Assembly: GCA_023268715.1 (NCBI GenBank)
Contig: JALRLV010000010.1
Coordinates: 1-49,804, forward strand
DNA from: Candidatus Thalassarchaeaceae archaeon
GTDB taxonomy: Archaea; Thermoplasmatota; Poseidoniia; Poseidoniales; Thalassarchaeaceae
DNA: 49,804 bases
Reading direction: 5' to 3'
The position numbers and the translations under genes were made by a program. The notes under the pieces were generated by a model. That model was not told the origin of the DNA. It saw only the letters and a program-made list of their open reading frames with translations, and ran no database searches. Position 1 is the first letter of the stretch; the number at the start of each line of letters is the position of its first letter. Shown here one piece after another: positions 1 to 49,804 of the stretch.

Positions 1-1323
1 GAAGGCATAGAGGAGCCTTTCGAAGTGCAGAAGGAAGCAATCCCTGATGCAATGCTTGGAAAGGACATCTGTTGCAGGGCTCCAACCGGTTCAGGCAAGA
101 CTCTCGCTTTCGGCCTACCACTAATTTCTAACACCCCTCAGGCTGAGTCAAAGAGGCCAACATCTCTGATACTAACTCCTACCAGAGAATTAGCCGAACA
201 AATTCGTCAAGTTCTGCAACCCTTAGCTCGCACAGCCGGTCTTGACGTACTTTCAGTCTATGGAGGAACTCCCTACAAAGGACAACTTAGGAAACTGAAT
301 CAGGGCTCAGACATTCTGGTTGCATGTCCTGGCCGACTAATCGACCTCTTGGATAGGAAAGCCCTTCGTTTGGATGACGTTGGCATTGTTGTTCTTGATG
401 AAGCAGACAGAATGGCGGATATGGGATTCATGGAACCTGTTTGCTCGATTATGGATAAGTGCAAACCAGATCGACAAACAATTCTATTCAGTGCGACTTT
501 AGACGATGATGTCAAGAAAATTGTCGATAACTATCAGACTGACCCAATACAGATTGGTATCGGCCCTGAAGAAGTTAGTATGGATAGTATGAGCCATTTC
601 TTTTGGAATGTAAAATCCAATCGTAAGGCAAAGCTTTGTGCAAAGGTTACTGACAAATGTGGGCGGAGCATAATTTTCTGCAGAACTAGGGCTGGAGTAA
701 ATCGACTTGGAGACCAGATGAAAGAAATCGGGTCTTCCTTTACTACTCTTCACGGAGGTATGAATCAGAACCAAAGAGACAAGGCGATGAAGAATTTTAG
801 TTCCGGGCGCTCTCGAATTTTGATTGCTACAGATGTAGCATCACGAGGTATCGATGTTACAGATGTTAGTTGTGTCATACATTTCGATCCACCCGATGAC
901 GGCAAGGTGTACAAGCACCGTAGTGGTAGAACTGCTAGAGCAGGTTCAACAGGAACAGTAGTTTGCCTAGTTTTGAAATCTCAAATCAGAAAATACAAGA
1001 GAATTCAGCATGAGGTTGGAATCAAGTGTAGATTCATCGAACCAAATTTCGATAGGCTCGAGGGTAGAGAGTTCATTGAAGCTCCTCCTCTGAAATACGA
1101 TGATGATGAAAAGAAACCTAGAGGCAGAAGAAATTCTAGGGACAATAAACGATCACGTAGATATAAGAAAAGCAATGGCTACAAGTCTCAAAAATCAGAT
1201 GATAAGAAGGGCGATGGTCATCATAAAAAGAAAAACCATCATCGCCAAAATAAGGGAAAGATCAAGAAAAAAGTCACCTACAAAGACAAGCGAAATAACA
1301 AAGCCAAATTCAATCGACGTTGA
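1..1323 (+). CDS. DEAD-box ATP-dependent RNA helicase (5' end cut by window)
   Basis: ATP-dependent RNA helicase of the DEAD-box family, acting on structured RNA in the cytoplasm. The frame is open back to base 1 and the first residues fit the Q motif (PFEVQKEAIP), so the start lies outside the window and the GTG at 25 is not the start. Visible motifs in order: APTGSGKT (motif I), PTRELAEQ (Ia), DEAD (II), SAT (III), ATDVASRGIDV (V) and HRSGRTARAG (VI, usually HRIGRTGRAG). The last ~100 residues are a Lys/Arg/His-rich low-complexity tail typical of RNA-binding extensions. The gene runs convergent to a membrane protein gene with only 2 nt between the stop codons. Specific RNA target unknown. 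Confidence 0.95.
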   Translation, partial: EGIEEPFEVQKEAIPDAMLGKDICCRAPTGSGKTLAFGLPLISNTPQAESKRPTSLILTPTRELAEQIRQVLQPLARTAGLDVLSVYGGTPYKGQLRKLNQGSDILVACPGRLIDLLDRKALRLDDVGIVVLDEADRMADMGFMEPVCSIMDKCKPDRQTILFSATLDDDVKKIVDNYQTDPIQIGIGPEEVSMDSMSHFFWNVKSNRKAKLCAKVTDKCGRSIIFCRTRAGVNRLGDQMKEIGSSFTTLHGGMNQNQRDKAMKNFSSGRSRILIATDVASRGIDVTDVSCVIHFDPPDDGKVYKHRSGRTARAGSTGTVVCLVLKSQIRKYKRIQHEVGIKCRFIEPNFDRLEGREFIEAPPLKYDDDEKKPRGRRNSRDNKRSRRYKKSNGYKSQKSDDKKGDGHHKKKNHHRQNKGKIKKKVTYKDKRNNKAKFNRR

Positions 1324-1325
1324 AA

Positions 1326-1709
1326 TTAATCTTCATTTTGCTTTGGCCTAAACGCAATCAAGGCAATGCTTACCAATGCTGCAACCACCAATGGTCCAGT
1401 AATGAAAATCTCCTCAGTGGCAGAAAATTCCCAGGTTGCTGTTGACCACCCTAGAGCAATAGTCTCGAGAACTGAAGCCAGCATTACAACATCATACAGA
1501 TTTCTCTCTGCAAGCGGATCTCTGGCTGCTAGTAGTGCTCCAACTCCGTTAACAGCAACCAAGGCCGCTCCAAGGTTTCTGAGCCAAGCAATATTCTCTG
1601 TGTTTGCACCCTCTAATTCTGCATACCACTCAGGTATGAGAAAGAAGACCATGCCCATTGCGATGCTAGACCAACCACAGACCTTCAAGGTCAGTACAGT
1701 CTTGTCCAT
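1326..1709 (-). CDS. small four-helix membrane protein, last gene of a five-gene array
   Basis: A 127-residue protein with four predicted membrane helices and no recognisable catalytic motif. It looks somewhat like small DoxX/DUF4345-type membrane proteins, but I cannot assign a function. Its start is 1 nt after the stop of the upstream gene, so it is almost certainly co-transcribed and perhaps translationally coupled. It is the most divergent of the five and lacks the NPKWW-type N-terminus seen in the others. Its 3' end nearly touches the helicase stop codon from the other strand. Confidence 0.75.
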   Translation of the reverse strand: MDKTVLTLKVCGWSSIAMGMVFFLIPEWYAELEGANTENIAWLRNLGAALVAVNGVGALLAARDPLAERNLYDVVMLASVLETIALGWSTATWEFSATEEIFITGPLVVAALVSIALIAFRPKQNED

Positions 1710-1710
1710 A

Positions 1711-2157
1711 TCACTCAGAGTTACTCTCTTCCCCGTCTAAATGTAAATATCCTGAGTAAAGTATTGCTCCAGCGAATACTGCGCCAAAGAGATTCTCAGC
1801 AGTCAATTCGCCACCTTCCACAGCTACATCACCATACGTAGCAAGTAACCACATCATTACCATTGTTCCACCACAAACAAGTGTCATGATTGCTTGTGGT
1901 CTACCCTCTAACAGGAAAGCGGTTGCAATGAATGGAGGTACTATACTGATCGCCATTACTCCCAAGAAGAACATAGCAGATCTCATTTCATCTACGACAA
2001 TTTGGTCTGTTGGGAGTCCATCTTCAATTAACCACTCGACGATCTCTGAATCGCTAGCGAAGCCAGCCATCAGTGCCCATATGGCGAACATGAATGTGTG
2101 TGCGGCTGCGAATAGCGTTAGCCAAATTTTAGGATTGAATATTTTCTTTTGATCCAT
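1711..2157 (-). CDS. small membrane protein, NPK(I/W)W array paralog
   Basis: A 148-residue membrane protein with about four hydrophobic helices. Its N-terminus (KIFNPKIWLTLFAAAHTF) aligns with those of neighbouring genes (ALNPKWWLVITAIIHTF), and it ends in the shared YLHLDGE-type motif after the last helix. This supports common origin within the array. It starts 4 nt after the previous stop. No enzymatic residues stand out and the function is unknown. The presence of His and Trp at the start of helix 1 is conserved with its paralog, but no cofactor can be inferred. Confidence 0.75.
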   Translation of the reverse strand: MDQKKIFNPKIWLTLFAAAHTFMFAIWALMAGFASDSEIVEWLIEDGLPTDQIVVDEMRSAMFFLGVMAISIVPPFIATAFLLEGRPQAIMTLVCGGTMVMMWLLATYGDVAVEGGELTAENLFGAVFAGAILYSGYLHLDGEESNSE

Positions 2158-2161
2158 CTAA

Positions 2162-2551
2162 TCAGTCCCCCGAGTTCCAACCTAAAACGCCAGTCAATGC
2201 GGTCATACCCCAGAATAGCAGTGGAGGAATAAGATCAGCAGATAACTCCCATGTCACGTTCTCGGTAGCATATGTAGGCTCCAATCCCATACCTGCACAA
2301 ACAAGGAACCACACTACGATGGGTCCTGCGATAACTGCTGCGAGGCGAGCTTGTGCTTGACCTTCGGTCATGAAGGCTGCATAGAGCATGTATACCGGAA
2401 TGATGAGCATGATACCGAGAATCATTGTCTCGTTATCATTGGATGAATCATAGGTTGACAACATACCAACGAACGTATGGATGATGGCTGTAATTACAAG
2501 CCACCATTTTGGGTTAAGTGCCTCAGTCTTTAGATCCATATCATTCACCAT
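2162..2551 (-). CDS. small membrane protein, NPKWW array paralog
   Basis: A membrane protein of about 129 residues with an N-terminal MVNDMDLKTEALNPKWW block followed by four hydrophobic helices. I chose the ATG at 2551 over an upstream in-frame ATG at 2569 because the resulting N-terminus matches MVNDIDIKAAL of the preceding gene. That choice also gives an 11-nt overlap with the upstream stop, identical in form to the next junction upstream. The overlap suggests translational coupling. Function unknown. Confidence 0.75.
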   Translation of the reverse strand: MVNDMDLKTEALNPKWWLVITAIIHTFVGMLSTYDSSNDNETMILGIMLIIPVYMLYAAFMTEGQAQARLAAVIAGPIVVWFLVCAGMGLEPTYATENVTWELSADLIPPLLFWGMTALTGVLGWNSGD

Positions 2552-2984
2552 CCTTGAGGTTAAGAGCACCCACGATAATCATTGGAGCGGAAACAACAGA
2601 ATAGAATCCGAGTGCCCCCATATCCAATTCGCCTTGAGAGTAGATTGCCCATAGGATGAGCGATACACCGCAGAATACTGCACTTTTCGAGCGCGTCGTA
2701 CCTTCCGTGAGGAAGGCGAATCCTAAGATGAACAGTGAAAGTGCAATGTTGGTGGCTCCAAAGAAGTAGGCTTCATCTTCTTTGATTTCCTCAATAGTTT
2801 CTTTGTCTGCGTCAGAAGCATTTGTGTAAAACTCTTCGAAGTGATCCTCTGCCATATCAGCAACTTCTCCCGAGGAGATCATCATCGGACCAATTCCTAG
2901 CATTAAGACAACAACAACAGAGGATAGAATCATCCAGGTTTTTGGTTCCATAAGTGCTGCTTTGATATCTATGTCATTCACCAT
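2541..2984 (-). CDS. small membrane protein, NPK-W array paralog with acidic loop
   Basis: A 147-residue membrane protein. It starts MVNDIDIKAALMEPKTW, has helix 1, then a strongly acidic loop of about 35 residues (residues ~38-72, rich in Asp/Glu), then three more helices and a terminal NLKDGE. The start overlaps the preceding stop by 11 nt, in the same sequence context as the junction at 2541-2551. The acidic loop is longer than in the other paralogs. Function not recognised. Confidence 0.75.
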   Translation of the reverse strand: MVNDIDIKAALMEPKTWMILSSVVVVLMLGIGPMMISSGEVADMAEDHFEEFYTNASDADKETIEEIKEDEAYFFGATNIALSLFILGFAFLTEGTTRSKSAVFCGVSLILWAIYSQGELDMGALGFYSVVSAPMIIVGALNLKDGE

Positions 2985-3375
2985 CCTTGTGTAGATATCC
3001 CGCTACTCCCAGAAGTAGAAGAATTATCATCGGTGGTCCCATCATTTCGGGAGTGCTGAATCCGTAATCAACATCTGCGCCCGCTGTATACAACAAAGCA
3101 AAAGTAAGGAGTTGAGCACCCGAGCCAGCCATAGCCATCTGTGCCAAAGGTTTGCCAGTTACTAGTAAACCAGTAGCTAATGCGGTAATCCCAACTCCTA
3201 AGGTCATTAGACCCCATGCTTGTTCGTAAAACACATCATGTTCTGTAGCATCGTCACCCCATCCAGTCTCAGCAGCATTCTCTGCGTCAATATAATTACC
3301 ACTGCCAAGCAAGATACCTAATGCTCCTAAGACAATTAACCACCATTTTGGATTCATTACTTTCTTTATTTCCAT
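2974..3375 (-). CDS. small membrane protein, first gene of the NPKWW array
   Basis: A 133-residue membrane protein that begins MEIKKVMNPKWWLIVLGALG and ends YLHKDGE, with four predicted helices and an acidic loop between helices 1 and 2. It is the first gene of the array. An AGGAG-like ribosome binding site lies 9-14 nt before the ATG, and a perfect 14-bp palindrome sits just upstream. The Rieske oxygenase gene on the same strand ends 70 nt upstream, so the two could share a transcript. Function unknown. Confidence 0.75.
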   Translation of the reverse strand: MEIKKVMNPKWWLIVLGALGILLGSGNYIDAENAAETGWGDDATEHDVFYEQAWGLMTLGVGITALATGLLVTGKPLAQMAMAGSGAQLLTFALLYTAGADVDYGFSTPEMMGPPMIILLLLGVAGYLHKDGE

Positions 3376-3393
3376 AATTCATTTCTCCTGTCT

Positions 3394-3407
3394 CCGAGTA
3401 TACTCGG
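3394..3407. promoter_or_regulatory. 14-bp perfect palindrome upstream of the membrane protein array
   Basis: CCGAGTATACTCGG is its own reverse complement. It lies 19 nt upstream of the start codon at 3375 and after the Rieske gene. It contains GTATAC at about the distance expected for a TATA box of a leaderless transcript. It could be an operator for a dimeric regulator, a promoter element, or part of a transcript end. Confidence 0.5.
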
Positions 3408-3445
3408 TTATTGTTGACAAGGTTGCTCGGACTATGAAGATTAAG

Positions 3446-4549
3446 TTAGCCGTTCATTGTCAAAATCCGGTGAAAATGATGTACTCCAGTTTCCATTTTC
3501 GGCGAATAACGCCCTCTTTCGTACGATTTCGATAAAACTCCACGTTGAGTCGCCTCGACGATTTCTTGGTCTTCAATTTCTACCTTATCCAAATCGCCAC
3601 CAGCTCCTTTACCAAGCATTTCTGGATTCCCAACATAGCCATGGTAGACGATTCGAGTCTTATCCACTGAGAGTGGAATCACTTGATTGACTGACAATCC
3701 CCAGGGATAGAAATTGAGCATTAATCCGGGGTAAAACCAGTAGTAGTATGCCGCTACTTTCTCACCGTGCTCGGAAGAGTTCTTTGGTGGTTCAAAGTGA
3801 GGTTCTCCTTCCTTCGCGATACCGATTTGCAGTACTCCGCCTTCGAATAATTCGGTTCTATATTCGTCGTTATCCAACACATCGTTTAGATCGCCGTGAA
3901 CAAATGGAATGTGGAACCCTTCGAGATAATTGTCAACATAAAGAGCCCAATTTGCTTTTATTTCATACGAGCGATATCTACTCGGATCGTGTTGGAATGA
4001 ATCCACATCAAGCCATCCTAATCGAGACTCTAGTTCTGCAATTGCTTCCTTGAGATATAGATCGCCTCCAACTAATTGCAGACCCTTCCAATCAGTTACT
4101 GGAAAGTTAGCCAAATCATCTGAGGGTGATGGAAAATCTTCGACATCTTGGAACTCGGGCATATTCTTGAAGCAACCATCAATACCGAAAGTTCGACCAT
4201 GATAGCGACATTGCAGAGTGTTGCTCTTGCAGGGTTCGGTTGCTACTAGCATTCCTCTATGTGTGCAGACATTAGAAAGACATCTCACTCTGTCCGAATT
4301 GGTTAGCATTAGGGCTTCACCGAGCATTGTTTCAATGTCGGTCAGAGGAATTACATTATGCTCGGCAAACTGGCTGGAATGGGCTCCGAAATACCAACAA
4401 TTCTGCATTCCACTAAGCAGTTTGAGAAATGTATTCTCATCGGTGTAGAATCTCGATGGTAAGGTGTGTGCCCTGGTGATGTCCGGATGAATCAACGGCT
4501 CGGGCACAACAACTCCTGTGCTTGGCGTGTGAAAGAATTGTCGCCGCAC
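3446..4549 (-). CDS. Rieske [2Fe-2S] non-heme iron oxygenase, alpha-subunit type
   Basis: Ring-hydroxylating/demethylating oxygenase alpha-subunit family (choline-monooxygenase-like layout), expected to take electrons from a reductase not encoded nearby. The Rieske cluster ligands are visible: Cys95-x-His97 and Cys114-x2-His117. The mononuclear iron site follows as DNYLEGFHIPFVH, with His213 and His218 and the usual Asn/Tyr/Glu context. The length of 367 aa is normal. The start is taken as GTG at 4549; a later GTG about 14 codons in is possible. It is divergent from gatD and upstream of the five membrane genes on the same strand. The substrate cannot be told from sequence; a quaternary amine or aromatic are family possibilities. 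Confidence 0.88.
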   Translation of the reverse strand: MRRQFFHTPSTGVVVPEPLIHPDITRAHTLPSRFYTDENTFLKLLSGMQNCWYFGAHSSQFAEHNVIPLTDIETMLGEALMLTNSDRVRCLSNVCTHRGMLVATEPCKSNTLQCRYHGRTFGIDGCFKNMPEFQDVEDFPSPSDDLANFPVTDWKGLQLVGGDLYLKEAIAELESRLGWLDVDSFQHDPSRYRSYEIKANWALYVDNYLEGFHIPFVHGDLNDVLDNDEYRTELFEGGVLQIGIAKEGEPHFEPPKNSSEHGEKVAAYYYWFYPGLMLNFYPWGLSVNQVIPLSVDKTRIVYHGYVGNPEMLGKGAGGDLDKVEIEDQEIVEATQRGVLSKSYERGRYSPKMETGVHHFHRILTMNG

Positions 4550-4610
4550 CTATCACCAAGTGCAATTGGGTGCCGTCGCATTGATGGAGTGAATCGCCTC
4601 CTGGCGGCAC

Positions 4611-5957
4611 ATGGGAGACTGGCCGGAAGCGGGAACGCCGGTCAAGGTGGCAGTCAAGACTTGGTCTGGAGTGGTCGAACACGAGGGCCTTGCATTACCT
4701 GCAGCAGGGCCGAAATTAATTACTCTAAAATTGACCAATGGTTACAATGTAAGTTACCCAGAATCTTACGTCGAATCGGTAGAAATTCTCGATGAAGTAG
4801 AGATATCAGAGGAGGAAGCACCAACCCCTATTCAACAGGATGAGAATCTTCCATTGGTGCATCTAATTCATACTGGTGGAACTATCGCTGCCAAGGTGGA
4901 TTATTCAACCGGTGCAGTAACCGCTCGATTCGAACCAGACGAATTATTGAAATCGATTCCAGAACTAAAGTCCGTGGCTCGACTAAGGGTTGTAAAACTT
5001 GGAAATATGTGGTCTGATGATATTAGACCGAGACATTGGAATCGAATGCTGAGAGCGACCGAAGAAGCATTCGCAGAAGGCGCAGTTGGAGTAGTGATTA
5101 CACACGGTACAGATACCTTGCATCTCAGCGCCGCAGCGATGGGCTATGGCTGGGCTGGAAATGGGGGAAGGCCACCGGGTAGAATCGCCCTAACAGGATC
5201 ACAGCGCTCACCAGATCGAGGTTCTAGTGACGCCGCTGAGAATATCGTAGCGGCGGTCCATTGGGCGGCCCACGGACCAGAACCGACCGGCTATCGTGAT
5301 GCGAGTGTTGTAGTCATGCATTCAGAATCATCCGATGGGCAATGTGCAGTTCTTCCAGGAATTGCTTGTCGCAAATATCACTCCTCTCGTAGAGACGCCT
5401 TCAAGCCGATTAATCAGGGCCCCTTGGCTTGGATAAACAACGATGGAACCGGTCCAAGCATCGAGATGGCAGAGCATGAGCCAGCAGATGCAAGGGTCGA
5501 GGCAATTTCGCCGATGATGTTCGATGAAGAGGCTCGTATTGCTCAATTTATTGCAGACCCTCACTTAGATCCAAATCTAGTCATGTTAGCAATCAAGGAT
5601 GATTTCGATGCTATTGTTTTACACGGAACAGGATTAGGTCACCTTCCAATATCTGACCCTCAAGATGATTCTCCTGAGAATACTAAATTACGATTGATGT
5701 TGGAAGATCATTGCGCTAATGATGGTTTAGTCGTAGTAGTGCCGCAAACAATCCACGGCCCGATGAACATGAATGTTTACGCCAAGGGCCGTGAACAACA
5801 AGAGATGGGTATCATCGGTCATGGGTCACTTTGTCCACCGGGTTCAGCCTTGGTCAAGTTGCACCATTTGCTTAGCAGAGGTGGGGGTCGGGAGACTGTT
5901 GCAAGTAATTGGACTGAAGATTTGTGTGGCGAGAATCCTCACGATTCTATGGACTGA
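4611..5957 (+). CDS. gatD: Glu-tRNA(Gln) amidotransferase subunit D
   Basis: GatD is the glutaminase subunit of the archaeal GatDE complex. It releases ammonia used by GatE to convert Glu-tRNA(Gln) to Gln-tRNA(Gln). The N-terminal ~75 residues form the GatD-specific domain, followed by an L-asparaginase-type catalytic domain. Motifs seen are HTGGTIAAKVD, THGTDTLHLSA and TGSQRSPDRGSSDAAENI. The length of 448 aa is typical. The start ATG at 4611 is the first possible because an in-frame TGA lies about 20 nt upstream. gatE is not in the window. The next gene begins 13 nt after the stop. Confidence 0.95.
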   Translation: MGDWPEAGTPVKVAVKTWSGVVEHEGLALPAAGPKLITLKLTNGYNVSYPESYVESVEILDEVEISEEEAPTPIQQDENLPLVHLIHTGGTIAAKVDYSTGAVTARFEPDELLKSIPELKSVARLRVVKLGNMWSDDIRPRHWNRMLRATEEAFAEGAVGVVITHGTDTLHLSAAAMGYGWAGNGGRPPGRIALTGSQRSPDRGSSDAAENIVAAVHWAAHGPEPTGYRDASVVVMHSESSDGQCAVLPGIACRKYHSSRRDAFKPINQGPLAWINNDGTGPSIEMAEHEPADARVEAISPMMFDEEARIAQFIADPHLDPNLVMLAIKDDFDAIVLHGTGLGHLPISDPQDDSPENTKLRLMLEDHCANDGLVVVVPQTIHGPMNMNVYAKGREQQEMGIIGHGSLCPPGSALVKLHHLLSRGGGRETVASNWTEDLCGENPHDSMD

Positions 5958-5970
5958 TTGGAGGCTTTAC

Positions 5971-7059
5971 ATGGCCGCTCCAACAGATACCTTCGAATTT
6001 CCTCGCACGGGCAAGAAGGCTCGTAATCGAGCGGTCGTAGCGGCGATGACAAACAAACAAAGTAACGATGATGGAACTCTTTCAGATGAGGAAATCGATT
6101 GGCTGATTCGTAGAGCTGAAGGTGGCTTTGGAATCGTCACAACAGCCGCAACGCATGTCGTTCCTGAGGGTCAAGGCTGGGATGGTGAGATGGGCGTTTG
6201 GGGAGACCATCAATTGCCAGGTCTGACCCGTTTAGCAACAGGAATAAATGAGCAAGGAGCAATTTCCTTAGCACAGATTTTCCATGGAGGAATGCGCTGT
6301 CCCCAAAGGCTGACAGGAGTGCAACCAGTATCTGCGAGTATCAATTCAACAAGCGATTCGGATAATGGCGAGACAAGAGAACTGGAAGACTCAGAGATTG
6401 AGGAACTAGTCGAGGCTTTTGCCACGGCGGCAGCCCGCTGTGAAAAAGCCGGTTTCGATGGGGTTGAGATTCATGGTGCTCATGGTTATCTTGTATGCCA
6501 GTTCCTCGGAACTGAAACCAATCGCAGAGATGATCAATGGGGCGGTCCCTTAGAGAATAGAGCCCGCTTCTTGCTTCAAATCATTAGGCGAATCAGGCAG
6601 GTTACTAGTGATGATTTCCTGCTCGGGGTTAGGATTTCTCCAGAGTACAAGAATATCGGAGTTGTACTAGAAGACTCACTAGACCTAGTCGATATGCTAG
6701 TAGATTCAGGAATAGATTTCCTTCACATTTCTTGTTGGGATTGCTTTACCCCTCCAACTCACTATGACGACCCACGAATGTTGACTGAAATCTTCGCTGA
6801 GCGTCTGGCAAATCGCTTGCCGATGATTACCTGTGGGGCTGTTTGGTCGACTGCTCAAGCGCAGGAAGTCATGGAACAAGGTGCGGATTTGGTCGCCGTA
6901 GCCCGTTCGGCAATCGGTCATGCAGATTGGGCGAGACATTTGGGTGATGCAGATTACGATCCGCAGCGCCCACCATTCACTGCTGAGCATCTTCTGGCAG
7001 AGGGTCTTAGTGAGAAATTCGTAGACTATATGCGGGCTTGGCAAGGCTTTGTTGTCTGA
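5971..7059 (+). CDS. NADH:flavin oxidoreductase, Old Yellow Enzyme family
   Basis: FMN-dependent TIM-barrel ene-reductase family protein of about 362 residues, likely cytoplasmic. Motifs: the N-terminal FPRTGKKARNRAVVAAMTN strand, the AQIFHGGMR segment, the substrate/FMN motif GVEIHGAHGYL, and WGGPLENRARF. The C-terminal part (GAVWSTAQAQEVMEQGADLVAVARS) is the usual FMN-phosphate region. The frame is open further upstream into gatD. The ATG at 5971 gives the family-like N-terminus and sits 13 nt after the gatD stop. Physiological substrate unknown. It sits between gatD and a carboxyltransferase in the same direction. Confidence 0.9.
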   Translation: MAAPTDTFEFPRTGKKARNRAVVAAMTNKQSNDDGTLSDEEIDWLIRRAEGGFGIVTTAATHVVPEGQGWDGEMGVWGDHQLPGLTRLATGINEQGAISLAQIFHGGMRCPQRLTGVQPVSASINSTSDSDNGETRELEDSEIEELVEAFATAAARCEKAGFDGVEIHGAHGYLVCQFLGTETNRRDDQWGGPLENRARFLLQIIRRIRQVTSDDFLLGVRISPEYKNIGVVLEDSLDLVDMLVDSGIDFLHISCWDCFTPPTHYDDPRMLTEIFAERLANRLPMITCGAVWSTAQAQEVMEQGADLVAVARSAIGHADWARHLGDADYDPQRPPFTAEHLLAEGLSEKFVDYMRAWQGFVV

Positions 7060-7107
7060 CCTTAGGTGGCCGCTTCGATGAATAACCGCTAGTGGTTTGG
7101 ATTGCAT

Positions 7108-8658
7108 ATGGCGGGCGCATCGCACTCGGATAATCTCGACGCGATGCGCCGAGAGGCTCTCAATGCAGCCGACCGGATTAGTATGGAAGAATTGAGAAAA
7201 TCCGGCCGCCAAACAGCCCGAGAACGTATAACGATGCTTCTCGATGCGGATTCTTTCGTAGAGGTAGACAGTTTCGTTCAACATCGCTCTGGCGATTTCA
7301 ATATGCATCTTCATCGACCATTCGGAGATGGAGTTGTTGCAGGTCACGGTAAAATAGACGGGCGAAGAGTGGTTTGCTTCGCTCAAGATTACGCAGTCTT
7401 CGACGGTACGATGGGTGAGATGCACGCTCGCAAGATCGCCAAGGTCGCCGAGTTCGCAGAAAAGTCGCAATTACCTTTGGTTGGAATTTGGGATGGCGAC
7501 GGCCAGCGGGTACAAGACGGAGTGCCTGCTTTAGGAGCGACAGGAGAACTACTCGATATTCTCGTCGCTTGCTCTGGACGTATACCTACTTTCTCTATAA
7601 TTCTTGGAACTGTCGCAGGCGTAAGCGCACTTGCTGCAGGTCTTTCCGATTTCGTAATACTCTCAGATGACCATGGTCAAATGTTCATGCGTTCTCCCTA
7701 CTTCATCCCCGAAATCGCAAGCGGAGAATTAGATCAGCATAGCCTCGGGGGAGCCGACGCTCACGCCTCACGCTCTGGCGTGGCCTGTATGGTCGCAGAA
7801 GACGAGGAAGATGCGATTCTAACCGCGATTGAAATTCTTTCCTTCCTGCCTGACCATACTCTTGCCGAGGCTGTTACTCTAAACAGCGGTGATCCTGCTG
7901 ACAGAGCTTGCAAGAATCTGACAGAGATTGTCCCTGCTGACTCGAATATACCCTATGATATTCGCAAAGTTATAACCGAAGTAGTCGATGAGGGACGCTT
8001 CCTAGAACTATTCTCTACTTATGCTGAAAACATTGTAATCGGCTTTGCTAGATTAGACGGCCAGTCGGTAGGAATCGTTGCCAATCAGCCGAAAGTTTTG
8101 GCGGGCTGCTTAGATATCGATGCCTCAGTAAAGGCAGCCCGATTCATTCGTACATGTGATATTTTCAACATCCCCGTTGTGACTTTTGTCGACGTGCCAG
8201 GTTTCCTTCCGGGAACCGTTCAGGAGTGGGGTGGAATCATTCGACACGGGGCCAAGTTACTCTATGCCTACGCTGAGGCAACCGTACCCAAACTAACTGT
8301 TGTAACCCGCAAGGCCTACGGAGGTGCCTACCTCGCAATGTCTTGCAAACACCTTCGCTCAGACTACAATATTGCCTGGCCAATAGGTGAACTCGCAGTT
8401 ATGGGTGCAGAGGGAGCGGTGAACATTATTCATAGGGCCGAATTAGCCGAAGCAGAAGATCCCGATTCGACCCACACAGAACTTGTAGAAGAGTATCGCA
8501 AAAAGTTCGGCGACCCCTATGTTGCAGCTCGAAACGGCTGGCTAGATGATGTTGTTGAGCCGGAGGAGACTCGACTCAAATTGATTCAAGCACTTAGACC
8601 ATTGAAGACTAAGCGTGAGTGGGTTCCGCCGAAAAAGCACGGAAATATTCCCCTTTGA
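7108..8658 (+). CDS. acyl-CoA carboxylase, carboxyltransferase (beta) subunit
   Basis: Carboxyltransferase subunit of the propionyl-/acetyl-CoA carboxylase family, which transfers CO2 from carboxybiotin to an acyl-CoA. The 516-residue length and both crotonase-like halves are present. The N-terminal half has GRQTARERITMLLD, FGDGVVAGHGKIDGR, FAQDYAVFDGTMGEMHARKI and an oxyanion-hole region near GTVAGVSALAAG. The C-terminal half has FVDVPGFLPGTVQEWGGII, RKAYGGAYLAMS and LAVMGAEGAVNII. I use the ATG at 7108; a TTG two codons earlier is the alternative. The biotin carboxylase and biotin carrier partners are not in the window, so substrate choice is not decidable. Confidence 0.93.
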   Translation: MAGASHSDNLDAMRREALNAADRISMEELRKSGRQTARERITMLLDADSFVEVDSFVQHRSGDFNMHLHRPFGDGVVAGHGKIDGRRVVCFAQDYAVFDGTMGEMHARKIAKVAEFAEKSQLPLVGIWDGDGQRVQDGVPALGATGELLDILVACSGRIPTFSIILGTVAGVSALAAGLSDFVILSDDHGQMFMRSPYFIPEIASGELDQHSLGGADAHASRSGVACMVAEDEEDAILTAIEILSFLPDHTLAEAVTLNSGDPADRACKNLTEIVPADSNIPYDIRKVITEVVDEGRFLELFSTYAENIVIGFARLDGQSVGIVANQPKVLAGCLDIDASVKAARFIRTCDIFNIPVVTFVDVPGFLPGTVQEWGGIIRHGAKLLYAYAEATVPKLTVVTRKAYGGAYLAMSCKHLRSDYNIAWPIGELAVMGAEGAVNIIHRAELAEAEDPDSTHTELVEEYRKKFGDPYVAARNGWLDDVVEPEETRLKLIQALRPLKTKREWVPPKKHGNIPL

Positions 8659-8703
8659 CCCGCCGGAGAATTGCTTAAGTGTCCCCCTCTAAAATAGACC
8701 TGC

Positions 8704-10443
8704 GTGCGAGAGCGATTGTTGACCACTTTGATTTGCCTATTTTTCTTATCTTCAACCATACCAGTGGCTACTGCTACCGGAACTTCGGATTCTATAATTT
8801 GGGGCATTACCTATGATTGGGCCAACCTAGATGACGATCAAGAAACTATGACTGGAGTTAGCCCACTGCAGGTTTTCGAGGATTTAGAACAAGCTGCAAT
8901 GATAGCTAAATTTGACCTTGAGGCATTAAGTCTGATTAGCGGTAATTCATTTATTTTCATCGAACAATGGGAGGATGACGGAACTACACAAATCGAGGAT
9001 GGTGATGGAGACCTACACACAGTAATTGTTCGCCACACAGAAATCACCCTTAGACATGGAGCACGCAACGACCAAGGAATCATTACTTTCTGGGAGGATG
9101 AAAATTCTTCAATCGACATCTCATATCGTGCTTCCCAAAATACACTAGCCATCTTTGATGTAGAATACACAGAGTATCTCACCTCAAATCTCGAACATGT
9201 AGGTGCTGATATGACTGTCACAGGGTCTGCCAGCCAAGAATCCGAACTCGGCTTAGAACTTGATCTAAGGGGAGGAGGAGAATCATATTATGCGGATGTC
9301 GAATTTGGAGTGTCATCTGGTATTTCTATTGATTCAATTACCTCTGAGTGGCGTACCCTAGAACCCGTAGATATACTAAACAATATGTCCAACGATGGCT
9401 GGGATTGGTCACCCGATTGTGGGGATCTTTGTGGTATGGTAAGTGGAGATTATTCAGTATCCGCAAATTATGATTTATCGCTGGCTGGAATACCGACTGA
9501 TGAAATCGGACTATCCTCAGATGTTCTCGATTTATCAATAAGTGATAGTGTTACTTCTGCTGGGGCTTTCTACCAGAATTTCGATACAGGTTTCTTTACT
9601 GGAGACAGAACGCCTGCATGCAACGGCCTAAATCCACAAATGGACGCGTACTTAGGAACAGGCGAAGATGTTGAAGTACAATGTAGACAAGTTATCCCTC
9701 CATTTTCTCCAGGTCTATTAGGTATGTTTGCAATCTCAATGAGTTCTTCTTTTACCGATAGTTCTGCTTTTGAGGCGGCTTCTCAGGAACTTGCAGAGGA
9801 AATCGAATCTATTGCAGAAGAGATTGAAGAAGACATTCAAGACGATGATTCATCGGCTGATGACATGTTTGTGTGTGATGATGGAACTGAAATTCCGGCA
9901 TACTGGGTAAATGATGGAGAAGAAGATTGTCCGGACGGTTCGGATGAATATGGAACTGAACTTGATGGCCCAGAGGCCATGATTGAGGCGTGGTCAAACT
10001 CAGACCTAGAGTCTACTTTGTCTACTTTCATGGAAACGCTCGAAGAATTACTAAGCGATAATGTTGAGAACCCTGCCATTGACATTGAAAATGCGTGCCT
10101 AACCACTCTTTGGGACTCATCTGAATCAATGGTTGTCGGTGCTGCTTGGATGCAGGACGGATACATGATCGTAGGTCCAGAAATCGATGGTGTCGGAGAT
10201 CATAATGTGCAATTTGGAATAGAGTACCTTGTCGGTGACGATGCTCGAGCGGCTCAAGCTGCAGCATCCAATCTAGAAAACTTGGGTGATCTTGCTCCCA
10301 CCTCTCAACATGATGCTAGAGATATAGATGGGCTAGTAGGGGACGAAGAATCAGAATCGGGAATCTTTGTTCCGGGTGTTGGTGTACTCTCAACCTTGGC
10401 TCTGTTAGGTGCTTCTGCATTATCACAAAGACGGAATGAGTGA
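8704..10443 (+). CDS. secreted surface protein with LDLa-like motif and C-terminal membrane anchor
   Basis: A 579-residue exported protein. The GTG start gives MRER followed by a hydrophobic stretch ending TATG, a clear signal peptide. The body is rich in Ser, Asp and Glu with predicted beta structure. At residues ~388-417 it carries FVCDDGTEIPAYWVNDG and then EDCPDGSDEYG. This closely resembles the calcium-binding half of an LDL-receptor class A repeat but keeps only two of the six cysteines. The C-terminus (residues ~555-579) is VPGVGVLSTLALLGASAL followed by SQRRNE: a short Gly/Pro motif, one helix and an Arg pair, similar in layout to PGF-CTERM archaeosortase substrates. Probably cell-surface anchored. 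Ligand unknown. The next gene starts 3 nt after the stop. Confidence 0.8.
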   Translation: MRERLLTTLICLFFLSSTIPVATATGTSDSIIWGITYDWANLDDDQETMTGVSPLQVFEDLEQAAMIAKFDLEALSLISGNSFIFIEQWEDDGTTQIEDGDGDLHTVIVRHTEITLRHGARNDQGIITFWEDENSSIDISYRASQNTLAIFDVEYTEYLTSNLEHVGADMTVTGSASQESELGLELDLRGGGESYYADVEFGVSSGISIDSITSEWRTLEPVDILNNMSNDGWDWSPDCGDLCGMVSGDYSVSANYDLSLAGIPTDEIGLSSDVLDLSISDSVTSAGAFYQNFDTGFFTGDRTPACNGLNPQMDAYLGTGEDVEVQCRQVIPPFSPGLLGMFAISMSSSFTDSSAFEAASQELAEEIESIAEEIEEDIQDDDSSADDMFVCDDGTEIPAYWVNDGEEDCPDGSDEYGTELDGPEAMIEAWSNSDLESTLSTFMETLEELLSDNVENPAIDIENACLTTLWDSSESMVVGAAWMQDGYMIVGPEIDGVGDHNVQFGIEYLVGDDARAAQAAASNLENLGDLAPTSQHDARDIDGLVGDEESESGIFVPGVGVLSTLALLGASALSQRRNE

Positions 10444-10446
10444 TTG

Positions 10447-11307
10447 ATGATTGGTCACCTACAGAGTAAGAAGGCGCTGGTAATTGCCGTATTATTCGTC
10501 TTCCTGAGTATGGGTCTTTGGACCTCAGCGTGGTTCGAAATCCACGGTAGTGGGACATATACGGAAGGTCTCGAAAGAGAACCTAGTATTGTGATTGAAT
10601 ATTCCATCGACTCATCACAAGAGTCAATTTCAGTGTCCTTAGAAAATGCAACACCACTGTTACAATATTGGAGAAATAGGGAAACGATTACCGACTCTGA
10701 CACGTCTATTAATCAGCAACAAGATTCGGATTCTGAGAATTCAGCGAGTGAAGAGAAATCATCGAATCTAGACACAGTTAGGATAGCAGTTGGCTTAATC
10801 ATAATCGTCTTTGGATTGTGTATGTTTGAAGCCGTTAGAAATTCAAGTAAGATTTGGAACAAGGTTTCCTTTGCAGCATGGGTAATCCTTGGGTTATGTA
10901 TTCTCATTCAAGTCCCCATGTCTGCAATTTCGGATTTTGGATTAAATGACGAAGGAGAATCTTCAACAGGAGGTTTCGATTCTGCAAACAATGATCAAGT
11001 TTCAGTTAACCAATTCGCACATTATTCGTCTAATTCAGGTTTAGGTGTAGAGTTCTTTTCCCTTAATTTTGATTATAGTTCACAAGGGTATGATCTTGGT
11101 TTGTTAGCCGAAGAGGATAGACAACAAGTCATCGACAATCCGCCTAAAGTTGGCGAAGAAGGATATGAATCATACATAGAATTCGATGCCGAATTGAAAG
11201 CAGGCCCTGGTCCTGTATTCTATTGGTGGTTAAGTCTCGGGGCCTTGGTATTCTATTGGAATAGGCATCTCAAAAGCGAATCTAAAGTTGGTAATTTAGA
11301 CTCTTGA
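10447..11307 (+). CDS. membrane protein of unknown function
   Basis: A 286-residue protein with four predicted membrane helices: an N-terminal one (about residues 9-30), two in the middle (about 112-155) and one near the C-terminus ending WNRHLKSESK. Hydrophilic Ser/Asp/Gln-rich loops lie between them. The ATG at 10447 is preferred to a TTG one codon earlier. It follows the LDLa-like secreted protein by 3 nt and is probably co-expressed with it, which suggests a cell-envelope role. The last 55 nt overlap the 3' end of aroE on the other strand. No family recognised. Confidence 0.7.
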   Translation: MIGHLQSKKALVIAVLFVFLSMGLWTSAWFEIHGSGTYTEGLEREPSIVIEYSIDSSQESISVSLENATPLLQYWRNRETITDSDTSINQQQDSDSENSASEEKSSNLDTVRIAVGLIIIVFGLCMFEAVRNSSKIWNKVSFAAWVILGLCILIQVPMSAISDFGLNDEGESSTGGFDSANNDQVSVNQFAHYSSNSGLGVEFFSLNFDYSSQGYDLGLLAEEDRQQVIDNPPKVGEEGYESYIEFDAELKAGPGPVFYWWLSLGALVFYWNRHLKSESKVGNLDS

Positions 11308-11981
11308 TCGGGTGTGAATAGTCGCTTCCAAGCTTCAAGATGTTGCGCTGCGACCATGATGACTGCGAAGTCGTCTACGGTCGCGCCATCGCCATAGGAT
11401 ATCGAGACTTGCTGCTTGGCAGATAATTCGGCAGATTCTCCGCCACCAGCCGCCGCATCAAGGTCAATCGCTAGGTCAGCCTCACCATCTGAAATGATTG
11501 CATAATCCCAAGGGCCGGAAACTAGTGCTCTTCGACCTTCTACGGGAATAATAGAGCCTCCCTTTTCGGCCCAAGCAGCGGCGATTGCACGAGCAGCAGA
11601 GCCACCACCGCGCATTCGCAATATACTTCCATTCGGTTCAACACCAATATGTCGGCAAGCAGCAACAAACCCCACACCATCGGTGCTGGTTGCGGACCAA
11701 ACTCCGTTTGTTCGCTTCAACTGATTAATCGCATTAACACCTTCAGGTCCAGACACCGCAAGTCTTGCCTGAGGTGAGTGTTTCAAAGGAGCGGTACAAC
11801 TCAACCAAATGTCTCCTTGTAGATTTTCCAAATTATCCTCAAATTCATCCATAGAATCCGCTTCAAGATATACAGATTGTGCTTCTATTCCCAGTTCCGC
11901 TCCTATTATCTCAAACAATCTAGGAGTCAATGAATGGGATATTGGATATCCCGCAATACCCCAGTAAGCCGGACCGTTCAC
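11253..11981 (-). CDS. aroE: shikimate dehydrogenase-like protein
   Basis: NADP-dependent shikimate dehydrogenase family, which reduces 3-dehydroshikimate in aromatic amino acid synthesis. The N-terminal substrate domain has WGIAGYPISHSLTPRLFE, and CTAPLKH carries the catalytic Lys. Asn in AINQLKRTNG and STDGVGF provide the usual Asn/Asp pair. The nucleotide site is MRGGGSAARAIAAA, a variant of the usual GAGGAARA. At 242 residues it is slightly short. A TTG at 12005 would add eight residues. I chose the GTG at 11981 because GAGGAG sits 6 nt before it and the N-terminus then matches family length. Its 3' end overlaps the convergent membrane protein gene by 55 nt. The altered glycine loop leaves cofactor preference open. 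Confidence 0.82.
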   Translation of the reverse strand: MNGPAYWGIAGYPISHSLTPRLFEIIGAELGIEAQSVYLEADSMDEFEDNLENLQGDIWLSCTAPLKHSPQARLAVSGPEGVNAINQLKRTNGVWSATSTDGVGFVAACRHIGVEPNGSILRMRGGGSAARAIAAAWAEKGGSIIPVEGRRALVSGPWDYAIISDGEADLAIDLDAAAGGGESAELSAKQQVSISYGDGATVDDFAVIMVAAQHLEAWKRLFTPDQESKLPTLDSLLRCLFQ

Positions 11982-12044
11982 TATGGGCTCCTCTGAATTC
12001 TCCAAAATGAAGGTTTCAAGTGGCGCTCATTGGCCGACTTGGCG

Positions 12045-13760
12045 ATGGACAGCGACCTTGACATCGCCCGAAAGGCCACAACTCGCCCAATTCAAGAAGT
12101 GGCGGACAAGCTAGGATTAGAGCGCAGTGACTTGATTTTACAAGGTTCTTCTATAGCGAAGATAACTTGGGATAGACTCAAACAGGCAGGAGATGGAAAA
12201 CAAGGATTCCTAATTTTGGTAACCAGTGTCAATCCAACTCCTTTCGGTGAGGGTAAGACCGTAACCACGATTGGACTCAACCAGGGTCTCAATCGAAGAG
12301 GTCATAATGCAACATGCGTAATTCGAGAACCTTCGATGGGGCCGGTCTTTGGTATCAAAGGAGGAGCAGCAGGTGGTGGATTCTCCCAGGTATTGCCAAT
12401 GGAGGAAATTAACCTACACTTTACTGGAGACCTACACGCTGTAACAATGGCTCACAACCTTTGTTCTGCTATGCTTGACAATCACCTTCACCGTGGAAAT
12501 AATTTGGATTTAGATCTAAACAGAATTCTTTGGCCACGTGTCATTGACATGAATGACCGTAGCCTACGCGAGGTAACAGTCGGACTTGGAGGTAAGGCCA
12601 ATGGAATCGTCCGAACTGAGAGGTTCGATATTACCGCGGCGAGTGAAGTGATGGCGATTCTAGTTCTATCAAAGGACTACGCGGACCTTCGCGCAAGGCT
12701 GGGAAGAATTGCAATCGGTGTTTCAACAAATGGGGATTTAGTGACTGCTGAAGATTTGGGGTGCGCTGGTGCAATGGCACTTCTTCTAAGAAATGCTTTG
12801 TTACCTAATCTGGTTCAAACCCTAGAAGGCGATCCAGCGTTTATCCACGGCGGACCATTTGCAAACATCGCCCACGGAAATTCCTCAATAATCGGAGATT
12901 CGCTTGCATTATCCTGCGCTGATTACGTGGTTACAGAGGCAGGATTTGGAGCAGATATGGGTGCTGAGAAGGCTCTGCAAATTAAAGCACAAGCCTCTGG
13001 AAAAGTACCAGATTGTTTGGTTCTAAATGTAACTGTGCGTGCGATGAAATTGCATGGAGATGGATTCTCTACCGGCGGAGGTAAGAGGCCTCCAAAGGAA
13101 GAGTTGGAGGCAGAGAATGTCGAAGCGACTAGAGCCGGTGCCGCAACGAATCTACGCCGACACGTCCGCAACCTATCTTCCACAAATGTTCCTGTTGTTG
13201 TCTCTATCAATCGATTTGCCAGCGACACAGATGCCGAAATCGAGGCTATCCGTGAGGAGGCAGTTGCCGCAGGTGCAAGAGATGTTGTTGTCTTCGAAGG
13301 ACACGCAAAAGGCGGACAGGGAGCAGTCAATCTCGCAGATGCTGTAGTCGAAGCTTGTGCTTCTCATGATGCAGCGGGTCGACCATACGATCCAATAGTT
13401 GAGCCTGGATTACCCGCTGACCAAACCATACTAAGGGTCGCCACTAATGTCTACGGGGCTCAAACGGTGGACTTCTCTCCAGAGGCTCAAAAGACCCTCG
13501 AATTATTGCGTGAATGGGGTCTTGAGAACCTACCAGTGTGTATGGCAAAGACTCAGTATTCGTTTAGCCACGAAGGTACAGTACTAGGTGCGCCTACCGG
13601 ATTTACTCTGCCAATTCGTGAGTTAAGACTCAATTCAGGAGCAGGATTCATCGTCGCTGTTTGTGGCTCGATGATGACTATGCCCGGACTGCCAATTCGC
13701 CCAGCCGCCATGGACATGGACATGGATGAGGATGGACGTCTGACTGGCGTATTCAGTTGA
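12045..13760 (+). CDS. fhs: formate--tetrahydrofolate ligase
   Basis: ATP-dependent formyltetrahydrofolate synthetase, making 10-formyl-THF from formate and THF in C1 metabolism. The 571-residue length is usual. Motifs seen are TPFGEGKTVTTIGL (phosphate loop), EPSMGPVFGIKGGAAGGG, MEEINLHFTGDLHAVTMAHN and FITSEVM-equivalent FDITAASEVMAILVL. The C-terminal region has FSHEGTVLGAPTGFTLPIR and GSMMTMPGLP. The ATG at 12045 gives an N-terminus matching other FTHFSs (MDSDLDIARKA); a TTG five codons earlier is the alternative. Divergent from aroE and followed 13 nt later by pelota. The enzyme is common in bacteria and patchy in archaea. Confidence 0.95.
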   Translation: MDSDLDIARKATTRPIQEVADKLGLERSDLILQGSSIAKITWDRLKQAGDGKQGFLILVTSVNPTPFGEGKTVTTIGLNQGLNRRGHNATCVIREPSMGPVFGIKGGAAGGGFSQVLPMEEINLHFTGDLHAVTMAHNLCSAMLDNHLHRGNNLDLDLNRILWPRVIDMNDRSLREVTVGLGGKANGIVRTERFDITAASEVMAILVLSKDYADLRARLGRIAIGVSTNGDLVTAEDLGCAGAMALLLRNALLPNLVQTLEGDPAFIHGGPFANIAHGNSSIIGDSLALSCADYVVTEAGFGADMGAEKALQIKAQASGKVPDCLVLNVTVRAMKLHGDGFSTGGGKRPPKEELEAENVEATRAGAATNLRRHVRNLSSTNVPVVVSINRFASDTDAEIEAIREEAVAAGARDVVVFEGHAKGGQGAVNLADAVVEACASHDAAGRPYDPIVEPGLPADQTILRVATNVYGAQTVDFSPEAQKTLELLREWGLENLPVCMAKTQYSFSHEGTVLGAPTGFTLPIRELRLNSGAGFIVAVCGSMMTMPGLPIRPAAMDMDMDEDGRLTGVFS

Positions 13761-13773
13761 TGGAAGTGAGGAT

Positions 13774-14832
13774 TTGCGACAACTGAAGGCCTCAGATGAG
13801 GGAGTCAGGCTTCGTATTGATGACGCCGATGACCTCTGGACTCTGGCTCAAATTTGCCGGGTTGGTTCCAATCTTGGTATGTTGTCTCATCGTCGCGATT
13901 CAACAACTGGGACTCAGGAAGGAGGTCGTTCTAAGTCCGCCGAAAGAAAGCCGATGTGGATTGAGATCGAAGTTTCAGAATGTGCCTTCCAACCATTCAC
14001 TGAAAACCTCAGGGTCCACGGAGTTATTTCTGAGGCAAAAATCGACATAGGCTCTCATCATACACATCTAGTATCGCCAGGTGATGAAGTGGAAATCTCA
14101 TTCGAAGGTGGTCTGCCAGAGGTTGACCGAGAATTGGTCAAGTCTGCTTTAGCAGCGGGAACCCAGCCTAAGGCAGGACTGTTGGTGGTAGAGAATGATG
14201 AGGTATTGATTTTCGAAGTCTCAGGCCATGGAATCAGAGACCTTTCTTCATTTTCTATGAGAGGCGGAGGCAAGCGTGCTGAGGATTCTACCGGAGTTCG
14301 TCGTGGCTTCTTCGAAAGAGTAGCACGTGAGACAAAGATGGTTTTCCCTGATCAAATGCCTTTGGTAATTTGTGGACCTGGAATGGCTCGAGAACAATTC
14401 GAAGGAATGTTGAGAGCGATTGGAGCGGAAAACCAAATTCACAATGTTGCTACTTCGATTGGTGGTCGCGCCGCCGCTAATGAGGTGTTAGCAGGCGGCG
14501 CCGCTGACGCGGTTTTGGGCGAACATGAATTAGTTCGACAAGTACGTGCAATCGAAGATGGATTAACCCGAATTTCAACCAATGGAGCCGTTTCTTATGG
14601 ATTGAATGCAATAGAAGAAGCCGCTGAACAAGGTGCCGTTGAGGTACTTGTTGTCGACGCGTCCTTGCTTCGCTCAGATGACAGAGCAATTAGGTCTAGG
14701 TGGGATGGAGTAACCTCCGCAGTCAATACAAATCGAGGCGATGTAATCCAAGCCTCGGTTGACCATGATGCAGGCCAACAACTTCTCGGCATGGGTGGCG
14801 CCATCGCTTTATTGCGCTGGAAGGTAGATTGA
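13774..14832 (+). CDS. pelA: Pelota (Dom34), ribosome rescue factor
   Basis: Archaeal Pelota recognises ribosomes stalled on mRNA and works with aEF1A and ABCE1 to split them. At 352 residues it has the full three-domain length. The N-terminal domain has DDLWTLAQICRVG and then HRRDSTTGTQ, the central domain KMVFPDQMPLVICGPGMARE, and the C-terminal domain AVEVLVVDASLL and LGMGGAIALLRWKVD. The start is TTG: the ATG at 13760 leads to a stop after eight codons, whereas TTG at 13774 gives the family N-terminus MRQLK with GAAGTGAGG just upstream. The next gene starts immediately after the stop. Confidence 0.92.
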   Translation: MRQLKASDEGVRLRIDDADDLWTLAQICRVGSNLGMLSHRRDSTTGTQEGGRSKSAERKPMWIEIEVSECAFQPFTENLRVHGVISEAKIDIGSHHTHLVSPGDEVEISFEGGLPEVDRELVKSALAAGTQPKAGLLVVENDEVLIFEVSGHGIRDLSSFSMRGGGKRAEDSTGVRRGFFERVARETKMVFPDQMPLVICGPGMAREQFEGMLRAIGAENQIHNVATSIGGRAAANEVLAGGAADAVLGEHELVRQVRAIEDGLTRISTNGAVSYGLNAIEEAAEQGAVEVLVVDASLLRSDDRAIRSRWDGVTSAVNTNRGDVIQASVDHDAGQQLLGMGGAIALLRWKVD

Positions 14833-15453
14833 ATGGAAACTACCGTTCGAATAGTTGGCTTTGGTGATTCGGTAGTTTCTGAAGTGTTAGATTCCGCAGA
14901 TGGTGGTTCTATCGACCGAATCGAGATTCCAGACCTTTCCGATTTCAGTCACGGACAAATCGATTGGCGTGGGCGATTAGAAGGCGCTCATTGGCTCGTT
15001 TTATCCACATCTACAATTCTTGCAGGAGACAATGCCAAGAGCGCTCAAGGTGCAAGTATGACCTTTGCTGAATTTGAAGGGCCTCGGACTGTGATGGTAA
15101 CGGACATCCCGTCGGATCCGAGTCGACTTGCTGAAGCTTGGGGATTTGTTATTGAGAGAATCCGCCAAATTCACATGCTATTTTTCACAAAGTCAGCCTT
15201 GTCGGCGATAGCAGAAATAGAAGAGATGGATGAATCAGAATTGTTACGGGAAATCCGATTACGAGGAATGACTCCGCAAGTTATCGCTTTTGAGCCTCAA
15301 GAAAATACAGTTGTCATTGAACATTCTTTGGGTAATTATTCTTGCACTCCAAAGACAGCAACAGCCTCGCATTGGCTTGGTAAATACCTCTGTGAACTAC
15401 CATTGCAAGGACCAGGCTCTGAGGGTATCAAAAATGCCGCAAATCGCTGTTAA
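14833..15453 (+). CDS. unknown protein, possible degenerate PfkB-fold sugar kinase
   Basis: A 206-residue soluble protein whose ATG directly follows the pelota stop, so it is probably coupled to it. The segment IDWRGRLEGAHWLVLSTSTI, followed by serines, a strand (TVMVTDIP), a helix (IERIRQIHMLFFTKSALSAI) and PQVIAFEP, runs parallel to the central fold of KDG-kinase-like PfkB proteins. In those proteins the order is a DW...E.ADW.H.SG segment, a VSFD strand, an N..E motif and a VVT strand. The catalytic GAGD motif and a complete N-terminal half are absent. It may be a shortened, catalytically dead relative. The fold assignment is weak and based only on pattern. Confidence 0.4.
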   Translation: METTVRIVGFGDSVVSEVLDSADGGSIDRIEIPDLSDFSHGQIDWRGRLEGAHWLVLSTSTILAGDNAKSAQGASMTFAEFEGPRTVMVTDIPSDPSRLAEAWGFVIERIRQIHMLFFTKSALSAIAEIEEMDESELLREIRLRGMTPQVIAFEPQENTVVIEHSLGNYSCTPKTATASHWLGKYLCELPLQGPGSEGIKNAANRC

Positions 15454-15566
15454 ATTGGCTATAACTGGAAGTATTCTGTAATCAATTTTGATTGTCAAGT
15501 CAAACCACCAGCGAATATGCCTTTAGTAGGGACACCACTTCGGCCGACCCTGCGAGAGCGAAGCCT

Positions 15567-16781
15567 ATGCCACTCAAACTAGGACCAGCCGGTGTTCCAT
15601 TGTCCTGTAAGGGCCGAACAATTGTAGAGGGAATGGACGATATCACCGTTCTAGGTTTGGAAACAATGGAGATCCAAACCGTTCGACAAGTTCAGCCACA
15701 TCACTTCGACCAATATTGGCAGGCTGGAATTCTAAGTCACAAGACCGATTTCGAAATGAACGTACACGGTCCGTACTATGGCGAACTATTGGGTAGTCGC
15801 CGTGAGCGCAATCGAACCCTCTCAAAGATGGAGTCGAGTATGCAGGTTGGAAAGATAGTCAATGCTCGACACATGGTTTGTCACGTTGGCCCGTATGGAG
15901 AATACGATCCAGGAACCAAGGCGAACGAGGAGGTTGCGAACATACTTGCCGGAGTTGTAGAGAGAGTCAAATCAATCTGGGGCCAAGAAGGCGAAGAGGA
16001 AGATTACGCAGCCTTCCCTTGGGTACACGAAGCCGAACCAACTTTGGTAGCCGTAGAAACTTCAGGGCAGCAGGAACTGTGGGGGACTGTAGAGGAAGTT
16101 CTGGAGGTCTGCAATCACGTTCCAGGAACTGTTCCAGTGCTAAACATGGCACACATTCACGCTAGGGGCCATGGCCGCCTCAAGACTTCGGAAGACTATG
16201 CAGAATTATTTGACCAGGCCCGAGAAACCTTCGGTGGTAAGACGTTCTACTGTCACTTTGCCGGTGTTGAACACAGAATGGGTAACGCTCAACATTACAC
16301 TCAGATAAAGAAGTCTGACCTGAAGTTCGAGCCATTCGCAGAATACCTTGCTGAGGAAGGCGATTGGATGGATATCACAATCATCTCTGACTCACCATTG
16401 CTAGAACACGATGCAATGTACATGGTACAACATTACGACAAGGCTCGCCAGAGATTACTCGAGATAAGAGCACGCGATGAGCGCAGAATGAAACTCGCCG
16501 CAGAATCTGGAATCGATGTTGAAGAATTGGCTCGTCGCGAGAAGGAACAAGCTGAAGCTCGCAAGCAATCACTCGAATCTGACAAAGAGAAGATTGTTGC
16601 CGAGATGTCGAAGACTCCTGCTCAAAGAAAGATAGAAGCCAAGAGGGCCGAGGAAGCCAAGAAGGCCGAGGAAGCCAAGAAGGCTGAGGAGAAGGCCGAG
16701 AAAAAGCCAACTAAAAAGAAGGACAATGGTAAGATGATGTCCTTCGATGATGACGATGAAGAGTTCGATGACCTCTTCTAA
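15567..16781 (+). CDS. nfo: endonuclease IV family AP endonuclease with charged C-terminal tail
   Basis: TIM-barrel endonuclease IV (AP endonuclease) that cuts the backbone at abasic sites in base-excision repair using a metal cluster. Seen: LKLGPAGVPLSCKGRT at the N-terminus, ARHMVCHVGPYGEYD, LVAVETSGQQELWGT (a metal-ligand Glu), NMAHIHARGHG, CHFAGVEHRMGNAQHY and ITIISDSPLLEHDAMYM. The barrel is followed by about 100 residues absent from typical ~280-aa Nfo: a Lys/Glu/Ala coiled segment with three near-identical repeats and an acidic end, SFDDDDEEFDDLF. Start: the ATG at 15567 gives the family N-terminus; a TTG at 15492 would add 25 residues and has its own TATA-like site, so the start is uncertain. 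Confidence 0.85.
   Translation: MPLKLGPAGVPLSCKGRTIVEGMDDITVLGLETMEIQTVRQVQPHHFDQYWQAGILSHKTDFEMNVHGPYYGELLGSRRERNRTLSKMESSMQVGKIVNARHMVCHVGPYGEYDPGTKANEEVANILAGVVERVKSIWGQEGEEEDYAAFPWVHEAEPTLVAVETSGQQELWGTVEEVLEVCNHVPGTVPVLNMAHIHARGHGRLKTSEDYAELFDQARETFGGKTFYCHFAGVEHRMGNAQHYTQIKKSDLKFEPFAEYLAEEGDWMDITIISDSPLLEHDAMYMVQHYDKARQRLLEIRARDERRMKLAAESGIDVEELARREKEQAEARKQSLESDKEKIVAEMSKTPAQRKIEAKRAEEAKKAEEAKKAEEKAEKKPTKKKDNGKMMSFDDDDEEFDDLF
16635..16688 (+). repeat. three tandem 18-bp repeats inside nfo tail
   Basis: Three successive copies of GAAGCCAAGAAGGCCGAG with one or two changes, coding for E-A-K-(K/R)-A-E. They lie in the charged coiled segment of the endonuclease IV tail and could expand or shrink by slippage. 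Confidence 0.8.
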
Positions 16782-16793
16782 TCAATAGTAATT

Positions 16794-16869
16794 TGGTGGG
16801 ACTGGCCGGACTTGAACCAGCGGCCTCCGCATCTTCAGTGCGGCGCTCTCCCAGCTGAGCTACAGTCCC
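16794..16869 (-). tRNA. tRNA-Phe (GAA anticodon), CCA encoded
   Basis: On the minus strand the sequence folds as a full cloverleaf. Acceptor GGGACTG pairs with CAGTCCC, followed by discriminator A73. The D arm is GCTC/GAGC. The anticodon stem CCGCA/TGCGG encloses loop CTGAAGA with anticodon GAA. The T arm is GCTGG-TTCAAGT-CCGGC. The 3' CCA is present in the DNA (16794-16796). No intron is seen in the anticodon loop. It is convergent with nfo and ends 12 nt past its stop. Confidence 0.96.
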
Positions 16870-16924
16870 CGTAGCACACTTGCGATTCCATATTCCCCTT
16901 CAATACTTCTGAGGTGGTATGGTC

Positions 16925-17752
16925 TCATTCGATTCCGTTGAGAACTCTAACTTGCATCTCATTGAGAGAAGCCACACCAGCGGTTGCAGCATCCAGCAAT
17001 GCATCGAGTTCTTCTCTGGTATAGGTGAATTCTTCACCTGTTCCTTGAACTTCAACGAACTTCCCATCAGCGGTCATTACAACATTCATGTCAACATCTG
17101 CATTGCTATCCAAAATGTAATCCAAATCAGTGTAAACATCTCCATCGATTAGTCCAACGCTAATCGCTGCAAGATCATGAGGAATAACTGCATTCTCGTG
17201 TGCTTCGGCTTCCTCCGCACTTAGAGTAGGTGCTTCCATTCCTGACTTGATTTGCTCGTGACTCAGCCTCTTATCGGCAGGCAAACAGCGTCCCGATGCA
17301 ATCAGTCTTCTAACGCACAAACGCATTGCTATGCTTGCGGCTGTAATCGAAGCACAGCGAGTGCCCCCATCAGCATTCAATACATCACAATCAACAGTAA
17401 TTGCAATCGGGCCTAGAGCCTCTAGGTCGATTGCTCCACGAAGGCTTCTAGCAACCAATCTCTCAATTTCTTGAGTTCGGCCCTTTGCTCCGCGCCTCTC
17501 ACGCTGGAAGCGTGAATCTGTAGAACCGGGTAGTAGGGCATACTCTGCATGCACCCATCCTCTGTTGGCGTCGCGAGGAAACCATCGAGGCAGTGAAGGA
17601 GCAACGGTTGCACAGGCGAGAACCATAGTCTCTCCTTGACGATACAAAACCGAGGCATCTGCATTCGGTGTGAAGTCTAGAGTGACCTCAATGTCTCGTA
17701 GTTTGTCAGCTGCCCTATCTGTGCCAATGTCTCCTGACTTCATCTTCGCCAT
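16925..17752 (-). CDS. rph: RNase PH, bacterial type
   Basis: Phosphorolytic 3'-5' exoribonuclease that trims tRNA 3' ends in bacteria. The 275-residue protein has bacterial RNase PH hallmarks rather than those of archaeal exosome Rrp41/Rrp42: GWVHAEYALLPGST, RTQEIERLVARSLRGAIDL, DCDVLNADGGTRCASI, and the C-terminal DLDYILDSNADVDMNVVMT and GKFVEVQGTGEE. Catalytic-site residues of the DCDV..ADGGTR block are intact. The start MAKMKSG is taken at 17752; the second Met is an alternative. The MogA-like gene lies upstream on the same strand with 51 nt between them. In an archaeon this would act beside, not in, the exosome. Probably gained by transfer. Confidence 0.9.
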   Translation of the reverse strand: MAKMKSGDIGTDRAADKLRDIEVTLDFTPNADASVLYRQGETMVLACATVAPSLPRWFPRDANRGWVHAEYALLPGSTDSRFQRERRGAKGRTQEIERLVARSLRGAIDLEALGPIAITVDCDVLNADGGTRCASITAASIAMRLCVRRLIASGRCLPADKRLSHEQIKSGMEAPTLSAEEAEAHENAVIPHDLAAISVGLIDGDVYTDLDYILDSNADVDMNVVMTADGKFVEVQGTGEEFTYTREELDALLDAATAGVASLNEMQVRVLNGIE

Positions 17753-17803
17753 GAGTGGGCGGCCATCATTCTCCGTTAATATGTAACGCGGAATTATTCC
17801 AAG

Positions 17804-18349
17804 TCATTTTCGAGCGTGAGGTGGTCGAAATGAGTCGACGACAGAAGGTTCTGTAGTGATGTAAGGCCCTCCTATCAAGTCGACACAATACGGTACTGCG
17901 GCAAATATTTCGTCTAGAATCTCTCTTATCGAACGTGGAGATCCTGGTAAGTTGAGAATCAGAGTTGAACCACGAATGCCAGCAGTTTGTCTGGAAAGCA
18001 CAGCAGTAGGAACGTGCTTTAGTGAAATTGCCCGCATTTGTTCGCCAAAGCCAGGAAGCATTCTCTCACAAACCGATTCGGTTGCCTCTGGCGTAACATC
18101 TCTCGGCGCAGGCCCTGTTCCACCAGTGGTGATGATGACTGAACATCCCTCCTCACACAAATCGATGAGAGCCTGTTCGATAACCTCCTGCTCATCTTCG
18201 ACAAGTCTTCTAGAAACCTCCCAAGGCGAGGTTAGTGCCTCTTCTAGGAATTCCTTGATTGCCGGCCCACTTCGGTCTTCGTATTCTCCGGCAGTAGCTC
18301 TGTCAGAGGCTGTTAGAATACCGAATCGGCAGGTCTCCTCAGCGCTCAT
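17804..18349 (-). CDS. molybdopterin adenylyltransferase-type protein (MogA/MoaB)
   Basis: MogA/MoaB family protein that adenylylates molybdopterin before metal insertion. Motifs: GILTASDRATAGEYEDRSGP at the N-terminus, VIITTGGTGPAPRDVTPEA in the centre, and ILNLPGSPRSIREIL near the end. At about 181 residues it is a complete single domain. The ATG at 18349 (MSAEETCRFGIL) is preferred over an upstream ATG at 18382. It is divergent from RPA and upstream of rph. MogA versus MoaB cannot be separated from sequence alone. Confidence 0.88.
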   Translation of the reverse strand: MSAEETCRFGILTASDRATAGEYEDRSGPAIKEFLEEALTSPWEVSRRLVEDEQEVIEQALIDLCEEGCSVIITTGGTGPAPRDVTPEATESVCERMLPGFGEQMRAISLKHVPTAVLSRQTAGIRGSTLILNLPGSPRSIREILDEIFAAVPYCVDLIGGPYITTEPSVVDSFRPPHARK

Positions 18350-18546
18350 CGGTGTTTGACAACAGCGCTGAGATGAAAACACAGTCGGTCATTAATCCTC
18401 AATTTACAATGAGTATCTTCAAAGACCGTCAAGGCTCGTCCACTTATCCCGGAGATGATGTGGTGTCGAGCCTACCCCAACACACACTGAGTAACATCGC
18501 TCTGAAGGATGATTCCGAATGCGCAGCGTTCGATCGTTCCTGTGTT

Positions 18547-18553
18547 CATATAG
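18547..18553 (+). promoter_or_regulatory. TATA box for the RPA gene
   Basis: CATATAGG lies about 37 nt upstream of the ATG at 18588. This would place transcription start near 18576, leaving a short leader that contains GTAGGTGAA as ribosome binding site. The same ATATAGG form occurs before the GGPP synthase gene and before the methyltransferase gene. Confidence 0.5.
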
Positions 18554-18587
18554 GCTCGATACTTTGCCTCTGAACGTAGGTGAAACG

Positions 18588-20279
18588 ATGAGTGACGATG
18601 GAAGGTACGCAACACAGATTGCTGTGGTCAAAGAAGAATGTAAAGACGCAGATGAAGCTGAGATAATCAAGGAATTCAAGAGATATGAGGAAGAATTTCT
18701 GATACCTCCTGAAGATGCGCTTCGCTCTGTTATTCGTAAGTTTCAAATCGCTGCGGGCCAAGAAGTATCCACCATTTCTTCTCGCTCACGTCCAGCTATC
18801 GCAGAGAGAAAGGTCACAAAATTCTCCGAATTAAAGGATGATGACAAGAATGTCACTATTGAGGTGGCTGTGGTTTCCTACATACCAAAGATACAGAACG
18901 TACGAGGTGAGGAACGTCAGATAGCATATGGTTGGGTCGAGGACAGTCCTTGGGAAGGCGAGCGCGAGCGCTGGGATTTCACCGACTGGGGCGACCACTC
19001 TCAGAATCTAACTCCAGGATCGGTGGTTCGATTGGAAGGAGTTTCAGTAAATTTCTGGAATGACCGCCGTTCGATAAACATCAATCGCCCAAGCCGAGTT
19101 ACCGTACTCAAAGAAGGTGGTCAGCCAGTAACCAAGATTTCAGACGAACCGGTTCCAATCTCTGAGGCTGGAGAGGCTGAAGGTATCGTCAGCGTAGTTG
19201 CTAGAGTTCTATCGAAGAAAGACGATCAAATCGTCAAGAAAGATGGAAGCGGGACACTGGAAATAGTTCGGGGCCGATTGGCAGACCCCTCCGGTACCAT
19301 AGGCTTCATTTCATGGAGAGAATTCAACCATGAGGTCGGCTCATTAATCAAGATAGATAGAGCGCAAATACGTAGATTCAGAGACACCCCTGAAATCAAT
19401 ATTGGAGACTTGACAAAAATCGAGCCCTTCCATGACACCTCCTTCGCTAGCATGGACGACTTACGATCGGTAAATCGCTCGACGATTTCGGAACTGCGAG
19501 ACGGAGCCCGAGACATCGAGATTACTGTACAGGTAGAAAATTGGCAGGCTCGAACTTTCACCAATGCAGATGGCGAAGAAAGGACTGTTCGTAGCGGCGA
19601 TGTAATGGATCCAACCGGCCGTTGCCGCTTGACTTCTTGGGGTGAAATGAATCCGGAACCAGGAGCCTTCCTTCACCTCAAAGGGGCTAGAGTACAATTC
19701 TGGCAAGGCTCTCCCGACTTGGTAATAGATTCCGCAGAGCAGGTTGTCGATTTATCCGACCCTCCATGGGAGGCAATCGACCCAACCGACCATTGGGTAG
19801 AAGTTGACCTAACCGACCTAGTCAATGGCGGTTCACGCCGTGGAATCAGAACCTCTGGAACCGTTGTTGCAATAGCAAATAACTCTGGAATCATCGAGAG
19901 GTGCCCAGAGTGCCGCAGAGTCATGCGAGATGGAGAGTGTGCAGAACATGGTCCCCAGCGTGGGGAAGAAGATGTACGACTTCGATTCGTTCTTGATGAC
20001 GGAGTTTCAAACGCCTCTACTCTGATTGGAAAAGAGGCCACTGAAGCGCTTACTGGAATGGATCAGGCGCAAATCAGTGATGCAATAGACGCCAACACCC
20101 GAGCAGGTTTTATTGCCACGCTAAGAGAGAGATTCTTAGCTAGAAAATTGCACATCAATGGCCGTGCTATGGTCGACGCTCAGGGAGCAATTCTGATGGC
20201 GGATTCAGTTGAGATTGATACTCGAACACCCGAAGAAGCCGCCAATGAAGTCATGGCTCGATGGGGGGTGGTATTGTGA
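18588..20279 (+). CDS. replication protein A (single-stranded DNA-binding), large subunit type
   Basis: Archaeal RPA binds single-stranded DNA during replication and repair. The 563-residue protein has at least three OB-fold segments (for example IEVAVVSYIPKIQNVRGEER, DWGDHSQNLTPGSVVRLEG and DPSGTIGFISWREF). The last fold carries a zinc-ribbon-like CPECRRVMRDGECAEHG around residue 438. The ATG at 18588 is chosen because it follows an AGGTGAA site and a TATA box; the open frame further upstream has no such support. The next gene overlaps its stop by 1 nt. This RPA plus partner arrangement is characteristic of euryarchaea. Confidence 0.92.
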   Translation: MSDDGRYATQIAVVKEECKDADEAEIIKEFKRYEEEFLIPPEDALRSVIRKFQIAAGQEVSTISSRSRPAIAERKVTKFSELKDDDKNVTIEVAVVSYIPKIQNVRGEERQIAYGWVEDSPWEGERERWDFTDWGDHSQNLTPGSVVRLEGVSVNFWNDRRSININRPSRVTVLKEGGQPVTKISDEPVPISEAGEAEGIVSVVARVLSKKDDQIVKKDGSGTLEIVRGRLADPSGTIGFISWREFNHEVGSLIKIDRAQIRRFRDTPEINIGDLTKIEPFHDTSFASMDDLRSVNRSTISELRDGARDIEITVQVENWQARTFTNADGEERTVRSGDVMDPTGRCRLTSWGEMNPEPGAFLHLKGARVQFWQGSPDLVIDSAEQVVDLSDPPWEAIDPTDHWVEVDLTDLVNGGSRRGIRTSGTVVAIANNSGIIERCPECRRVMRDGECAEHGPQRGEEDVRLRFVLDDGVSNASTLIGKEATEALTGMDQAQISDAIDANTRAGFIATLRERFLARKLHINGRAMVDAQGAILMADSVEIDTRTPEEAANEVMARWGVVL

Positions 20280-21217
20280 TGAATCAAGCAACTAGGAGAA
20301 GCCGGCAAACAGCCATCCGATTATTCGCTCAAGAGTACATGGATGCGGATTTACCTGAAGAAGGGGCGGGAGAATATGACCCCTCATTCGTAATCACCAA
20401 ACTCGGAGCTAAGGTCAACCGAGCCTTAGTGGGAGGAGTGATCGATAGAGTCGAGAGACGAGAGACCGAAAGTGGCTCATTTTACACCGCTCATCTGCGA
20501 GATCCAACCGGTACTCATCGATTCGAAGTAGCGTCATTCCAACCAGAACTTCATGCAGATATCGAGGAGATTCTAAACCGCTTTGAAAGCGGTGATAGAT
20601 TCCTCATGTTGTTGGTCGGCAGAGCACGTTGGTTTGAGACCGAAGACGGTGGAATGTTCACATCATTTAGGGCCGAAGAATTCAGCATTGTAGACAAGGA
20701 CCTCTACACCCATTGGTTAGTTGAAGCATCAGAAGCAACTCTGCGCCGTTTGGACGCATACGAAGCATCCATAGAATCTGATCTAACACCCGCCGCTCTT
20801 GAATCGTCAGGAGTCCCTAGCGATCTAATTGATGGAATGGTCCTAGCAAGAGGCCATTATGGTGAATTCGACACAGAGAATTACCGAGTAGGAATTCTAC
20901 AATCGCTCTCCATGGCAACTGGTTCTGATGTGATTATAGAAGCACCATCCCCTCAATCGACTTTGGAACAAGCGACTGAACCCACTGAGGAAGTAGCACA
21001 GGCCCTTGCCCCGACAGGGGATGTGTCTGAGATTCTACTGCAGACAATTCGGTTGAAGGACGATGGAGATGGAGTAGATTACGACACATTGGTCCACGCG
21101 GCGGTCATGGCTGGCCATAGCCGAGAAGAAGCAGAAGACGCCATCGATAATCTTCGAGATATCGAAGGTTCGATTATCGAGCCAAGGTTCAGCTTCTTCC
21201 GACTGACGCCTCAGTAA
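20279..21217 (+). CDS. RPA-associated protein (RPA32-like, COG3390 type)
   Basis: Partner of archaeal RPA, with an N-terminal OB fold and C-terminal winged-helix domain. Seen are the OB strands KVNRALVGGVIDRVERRE, FYTAHLRDPTGTHRFEV and FLMLLVGRARWFE. After an acidic linker comes a winged-helix segment (YDTLVHAAVMAGHSREEAE). The ATG at 20279 overlaps the RPA TGA by 1 nt, so translation is probably coupled; an upstream in-frame ATG at 20261 lies inside the RPA gene. 312 residues. Its stop abuts the stop of the convergent SAP gene with no gap. Confidence 0.87.
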   Translation: MNQATRRSRQTAIRLFAQEYMDADLPEEGAGEYDPSFVITKLGAKVNRALVGGVIDRVERRETESGSFYTAHLRDPTGTHRFEVASFQPELHADIEEILNRFESGDRFLMLLVGRARWFETEDGGMFTSFRAEEFSIVDKDLYTHWLVEASEATLRRLDAYEASIESDLTPAALESSGVPSDLIDGMVLARGHYGEFDTENYRVGILQSLSMATGSDVIIEAPSPQSTLEQATEPTEEVAQALAPTGDVSEILLQTIRLKDDGDGVDYDTLVHAAVMAGHSREEAEDAIDNLRDIEGSIIEPRFSFFRLTPQ

Positions 21218-22201
21218 TCACCGCAGTCCTGCGATTAATTGCTCAGCCTCAGTCATCTTCGCTCGAATTCGAGCAATTGCATCAGAATCTCCAGTGCCGG
21301 CTTTTGGCGCACTGACTGGAGTGGCTCCAATTTCTTGGAATGCGACATCGCGCGACCCTTTCGCCTCAGCGATTCTACTTGCGACCAACAATAGGCGAGT
21401 ACTGGTCGATTCATCTTCAATAGGCCATCCTCTTCTGACAGCAATTCGAAGGAACAATTCCTCCTCCTGCTCGGACCACCTTCCACCATGACTGTTGAGA
21501 ATTGTTCCAATCATACGTTCGATATCTCTAATCATGCCCGCGAGGCTTCGCAAGGTTGAATCATCACCCTTCCCATCACTCTTTGAAAGCAAATCCGCAG
21601 CATCTTCCATCTGATGTTGAGAAAGAGGTTGTAAGAAATCAATAGGGTTTTCGGGAACTTCAATCACAATTACTTCGTCTTCAGGTTCAGGCTCTTCTCT
21701 TGTTTTCACCGTTGTAGATTGGACATCTGGTAAGCCATTTCTTCTCAGTGAGCGTTTGATTAGCCCCCATCCACGACCTTGGCTTGTAAGGACTCCAGCA
21801 ACTCTTCCCATCAGGACAGTTCTAGTTCCTGTTAATTGCAATTCTAACTTTTGACACAAGGAGTGCAGTTTTTCACGCTCCATTTCAGCGAGGTTCTCTA
21901 CCGTCAGCCTTCTTGAGTCGTGGTTTAGATGAAGCCAGAGCCTCTGTCTCCTTTCTTTGTGTGAGCCGGATGATTTGATTCCAAAGATCTTCAAAGTATC
22001 ACCTAACTCTTGGTGTGACATCGCCTGAATGCCTTCCCAACTTAGATCATAATCTCCCATCACTTGATTTCTGATTAGGCGAGCCCGAAGGACTTCAACC
22101 GAGCCATTTTTTCGGAAACCAGCGGCTTCTGCTCTCTCTCGTAATTCCATTAATCGGGCCCGATATAACTGGTCGAGTAATACTCGATCAACCGACATCA
22201 T
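21218..22201 (-). CDS. protein with three N-terminal SAP-like repeats
   Basis: A 327-residue, probably nucleic-acid-binding protein. Three helix-extended loop-helix segments resemble SAP motifs: residues ~17-43 (LMELRERAEAAGFRKNGSVE), ~61-91 (LGDTLKIFGIKSSGSHKERR) and ~107-137 (LHSLCQKLELQLTGTRTVLM). The C-terminal two-thirds is charged and helical with no known enzymatic motif. Start: the GTG at 22207, ATG at 22201 or ATG at 22198 all fit; 22201 is used. A long hairpin sits directly upstream. It is convergent with the RPA-associated gene, which together with SAP motifs makes a DNA-related role plausible but unproven. Confidence 0.65.
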   Translation of the reverse strand: MMSVDRVLLDQLYRARLMELRERAEAAGFRKNGSVEVLRARLIRNQVMGDYDLSWEGIQAMSHQELGDTLKIFGIKSSGSHKERRQRLWLHLNHDSRRLTVENLAEMEREKLHSLCQKLELQLTGTRTVLMGRVAGVLTSQGRGWGLIKRSLRRNGLPDVQSTTVKTREEPEPEDEVIVIEVPENPIDFLQPLSQHQMEDAADLLSKSDGKGDDSTLRSLAGMIRDIERMIGTILNSHGGRWSEQEEELFLRIAVRRGWPIEDESTSTRLLLVASRIAEAKGSRDVAFQEIGATPVSAPKAGTGDSDAIARIRAKMTEAEQLIAGLR

Positions 22202-22207
22202 GACCAC

Positions 22208-22243
22208 CGATAAGACCCAAGCGAACTCTTCGCCGTCTTATCG
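22208..22243 (-). promoter_or_regulatory. two-part hairpin immediately upstream of the SAP gene
   Basis: Arms CGATAAGAC (22208-22216) and GTCTTATCG (22235-22243) are exact reverse complements. Inside them GCGAA and TTCGC form a second stem around CTC. The structure ends next to the start codons of the SAP gene. It may be an operator, a leader hairpin, or a terminator for the upstream HemC-like gene on the same strand. Confidence 0.55.
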
Positions 22244-22299
22244 CTTACCCATTCGTTGGACTGTTTTAGGAGGGTTTTGAGGGTTGGGGGAAATTGCCG

Positions 22300-23379
22300 T
22301 CACTTCTCTAAATCAATCCAAGGTTCCTTTGCGGGAAGTAGTCCTTGACGACTTCTTTGTTCAGGTATTGGGCTGCTAGCGGTAGTCAACATTCGCTCCC
22401 AGTCTTTTGCCAATGCAATTACCGAATTCTCGAGATTGGAGAAAGGAACCAATCTCTCTACAGAAACAGTTTGCATACCATCGTCTGAGAGGAATTCAAT
22501 GCGTATCTCCACATGAACTTCAGTAGTCTCAGTTTCACCTTCCGTGTCGTGGAAAACGGTCTCCATTGTCAGGTCAAAGAATTCCTCCGCCTGTCGCATA
22601 ATCGCTCCGACTTGCCTATGTCGAACTAGAATCGCGATTCTATCAAGTTCGCTCTCAGATAATCCACCAATGAGATTATCTTGAGTCCACCATACAGTCT
22701 CTCCCTCTAATTCTGATATTTGTTGGATCAATTTTTTCGGAAATCCACTACGTCCGATTAGGACAACAAGATCAGCATAGGGTACAGGCAGATACCTATC
22801 TCCTTCCCTCTCTTCTGGATCAATTCCCAGAACAGTTCTCCTGCTTGAACAGTGAATTGAATTGAATACTTCACGAGAGGTAACAAATCCGTCAATATCT
22901 CCATTGCGACGAAGTGTTTCCATCCAGCGAGCAATGTCATCTTCTGAATCAGGCCTATCTTCGATTTCATGAATTGAAGCATAAGCCTCGCTTGAGAGTA
23001 AACGCAATCCTCGACGAGCCCGCTTTAGCTGCCGTCGAATGATTTTATCATCACAGAGAATTATTGCACCTTTAGGCTGATACCAAATTCGATTTTCACT
23101 AACCAAAAACCTAGCCGGCCTTCTCGGAGTTCTAGCACCCAATACCAGACAGCCGGCTTCCAACAATTTGATTTGTTTACCATGTAGTAAGCGAGCAGGC
23201 ATAGCAAGTAGGTCTAATTCTCCTTCTTTCAGGCTCTCAATGGCCTCTTCTAAGGTATCAACCGGAGTGATTTCTAAATCTAAACCCCCGGCTTCTTCTG
23301 AGGAGAGAAAATCCTCTAAATTTTTTGAAGATAGGCAATGAGGATGGTCGAGTGATGCGACTTTTACTCGGTCCTTCAT
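22300..23379 (-). CDS. divergent hydroxymethylbilane-synthase-like (HemC-fold) protein
   Basis: A 359-residue protein whose order of segments follows HemC (porphobilinogen deaminase). EAIESLKEGELDLLAMPARL stands where HemC has its GEIDIAVHSLKD block. LGARTPRRPARFLVS stands for the RxDPRD block. PKGAIILCDDKIIRRQLKRA stands for the G(T/S)SS(L)RR block. WMETLRRNGDIDGFVTSREV stands for the TRL..L..GEYDA(I)(I)LA block. The catalytic Asp of HSLKD and the cofactor-bearing Cys are not evident, so it may be inactive or changed in function. The ATG at 23379 has GAGGTGG upstream; the earlier ATG in the GGPPS start region is rejected. The rest (residues ~230-359) is not recognised. It is divergent from GGPP synthase. 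Confidence 0.5.
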   Translation of the reverse strand: MKDRVKVASLDHPHCLSSKNLEDFLSSEEAGGLDLEITPVDTLEEAIESLKEGELDLLAMPARLLHGKQIKLLEAGCLVLGARTPRRPARFLVSENRIWYQPKGAIILCDDKIIRRQLKRARRGLRLLSSEAYASIHEIEDRPDSEDDIARWMETLRRNGDIDGFVTSREVFNSIHCSSRRTVLGIDPEEREGDRYLPVPYADLVVLIGRSGFPKKLIQQISELEGETVWWTQDNLIGGLSESELDRIAILVRHRQVGAIMRQAEEFFDLTMETVFHDTEGETETTEVHVEIRIEFLSDDGMQTVSVERLVPFSNLENSVIALAKDWERMLTTASSPIPEQRSRQGLLPAKEPWIDLEK

Positions 23380-23400
23380 AGCGTCCACCTCGAGGGGGGA

Positions 23401-23413
23401 GCACGTAACGTGC
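23401..23413. promoter_or_regulatory. palindrome in the divergent HemC-like/GGPPS promoter region
   Basis: GCACGT-A-ACGTGC is a perfect 6-1-6 inverted repeat between the two divergent genes. It lies 21 nt before the HemC-like ATG, close to where its transcript should start if the TATA-like site at 23437-23446 is used on that strand. Candidate operator; binding protein unknown. Confidence 0.5.
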
Positions 23414-23438
23414 CCGTCTGCGGGGCCACACACCCGTT

Positions 23439-23446
23439 GATATAGG
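23439..23446 (+). promoter_or_regulatory. TATA box for GGPP synthase, leaderless start
   Basis: GATATAGG is centred about 27 nt upstream of the ATG at 23469, the spacing expected when transcription begins at the start codon. Read on the other strand the same site (CCTATATC) could serve the HemC-like gene. Confidence 0.5.
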
Positions 23447-23468
23447 CACCCCCTCACCATTGGATTGG

Positions 23469-24449
23469 ATGGTATCCCTCAGCAATCGTCAAATGAGTCT
23501 GGATGGACTTAGAGACCAAGTTGAAGAGGCATTGGAAAATTTCGTTCAAGATAGAATGACCAAGAATGATGCTCCCGCCATGAGTCTGGCTCGTGACTTG
23601 CTATTATCCGGAGGGAAAAGGTACCGCCCAATCGTTGCATTGCTAGCCTATCAAGCGGCTGGCGGTAAGGACTTAGACTCGGTTATGGATTTGGCTTTAG
23701 CCAGTGAACTGATACATACAGCGACCCTAATTCACGACGATATCAACGACCAAGCAAAGACCCGCCGTGGGCTTCCAACTCTACATTCAGCACATAGCCA
23801 ATCTCATGGGATAATCGCTGGAGATTATTTGTTTGTTCTCGGATTCGGACTTGGCGGTAAATTCGATGCTCGAATTGTAGACCGAATGGCCGAGACTTCC
23901 GCCAATATTGCCGCCGGCGAATTATTGCAAATCAAGCACATAGCGGACTTAGCTACAACTCCTGAAGACTACTATGCAATCATCGATGGAAAAACCGCCG
24001 GACCATTCGCTAGCGCCTGCTCCTGCGCAGCAATGCAAGCAGACGCTGAGCACACAATTGTAGAAACCCTTGATGATTTTGGATGGGAAGTCGGTCGAGC
24101 CTTCCAATTGGTCGATGATTTACTTGATTTGACTGGGGATCCCTCAATGGGTAAGCCGAGAGGTACTGATGTTCACGAAGGAAAGATGACTCTGCCAATC
24201 ATCCACGCTCTGACCATGCTGCATGGAGTTGAGGGAGAACAACTTGCAGATGTCTTACAAAACTTCAGTGATGACAGATGGGGGGAACTAATCGAATTGC
24301 TTGAGAGTGCAGGCTCATTTGAATACACAAAGCAATTAATTCAGAATCATATCGATCGAGCTCAAGAAAGCCTCGAATCTTTACCAGATTCGGATGCGAA
24401 ATCACTGATGATAGAGATTGCAAAACTTTCTCGCGGGCGACGCACCTGA
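23469..24449 (+). CDS. geranylgeranyl diphosphate synthase (polyprenyl synthase family)
   Basis: Trans-prenyltransferase that builds C20 (or related) prenyl diphosphate for archaeal ether lipids. It has SGGKRYRPIVALLAYQA, the first Asp-rich motif HDDIND (residues ~90-94), the conserved RRGLPTLHS, and the second Asp-rich motif VDDLLD (~216-220). 326 residues. The ATG at 23469 is favoured by a TATA box about 27 nt upstream; an ATG at 23493 and a TTG at 23460 are alternatives. Chain length cannot be fixed from sequence alone. Geranylgeranyl reductase follows 33 nt downstream, consistent with a lipid operon. Confidence 0.93.
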   Translation: MVSLSNRQMSLDGLRDQVEEALENFVQDRMTKNDAPAMSLARDLLLSGGKRYRPIVALLAYQAAGGKDLDSVMDLALASELIHTATLIHDDINDQAKTRRGLPTLHSAHSQSHGIIAGDYLFVLGFGLGGKFDARIVDRMAETSANIAAGELLQIKHIADLATTPEDYYAIIDGKTAGPFASACSCAAMQADAEHTIVETLDDFGWEVGRAFQLVDDLLDLTGDPSMGKPRGTDVHEGKMTLPIIHALTMLHGVEGEQLADVLQNFSDDRWGELIELLESAGSFEYTKQLIQNHIDRAQESLESLPDSDAKSLMIEIAKLSRGRRT

Positions 24450-24482
24450 GGTGGCCAAACAACGCACTGAGCGGTGATTTTA

Positions 24483-25583
24483 ATGGTCGAAAGAACTGAT
24501 TGGGATGTTATCGTAATCGGAGGAGGTCCTGCTGGCTCTACCGTTGCTCGATATGTTGCAGAGGGTGGAAAGGACGTCTTAGTCATCGATGGTAGAGATT
24601 CCATAGGTAGCCCACTTCAATGTGGAGAATTAGTTCCTAGTAACGAGGAAATGAAGCGACTTTGTCCGGACGTTCCAGAAGTCGATGATCTACTACAAAC
24701 ACCTGAACACGCAATCTCCATGAGGACTTCAAAAATGCATTTGGTGCCACCATCAGGAAGACCACTTCGCTATCCCTTTGAGGGCCTAATGCTCGATAGG
24801 GTAGCACACGATGAGTGGTTGGTGGATTTAGCCAAATCCAAAGGTGCGAATTACCTAACTGGCGCAAGAGTCGATTCAGTTAATGGAGAAACCGTTTGCC
24901 TGAGGGACGGACGAGAATTTACTGCTAGAATTATTGTCGGTGCAGGTGGCCATAATGACCCACTGCGCCGCAGTCATTGGGATGAATCGAGTCTTAAAAT
25001 TCCAATTAAATTCGTTCTGATGGATGGTGATTTCGGAGATGCTGTAGAACTTCACTTTGGTTCCATGGCACCCGGAGGTTACGCCTGGATGTTCCCCAAA
25101 CAAGGCGGAGCAAATATTGGTGTTGGAATACAGAATAAATTTGCCAAAGGACGCTCATTGAATCTATTTGCAGATGATTTCATCCAAAGGTATGGTGACA
25201 CGGTAACTTTCGCAGGAGCCGGTTCGCTTCCAATGTCTGGAACGATTGATTGTTTCGTCAAAGAAAATCATCTTCTTGTAGGAGATGCGGCAGGTATGGT
25301 TCTGCCATCAAATGGCGCAGGCATTACAATTGCAATGGTTGGTGGGAGAATTGCAGGTCAACAGATAGTTTCACATCTAGAAAATGGTACTCCCCTGGAT
25401 GAATACGAGAAAGAATGGAAGAGACAAATGGGTTCAGTCATGCGAAATTCGAAATTATCATTCAAAGTTGGTAGTTGGATAATGAGGCTTCCAGATTGGA
25501 TTCTAAATCTTGCATTTAATCCAATCACGAAACCCTTTGTCTGGCGCTTTGTGACCTGTCGAAAACCATTCATAATTTTCTGA
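24483..25583 (+). CDS. geranylgeranyl reductase family FAD oxidoreductase
   Basis: FAD-dependent reductase that saturates the geranylgeranyl chains of archaeal membrane lipids. It begins with an FAD-binding Rossmann motif, VIVIGGGPAGSTVARYVAEG, followed by the family-typical SPLQCGELVP. The second FAD motif, LLVGDAAGMVLPSNGAGI, lies in the C-terminal half. 366 residues. The ATG at 24483 has GGTGA a few bases upstream; a GTG at 24474 is possible. It comes directly after GGPP synthase in the same direction, which supports the lipid role. Confidence 0.9.
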   Translation: MVERTDWDVIVIGGGPAGSTVARYVAEGGKDVLVIDGRDSIGSPLQCGELVPSNEEMKRLCPDVPEVDDLLQTPEHAISMRTSKMHLVPPSGRPLRYPFEGLMLDRVAHDEWLVDLAKSKGANYLTGARVDSVNGETVCLRDGREFTARIIVGAGGHNDPLRRSHWDESSLKIPIKFVLMDGDFGDAVELHFGSMAPGGYAWMFPKQGGANIGVGIQNKFAKGRSLNLFADDFIQRYGDTVTFAGAGSLPMSGTIDCFVKENHLLVGDAAGMVLPSNGAGITIAMVGGRIAGQQIVSHLENGTPLDEYEKEWKRQMGSVMRNSKLSFKVGSWIMRLPDWILNLAFNPITKPFVWRFVTCRKPFIIF

Positions 25584-25691
25584 ATTGATTGGATTCAAAC
25601 CTGTTCAATTCACGGCTTGAAGACACGAGTATATATGCGGTGAAAGATAGAATATACATCTCTTGATAACCCACACTTCGATGGTAGGGAT

Positions 25692-25781
25692 ATGACAACA
25701 AGAACTGTACTTGTGATGTTGATTGCCAGCTACGCCTCTTTTGCGGTTACCGCAATGACAATCACGCCACTTCTGAGCTGA
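25692..25781 (+). CDS. 29-residue single-helix membrane peptide
   Basis: A short open frame from ATG with GTAGGGA just upstream. It codes for MTTRTVLVMLIASYASFAVT and then AMTITPLLS, nearly all one hydrophobic helix. The residues align with the N-terminus of the next small gene (MFFKTLLAMLVSAYVSFGVS), which supports its being real and a tandem duplicate. A TATATA run lies about 60 nt upstream. Function unknown. Confidence 0.5.
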   Translation: MTTRTVLVMLIASYASFAVTAMTITPLLS

Positions 25782-25809
25782 GCCCAAAGATCCCAAGGGG
25801 GTAACAAAG

Positions 25810-26001
25810 ATGTTTTTCAAAACACTACTTGCGATGTTAGTTTCTGCATATGTTTCATTCGGTGTTTCGACGATGGCAACAGGAGGCTTCCCTCAATCAG
25901 ATATGGCGACAATAACACTGTCCTTCTCGGTGGTATTTTTGATGAGTTTCTCAATGATGTCGATCGCTTTAGCACCTAAGTCGAAGAGGCTATTTGCATA
26001 G
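25810..26001 (+). CDS. 63-residue two-helix membrane protein
   Basis: A small membrane protein with two predicted helices and a short basic end (PKSKRLFA). AGGGGG lies about 9 nt upstream of the ATG as a strong ribosome binding site. The first helix matches the preceding 29-residue peptide, so the two look like tandem paralogs in one transcript. No known family recognised. Confidence 0.6.
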   Translation: MFFKTLLAMLVSAYVSFGVSTMATGGFPQSDMATITLSFSVVFLMSFSMMSIALAPKSKRLFA

Positions 26002-26039
26002 GGAAAGAAATCTTAAGAAAATGTTTGATTTACTGATTT

Positions 26040-26204
26040 GTGAAGCCAATTGGTGAAATCGAAGAAGACCTTGCAGACAAGACAGAACCTATACTCGGAT
26101 TCAGACCCTCTTCAAAGATTAAGAGAGGATCAATTGGAATAATTATTAGCATAATTTGTTTTGCATTTGTATTGGTAGGATTGAATCGTTCCGGTGTAAT
26201 TTAG
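26040..26204 (+). CDS. 54-residue protein with one C-terminal membrane helix
   Basis: A GTG-initiated frame coding for an acidic N-terminal segment (MKPIGEIEEDLADKTEP), a basic stretch (SSKIKRG) and one helix (IGIIISIICFAFVLVGL). It ends with TAG at 26202-26204. The positive-inside pattern and a lack of alternatives in the gap support it moderately. It lies 38 nt after the preceding small gene. A different frame from the ATG at 26021 stops after 11 codons. Function unknown. Confidence 0.45.
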   Translation: MKPIGEIEEDLADKTEPILGFRPSSKIKRGSIGIIISIICFAFVLVGLNRSGVI

Positions 26205-26213
26205 ACTTACGTC

Positions 26214-26933
26214 CTATGGTTGAGGTTTATTTCCTTCCCAAATGGTCGCCATTCCTGGGAATACCACCTTAGCAGTGACATTTTCGAATCCTACATCTTC
26301 CATCATTCGAACATAATCACGAGTAGTTCCGAATGTTACGTAAGTCTTGGTTAACCATTTCCAAGGGTGGTCCTTTACCCCACAAATAATTCGTGCGTAA
26401 GCACCTACCCAAACCCTCATCCAAAGCCAGCCAAGGACTCCATGGATTCGATTCATCTTAGCGGGATCGACAATCACTACTTTGGCTCCAGGCTTCAAGA
26501 CTCGAAGTACCTCACTTAGCCCAGCCCTTTTGTCGTACCAGTCTCTGAAGGAGAAGAGAGAACATGCACCATCGAAGGAATTGTCATCGAAAGGCAATTC
26601 CTCGGCTTTTCCTTGTACGAATTCAACCTCCGAGTCACCTCTTTCTTGCCGCTTTGAATTGACTCTTGGCTTAGCCGCTTCAAGCATCAAAGCACTAGGG
26701 TCCAGACAGACTAAATCAACTCCAGAAACATCCTCTGCAAAGCTACCGGGTCCACATCCGACCTCGAGAAGTTTGGCATCTTCACTAGGCAATCTTTGCC
26801 TTACCATACGCCTCCATTTGTCGACCTGACCGATGGTTGCAAAGCGGTTTATTCGGTCGTAAACAGGGATAGTTGCTTCTAGGTTTAGGATCAACTCGTC
26901 CCAGTCGTCTGAGCCGATGGTTTCGTGGTCCAC
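26214..26933 (-). CDS. class I SAM-dependent methyltransferase, UbiE-like
   Basis: A 239-residue methyltransferase. Motif I is AKLLEVGCGPGSFAEDV, the acidic residue after strand 2 is VDLVCLDPS, and motif II/III is EELPFDDNSFDGACSLFSFRDW followed by VLRVLKPGAKVVIVDP. The segment VYDRINRFATIGQVDKWRR resembles the N-terminus of UbiE/MenG quinone methyltransferases. The frame stays open to 27158, but that would run over the ATP synthase promoter and start. A GTG at 26933 with AAATATAGG about 24 nt upstream gives the normal family length, so I use it. Substrate unknown; a quinone or lipid is possible from the neighbours. Confidence 0.85.
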   Translation of the reverse strand: MDHETIGSDDWDELILNLEATIPVYDRINRFATIGQVDKWRRMVRQRLPSEDAKLLEVGCGPGSFAEDVSGVDLVCLDPSALMLEAAKPRVNSKRQERGDSEVEFVQGKAEELPFDDNSFDGACSLFSFRDWYDKRAGLSEVLRVLKPGAKVVIVDPAKMNRIHGVLGWLWMRVWVGAYARIICGVKDHPWKWLTKTYVTFGTTRDYVRMMEDVGFENVTAKVVFPGMATIWEGNKPQP

Positions 26934-26952
26934 GAATGCGGCCGGGGCCCGA

Positions 26953-26961
26953 CCTATATTT
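26953..26961 (-). promoter_or_regulatory. TATA box for the methyltransferase gene
   Basis: On the minus strand AAATATAGG is centred about 24 nt upstream of the GTG at 26933, supporting a leaderless transcript and the shorter protein. Confidence 0.5.
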
Positions 26962-27027
26962 GGTTGGTTTGGGAAGAGGTGCCGCAAAGTATCGGCTGAT
27001 GCATTTCTCAAGTATCGAAGGTTAGCA

Positions 27028-27036
27028 TGATATACC
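27028..27036 (+). promoter_or_regulatory. probable TATA box of the ATP synthase operon
   Basis: TGATATACC lies about 40 nt before the ATG of the first operon gene (27073). It would give a short leader of roughly 15 nt that holds AGGTGAA as ribosome binding site. Confidence 0.4.
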
Positions 27037-27072
27037 CATTTCCGGTCGCCCGCCTCACCAAAGGTGAATGAA

Positions 27073-27387
27073 ATGGGTAACTCAGACGTACTCCGCACCA
27101 TAAGGGAAGCAGAAGAGGCCGCTGCTGCGGCCATATCAAAGGCCGAATCAGAGGCCACAAGTATTGTCCAAAAAGCTAGGTTAGAAGCCGCTGAGTCGCT
27201 TCAGACAGGACGCAATGATTCCGAAGCAGAAGCGCAGAAAATCGTCGCTGATGCTCGTGCAGCGGCGGAAAAGGAAGCCGGCACAGTATCAGCCGATGGA
27301 GATGCAACTATCGATTCAATTCACAACAGCGGAAAGAAGAACCGAGATAAGGCGGTCAACAAAATTCTGGATGCATTCCGAGCTTAA
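27073..27387 (+). CDS. atpH: A/V-type ATP synthase subunit H
   Basis: A short peripheral-stalk subunit of 104 residues that pairs with subunit E to hold the catalytic head against rotation. It is an almost continuous Ala/Glu/Lys-rich coiled coil (for example REAEEAAAAAISKAESEAT). The ATG at 27073 follows AGGTGAA; a GTG at 27064 is possible. It is the first of nine collinear ATP synthase genes, and subunit I follows after 26 nt. Confidence 0.85.
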   Translation: MGNSDVLRTIREAEEAAAAAISKAESEATSIVQKARLEAAESLQTGRNDSEAEAQKIVADARAAAEKEAGTVSADGDATIDSIHNSGKKNRDKAVNKILDAFRA

Positions 27388-27413
27388 AACTCAATCCAAG
27401 GAGGTCGCTAGAA

Positions 27414-29525
27414 ATGTCACAGGTTCAGACTAGGCAGATGGGTCGCTTGACCGCTGCTGGAACTCTGGACAAGCTTGACGATACACTTAGTCTCCTTGCC
27501 CGACTAAAGGCTCTACATTTCGTCGATTATGATGGCTCAGAGGATGACTTGACTCTTGGTACACCGAATGAGAAGGCCGAGGAGATTGCAAAGTTGCTGA
27601 ATAAAACCAGGGCAGCAGCGGCTCAAGTTGAGCCAGCAGGTCCCAGCAAAGCGGCTTCACTGGCCACGGTAAGAAAATCAATCGATGAAGGATTAGAGGA
27701 CAAAGTTGACTCGTTACTAGGCGATCTTAGTCGGATGGACGAAATTGAAAACAGCATTTCCTCACAAGCTGAAGAAGAATCGGTTTTGTCGTTGCTATCT
27801 CCGTTAGGAATCGATATCGAACTACTATCCGGCTACGAATCAATCACCTCATTTGTCGGCACTGTAGACGACATCAAAGCGGCACAAGCTGCTGCCAGAG
27901 ATGGAATGTTTGTCAGTGGAACATCAGGGAAAACCGATGTAGTCGCAGTTTTCGTGAAGAACGAAGACTCAGACTCTGTATCATCAGCACTCTCAGAAGC
28001 GGGATTCGCAGCCATTCAGTTACCTGAAGGCTCAGGTGACCCATCTTCCAGAATGAATGAACTGATGAATGAGAGATTAGCTCTTCAAACTGAGAGTGAA
28101 GGACTTTCCAATTCTGTATCAAAATGGGTTGATGACAACGGAGAGGACCTCATTTGTGGCTTAGAAGTTCTAGAAAGAGATCACGAATTGATTACTTCTC
28201 CAGTCAAAGTAGCCGTATCTGCCCATGCCTTCGTAATTGACGGCTGGGTTGAAATGGATAGGTCAGCCGACATCAAGGTCGCTCTTGGCAACGTTTGCAC
28301 TGTAGTAGATGTTGAGCCATTTGTAATCCAAGCAGGCGGGGCTCATCACGACCACGATGACGAACATCATGAACCAGAGATGCCACCAATTGCCTACCAA
28401 CCGAGGTCAACAACTAAGCCAATGGAATTGGTTACAGATATGGTAGGAAGGCCAGGATATGGGCGACTTGATCCTACAGTATTCATGTTCTTCACTTACC
28501 CAATTTTCTTCGGAGTAATGCTAGGAGATATGGCCTATGGACTTGCAACCGCAGGCCTTGGAACCTTCCTATACAGTAGGGCAGGTACAAATGATACACT
28601 AAAATTAGGTGGCAGATTCTTACAACTAATCGGTGTCTCTACCTTGATTTTCGGCTATTTATACGCTGAAATAGCAGGTTTTGAAATATTCCTTTATGAA
28701 AAATTGACTTATCCTGATGGAAGTTACATGAAAGATTCAGCGGGTCATTACATGTACAGCGACAATCTATCTCCAGTCGCCTTCCTCAGCGCACTTTACT
28801 TCCCATTCGACATCGAACATGGATACGGTTGGGAAGCATCCTATGGTTTCAGCCTATCACTTGCTTTCCCATTCCACAGGGTTGGAAGCCACATGACCGA
28901 TCTAATCATCATCAGCCTCTACATGGGTTGCTTCCATGTCCTTCTAGGATTAATCATGGGATTCCGTGACATTCTACTAGTAGGGAATGGGCACGGAGGT
29001 GTTGGATTAGTCGCGGCATTCTTCGAAAAAGGAGTTTGGATGATTTTGTTGGCTGGTGGATTCATGTTTGCTCACGGATTCCTCGGTAGCTACCATGAAT
29101 TATTGATGCCAGGAGTTGGCCTTATCGCATTCTCAACAATTTGCCTAATCTGGACTCTATACAGATACCATGGCCTAGATTTGTTCGTCGCAGTCCTAAT
29201 GGGTCCAGTAGAAGCAATCGGACTAATGCCTACAGTCATCTCCTATGTTCGACTTTTCGCAGTAGGAATAGTCGGAGTTAAGATTGCTGAAACCGGCAAT
29301 CACATGTTCTTTGATAAAATCTCAATGGACGAGCCATTGATGGCAGTTTTGCTAATCATTGGTTGGCTCCTAGTCCAAGCATTCGCTTGGTTGCTAGGAG
29401 TATTCAGTCCAAACATCCACGCAGCACGTCTGCACATGGTAGAGTGGATGAAGCAATATTACGATTCCAGCGGACAACCGTTTTCGCCATTCGGCGGAAC
29501 CTCGCAATATGTGGAGGGTGAGTAA
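27414..29525 (+). CDS. atpI: A/V-type ATP synthase subunit I (a subunit)
   Basis: Membrane stator subunit that forms the ion half-channels. The soluble N-terminal half (residues ~1-330) is followed by a membrane half with about seven to eight helices beginning PTVFMFFTYPIFFGVMLGDM. The functional Arg lies in the region VISYVRLFAVGIVGVKIAE. A His/Asp/Glu-rich stretch (AHHDHDDEHHEPE, around residues 308-322) links the two halves. A long loop near residues 425-490 is hydrophilic. AAGGAGGT upstream is the strongest ribosome binding site in the operon. 703 residues, normal for the family. Confidence 0.93.
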   Translation: MSQVQTRQMGRLTAAGTLDKLDDTLSLLARLKALHFVDYDGSEDDLTLGTPNEKAEEIAKLLNKTRAAAAQVEPAGPSKAASLATVRKSIDEGLEDKVDSLLGDLSRMDEIENSISSQAEEESVLSLLSPLGIDIELLSGYESITSFVGTVDDIKAAQAAARDGMFVSGTSGKTDVVAVFVKNEDSDSVSSALSEAGFAAIQLPEGSGDPSSRMNELMNERLALQTESEGLSNSVSKWVDDNGEDLICGLEVLERDHELITSPVKVAVSAHAFVIDGWVEMDRSADIKVALGNVCTVVDVEPFVIQAGGAHHDHDDEHHEPEMPPIAYQPRSTTKPMELVTDMVGRPGYGRLDPTVFMFFTYPIFFGVMLGDMAYGLATAGLGTFLYSRAGTNDTLKLGGRFLQLIGVSTLIFGYLYAEIAGFEIFLYEKLTYPDGSYMKDSAGHYMYSDNLSPVAFLSALYFPFDIEHGYGWEASYGFSLSLAFPFHRVGSHMTDLIIISLYMGCFHVLLGLIMGFRDILLVGNGHGGVGLVAAFFEKGVWMILLAGGFMFAHGFLGSYHELLMPGVGLIAFSTICLIWTLYRYHGLDLFVAVLMGPVEAIGLMPTVISYVRLFAVGIVGVKIAETGNHMFFDKISMDEPLMAVLLIIGWLLVQAFAWLLGVFSPNIHAARLHMVEWMKQYYDSSGQPFSPFGGTSQYVEGE

Positions 29526-29565
29526 TCAACCGACTGTCTGCTTCGGAAAAAATGGAGGAAGAAAA

Positions 29566-29889
29566 ATGAAGAAAACCGCAATAAAAGGAATGAGTCTATT
29601 GTTCGTCTTGTTTGTCGTCGCTGCTTTTGCAACCGGCGTACAGGCACAGGATGCAGCAGACAATGAGAACACCACAGCAGGTTACGCCGCTCTCGGAGCT
29701 GGTGTAGCACTAGGTCTGGCAGCTATTGGTACTGGTATGAGCCAGGGTCCAATCGGTGCTGCAGCTGTAGGAATGATTGCAGAGGACAGGTCACGACTTG
29801 GTCACGCAATTTTGTTCACTGCTCTACCTGAGACAATTGTTCTGTTCGGTTTCCTTGCAATGTTCGTTATGCCAGGCTTAGCAGCCTGA
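29566..29889 (+). CDS. atpK: A/V-type ATP synthase subunit K (c-ring subunit) with signal peptide
   Basis: Rotor-ring proteolipid. The 107-residue precursor has an N-terminal signal peptide (MKKTAIKGMSLLFVLFVVAA, cleavage likely near VQA-QD, residue 27) and an acidic linker. One helical hairpin follows: helix 1 with TGMSQGPIG and helix 2 with ALPETIVLFGF. Glu89 is the ion-binding carboxylate. Gln60 and Thr90 occupy places that bind Na+ in sodium-type rings, while the usual Tyr is Phe94. The ATG at 29566 follows GGAGGAAG; the frame open upstream overlaps atpI and is not used. Confidence 0.92.
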   Translation: MKKTAIKGMSLLFVLFVVAAFATGVQAQDAADNENTTAGYAALGAGVALGLAAIGTGMSQGPIGAAAVGMIAEDRSRLGHAILFTALPETIVLFGFLAMFVMPGLAA

Positions 29890-29901
29890 TTGCGAAAGCA
29901 A
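29890..29901 (+). other. small GNRA-loop hairpin after atpK
   Basis: TTGC-GAAA-GCAA directly follows the atpK stop codon. The 50-nt gap to atpE is the widest in the operon. It could mark an RNA processing or attenuation point that lets the ring subunit be made in excess, but the stem is only 4 bp. Confidence 0.25.
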
Positions 29902-29939
29902 AGAAATTGAATTTTGAATGAAATTAACGAGTTGATAGT

Positions 29940-30497
29940 ATGACTCTTGAAGCGCTAGCAGAACAGATTGCAGCCGCGGCTAAAGCCAAAGGCGAAGCAA
30001 TCACAGAGGCCGCGCGAGAGCAAGCCAAAGAAATCGCATCAGAATCAGCCGCAACCAATGCGGCTGCTCGCGACGAGGTTGTTGCTCGAGCAAAGCGAGA
30101 AAGCGACCAACTTTCCGTAGAAGTTGTAGCATCAGCGCGCCAAGCAAATCAGAAGCGAGAGCTAATTGCACGCCGTGAAGTCCTAGAAGCGACATGGCAA
30201 GAAGTGCAAGAAAAAGTCGGTTCAGCCGATTTAGCTGGTCGTAATGATATATTGAAATCCCTTCTAAATGAGGCTAAATCTGTAGGTGGAGATATGATTC
30301 TGCACCCGGTAAATACCGACAGAAAGGCCCTTACTGGAAAGGGATTCGATCTTGGCGATGATGTTGACGGCTTAGGTGGCTTCATTCTCGAATCTACAGA
30401 TGGTTCAATACTATTGGACTACAGATTCGATGGACGATTACAAGAGGTTTGGGAAGCAAACCTCGGAGCAGTAAACGAACTAATGTTTGGAAATTGA
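29940..30497 (+). CDS. atpE: A/V-type ATP synthase subunit E
   Basis: Peripheral-stalk subunit, 185 residues. The N-terminal ~100 residues are an Ala/Glu/Lys/Arg coiled coil that pairs with subunit H. The C-terminal globular part ends GGFILESTDGSILLDYRFDG and then RLQEVWE, the family signature that binds the catalytic head. It starts 50 nt after atpK and is followed 12 nt later by atpC. Confidence 0.92.
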   Translation: MTLEALAEQIAAAAKAKGEAITEAAREQAKEIASESAATNAAARDEVVARAKRESDQLSVEVVASARQANQKRELIARREVLEATWQEVQEKVGSADLAGRNDILKSLLNEAKSVGGDMILHPVNTDRKALTGKGFDLGDDVDGLGGFILESTDGSILLDYRFDGRLQEVWEANLGAVNELMFGN

Positions 30498-30509
30498 ATA
30501 GGTGATTAG

Positions 30510-31562
30510 ATGGCAAGATTAGCGACTGGAAGTTCCAATATTTCCAATGCCGGAGCGAGAGCAAAGACTCGCAAGGCGTCGCTAATTGATGGCACAAGAA
30601 TCCGCCAACTCCTGCAACAGGGTACAGATTCTATCGGAGCCAGTATCGGAGAATTCGGATACAGGCAAGAAATGGATCTCTATTCAGCAAGGATGTCTGG
30701 CTCAGATGCTATTGAAGCCGCCTTAACTCATAACTTGGATAATGACCTAAATTCCGTACTCGGTTTCTGCCAAGGAAACCTAAGAGATCTTGTCGCCATT
30801 TATGTCGAGAGATTCCAATACGAGAAGGTCAAAACAGTTCTGAGGTCAGTATCAAAGGGCGCATCAGATGAGATGATTGCCGATCAGATATTGCCTGAAG
30901 AAAATCCAAGCAATGCCCATTGGTTGCATATCGTTCGTACAACGGAAACCGTTCAAGAAGCCATAGACGCAATGCAAGGCTCTCCATGGGGGAAATGCCT
31001 AGCAAAATTAGATGCAGATACATCTCTCACAGAGATGGAGGATGCTTTGGATAGACAGTACTTTACTGATTCACTCGCAGCAGCTCGAGGCAGAGAAGGA
31101 AGCCCTCAACTAATCCGATATTTGCAGACAGAAATAGATCACAGGAACATCGTGAACCAGTTTAGAGCACAGAGACAAAACCTGTCTACTGAAACTCGTG
31201 AGAAAATCAACATCCCCGGTGGAAAAATCTCCGATGCTGTAATCAGAACTGCTTCACAGGCTGATACACAGGAGGCATTGTTGGAAGCCCTCCGTCGTTC
31301 AAATGCCTTCGATGATTCCGGCTTCGAAGAAGCCATGCAGGAATCAGCCCAACGTGGTACATTTGACCCACTGGTCAATTTACTCAGGCTAAAGAGATTG
31401 AAAATGCTAAGGAGATTTTCATACCTCAATCCTGTATCTGCCTTCCCTGTGATTTACTACATTCAAGCAAAGGTTCTGGAAGTCCAGAATCTACGCCTAC
31501 TTGTGCGCGGTAAGGCGGCAGGCCTCTCAGATGAGGTCATTGAAGCGCACTTATACATCTGA
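30510..31562 (+). CDS. atpC: A/V-type ATP synthase subunit C
   Basis: Central-stalk socket subunit that couples the rotor shaft to the membrane ring. The 350-residue protein is all-helical with the family patterns YRQEMDLYSARMSGSDAIEA, NLRDLVAIYVERFQYE and a C-terminal PVIYYIQAKVLEVQNLRLLV. Length and position between E and F are standard. The stop is 9 nt before atpF. Confidence 0.92.
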   Translation: MARLATGSSNISNAGARAKTRKASLIDGTRIRQLLQQGTDSIGASIGEFGYRQEMDLYSARMSGSDAIEAALTHNLDNDLNSVLGFCQGNLRDLVAIYVERFQYEKVKTVLRSVSKGASDEMIADQILPEENPSNAHWLHIVRTTETVQEAIDAMQGSPWGKCLAKLDADTSLTEMEDALDRQYFTDSLAAARGREGSPQLIRYLQTEIDHRNIVNQFRAQRQNLSTETREKINIPGGKISDAVIRTASQADTQEALLEALRRSNAFDDSGFEEAMQESAQRGTFDPLVNLLRLKRLKMLRRFSYLNPVSAFPVIYYIQAKVLEVQNLRLLVRGKAAGLSDEVIEAHLYI

Positions 31563-31571
31563 GGTGAAAAT

Positions 31572-31871
31572 ATGGAAATCGCAGTAGTCGGAACACCAGA
31601 ATTCACCCTCGGATTCCAACTCGCCGGCGTAACTCGCCTGCATAATCCAGCAGACCTAGAGGATACAGCAACTGTGCTTCGAAGTTTGATGGATACACCA
31701 GAGGTCGGTATTGTCGTGATTGACAGTTCCGACCTCACCCAAATGCCCGAGAAGTTGCGGATGCAACTCTCGGAGAGCATTACACCCACAGTACTGGGTA
31801 TAGGGACTGAGGAGGACAACACCCTTCGCGAGTCCATTAAGGCAGCTCTAGGAGTTGACCTATGGAAGTGA
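31572..31871 (+). CDS. atpF: A/V-type ATP synthase subunit F
   Basis: Small central-stalk subunit, 99 residues, of Rossmann-like fold. It has [20 protein letters not shown] at the start, [11 protein letters not shown] in the middle and a C-terminal helix [13 protein letters not shown], all standard. Spacing to atpA is 28 nt. Confidence 0.92.
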
Positions 31872-31899
31872 TTCCAGAAAAAGAAAAGGAAGTGAAAAA

Positions 31900-33642
31900 A
31901 TGAGTGAGGAAAATGGAGTGATTTATCGCATTTCAGGACCAGTAGTTACCGCTGTAGGTATTACCCCCAGAATGTATGAGGTAGTACGAGTAGGTGATGA
32001 AGGACTGATGGGTGAAGTCATTGAATTGCACGGAGACCAATCGGTTATCCAGGTCTACGAGGAAACATCGGGTATCAAACCGGGTGAACCTGTAGTCAGA
32101 ACGGGGCAGACTCTGTCTGTTCAGCTAGGTCCGGGTCTGTTAACACAGATTTACGACGGTATCCAGCGTCCGCTAGAGGACCTTGAGGAGACTATGGGTG
32201 TCTTCATCACACGTGGTGTAGATGCGGATGGTCTAGATCTCAAGAAGAAGTGGGAGTTCAACGCTACTGCTTCGAAAGGAGATGAGGTCAGCGCAGGTCA
32301 AGTAATCGGTACCGTACAAGAGACTGAGACTATCGAACATCGAGTGATGGTGCCACCTGGAAAGAGTGGTACAATCAAGAGTATCAAATCTGGTGAATAT
32401 GATGTCACTCAGACTGTTTGTACTCTTGATGATGGTACAGAAATTGCCATGATGCAAGAATGGCCGGTTCGAACACCGCGACCATTCGTCCGAAAGTATG
32501 CACCGGATGTGCCACTAATTACAGGTCAGAGGATCCTCGACTTCCTTTTCCCTCTGGCTAAGGGTGGTACCGCTGGTATCCCTGGACCATTCGGTAGCGG
32601 AAAGACAGTTACCCAACAGCAGTTGGCTAAGTGGTCTGACGCACAAATCGTTGTCTACATTGGATGCGGTGAGCGTGGAAACGAGATGACTGAGGTACTC
32701 ACTGAGTTCCCTCACCTGATCGACCCGCACACAGGAAAGCCTCTGATGAACAGAACTACGATGATTGCAAACACATCTAACATGCCTGTGGCAGCTCGTG
32801 AGGCTTCCGTGTATACAGGAATTACCATCGCGGAATACTTCCGAGATATGGGATACGATGTCGCTCTAATGGCTGACTCAACAAGCCGATGGGCAGAAGC
32901 AATGCGTGAGATTTCGTCTCGACTTGAAGAGATGCCTGGTGAGGAAGGTTACCCTGCTTACCTATCCAGCCGACTTGCTGAATTTTACGAGCGAGCTGGT
33001 CGTGTACAGACTCTCGCTGGCGACGATGGATCGGTATCGGTAATCGGAGCGGTATCACCACCTGGTGGTGACATATCCGAACCGGTCAGCCAAGGTACAC
33101 TACGTATTGTCAAGGTGTTCTGGGGATTAGATGCAGGTCTCGCTCGACAGCGACACTTCCCTGCGATTAACTGGCTGAGTTCATACTCGCTTTATCCACA
33201 GGCATTAGATCAATGGTATCGCGACAATATCGCTAGTGACTTCCCTGAGATTCGCACTGAAATCAGTGCTCTCCTGCAGGTTGAAGCAGAGTTACAGGAA
33301 ATCGTCCAACTGGTCGGTTCCGATGCTCTACCAATCGATCAGCAATTAACTCTGGAAGTCGCACGTATGATTCGTGAGTTCTTCCTTCAACAGAACGCTT
33401 TCCATGATGTCGATACTTACAGTAATCTCAATCTACAATACACAATGGCAAGAGCAATTCTTTCATTCCAAGATGAAGCAAAGAAGGCGATTGCCGGTGG
33501 TGCAGACCTAGAATCTGTGGTTAACGTACAGGCTAGAACGGACATCATGCGTGGAAGATTCGAAGAAGGATACGAAGAGCGTATCGAGAAACTAGTGAAA
33601 GAAATGGGCAAGCAGATCGCTGCTACCATGGAGGAGAACTGA
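31900..33642 (+). CDS. atpA: A/V-type ATP synthase catalytic subunit A
   Basis: Nucleotide-hydrolysing/synthesising subunit. The ATG at 31900 gives [20 protein letters not shown]. Motifs: the P-loop [23 protein letters not shown], the A-specific bulge region before the P-loop, and Walker B ending [13 protein letters not shown]. 580 residues. No intein interrupts the P-loop, unlike some archaeal and yeast A subunits. The frame open upstream overlaps atpF and has no ribosome site; GGAAGTGA precedes the chosen ATG. Confidence 0.97.
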
Positions 33643-33654
33643 GGAGGGATATGA

Positions 33655-35040
33655 ATGAGTGGAAAAGAGTACCGAACCATTACTGACGTCAAGGGACCTT
33701 TGGTGTTCCTAAACAAAACTGAACCGGTTGCATACGGTGAAATTGTCCAATTGAGACTAACCGATGGGACCATGAAGAATGGGCAAGTTCTAGATACCTC
33801 CGATGACCAAGTTATCGTACAGGTTTTCGAAGGAACATCCTCAGTCGACCGACAAACAGGTGTTAAGTTCCTAGGAGATGTATTCCGCCTACCAGTTAGC
33901 AAGGATCTCGTCGGCCGTATTCTAGACGGTGCCGGCCGCCCTCGTGATGGCGGCCCAGCAATCGTACCTGATGAAATGGCTGACATCATAGGAGCGGCAA
34001 TCAACCCATATTCCCGTGAAAGTCCAGAGTCTTTCATTCAGACAGGAATTTCTGCAATCGATGCATGTACATCTCTTGTTAGAGGACAAAAACTGCCAAT
34101 CTTCAGTGCTGCAGGTCTTCCTCACAACGATATCGCACTTCAGATTGCAAGGCAAGCAAAGCTTGTCGGAAGCGATGACGATTTCGTCGTAGTTTTCTGT
34201 GCTATGGGTATCACAGCGGAGGAATACAACTTCTTCGTTCACGATCTAGAAAGAACTGGTGCATTGGAGAACTCCGTTCTGTTCGTCAACCTAGCCGACG
34301 ACCCAGCGGTCGAGCGTCTGATTACACCACGTCTAGCACTAACTGCTGCTGAGTATCTTGCTTTCGAGCATGATTACCACGTATTGGTTATCTACACTGA
34401 TATGACAAACTACTGTGAGTCTCTACGACAAATCGGTGCAGCTCGTGAAGAAGTGCCTGGACGACGTGGTTACCCTGGATACATGTATACTGACTTGGCT
34501 ATGCTTTACGAGCGTGCAGGACTGGTTAAGGGCAAGAAGGGAAGTATCACACAATTCCCTATCCTAACCATGCCTGGTGACGATATTACTCACCCAATTC
34601 CTGACCTTTCGGGATATATTACAGAGGGCCAGATTGTTATTTCCCGTGAATTGCATCAGAAGGGTATCTACCCGCCAATTAACGTTCTACCATCGCTAAG
34701 TCGACTGATGAACGCTGGTATTGGTGATGGCAAGACTCGTGAAGATCACAAGTCGGTATCCGACCAATTGTACGCTGCTTATGCTCAAGGTAGAGAATTG
34801 CGTGGACTGGTTGCTATTGTCGGTGAAGATGCATTGAACGAGCGTGACCTTCAGTTACTGAAGTTCGCTGATATTTTCGAAAATGAGTTCTTGCGACAGA
34901 GCCGTGACGAAGATCGTTCAATCGGCGAAGGAACTCTTGACCTTGCGTGGAATCTACTAACCAACATCGATACTAAGTATCTCGTTCGATTAGACCAGAA
35001 GTGGATTGACAAGTATCACCCAACCGAAAAGAAGGAGTGA
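33655..35040 (+). CDS. atpB: A/V-type ATP synthase subunit B
   Basis: Non-catalytic nucleotide-binding partner of subunit A in the hexameric head. 461 residues. It begins [20 protein letters not shown], lacks a P-loop as expected, and contains [20 protein letters not shown] and [19 protein letters not shown]. It starts 12 nt after atpA, with GAGGAGGG as ribosome binding site. Confidence 0.97.
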
Positions 35041-35076
35041 AACTCTCGAACAACACGTCGATGAGGAGATGAAAAA

Positions 35077-35694
35077 ATGGCATTGGACATTAAACCAACC
35101 AGGTCCGAGCTAATCAACCTCAAGCGACGCATCAAGCAGACCTCAAGTGGATACAATCTACTGAAGATGAAGCGGGATGGTTTATTCCACGAGTTCCGAA
35201 CCTTGTTGTCTGAGATGATTAGTGCACGAGAGGAACTCGTCGGTACATACCGAGAAGCTGTAGAAGCGATTAGTTTAGCTAGCGCAATCGAAGGTGGATT
35301 AGTTGTGAAGAGTGCAGCAATTGCAAACTCGGCTTCACCGGAAGTTGAAGTTAGCCGTCGAAACATCATGGGAGTCGTAGTTCCTCAAGTCGAAGGGCAG
35401 AATCTGACCTCCACAATCGAAGAGCGTGGAACCGGTCTAATCGGTGGTTCTCCGTACATAGATGAGGCCGCAGACTCCTATTCTTCGTTAATTGCCAAGA
35501 TAGTCAAAGCCGCAGAAATGGAGGCTACTCTGAAGCGTCTCCTAGAAGAGATTGAAGCAACCAAGCGCCGTGTCAACGCGCTTGAGTTCAAGGTCATTCC
35601 AGAGATGCAAGAAGCTCAGACTTTCATCCAACTAAGATTGGAAGAAATGGAGCGCGAAGAGACCTTCCGCCTCAAGCGATTCAAGAACAAGTAA
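35077..35694 (+). CDS. atpD: A/V-type ATP synthase subunit D
   Basis: Rotor shaft subunit (gamma-like), 205 residues, two long coiled-coil helices. Typical segments are IKPTRSELINLKRRIKQTSS and GYNLLKMKRDGL at the start, and RRVNALEFKVIPEMQEAQTF near the end. It is last in the operon; a perfect hairpin follows about 40 nt after the stop. Confidence 0.95.
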   Translation: MALDIKPTRSELINLKRRIKQTSSGYNLLKMKRDGLFHEFRTLLSEMISAREELVGTYREAVEAISLASAIEGGLVVKSAAIANSASPEVEVSRRNIMGVVVPQVEGQNLTSTIEERGTGLIGGSPYIDEAADSYSSLIAKIVKAAEMEATLKRLLEEIEATKRRVNALEFKVIPEMQEAQTFIQLRLEEMEREETFRLKRFKNK

Positions 35695-35736
35695 GTCAAC
35701 CTCGATTACGCGGTTTGATAGGTGGGTGCATGAGTT

Positions 35737-35759
35737 CGCAACCACCGAAGGTGGTTGCG
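35737..35759 (+). promoter_or_regulatory. 10-bp perfect hairpin between atpD and the S2P-like gene
   Basis: CGCAACCACC and GGTGGTTGCG are exact reverse complements around a GAA loop. The structure ends 4 nt before the ATG at 35764. It could end ATP synthase transcripts, block the start of the next gene, or act as an operator. There is no clear T-run after it. Confidence 0.55.
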
Positions 35760-35763
35760 TAGT

Positions 35764-38208
35764 ATGTCAGAAGCCGAGCCAATCATACTTGATCACTCGG
35801 CTTGGACTCAACAAGATTTGTTGGTCCACATCATCCATCGCTACTTCGATTTAGGCAATGAAGCAATGGCTGGGCAGGCTTGGGAAGTACGAGCTAAAAG
35901 TGGAAGGAGTGACTCCGAGGCGCTAATCCAACTCAACAAGGAACTTGAGCCATTAGGCTACCTTTCGATGCTAGACAGGGGTAATCCTCCAATTCTGAGT
36001 ATCGCTCATTATCCAGAAGGTCAGCAAGTCATTGCTAATTGGCAGTTATCTGTTGTTTGGCTGATGATGGCTGGCTTCCTTACCATGATTGGTAGTGCAT
36101 GGTTGATGCAGTTTGATTCAACCGCCACCGCCCTAGATTCTAACTTACTGCGAGAATCAATGTTTTACATGGCAATTCCAATGATATCCGTTTTGGGATT
36201 AGCCAGTGAAATTCGCAGGAGAATCGCCTTACATTATGGCGTCAAAATAGGCCATGTCGTGCCAATAGCATTCCCAATTTTGGCCGCTAGTTGGCCTTTT
36301 GGTTTGGCTGGTGTATTGAGTCAACATAGAGCCGATTTAATCCCAATTCCCAATCGAAGGGCACTTGCAATAATCGAATTAACAGTGCCTATTTTCCTAT
36401 TCATTGGTGGAAGTTTACTGACCATTATCGGCTTACATCTGACTCCACTTGAACCTCCTGAACTATCCTCATCTCCAATTGGTTTTGGAAATAATATTCT
36501 AATCTCAATCTTAACTTTAGATTGGATGGGTGAAGATTTGCTAATTAAACTACAGTGGATTCATCTCACTGGTCTTGCTGGAATAGGTTTGACTCTAATC
36601 GGTTGGACTCTGTTATTGCCGATTCCTGGATTCCCTGGTGACCGACTATTACATGCTCTAATCGGCCCAGCCGAGATGTCCGATTCAAATCGCCAAACAG
36701 GGATATTCATCCTAATGCTCGGTGCAATGGTGATGATTTTTGCAAACACCGAATATATGCCTTGGTTGTTGATTGCGGCTTTGGCGGCCATGCGTCGATT
36801 CAGTCCAGAAAATTCGCCGCCGCCTTTAGTCGTTGACGAATCAATTGTCCCTTCAAACAAGGAACGCAGTAGGTTCGCCACACTACTCGTATTCGTTCTC
36901 ATTATGGGATTCCCTGGATTGAACCCCTCCTTCACAATAGACCAATGGGATGAGGGCTTGGACACCTCAGGCTGGGTTGAAGAAATCGAACTTAATATTT
37001 CAGAATCCTACAATCTAACTCTAGAGTTAACTCCAGAAGGAATCAATCCGGTTTCCGGATGGATACAGATTAGACTGGAGGGGGAATACTCGCAATTATG
37101 GGATATCACCTCATCTCAGTTTAACGAAAATAAAATCTACAGATTTGATGGAGTAACCCAGAACTCTCCTGATGAATTACGTTTGACAATAATCCCGATG
37201 GATATTGCTCAAGACGATGCAACACTTCTTCCTGACGCTTCGATGTGGTTGAGAATTCTAGTTGATGTAGACGACCATACTGAAGAGCACCTAACTGTTC
37301 TTCGCCACCCTCAAATAACTTCTCCAATAGATCCTCTCTGGTTGCTGATTGAGGATACCGATACCCCAAGAATATGTATGAGTATTCAGAAGGTAGATGA
37401 TAGGCCTGCGTCTTTAATTCTGACAAATCCATTTTGGGAGTTTGAGAACGACACTAACCTCACTAAAGTAGGCCTTCACGATGTTTGTCTACGAGGTTAC
37501 GAAGGCGCATTACAATCATCACAATTCAAAGACGAGTTTAGGCGAGTCATGGGCCCGGCCTTGGCATTAGATTTCGAAGATGGTGAGAGGATAACTTGGT
37601 GGTTGCCAGTGAATGGAACAGAAGCCAAATTACAGATTTCTGACGAAGGATGGCAAATACCCTCTCTGTACTCAGCCAACACAGATTATACCATATCTTT
37701 CGGCCCTCAAGGGAGTGCATTTTGCCCTTCAACAGAAATAATGCCAGAGATGGAAATCGGAGCTAATTGGAATTGGACCTTTACCGACCGCTCTTCAATT
37801 AGAATTCCAGCCGGCCAATTGGGTTTTGGAACCCTATTCTTCGAATCTCATGGCTGGTTATCCTTCTGCAAGGAAGGAGTTATGCTACGTTCGTATATGA
37901 TTGTTGAAGGAGATGATGTGATTTTAGACGGAGGAGATATAGGGATGCACTTGGCATTTTCTGAGTACATAATCTCTAATCGAATGAACAAGACAATCCC
38001 GATTGCCGTAAGTTGGACTGGGGATTCACCGGAAGCCGATGTATGGAATGTCTCGATTCAGGATGAAATTGCTCCGAACTCAGATTCCATGATGATTCTA
38101 GAGGCTGCAGGCACAACCGCTCTCTATCGTGCTGTTTGGGTAACTGTGGATGATGGTGAAATTACAGTTAACTTAGCCGCTCGTTGTCCGGTTGATGGGT
38201 GTGAGTAG
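35764..38208 (+). CDS. site-2-protease-like membrane protein lacking catalytic motifs, with large C-terminal domain
   Basis: An 814-residue membrane protein. The N-terminal soluble domain and membrane core follow archaeal site-2 proteases. SEIRRRIALHYGVKIGHVVP (residues ~146-165) stands where S2Ps have HExxH..AA..YGVK. PIPNRRALAIIELTVP (~194) matches their PNRRAL.DIG.AGP segment. LLPIPGFPGDRLLHALIGP (~283-301) stands where they have LLP...LDGG. All the zinc-binding residues (both His, the Glu, and the Asp of LDGG) are missing, so proteolysis is unlikely. A PPPLVVDES turn and a last helix also match S2P ends. The ~430 residues after it are beta-rich and probably external. The ATG at 35764 is used. 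panE starts right after the stop. Confidence 0.65.
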   Translation: MSEAEPIILDHSAWTQQDLLVHIIHRYFDLGNEAMAGQAWEVRAKSGRSDSEALIQLNKELEPLGYLSMLDRGNPPILSIAHYPEGQQVIANWQLSVVWLMMAGFLTMIGSAWLMQFDSTATALDSNLLRESMFYMAIPMISVLGLASEIRRRIALHYGVKIGHVVPIAFPILAASWPFGLAGVLSQHRADLIPIPNRRALAIIELTVPIFLFIGGSLLTIIGLHLTPLEPPELSSSPIGFGNNILISILTLDWMGEDLLIKLQWIHLTGLAGIGLTLIGWTLLLPIPGFPGDRLLHALIGPAEMSDSNRQTGIFILMLGAMVMIFANTEYMPWLLIAALAAMRRFSPENSPPPLVVDESIVPSNKERSRFATLLVFVLIMGFPGLNPSFTIDQWDEGLDTSGWVEEIELNISESYNLTLELTPEGINPVSGWIQIRLEGEYSQLWDITSSQFNENKIYRFDGVTQNSPDELRLTIIPMDIAQDDATLLPDASMWLRILVDVDDHTEEHLTVLRHPQITSPIDPLWLLIEDTDTPRICMSIQKVDDRPASLILTNPFWEFENDTNLTKVGLHDVCLRGYEGALQSSQFKDEFRRVMGPALALDFEDGERITWWLPVNGTEAKLQISDEGWQIPSLYSANTDYTISFGPQGSAFCPSTEIMPEMEIGANWNWTFTDRSSIRIPAGQLGFGTLFFESHGWLSFCKEGVMLRSYMIVEGDDVILDGGDIGMHLAFSEYIISNRMNKTIPIAVSWTGDSPEADVWNVSIQDEIAPNSDSMMILEAAGTTALYRAVWVTVDDGEITVNLAARCPVDGCE

Positions 38209-39162
38209 ATGCGAATCGCAGTTCTCGGAGTCGGTTCTATCGGTGGAGTTGTTCTCGGCGCACTTTCCGATACCGATGCAGACCTTGTAGCGGTATCTCG
38301 TGGTCAAGCCGCGAGCAATCTCGAAATGATTGGTTTAATTCTTCACACGCCTGAAGGTTCCATTGAGATGATTCCACCAGACAGATTTACTGTTGTAGAT
38401 AGTCAAGAGGGCCCAATATCTGAACAGATCAGAGGCACTTGCGATATTGCAATAATATGTGGCAAGGCCTCCTCGACCTCAGTCCTGGCGCAAATCGCTG
38501 AAGAAGTGCTAACTCCCATCGGACTTGCAATCAGTATACAGAATGGACTTGGTCACACAGAGATGTTAGCTCATCGTTTGGGTAGGGATAGAATTCTTGG
38601 AGGCTCGATTACTCATGGTGCTTGGAAGGATGGGGAATCAGGGATTCATTGGGTTGGAAGGGGCGCCGTTAGAATGGGATACCTCGACGGTGGTGAAGCC
38701 TCAAACACAGCCCTTGGTTTGCTACAAGCATTTGAGGCTGCAAACCTCAATCCGATTTGGTCTGACGATGTCAAAAATATAGTTTGGAGAAAGTTGTTGT
38801 TGAATGTTGCAATCAATCCTGTTTGTGCCATTGCAGGGGTTAGAAATGGAGCCCTTCTCGAGGTACCCGAACTCTGGAATCAAGCCATGGCAGCTATGTT
38901 CGAAGCAGCAGCAGTGGCCAGAGCCTCCGGAGTAGATTTGGGCGATGTGGATTTGGAAGACCATCTACGAGAGGTGGTTGAGGCTACTTCCGAAAATCGC
39001 TGCTCAATGTTACAAGATGTGATGGCCGGACGCACCACAGAAATCGATTCGCTTTGTGGCGCCGTTGTAGAAAGCGGAGAATCTCTTGGAATCCCTACTC
39101 CAGCAAATCAATCTCTACATGCATTGGTCAAAGGTATCGAAAGGTCGGGCGAATTTTCCTAA
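38209..39162 (+). CDS. panE: 2-dehydropantoate 2-reductase family protein
   Basis: NADPH-dependent ketopantoate reductase family (PanE/ApbA), a step of pantothenate/CoA synthesis. The N-terminal Rossmann motif is MRIAVLGVGSIGGVVLGAL. IAISIQNGLGHTEMLAHRLG is the substrate/cofactor segment, and WRKLLLNVAINPVCAIAGV holds the catalytic Lys. The C-terminal helical part has ENRCSMLQDVMAGRTTEID. 317 residues. It starts at the base after the preceding stop. Its own stop abuts that of nadB on the other strand. Many family members have other 2-oxoacid substrates, so the symbol is provisional. Confidence 0.88.
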   Translation: MRIAVLGVGSIGGVVLGALSDTDADLVAVSRGQAASNLEMIGLILHTPEGSIEMIPPDRFTVVDSQEGPISEQIRGTCDIAIICGKASSTSVLAQIAEEVLTPIGLAISIQNGLGHTEMLAHRLGRDRILGGSITHGAWKDGESGIHWVGRGAVRMGYLDGGEASNTALGLLQAFEAANLNPIWSDDVKNIVWRKLLLNVAINPVCAIAGVRNGALLEVPELWNQAMAAMFEAAAVARASGVDLGDVDLEDHLREVVEATSENRCSMLQDVMAGRTTEIDSLCGAVVESGESLGIPTPANQSLHALVKGIERSGEFS

Positions 39163-40794
39163 TTACTCACAATCAATATTGTAGTGGAGTCCTGCGTTTT
39201 CTCTTCTAGAAATCGAGGCTTCGATAACCAGTTCAGCACAAATTATCAGATTTCGTAATTCTACCATAGCCTGAGTAGGTTTAGTCGCATGCCAGACAGG
39301 AACTACATCGGCTCGGATTTTTGCGATTCTATCTCTTGCTCTGTACAATCTAGAATCAGACTTAACCAAGCCAACATCATTTGTCATCATCGTTCTTAGC
39401 GACAATAAATCACTTTCGAGAGTTCCATGATCTGCTAATTCCTCAAGTTCTTCGCCTCTCCAGTAAACGATGTTTTCAACAATATCCGGAAGTAATCCAT
39501 CTTCTGCTCTGGAAATAATTTCAGTAGCCGCTCTCTCGGAGTATACTACCGCCTCTAGTAGGGAATTCGAAGCGAGGCGGTTTGCCCCATGAAGTCCGGT
39601 TCTAGCAACTTCTCCGACACAGTATAATCCAGGTAGAAGTTGACCTTCATGCATTGCTCTGCCTTTCTGGTCGACCTTAACGCCTCCAACAAGATAGTGA
39701 GCCGCAGGGCGTACAGGAATCGGATCAGCCCCTAAGTCGATTCCATATTCTGCCAACTTTTTTGCAATCGTTGGAAATTCGTCACGGATCTCCTGTAAAT
39801 CTAGGTGTTCTGTTACCAAAAGCACATGAGAATCTCCACTTCGTTTCAATTCGCTATCGGTGGCTCTGGCGACGACATCTCTAGTATCCAATGACCCCTT
39901 CTCTGAATATCGGCTCATGTAGGATATTTCAGCAGGGTTTCCTCCAACCTCCTTCCATTTTTGGTATTCGGAACGGGTCATCAAAATCGCCCCGTGTCCT
40001 CTCATTGCTTCCGTAATCAAAAATGGATTTTGTGAATCGACAGCTAATGCAGTTGGATGAAATTGAATGAATTCCATATCGCAAATATCTGCACCTAACC
40101 TATGCGCCATAGCCACTCCATCGCCCGTCGAAACCGATGGATTTGTAGTCGCGAGATGTAGCATACCTGCTCCTCCAGATGCTAATACGACGCATCGTGA
40201 TGCTAGTGTGTAGACCTTACCATCAGGGGCTAAACACCACAAACCTGCGACTCCTTTTTCCGGCTTTTCCAAATCCCTTCGAACAAGATCTAGAACCATC
40301 CAATCTTCTAGAATCCTTAGTCCTGATTCGTACTCATTCGCGGCGCCTTCGGTTAAGGCCCGCTCGATTTCAGCTCCGGTTCGATCGCGCGAATGCAGTA
40401 TTCTGCTCTCGGAGTGTCCGCCTTCTTTGGTCAAGTCATATATGCCATCTTTACTCAAATCGAATTGCACTCCATGTTCGACCAAATCACGAATCCGATC
40501 TGCGGCATCATACACAACCGATCGAACAACCCCCTCGTCACACAAACCTCCACCGGCAGCCAGAGTGTCCCGAACATGAGCCTCTAAAGCCGCTTCATTA
40601 TCAACATCAAGAACTCCGGCAATTCCCCCCTGAGCCCAGTTGGTAGAAGATGTCGAGAGACTTTTCTTTGTAACGATTGCAACGGAGAGCCCGGCTCGAA
40701 AACATCGCAAGCCAAGAAACAGCCCGGCGATACCCGAGCCGATAACCGCGACATCGACCGGGGGTAGGTCACGATTGGAAGTATCCCCTGCCAT
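39163..40794 (-). CDS. nadB: L-aspartate oxidase
   Basis: FAD enzyme that oxidises aspartate to iminoaspartate, the first step of de novo NAD synthesis. It shows VAVIGSGIAGLFLGLRC (FAD), SSTNWAQGGIAGV, ESRILHSRDRTG, DICDMEFIQFHPTAL, AHYLVGGVKVDQKGRA and GLHGANRLASNSLLEAVVYS. These are the aspartate-oxidase versions of the succinate dehydrogenase/fumarate reductase family motifs. About 543 residues. The ATG at 40794 has GAGG seven nt upstream; the ATG at 40800 would add two residues. nadA and nadC are not in the window. Confidence 0.92.
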   Translation of the reverse strand: MAGDTSNRDLPPVDVAVIGSGIAGLFLGLRCFRAGLSVAIVTKKSLSTSSTNWAQGGIAGVLDVDNEAALEAHVRDTLAAGGGLCDEGVVRSVVYDAADRIRDLVEHGVQFDLSKDGIYDLTKEGGHSESRILHSRDRTGAEIERALTEGAANEYESGLRILEDWMVLDLVRRDLEKPEKGVAGLWCLAPDGKVYTLASRCVVLASGGAGMLHLATTNPSVSTGDGVAMAHRLGADICDMEFIQFHPTALAVDSQNPFLITEAMRGHGAILMTRSEYQKWKEVGGNPAEISYMSRYSEKGSLDTRDVVARATDSELKRSGDSHVLLVTEHLDLQEIRDEFPTIAKKLAEYGIDLGADPIPVRPAAHYLVGGVKVDQKGRAMHEGQLLPGLYCVGEVARTGLHGANRLASNSLLEAVVYSERAATEIISRAEDGLLPDIVENIVYWRGEELEELADHGTLESDLLSLRTMMTNDVGLVKSDSRLYRARDRIAKIRADVVPVWHATKPTQAMVELRNLIICAELVIEASISRRENAGLHYNIDCE

Positions 40795-40973
40795 GTGCAT
40801 TCCTCATACTAACCTGCATTGAAGATAACCATCCTTCAGCCACTATTCGGTCATTCGAAATAGTGTCTACAAACACTCTCCAAATCGCTGTGATGCCTCA
40901 ACCTTCATAGCCTTGGAAGAGGGCAGGGCGAAAATGACGTTGGGCAAATTTCCTTCGTCAAATAGGTGATGGG

Positions 40974-43900
40974 ATGCACTTACTGAGAATAGAAGTGGAG
41001 AACTTCAAGTCTTTTGGCGGTGAAATGACCATCCCATTCGATGAGGGATTTACCGCAATAACCGGTCCAAACGGGTCCGGAAAGTCAAATTCCGGAGATG
41101 CCATTCAGTTCGTACTCGGTACTCGTTCGACAAAAGTAATGCGAGCAGACAATGTTGCCGACTTAATCTTCAATGGTGGAAAGCGTGGAAAACCTGCTCG
41201 CCACATGTCGGTAACACTCGTTTTTGCCAACAAACCCGAATTAGGAGGGCGACGAAGGCTTCGAATCGCTGAGGACGAAGTTGCATTCACAAGGGCTGTT
41301 CGCTTGAACAGAAAGAACCAACCGGTTTCATCCTACAGAATCGGTGAGAGAAGTGTTACTGCAACAGAGATGAGAAGAACTCTTGCCGAGGCTGGACTAC
41401 ATGGTGATGGGTACAATATTGTCCTGCAAGGAGATGTAACGAATCTCGCGACAATGACCGATTGGAAGAGAAGAGGAGTTCTGGAAGAGGTCGCAGGGGT
41501 AACTGCATATGATTCCGAAATTCGCTCAGCCAATAATCAACGTAAAGTGGTTGAAAACGATATCGAGACTATCGAATTATTTGAGTCGGACCAAAAGGCT
41601 CGCCTGAAGAAATTGGAAAAAGAGAGAGAACAGGCTCTCAAGTATCGCGATCTCAAAGAACAGTTAGACCAAGCTAGGATCATCTTGGCTCAGGCCAAGT
41701 ATCGTAATCGAGTCGATGAGATTCGTATGCTGAACGAAGATCACGAAAAGTATCAAGAAAAGAGCAACAAAGTTCGTGAAAGTGTCAGAACTAACGAATC
41801 TCGCCTTTTAGAATTGGAAGAAGAATTGGTCAACGTCTCTCGTGAACTCGAGGATATGGCAACTGGAGAATCCAAGGCGGTAATGGATGAGATTCGAGCC
41901 TTGGAGATTGAGGTCGAAACTAGCCGAGACAGAATTGGCGACCAAAACCGAGCCTCAGAAGATGCGGTCGGTGAAATCGAATTCTTCCAATCCGACTTAG
42001 AATCAGCCGAAGCCGCGATTACACAACTTGTACGGGATATTGAGGCTGCTAGACAATCCGTGATAGATGCCGACAATGCCCTTGAGGAGGCCGAAAGAAA
42101 CGAGGCCGAAGCACGCAAAGCAATAGAATCCGGAGACAAGCATTCTCGGGATTTGAATCGAGCTTTAGGATTAGCAAATGAAGAACTGTCCAAGGTACAT
42201 GACAAAATGGCTGAAGCCAGATTGGTATCTGATAGAGCCGAGCAAGCAGCAAGAATAGCCTCTGACAATTTAGCAGATTTGGAGGAACAATACGAGGTGG
42301 TGTCACTTGAGCGAGATGACCTCGAATTAACCGGCGAAGATCTGCAAGATGAAAAGCCGGTTGAGGACAGAGAATCATTGGCTGTTAAATTGACACAATT
42401 ACAGAAACAAGAAGTCGCACTTCGCGGTGATCGCGATAGTGCCGAGGAACAATTGAGAGGTGCCAATAGGGCACTTGACCGCGCTCGAGCCGCACAAGAG
42501 GCAAGAGCCTCTAAACCAGGTTCCGCGGTAACTTTGCGCGCATTATCCAAACTCAGAGAGAGCGGAGAAATCAAGGGAATACTCGGTTCACTCGGAGAAT
42601 TAACTTCGCCAAAGGACGATTCGCACGAGGAGGCGCTAGCATTTGCACTCGGCGGAGGTATGAATTCAATCGTTGTCAGCGACGATGAGGTTGCAGCAAG
42701 TTGCATAAAGTGGCTTGGTGCAAATGGCGGTGGTAGAGCAACATTCCTCCCGCTGAACAAAATCAGTGCATCTCGCGCTCAGGGTAGAGCTCTAATGGTC
42801 GCTAGAAACCCTGGGATTATTGGATTCGCTCATGACTTATTGGATTATGACGAAGAAATCGAAATCGCTGTACGCTTCGCCTGTAGAAACACACTGATTG
42901 TTCAGGCGATGGATGTGGCCCGTCGCAACATGGGTGGCGTTCGAATGGTCACTCTTGACGGCTCTATAGTGGAAGCGACTGGTGCGATGACAGGCGGTTC
43001 TTCCGCAAAGGGCTCACGTCCATCATTCGGTGGCGCAGGAGCTGCTGGCGCAGGTATGGAGAAACTTGAATCCGCAGTAAATAGAGCCAATCTCAGATAT
43101 TCAACAGTAGAGGCTGCTCTCAAAGAAATCCGGGACAATATGAACGATGTCCGGAACCAGATTCACGGACTTGATGATAGTGACCACTCGGTGAAGGTGA
43201 GAAATTGGAAAGCAGATGTTAAGATTGCTCAGAAGCAAGTAGATGATATCTCTAGGAAGGTTATCGATGCTCGCAATGAACATGACAGATTGGAGTCCGC
43301 TAGCCAACAAGCGATTGAGGCCGCTGCCGATGCAGAAAGAGAACATGGAGCCGCTCTGGAGGCTCGCCGATTAGCCGCGGAGGCATTACAGAATCACACT
43401 CCAGATCATCTTTCACAAATTCTTCGAAGCGCTCAGGACACACGGACTGAGGCTGAGCGTACCAAGTTGAGAGCCGAGTCGGATATCTTGACTGGTGGCG
43501 AGAAACTAAAGGTTCTAGAGGATAGAAAGAATGATCTCACTAGATCTGTTGAGAGACAAAACGAAATAATAACCGAAGCCAAAACCACGATCGAGAATCT
43601 TCAAACATCAATCGATAAGGCAGAGGAGAGTCTTAAAGAACTCAAATTACAAGCTTCACAATTTAATGAAGAGCATCAAATTCTCAGCGAGCGTAGGGAC
43701 GAGATAGTCGACGAACGTGCTAGTCTTCGTGCTCACATAGATCAGATGCAGACCCAGCGTGAAACAATCAAGTCGAGATTGGAAGGTCTCGTTGAGAGCA
43801 TAAGGAGCAAACAAGAGACCTTGGCCGAATTACAGTACGAATTGGCTGAAAGTCATATTGAGATTCCTGATTTAGATACTCAATTGCCAACTGTGGCCGA

Positions 43901-44903
43901 GGCGGAGAAGGGGGTGCAGGGCCTAGATCGCCGCCTCGGCCAACTCGGCGACGTGAATATGCTAGCGATAGAAGACTACGACATAACTGTCGAGAGAATC
44001 GCTGGACTCGTCGCAGATGGAAAGCTCTGCAAGGAACGACACGCCATGCTGGTCAGCCTTGCCGAACAACTCGAAGAAGAGAGGAAGACAAGACTTCTGG
44101 CTGTCTTCAATGAAGTCAACCGTAACTTCACTCGAGCCTACAGGCTGCTACAACCAGGTGGCGAGGGAGAATTGCAACTTGAGAATACCAAGAATCCGTT
44201 TGAGGGTGGGCTCAGAATGGCTTGTATCCCTCCAGGGAAGAGCAAGAGGACTCGTCGAAGTTTCCTCTCCGGCGGAGAGAAATCGATGGCGGCCCTTGCT
44301 TTCGTGTTTGCGATTCAGGATTACGAACCAAGCCCATTCTACTACTTTGACGAGGTCGACCAAAATCTTGATCCATTCAACGCTGAGCGGATTGCTACAC
44401 TGTGTAGGATACGCAGCACGCATGCTCAATTCATCATGGTGACTCTAAGGAAGGTCAGCCTAACACTTGCTGACCACCACATTGGAATAACTCATGCCGG
44501 AGATGGATGCAGCCGCCGAATTGCAGACTTCGACAGAGCTGCAGCAATAGAACTTGGAGAAGAATTTGAGGCGGAGCAAGAGGCGCTGAAGGAAGCACAA
44601 AGTGCCAAGGACGGCATGACAGATTTGCCAAGTGCCGAGACTATGCCAAAGGTGCCTGAACCAATGAATCGTCCGTTGAGTCTTGGAGGTCTTGCGGATA
44701 GGGCAGGCGTTGAAGTATCCGAGGATGCTGAAGACGAGGGCTTAGAATCTAACGAATCAACAATGGCTTCTCTAAAGGAAAGAACCGATGAGTGGAGCGA
44801 AGATATCGCAGAGAAGGAAGCGGCAATTCCAGCTCCCGAAGAGGACGAAGAAGAGATTGACAGCGAGGCGGTTGTCGAGCAGGAGTTGGAGAGAGAAGAA
44901 TGA
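40974..44903 (+). CDS. smc: SMC chromosome segregation ATPase
   Basis: Structural maintenance of chromosomes protein; it folds into a long coiled-coil arm and loops DNA with ScpA/ScpB. Walker A is GPNGSGKS (residues 31-38). Coiled coil runs to about 520, then the hinge (around 525-680, GILGSLGELTSP and AFALGGGMNSIVV). A second coiled coil follows, then the signature LSGGEKSMAALA (~1098) and Walker B FYYFDEVDQNLD (~1120). Beyond the ATPase head is an extra acidic tail of about 120 residues, unusual for SMC. GGTGATGGG precedes the ATG. scpA overlaps the stop. Confidence 0.96.
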   Translation: MHLLRIEVENFKSFGGEMTIPFDEGFTAITGPNGSGKSNSGDAIQFVLGTRSTKVMRADNVADLIFNGGKRGKPARHMSVTLVFANKPELGGRRRLRIAEDEVAFTRAVRLNRKNQPVSSYRIGERSVTATEMRRTLAEAGLHGDGYNIVLQGDVTNLATMTDWKRRGVLEEVAGVTAYDSEIRSANNQRKVVENDIETIELFESDQKARLKKLEKEREQALKYRDLKEQLDQARIILAQAKYRNRVDEIRMLNEDHEKYQEKSNKVRESVRTNESRLLELEEELVNVSRELEDMATGESKAVMDEIRALEIEVETSRDRIGDQNRASEDAVGEIEFFQSDLESAEAAITQLVRDIEAARQSVIDADNALEEAERNEAEARKAIESGDKHSRDLNRALGLANEELSKVHDKMAEARLVSDRAEQAARIASDNLADLEEQYEVVSLERDDLELTGEDLQDEKPVEDRESLAVKLTQLQKQEVALRGDRDSAEEQLRGANRALDRARAAQEARASKPGSAVTLRALSKLRESGEIKGILGSLGELTSPKDDSHEEALAFALGGGMNSIVVSDDEVAASCIKWLGANGGGRATFLPLNKISASRAQGRALMVARNPGIIGFAHDLLDYDEEIEIAVRFACRNTLIVQAMDVARRNMGGVRMVTLDGSIVEATGAMTGGSSAKGSRPSFGGAGAAGAGMEKLESAVNRANLRYSTVEAALKEIRDNMNDVRNQIHGLDDSDHSVKVRNWKADVKIAQKQVDDISRKVIDARNEHDRLESASQQAIEAAADAEREHGAALEARRLAAEALQNHTPDHLSQILRSAQDTRTEAERTKLRAESDILTGGEKLKVLEDRKNDLTRSVERQNEIITEAKTTIENLQTSIDKAEESLKELKLQASQFNEEHQILSERRDEIVDERASLRAHIDQMQTQRETIKSRLEGLVESIRSKQETLAELQYELAESHIEIPDLDTQLPTVAEAEKGVQGLDRRLGQLGDVNMLAIEDYDITVERIAGLVADGKLCKERHAMLVSLAEQLEEERKTRLLAVFNEVNRNFTRAYRLLQPGGEGELQLENTKNPFEGGLRMACIPPGKSKRTRRSFLSGGEKSMAALAFVFAIQDYEPSPFYYFDEVDQNLDPFNAERIATLCRIRSTHAQFIMVTLRKVSLTLADHHIGITHAGDGCSRRIADFDRAAAIELGEEFEAEQEALKEAQSAKDGMTDLPSAETMPKVPEPMNRPLSLGGLADRAGVEVSEDAEDEGLESNESTMASLKERTDEWSEDIAEKEAAIPAPEEDEEEIDSEAVVEQELEREE

Positions 44904-45907
44904 CAGTCTTCGATGCCGCTGCTATGAGGGACGATATCGTCGCACGATTACTGCAAGGCGAAGAGGACCTCGAAACCAGTCGTTATCTAGACAGATTGGT
45001 CGAGTTAGCAGCTATTGAAGAGGCAGAACATCAATTCCTAATCGACCCATTCGACCGTTCGGTGGCTTTGGTATTCCAATTATTCAGATCTAAGGACTTA
45101 GATCCTTGGGATGTAGACCTTACAAGTTTCCTAGAGATGTTTGATGAGCGAATCAAAACTGCTGACAATATCGATTTACCAACCTGTGGTCGACTTATTC
45201 GAATGGCCTGGCAGATTTTGAGAGGTCAATCATCCACACTTATCGAGAGACAAGATAGCGCATGGGATGAACTGGAAGAAGAATTCCTAGACTTCGATGT
45301 AAGTGGCTGGGAGACAGAATTCACTGAGGACGATTACAACTTCTCTGTAGGAGTTATGACAGGTGCGGCGGACAATGTACTTCCTTCGATGTTCGAAGGT
45401 AGAATTCATCGAGAGGAAAGCCGCCCCGTAACTCTTGGGGAATTACTAATGGGATTACAAAGTGCTAAACAAATCTCAGAGGATTTGAAACTCAGAGAGG
45501 AAATCGCAAAGGAGAGGAGAGAGGCTCATGCAAAGGCAAGGGCAAGATTCTCCGGTAGCCTTCATATCGAGGATTTGGAAGCAGATCTTCGACGAACATG
45601 GAATGCACTCAGAGATAGATCCGATGAAGGCGATATGGCGGTCGATCTGAAGGATATCGCAACCTACCTTAGAGACAAATCGGTCGAAGGTGGTTTAGAG
45701 TTCGATGAAGCGGAGGCTGAAGCACAGGTTACTGCCTTGGTCTCAGCACTATTCCTCACCCACAGAGGTTATGCGGATTTAACCCAAAAACCGGGGCGTG
45801 ATGGTTTGATTTCAATCAAAGATTTGCACCCCGATTACAATGATTTTGATGTGCTGACTGAGAAGATTAATCCCAAGCCAGAGATGGAGGTGAAACTCGA
45901 TGTCTGA
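44900..45907 (+). CDS. scpA: segregation and condensation protein A
   Basis: Kleisin subunit that bridges the SMC heads. The N-terminal kleisin motif is FLIDPFDRSVALVFQLFRSK and then DLDPWDVDLTSFLEMF. The C-terminal winged-helix part begins around GDMAVDLKDIATYLRD. 335 residues. The ATG overlaps the smc TGA (ATGA), and scpB in turn overlaps its end by 8 nt, so the three are translationally linked. Confidence 0.92.
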   Translation: MTVFDAAAMRDDIVARLLQGEEDLETSRYLDRLVELAAIEEAEHQFLIDPFDRSVALVFQLFRSKDLDPWDVDLTSFLEMFDERIKTADNIDLPTCGRLIRMAWQILRGQSSTLIERQDSAWDELEEEFLDFDVSGWETEFTEDDYNFSVGVMTGAADNVLPSMFEGRIHREESRPVTLGELLMGLQSAKQISEDLKLREEIAKERREAHAKARARFSGSLHIEDLEADLRRTWNALRDRSDEGDMAVDLKDIATYLRDKSVEGGLEFDEAEAEAQVTALVSALFLTHRGYADLTQKPGRDGLISIKDLHPDYNDFDVLTEKINPKPEMEVKLDV

Positions 45908-46532
45908 TTCTGTCGAATTATCGACTATTCTTGAAGCGATTCTTTTCAGTGCCGGTCGCTCTATGACGGTTGAGGAACTAATGGAGCAAACCGGAAAAAC
46001 TCGTTCAGAGGTTTCGGGCGCTTTGGAGAACCTGCGTGCTACAATCAAGCGTCGAAGAGACTCAGCTTTGCAATTAACCGAAGTAGCAGGTCGATGGATT
46101 TTCGAGGTTAGACCAACACTTTCCTCCCATCTTCCAGAGTCGGTCAGGCCGGATGTTCCAGCAAGATTGCTACCAGCGGCGGCACTAATCGCTTATCATC
46201 AACCTATGAAGCAAGCTCAACTAGTCGACATGATTGGCCCTAAGGCTTACGATCGGGTCAGGGAATTAGCCGGATTGGGTTTCATCGATAGACGCAGGGA
46301 TGGATTGACCAGAAGATTAACCACAACTCGCAGATTTGCAGAATACTTCGGTTGCCCTGAAGTTGAATACCAGAAGGTAAGAGAGTGGTTTAGGGCAGAA
46401 GCTGGAAAGGCTGGACTTACCAGTGCACAGCTAGCCGCATCACTTTCTGATGAACAGATGACTATCGAAGAGTTCTCTGAAGCACCATCCGAAGAGGCGC
46501 TAGCGATGGAAGCGGCTCAAGGCGATGAGTGA
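45900..46532 (+). CDS. scpB: segregation and condensation protein B
   Basis: Winged-helix partner that binds ScpA in the SMC complex. It shows LSTILEAILFSAGRSMTVEE, then LQLTEVAGRWIFEVRP and ALIAYHQPMKQAQLVDMIGP, typical of ScpB. 210 residues. It starts inside the scpA end (8-nt overlap). Its stop abuts that of HMG-CoA reductase on the other strand. Confidence 0.92.
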   Translation: MSDSVELSTILEAILFSAGRSMTVEELMEQTGKTRSEVSGALENLRATIKRRRDSALQLTEVAGRWIFEVRPTLSSHLPESVRPDVPARLLPAAALIAYHQPMKQAQLVDMIGPKAYDRVRELAGLGFIDRRRDGLTRRLTTTRRFAEYFGCPEVEYQKVREWFRAEAGKAGLTSAQLAASLSDEQMTIEEFSEAPSEEALAMEAAQGDE

Positions 46533-47828
46533 TTACTCGCTACGAACCTGTTGCAATGCAGATTCTACCGCTGCCATGGTGATTCTTTCGCCACTTTCCC
46601 GAACGATAGCAGCCACAGGCTCGATTTCATCTGGCGAGGCACCTGCACTGGCAATCATATTGCGTAAGTGCAGTTTCATGTGACCCGCCTGTATGCCAAC
46701 TGTTGCAAGGGCTCGAAGAGCACCGAGATTTTGTGCCAGACCTGCAGCGGCCATTACCTTCGCTAGATCATCCGCGGAGTTAATGCCTAGGAGTGCTACA
46801 TTTGCTTGGGCTCCTGGATGAATTGTAATTGCCCCTCCAACTAATCCAACAGCCATTGGAATCTCAATAGAACCGACTAGATTTCCATCTGTGTCCTTTT
46901 CCCAATGAGTCATTGAACCATACCTGCGCTCATGTGATGCGTATGAATGGGCGCCAGATTCCACAGCCCTCCAGTCTTGTCCGCAGGCAATTGCAATAGG
47001 TGATATTGCATTCATTATTCCCTTATTGTGAGTAGTTGCACGGAATGGATCTGCTGCCGCAAAATGGTAGGCTTGCAAGACTCCGTCAATCACTTCCGCG
47101 CCTCTAGATGGGTCATCACCGGTATCGGACATCTCTTCTGGAGTGAATGTAGCACTGACTCTTGCCAACCTATGAACTGCTAGATTGCTAATTATTCTAA
47201 GAATCACAGTTCCTCCAGAGATGCTTTCTACTCTTGGAGCAATAGTTTCTGCCATTGTATTGACTGCATTAGCCCCCATTGCATCTCGACAATCTACCAG
47301 AATGTGAACGATAATCATCGGGCCTGAATCAGTATCGATTATTCTGGCTTCAACATCCCTGCACCCGCCGCCAAATTTCACTAAAATTGGGTCGACATCG
47401 TTACAGGATTCTATCAATTCGTCTTTAGCGGCAAGGATAGCATCCCGAGATGCCTCGGGATCTTCACACCCGACTACCTGAATTTGTCCGATCATAACCG
47501 GGTCTGTATTGTTTGAGACGAAGCCACCGTTCTTCTGACATCTCTTGGCCATGTTTGATGCGGCTGCAACAACGCTTGCTTCTTCAACTACAAATGGGAT
47601 AACATAGTGATCTCCATCGATAATGAAGTTGGTTGCAACACCGATTGGTAGTGAGTATCTGCCAATTACATTCTCAATCATTCTGTCTGCTGTACCTTCG
47701 TCTAGTTCAGCATTTGCCCAAGCCTGGACTTGTTCTTCACTGAGGTCAGCAAGCTCTGCGAGCATGGCTCTTCGTTCTGGAACTGATAGTTTGTAGAATC
47801 CACTCAATCGGCTGTTGTCAACAGGCAT
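46533..47828 (-). CDS. hmgA: hydroxymethylglutaryl-CoA reductase, class II type
   Basis: Reduces HMG-CoA to mevalonate for isoprenoid lipid synthesis. The motifs are those of the class II (bacterial/Archaeoglobus-like) enzymes: ENVIGRYSLPIGVATNFIID, VIPFVVEEASVVAAASNMAK (with catalytic Glu), THNKGIMNAISPIAIACGQD (catalytic Lys and Asp) and GHMKLHLRN (catalytic His region). 431 residues, normal for the class. Most archaea use class I, so this form was probably acquired by transfer. It supplies the pathway that feeds the GGPP synthase at 23469-24449. Confidence 0.95.
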   Translation of the reverse strand: MPVDNSRLSGFYKLSVPERRAMLAELADLSEEQVQAWANAELDEGTADRMIENVIGRYSLPIGVATNFIIDGDHYVIPFVVEEASVVAAASNMAKRCQKNGGFVSNNTDPVMIGQIQVVGCEDPEASRDAILAAKDELIESCNDVDPILVKFGGGCRDVEARIIDTDSGPMIIVHILVDCRDAMGANAVNTMAETIAPRVESISGGTVILRIISNLAVHRLARVSATFTPEEMSDTGDDPSRGAEVIDGVLQAYHFAAADPFRATTHNKGIMNAISPIAIACGQDWRAVESGAHSYASHERRYGSMTHWEKDTDGNLVGSIEIPMAVGLVGGAITIHPGAQANVALLGINSADDLAKVMAAAGLAQNLGALRALATVGIQAGHMKLHLRNMIASAGASPDEIEPVAAIVRESGERITMAAVESALQQVRSE

Positions 47829-47993
47829 TGTTTCACCAAACCTCGCGACAACCTTCCGGTTCTAAGCACTTCGTGGTGATTAATCCGAAAATGCCTACTT
47901 GAGACACTAATGAGCACTAAGCCGAGAATACCGATAATTCCAACCAAATAGGGGTTAAGTCGAGTCAAATATGCTTGTCTCGGACTGAAAAAA

Positions 47994-48053
47994 GCGTTAA
48001 TTTGACCGTTAACGCATCATTAACGCATTAAGAAAGCGTTAGTAAAGCGTTAA
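47994..48053. repeat. cluster of five GCGTTA(A) motifs in both orientations
   Basis: GCGTTAA at 47994-48000 and 48047-48053, GCGTTAG at 48036-48042, and TTAACGC at 48009-48015 and 48020-48026. Five copies in 60 bp, two inverted. One sits in the palindrome CGTTAACG. AATACGT occurs as a second motif at 48121, 48153 and inverted at 48070. Confidence 0.75.
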
Positions 48054-48180
48054 TATTGCTAGCCGTAAAACGTATTACTGCAAGTCAATTAGAATATTTT
48101 ACTATCTGGAAATACCTAATAATACGTTAATTTCACATCTTTAATGTGTGAGAATACGTGAATATTATGTACTCCTAGAC

Positions 48181-48192
48181 TCGCGTACGCGA
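48181..48192. promoter_or_regulatory. 12-bp perfect palindrome before the AAA gene
   Basis: TCGCGTACGCGA is self-complementary and ends 2 nt before the ATG at 48195. An AATATTAT TATA-like run lies about 30 nt upstream of the ATG (48161-48168), so a protein bound at the palindrome would cover the transcription start of a leaderless gene. Confidence 0.55.
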
Positions 48193-48194
48193 TA

Positions 48195-49804
48195 ATGGTC
48201 GAAGGGCCCGCATCTATACTCGATTTGCCTCCATTACGAGGCAACCCCTTCGACCTGCGTCCAATCGAAGCAAATCGCGCGGAGTATCTAGTTGGACGAG
48301 ATCGCTTACTGTCGGAATGGCGTGAGCACCTAATTTCCCAAACCCCTCGGATGCTACTATTGGTTGGAGATCGTGGTTCGGGCAGAACCTCATTCCTCAA
48401 CGCCCTAGCCTCTACTACATCGCGCCGACCATACATAGGACAATTCTGGCCAGAAGCCGATGACCCTGTTCAGGGGATAATCCATGAGTTGTCTGTATAT
48501 CTGGGAGGCTTTGACATTCCACCTTCAATCCAACAGGTCTCGGATAAGATGGTTGAGGTACTAGACAAAGAGGCTGGAACTCTTCCTCTAATCGCCTTCG
48601 ATTATCCTTCGAATGTAGACTTGAACCAAATGCTATCTCGATTAGCCCCCTTACTCCAGAGACTTCGAGCACTTGTCGTAGTCGCAATTACTCCCTCTCA
48701 ATTGGCAGGGTTGGATGAAGGTGTGTTAGGTATATTCGACGATCCTCATCATTTACAGAATTTAGACCAGAAACAAATTCAGATTCTTAGCAATCGTAGA
48801 ATCTCTCGCTCGGCCAATCAAAAGTGGAATATCAGGCCGAGTCTTCTTACTGCAATCCACCAGCATACAGATGGTAACCCGCGTAGGGTAATTCGCCTAT
48901 TACGTGACTTAATCGCTGAGAGACATAATCCAGCTGAAGGGGGCGCTCTAGATCGGTTAACCACTTGGAGAGCTCCACCTGTTCAATCAGAACCTACAAT
49001 ATTCGAAGAATTTGAGGCCGAACCAGAATTAGAAGAATCTACTGAAGAGTTTGAAGAGTTTGAAGAGGTAGAAGTAGAGTCAGATGAATCCACTTCCCAA
49101 ATAGATGATTTTGAATTAGAGGAAGATGAACCCGACGACCTTTGGGATGATGATGATGAAGACGAAGAAGAGGATTCATGGAACGGTGAATTCGAGGCTC
49201 CTGATGAAATTTGGAACACTCCAGAGGAGTCGGAACTACAAGAGGTTGAAGAGGAAAGGTTACATCAAGCAGAACTAATCCCTGAACCAGAATCTAGTGA
49301 AATATACCAGAGAGCAGATGATGAGTCTGGATTCTACTTCGTTGAGGAGGGAACAGAGCCACCTGAGTTGCCCGAATCTAGGAAACCTAAGGGTAATTTT
49401 GGACGCTTACTTGGTCGTACACTACAAGCTAATGATAGAATGCCAACAACACCCGATGATACACCGATTCAAGTCGCTGAACCACACGAGAGTTTGGTGC
49501 CAAAGACTCCGGTAAGGGAAATGCCTCCAGCAAGTGTTGAGGAGGAACATTCTACCGCGAGAATCGATACGTCTGTTCAATCAGGTGCCGAAGAGTCGGT
49601 TTTCCATGACGATCAGTCAGTTTGGATAGTCGATCAGGATTCCAAATCTACCCTGCCAGATGATCCTAGAGTGTTCGAACCAATTGTGCCAGAACCAGAG
49701 CCAATTGTAGAACAAATTGAAACCGAATGGTTCGTGGATAACGGGCCGGCTGAAGAAATGCCTGAACCTGTTTTTGAGCCCGAACCACCTCAAGTTAGTA
49801 TCCC
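48195..49804 (+). CDS. AAA/Orc-like ATPase-fold protein with acidic tail (3' end cut by window)
   Basis: At least 536 residues, open to the window end. The first ~250 residues are AAA-like: NPFDLRPIEANRAEYLVGRD resembles the start of Orc/Cdc6 and archaeal STAND ATPases. A Walker A position reads GDRGSGRTS, with Arg in place of the catalytic Lys. LPLIAFDYPSN stands at Walker B, with no Glu after the Asp. HTDGNPRRVIRLLRDLI is the typical lid helix. After this comes a very acidic segment (many Glu/Asp/Phe, residues ~270-345) and then a Pro/Glu-rich low-complexity region. The ATG at 48195 directly follows a palindrome. It may bind the adjacent repeats or anchor something through its tail. It is not a standard Orc1/Cdc6. 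Confidence 0.7.
   Translation, partial: MVEGPASILDLPPLRGNPFDLRPIEANRAEYLVGRDRLLSEWREHLISQTPRMLLLVGDRGSGRTSFLNALASTTSRRPYIGQFWPEADDPVQGIIHELSVYLGGFDIPPSIQQVSDKMVEVLDKEAGTLPLIAFDYPSNVDLNQMLSRLAPLLQRLRALVVVAITPSQLAGLDEGVLGIFDDPHHLQNLDQKQIQILSNRRISRSANQKWNIRPSLLTAIHQHTDGNPRRVIRLLRDLIAERHNPAEGGALDRLTTWRAPPVQSEPTIFEEFEAEPELEESTEEFEEFEEVEVESDESTSQIDDFELEEDEPDDLWDDDDEDEEEDSWNGEFEAPDEIWNTPEESELQEVEEERLHQAELIPEPESSEIYQRADDESGFYFVEEGTEPPELPESRKPKGNFGRLLGRTLQANDRMPTTPDDTPIQVAEPHESLVPKTPVREMPPASVEEEHSTARIDTSVQSGAEESVFHDDQSVWIVDQDSKSTLPDDPRVFEPIVPEPEPIVEQIETEWFVDNGPAEEMPEPVFEPEPPQVSI

Follow-up and report, generated by a model that had tools for sequence, protein, structure and literature searches.

Marine Group II archaea carry, next to their A-type ATP synthase operon, a membrane protein that is almost certainly a site-2 protease (S2P) stripped of its catalytic residues. 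Here we describe the member of this family encoded in the window (the whole 49,804-nucleotide stretch of DNA analysed, from a Candidatus Thalassarchaeaceae archaeon), for which profile searches, structure prediction and the alignment of orthologues all favour the degenerate S2P proposed in an earlier note on this DNA. An S2P pseudoprotease is thereby found fixed across an order of abundant ocean archaea, with the active form preserved in the sister group, a natural before-and-after pair that bears on the use of an intramembrane protease fold once catalysis is gone. Together with two other lineages of the phylum in which the zinc histidines were lost independently, the order-wide dead family would make S2P pseudoproteases a recurrent archaeal outcome. 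We think it probable that the protein is a dead, EGY-derived S2P acting as a non-proteolytic scaffold or chaperone for membrane proteins.

Plant EGY3 has been called the only pseudoenzyme of the S2P family, one restricted to plants (PMC9355673). It lacks HExxH and helps to stabilize CSD2, and egy3 mutants under high light accumulate two ATP synthase subunits (PMC9355673, PMC12389704). A further precedent is provided by the iRhoms, dead relatives of the rhomboid proteases that bind transmembrane (TM) clients (PMC3149277, PMC6451368). We found no archaeal S2P pseudoprotease in the open-access literature.

The gene (Table 1) belongs to a host genome of 1.55 Mb that is 86% complete and has Marine Group II / Thalassarchaeum genomes as its closest named kin; the genomes compared throughout are metagenome-assembled. 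Group f1, the family of the window protein, is MGIIb; f2 is MGIIa, of the same order, and f3 is MGIII, of the same class, these ranks of kinship being computed and the names MGIIa and MGIII presumed. An in-frame TTG at 35755 is a possible alternative start, over which the ATG is preferred because the alignment of family members begins there. The core segments quoted in the earlier note can all be read in this open reading frame, as ALHYGVKIG, PIPNRRAL, LLLPIPGFPGDR and PPPLVVDE.

Table 1. Features of the pseudoprotease gene and its upstream region, in window coordinates.
Feature	Position	Strand	Basis
Complete A-type ATP synthase cluster (G/H, I, K, E, C, F, A, B, D), directly upstream	27064..35694	+	Pfam match per gene
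Perfect 10-bp hairpin between atpD and the pseudo-S2P gene	35737..35759	+	RNA fold z -2.9
S2P-like pseudoprotease gene, 814 aa, ATG start	35764..38208	+	Open reading frame; order-wide homologues; purifying selection
Predicted N-terminal cytoplasmic domain, residues 1-90, alpha/beta	35764..36033	+	AlphaFold2 secondary structure; membrane side inferred
S2P-like membrane core, residues 91-385, seven predicted TM helices, beta sheet between TM2 and TM3	36034..36918	+	Model
Former HExxH slot, A147-S148-E149-I150-R151	36202..36216	+	Aligned column counts
Retained (P)NRRAL segment, residues 197-201	36352..36366	+	Common to active relatives
Former LDGG slot, F290-P291-G292-D293-R294, zinc Asp to Pro	36631..36645	+	168-sequence alignment
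Predicted extracytoplasmic beta-sandwich domain, residues 386-814	36919..38205	+	DSSP of model; sequons; Foldseek
Invariant Cys538	37375..37377	+	116/116 full-length members
Invariant Cys575	37486..37488	+	116/116 full-length members
Invariant Cys654	37723..37725	+	116/116 full-length members
Invariant Cys702	37867..37869	+	116/116 full-length members

The state of the active site was read from an alignment of 168 sequences, made up of 122 distinct family members, 2 of which lack the region, and 46 active relatives. Among the 120 members that could be scored, the first zinc His is never kept and is Ala in 105; the catalytic Glu is likewise never kept and is Ser in 108; the second His position holds Gln (65), Arg (50), Lys (3) or, in 2 members, His; and the LDG Asp is exchanged for Pro (116) or Ala (4). 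All four residues (His, Glu, His and Asp) are intact in 46/46 active relatives from outside the order in the same alignment. The window protein itself has exchanged His for Ala, Glu for Ser and His for Arg in the HExxH slot; with the LDG Asp also replaced, the statement in the earlier note that all zinc ligands are gone is borne out, as is its placement of FPGDR at the LDGG position (residues 290-294, Asp to Pro). It had also read SEIRR in place of HExxH: the loss of the zinc motif stands and the exact placement does not, as the aligned slot is A-S-E-I-R, one or two residues off. The comparison of orthologues suggested there separates about 120 distinct in-order members without HExxH and LDG from the relatives, in the sister family and elsewhere in Thermoplasmatota, that carry both. 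The HExxH in TM2 and the LDG Asp that mark active peptidases in MEROPS M50 are thus missing from the family members, and a search of the order with the active profile found no active EGY-type copy, the M50-type matches there being the dead family.

Replacement motifs, A-S-x-x-[RQ] and P-x-F-P-G-[GD]-R, are conserved in the family. Residues 151 and 293 are occupied by Arg or Lys with Asp in 49 members and by Gln with Gly in 62; this pairing follows the MGIIb/MGIIa split and therefore amounts to no more than one or two changes along the tree. A salt bridge between Arg151 and Asp293 that would take the place of the zinc is an idea raised by the sequences. The protein might still be an enzyme, using a non-zinc chemistry built on Ser148, the residue kept in the 108 of 120 members, and on Arg/Gln151, a position at which Arg, Gln or Lys is found in 118/120. 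Ser148 nevertheless gives way to Thr, Asn or His in some members and the core holds no invariant His/Asp/Glu constellation, and we regard continued enzymatic activity as very improbable.

Taken alone, the window protein has no Pfam match at E ≤ 10 and likewise none in NCBIfam. The profile search with Pfam M50 proposed in the earlier note misses it but matches 24/83 family cores (best E 6.5e-7), and detects the sister-group proteins with E of about 1e-21. With the HMM of the family, matches to active EGY-type S2Ps extend through the phylum (best 112 bits, E 5e-34). Weak matches in the sister family proved to be EGY-type S2Ps, about 520-550 aa long, that are intact and carry HEMGH, NRRAL and LDGG. 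We take these relatives to be of the EGY type from their motifs and from general knowledge of that type. Aligned by hhalign with the active sister-group S2Ps, the family profile gives 98.3% probability (E 1.7e-14) over residues 50-383, at an identity to active relatives of about 20-25%, and a sequence search of the PDB with the core profile gave a weak match to RseP at the LDG segment (E 0.58) as its sole match. In the tree, the dead family forms one side of a 100/100-supported branch with a long stem, about 3 changes per site separating it from the active relatives, which is consistent with a single origin.

The core was modelled separately because, with the full-length model (pLDDT 87), the beta ectodomain dominates a Foldseek search; even so, an S2P-like SpoIVFB protein was matched in the viral library with prob 1.00. 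Built from family members alone, without active S2Ps, the core model (pLDDT 91.5, pTM 0.91) has the two chains of MjS2P as its top two PDB matches, 3b4r_A (prob 1.00) and 3b4r_B (0.99), the outcome that the earlier note had anticipated; the remaining, non-S2P PDB matches listed have prob ≤0.2. TM-scores to MjS2P are modest, at 0.33-0.49 (0.33/0.43 for the 3b4r_A match). MjS2P thus resembles the predicted core and differs in being an active zinc protease without a large ectodomain. The N-terminal residues 1-90 are placed like the N-domain of active EGY-type relatives, with which the hhalign alignment begins at residue 50. By predicted fold and by profile, the family belongs to the S2P superfamily by descent, as a non-peptidase homologue. 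A chance likeness of segments in a protein unrelated to S2Ps would fit the missing Pfam match of the window protein on its own; it is refuted by the profile, structure and tree evidence and retains next to no probability.

The core profile (from alignment A3, at a cut-off of E ≤ 1e-8) matches 142/145 genomes of the order that are ≥80% complete, and the window protein itself matches 140/148 genomes of its family, f1. The lowest score within the order among the matches listed is 120 bits, from contig-end or split pieces, and the best match outside it in the sampled phylum is 71 bits; judged by these scores, the pseudo-S2P family is sharply confined to Marine Group II within the sampled phylum. 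One MGIIa bin (G219, C7:6-1979) holds a second, MGIIb-like copy at a contig end, with 39% identity to the window protein (E 1.4e-151), which is likely to be bin contamination. In four genomes the match to the gene is split into two or more pieces (G118 C5, G120 C9, G034 C15 and G040 C12), for which divergence, errors in sequencing or assembly and a truly broken gene are all possible causes.

Omega of the whole gene is about 0.07-0.14. Computed against the three closest comparisons, the core stands at about 0.05, the N-domain at 0.04-0.07 and the ectodomain at 0.10-0.19. The gene is functional rather than decaying, and its core is under strong purifying selection. As the losses at the active site are clade-wide and the gene is under such selection, the degenerate sites are not a matter of chance.

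The roughly 430 residues that follow the last TM helix, described in the earlier note as beta-rich with scattered cysteines, are modelled as beta sandwiches and contain the four invariant cysteines. Foldseek matches this ectodomain to Ig-like folds and S-layer proteins, and N-glycosylation sequons (N-x-S/T) number 10.2 per protein compared with 4.3 after shuffling. We infer from the precedent of S2P topology and from the sequons that residues 386-814 lie outside the cell membrane; structure prediction, conservation and sequon statistics indicate that the domain is probably glycosylated and disulfide-bonded. These same properties (a large ectodomain with sequon enrichment, invariant Cys and matches to S-layer and Ig-like proteins) would suit a surface glycoprotein in which the dead core merely anchors the protein in the membrane and the function lies with the Ig-like ectodomain, in adhesion, the envelope or substrate binding. 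A plain anchor would not need the new fixed motifs at the old active site, however, and selection holds the core more tightly than the ectodomain (omega about 0.05 against 0.08-0.19), such that we consider this explanation unlikely.

Two further M50 types with intact HExxH remain in Marine Group II genomes, a PDZ type and a short HExxHK type. The host genome (G000) carries intact M50 proteins of a 503-aa type at C22:62604-63560 (L001) and of an HEVAHK type of about 290 aa at C5:18003-18398 (L156). The pseudoprotease could regulate these two proteases through heterodimers or substrate trapping, in keeping with the presence of both in the order and with a review in which dead relatives sometimes regulate active ones (PMC11266112). 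The genes, however, share neither location nor fusion, and the would-be partners are distant subfamilies that the EGY-type profile does not match; we hold such regulation to be improbable.

Zinc-site loss is also seen elsewhere in the phylum. In two genomes of group f27 (L289, L290), a protein of about 600 aa keeps LDGG but reads RELTK or REFGR where HExxH would stand; each is a second match beside a shorter EGY-type frame in its genome and, as in the Marine Group II family, extends far beyond the last TM helix. The f27 frame used as an active comparison (L238) has an intact HETAH. One f32 genome (L292) has WELGR in the HExxH slot and FDGG, the LDG Asp being kept. As the f27 and f32 dead proteins are placed among active ones in the tree, apart from the Marine Group II family, the zinc histidines of EGY-type S2Ps in this phylum seem to have disappeared on at least three independent occasions. 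The three losses share Arg or Lys at the second His position (Gln in MGIIa).

Comparison with known systems delimits what is particular to the Marine Group II protein. It has in common with the EGY-type S2Ps of Thermoplasmatota (L070-L076, L081-L135) the N-terminal domain, the S2P core and the NRRAL segment, and with the long ones among them a beta-rich domain after the last TM helix; they differ in keeping HExxH and LDGG (46/46) and in lying away from the ATP synthase operon where examined, and the C-terminal domain of those in the sister group is much shorter, at about 130 aa. Plant EGY3, compared here by description only, is likewise an EGY-type S2P relative without HExxH that is kept as a pseudoprotease, but it is a chloroplast protein beside active EGY1 and EGY2 paralogues, whereas the Marine Group II protein is archaeal, is the only EGY-type copy of its order and has an ectodomain of about 430 aa. 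Trees of the Thermoplasmatota proteins make an origin independent of EGY3 likely. The iRhoms are similarly dead intramembrane proteases with an added extracytoplasmic domain, and they act by binding TM clients, as is proposed here; their rhomboid fold is unrelated and they are eukaryotic, limiting the analogy to mode of action.

The order atpB-atpD-pseudo-S2P-panE is found in 24/24 loci from MGIIb and MGIIa genera. No S2P-like gene lies downstream of atpD in six outgroup genomes, within the stretch read, and no ATP synthase genes lie near the active S2P at 15 outgroup loci. On the loci compared, catalytic loss and the position after atpD are characters of the whole order. Because panE (24/24) and nadB (21/24) are conserved in the same neighbourhoods, the position is weak evidence for a role in ATP synthase biology. 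The build-up of ATP synthase subunits in egy3 mutants, set beside the atpD position here, is provisionally regarded as a coincidence.

Comparison with relatives supports the view that, in the ancestor of Marine Group II, an EGY-type S2P lost both zinc His together with the catalytic Glu and the LDG Asp, and that its gene came to adjoin the A-type ATP synthase operon. Structure prediction indicates that the S2P-like fold and the N-terminal cytoplasmic domain were retained. The retained groove might then hold TM segments of client proteins without cutting them, with the external domain recognizing a client or partner, and the protein could serve membrane proteins as a chaperone, adaptor or retention factor, in the manner of iRhoms and perhaps of EGY3 in chloroplasts. 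Non-catalytic client binding seems somewhat likelier than its opposite, and a part in regulating membrane-protein turnover, as suggested in the earlier note, is plausible. The fixed place of the gene would make ATP synthase assembly or quality control the first candidate. That ATP synthase is the main client is suggested by this position and is a tentative, rather doubtful proposal. The site loss and the relocation are common to all Marine Group II examined and to no examined outgroup, which is the ground for a still narrower reading, a dedicated, non-proteolytic S2P-fold chaperone of the A-type ATP synthase that would serve in its assembly or quality control and whose external domain would be a sensor. 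We consider this unlikely; if true, a membrane protease would have been turned into an assembly or quality-control factor.

Two observations concern the operon itself. The hairpin ahead of the pseudo-S2P gene has the arms and loop CGCAACCACC-GAA-GGTGGTTGCG, and its 3' arm contains AGGTG, which lies about 10 nt ahead of the ATG and is likely to be the ribosome-binding site. It is kept within the genus and absent from other genera; a dispersed repeat was rejected, the hairpin being unique in the genome, and translational control is possible. ATP synthase subunit K (29569-29889) begins with an extra N-terminal hydrophobic stretch ending in VQAQDA, followed by the usual two-helix ring subunit, and the extra stretch resembles, in sequence, a cleavable signal peptide.
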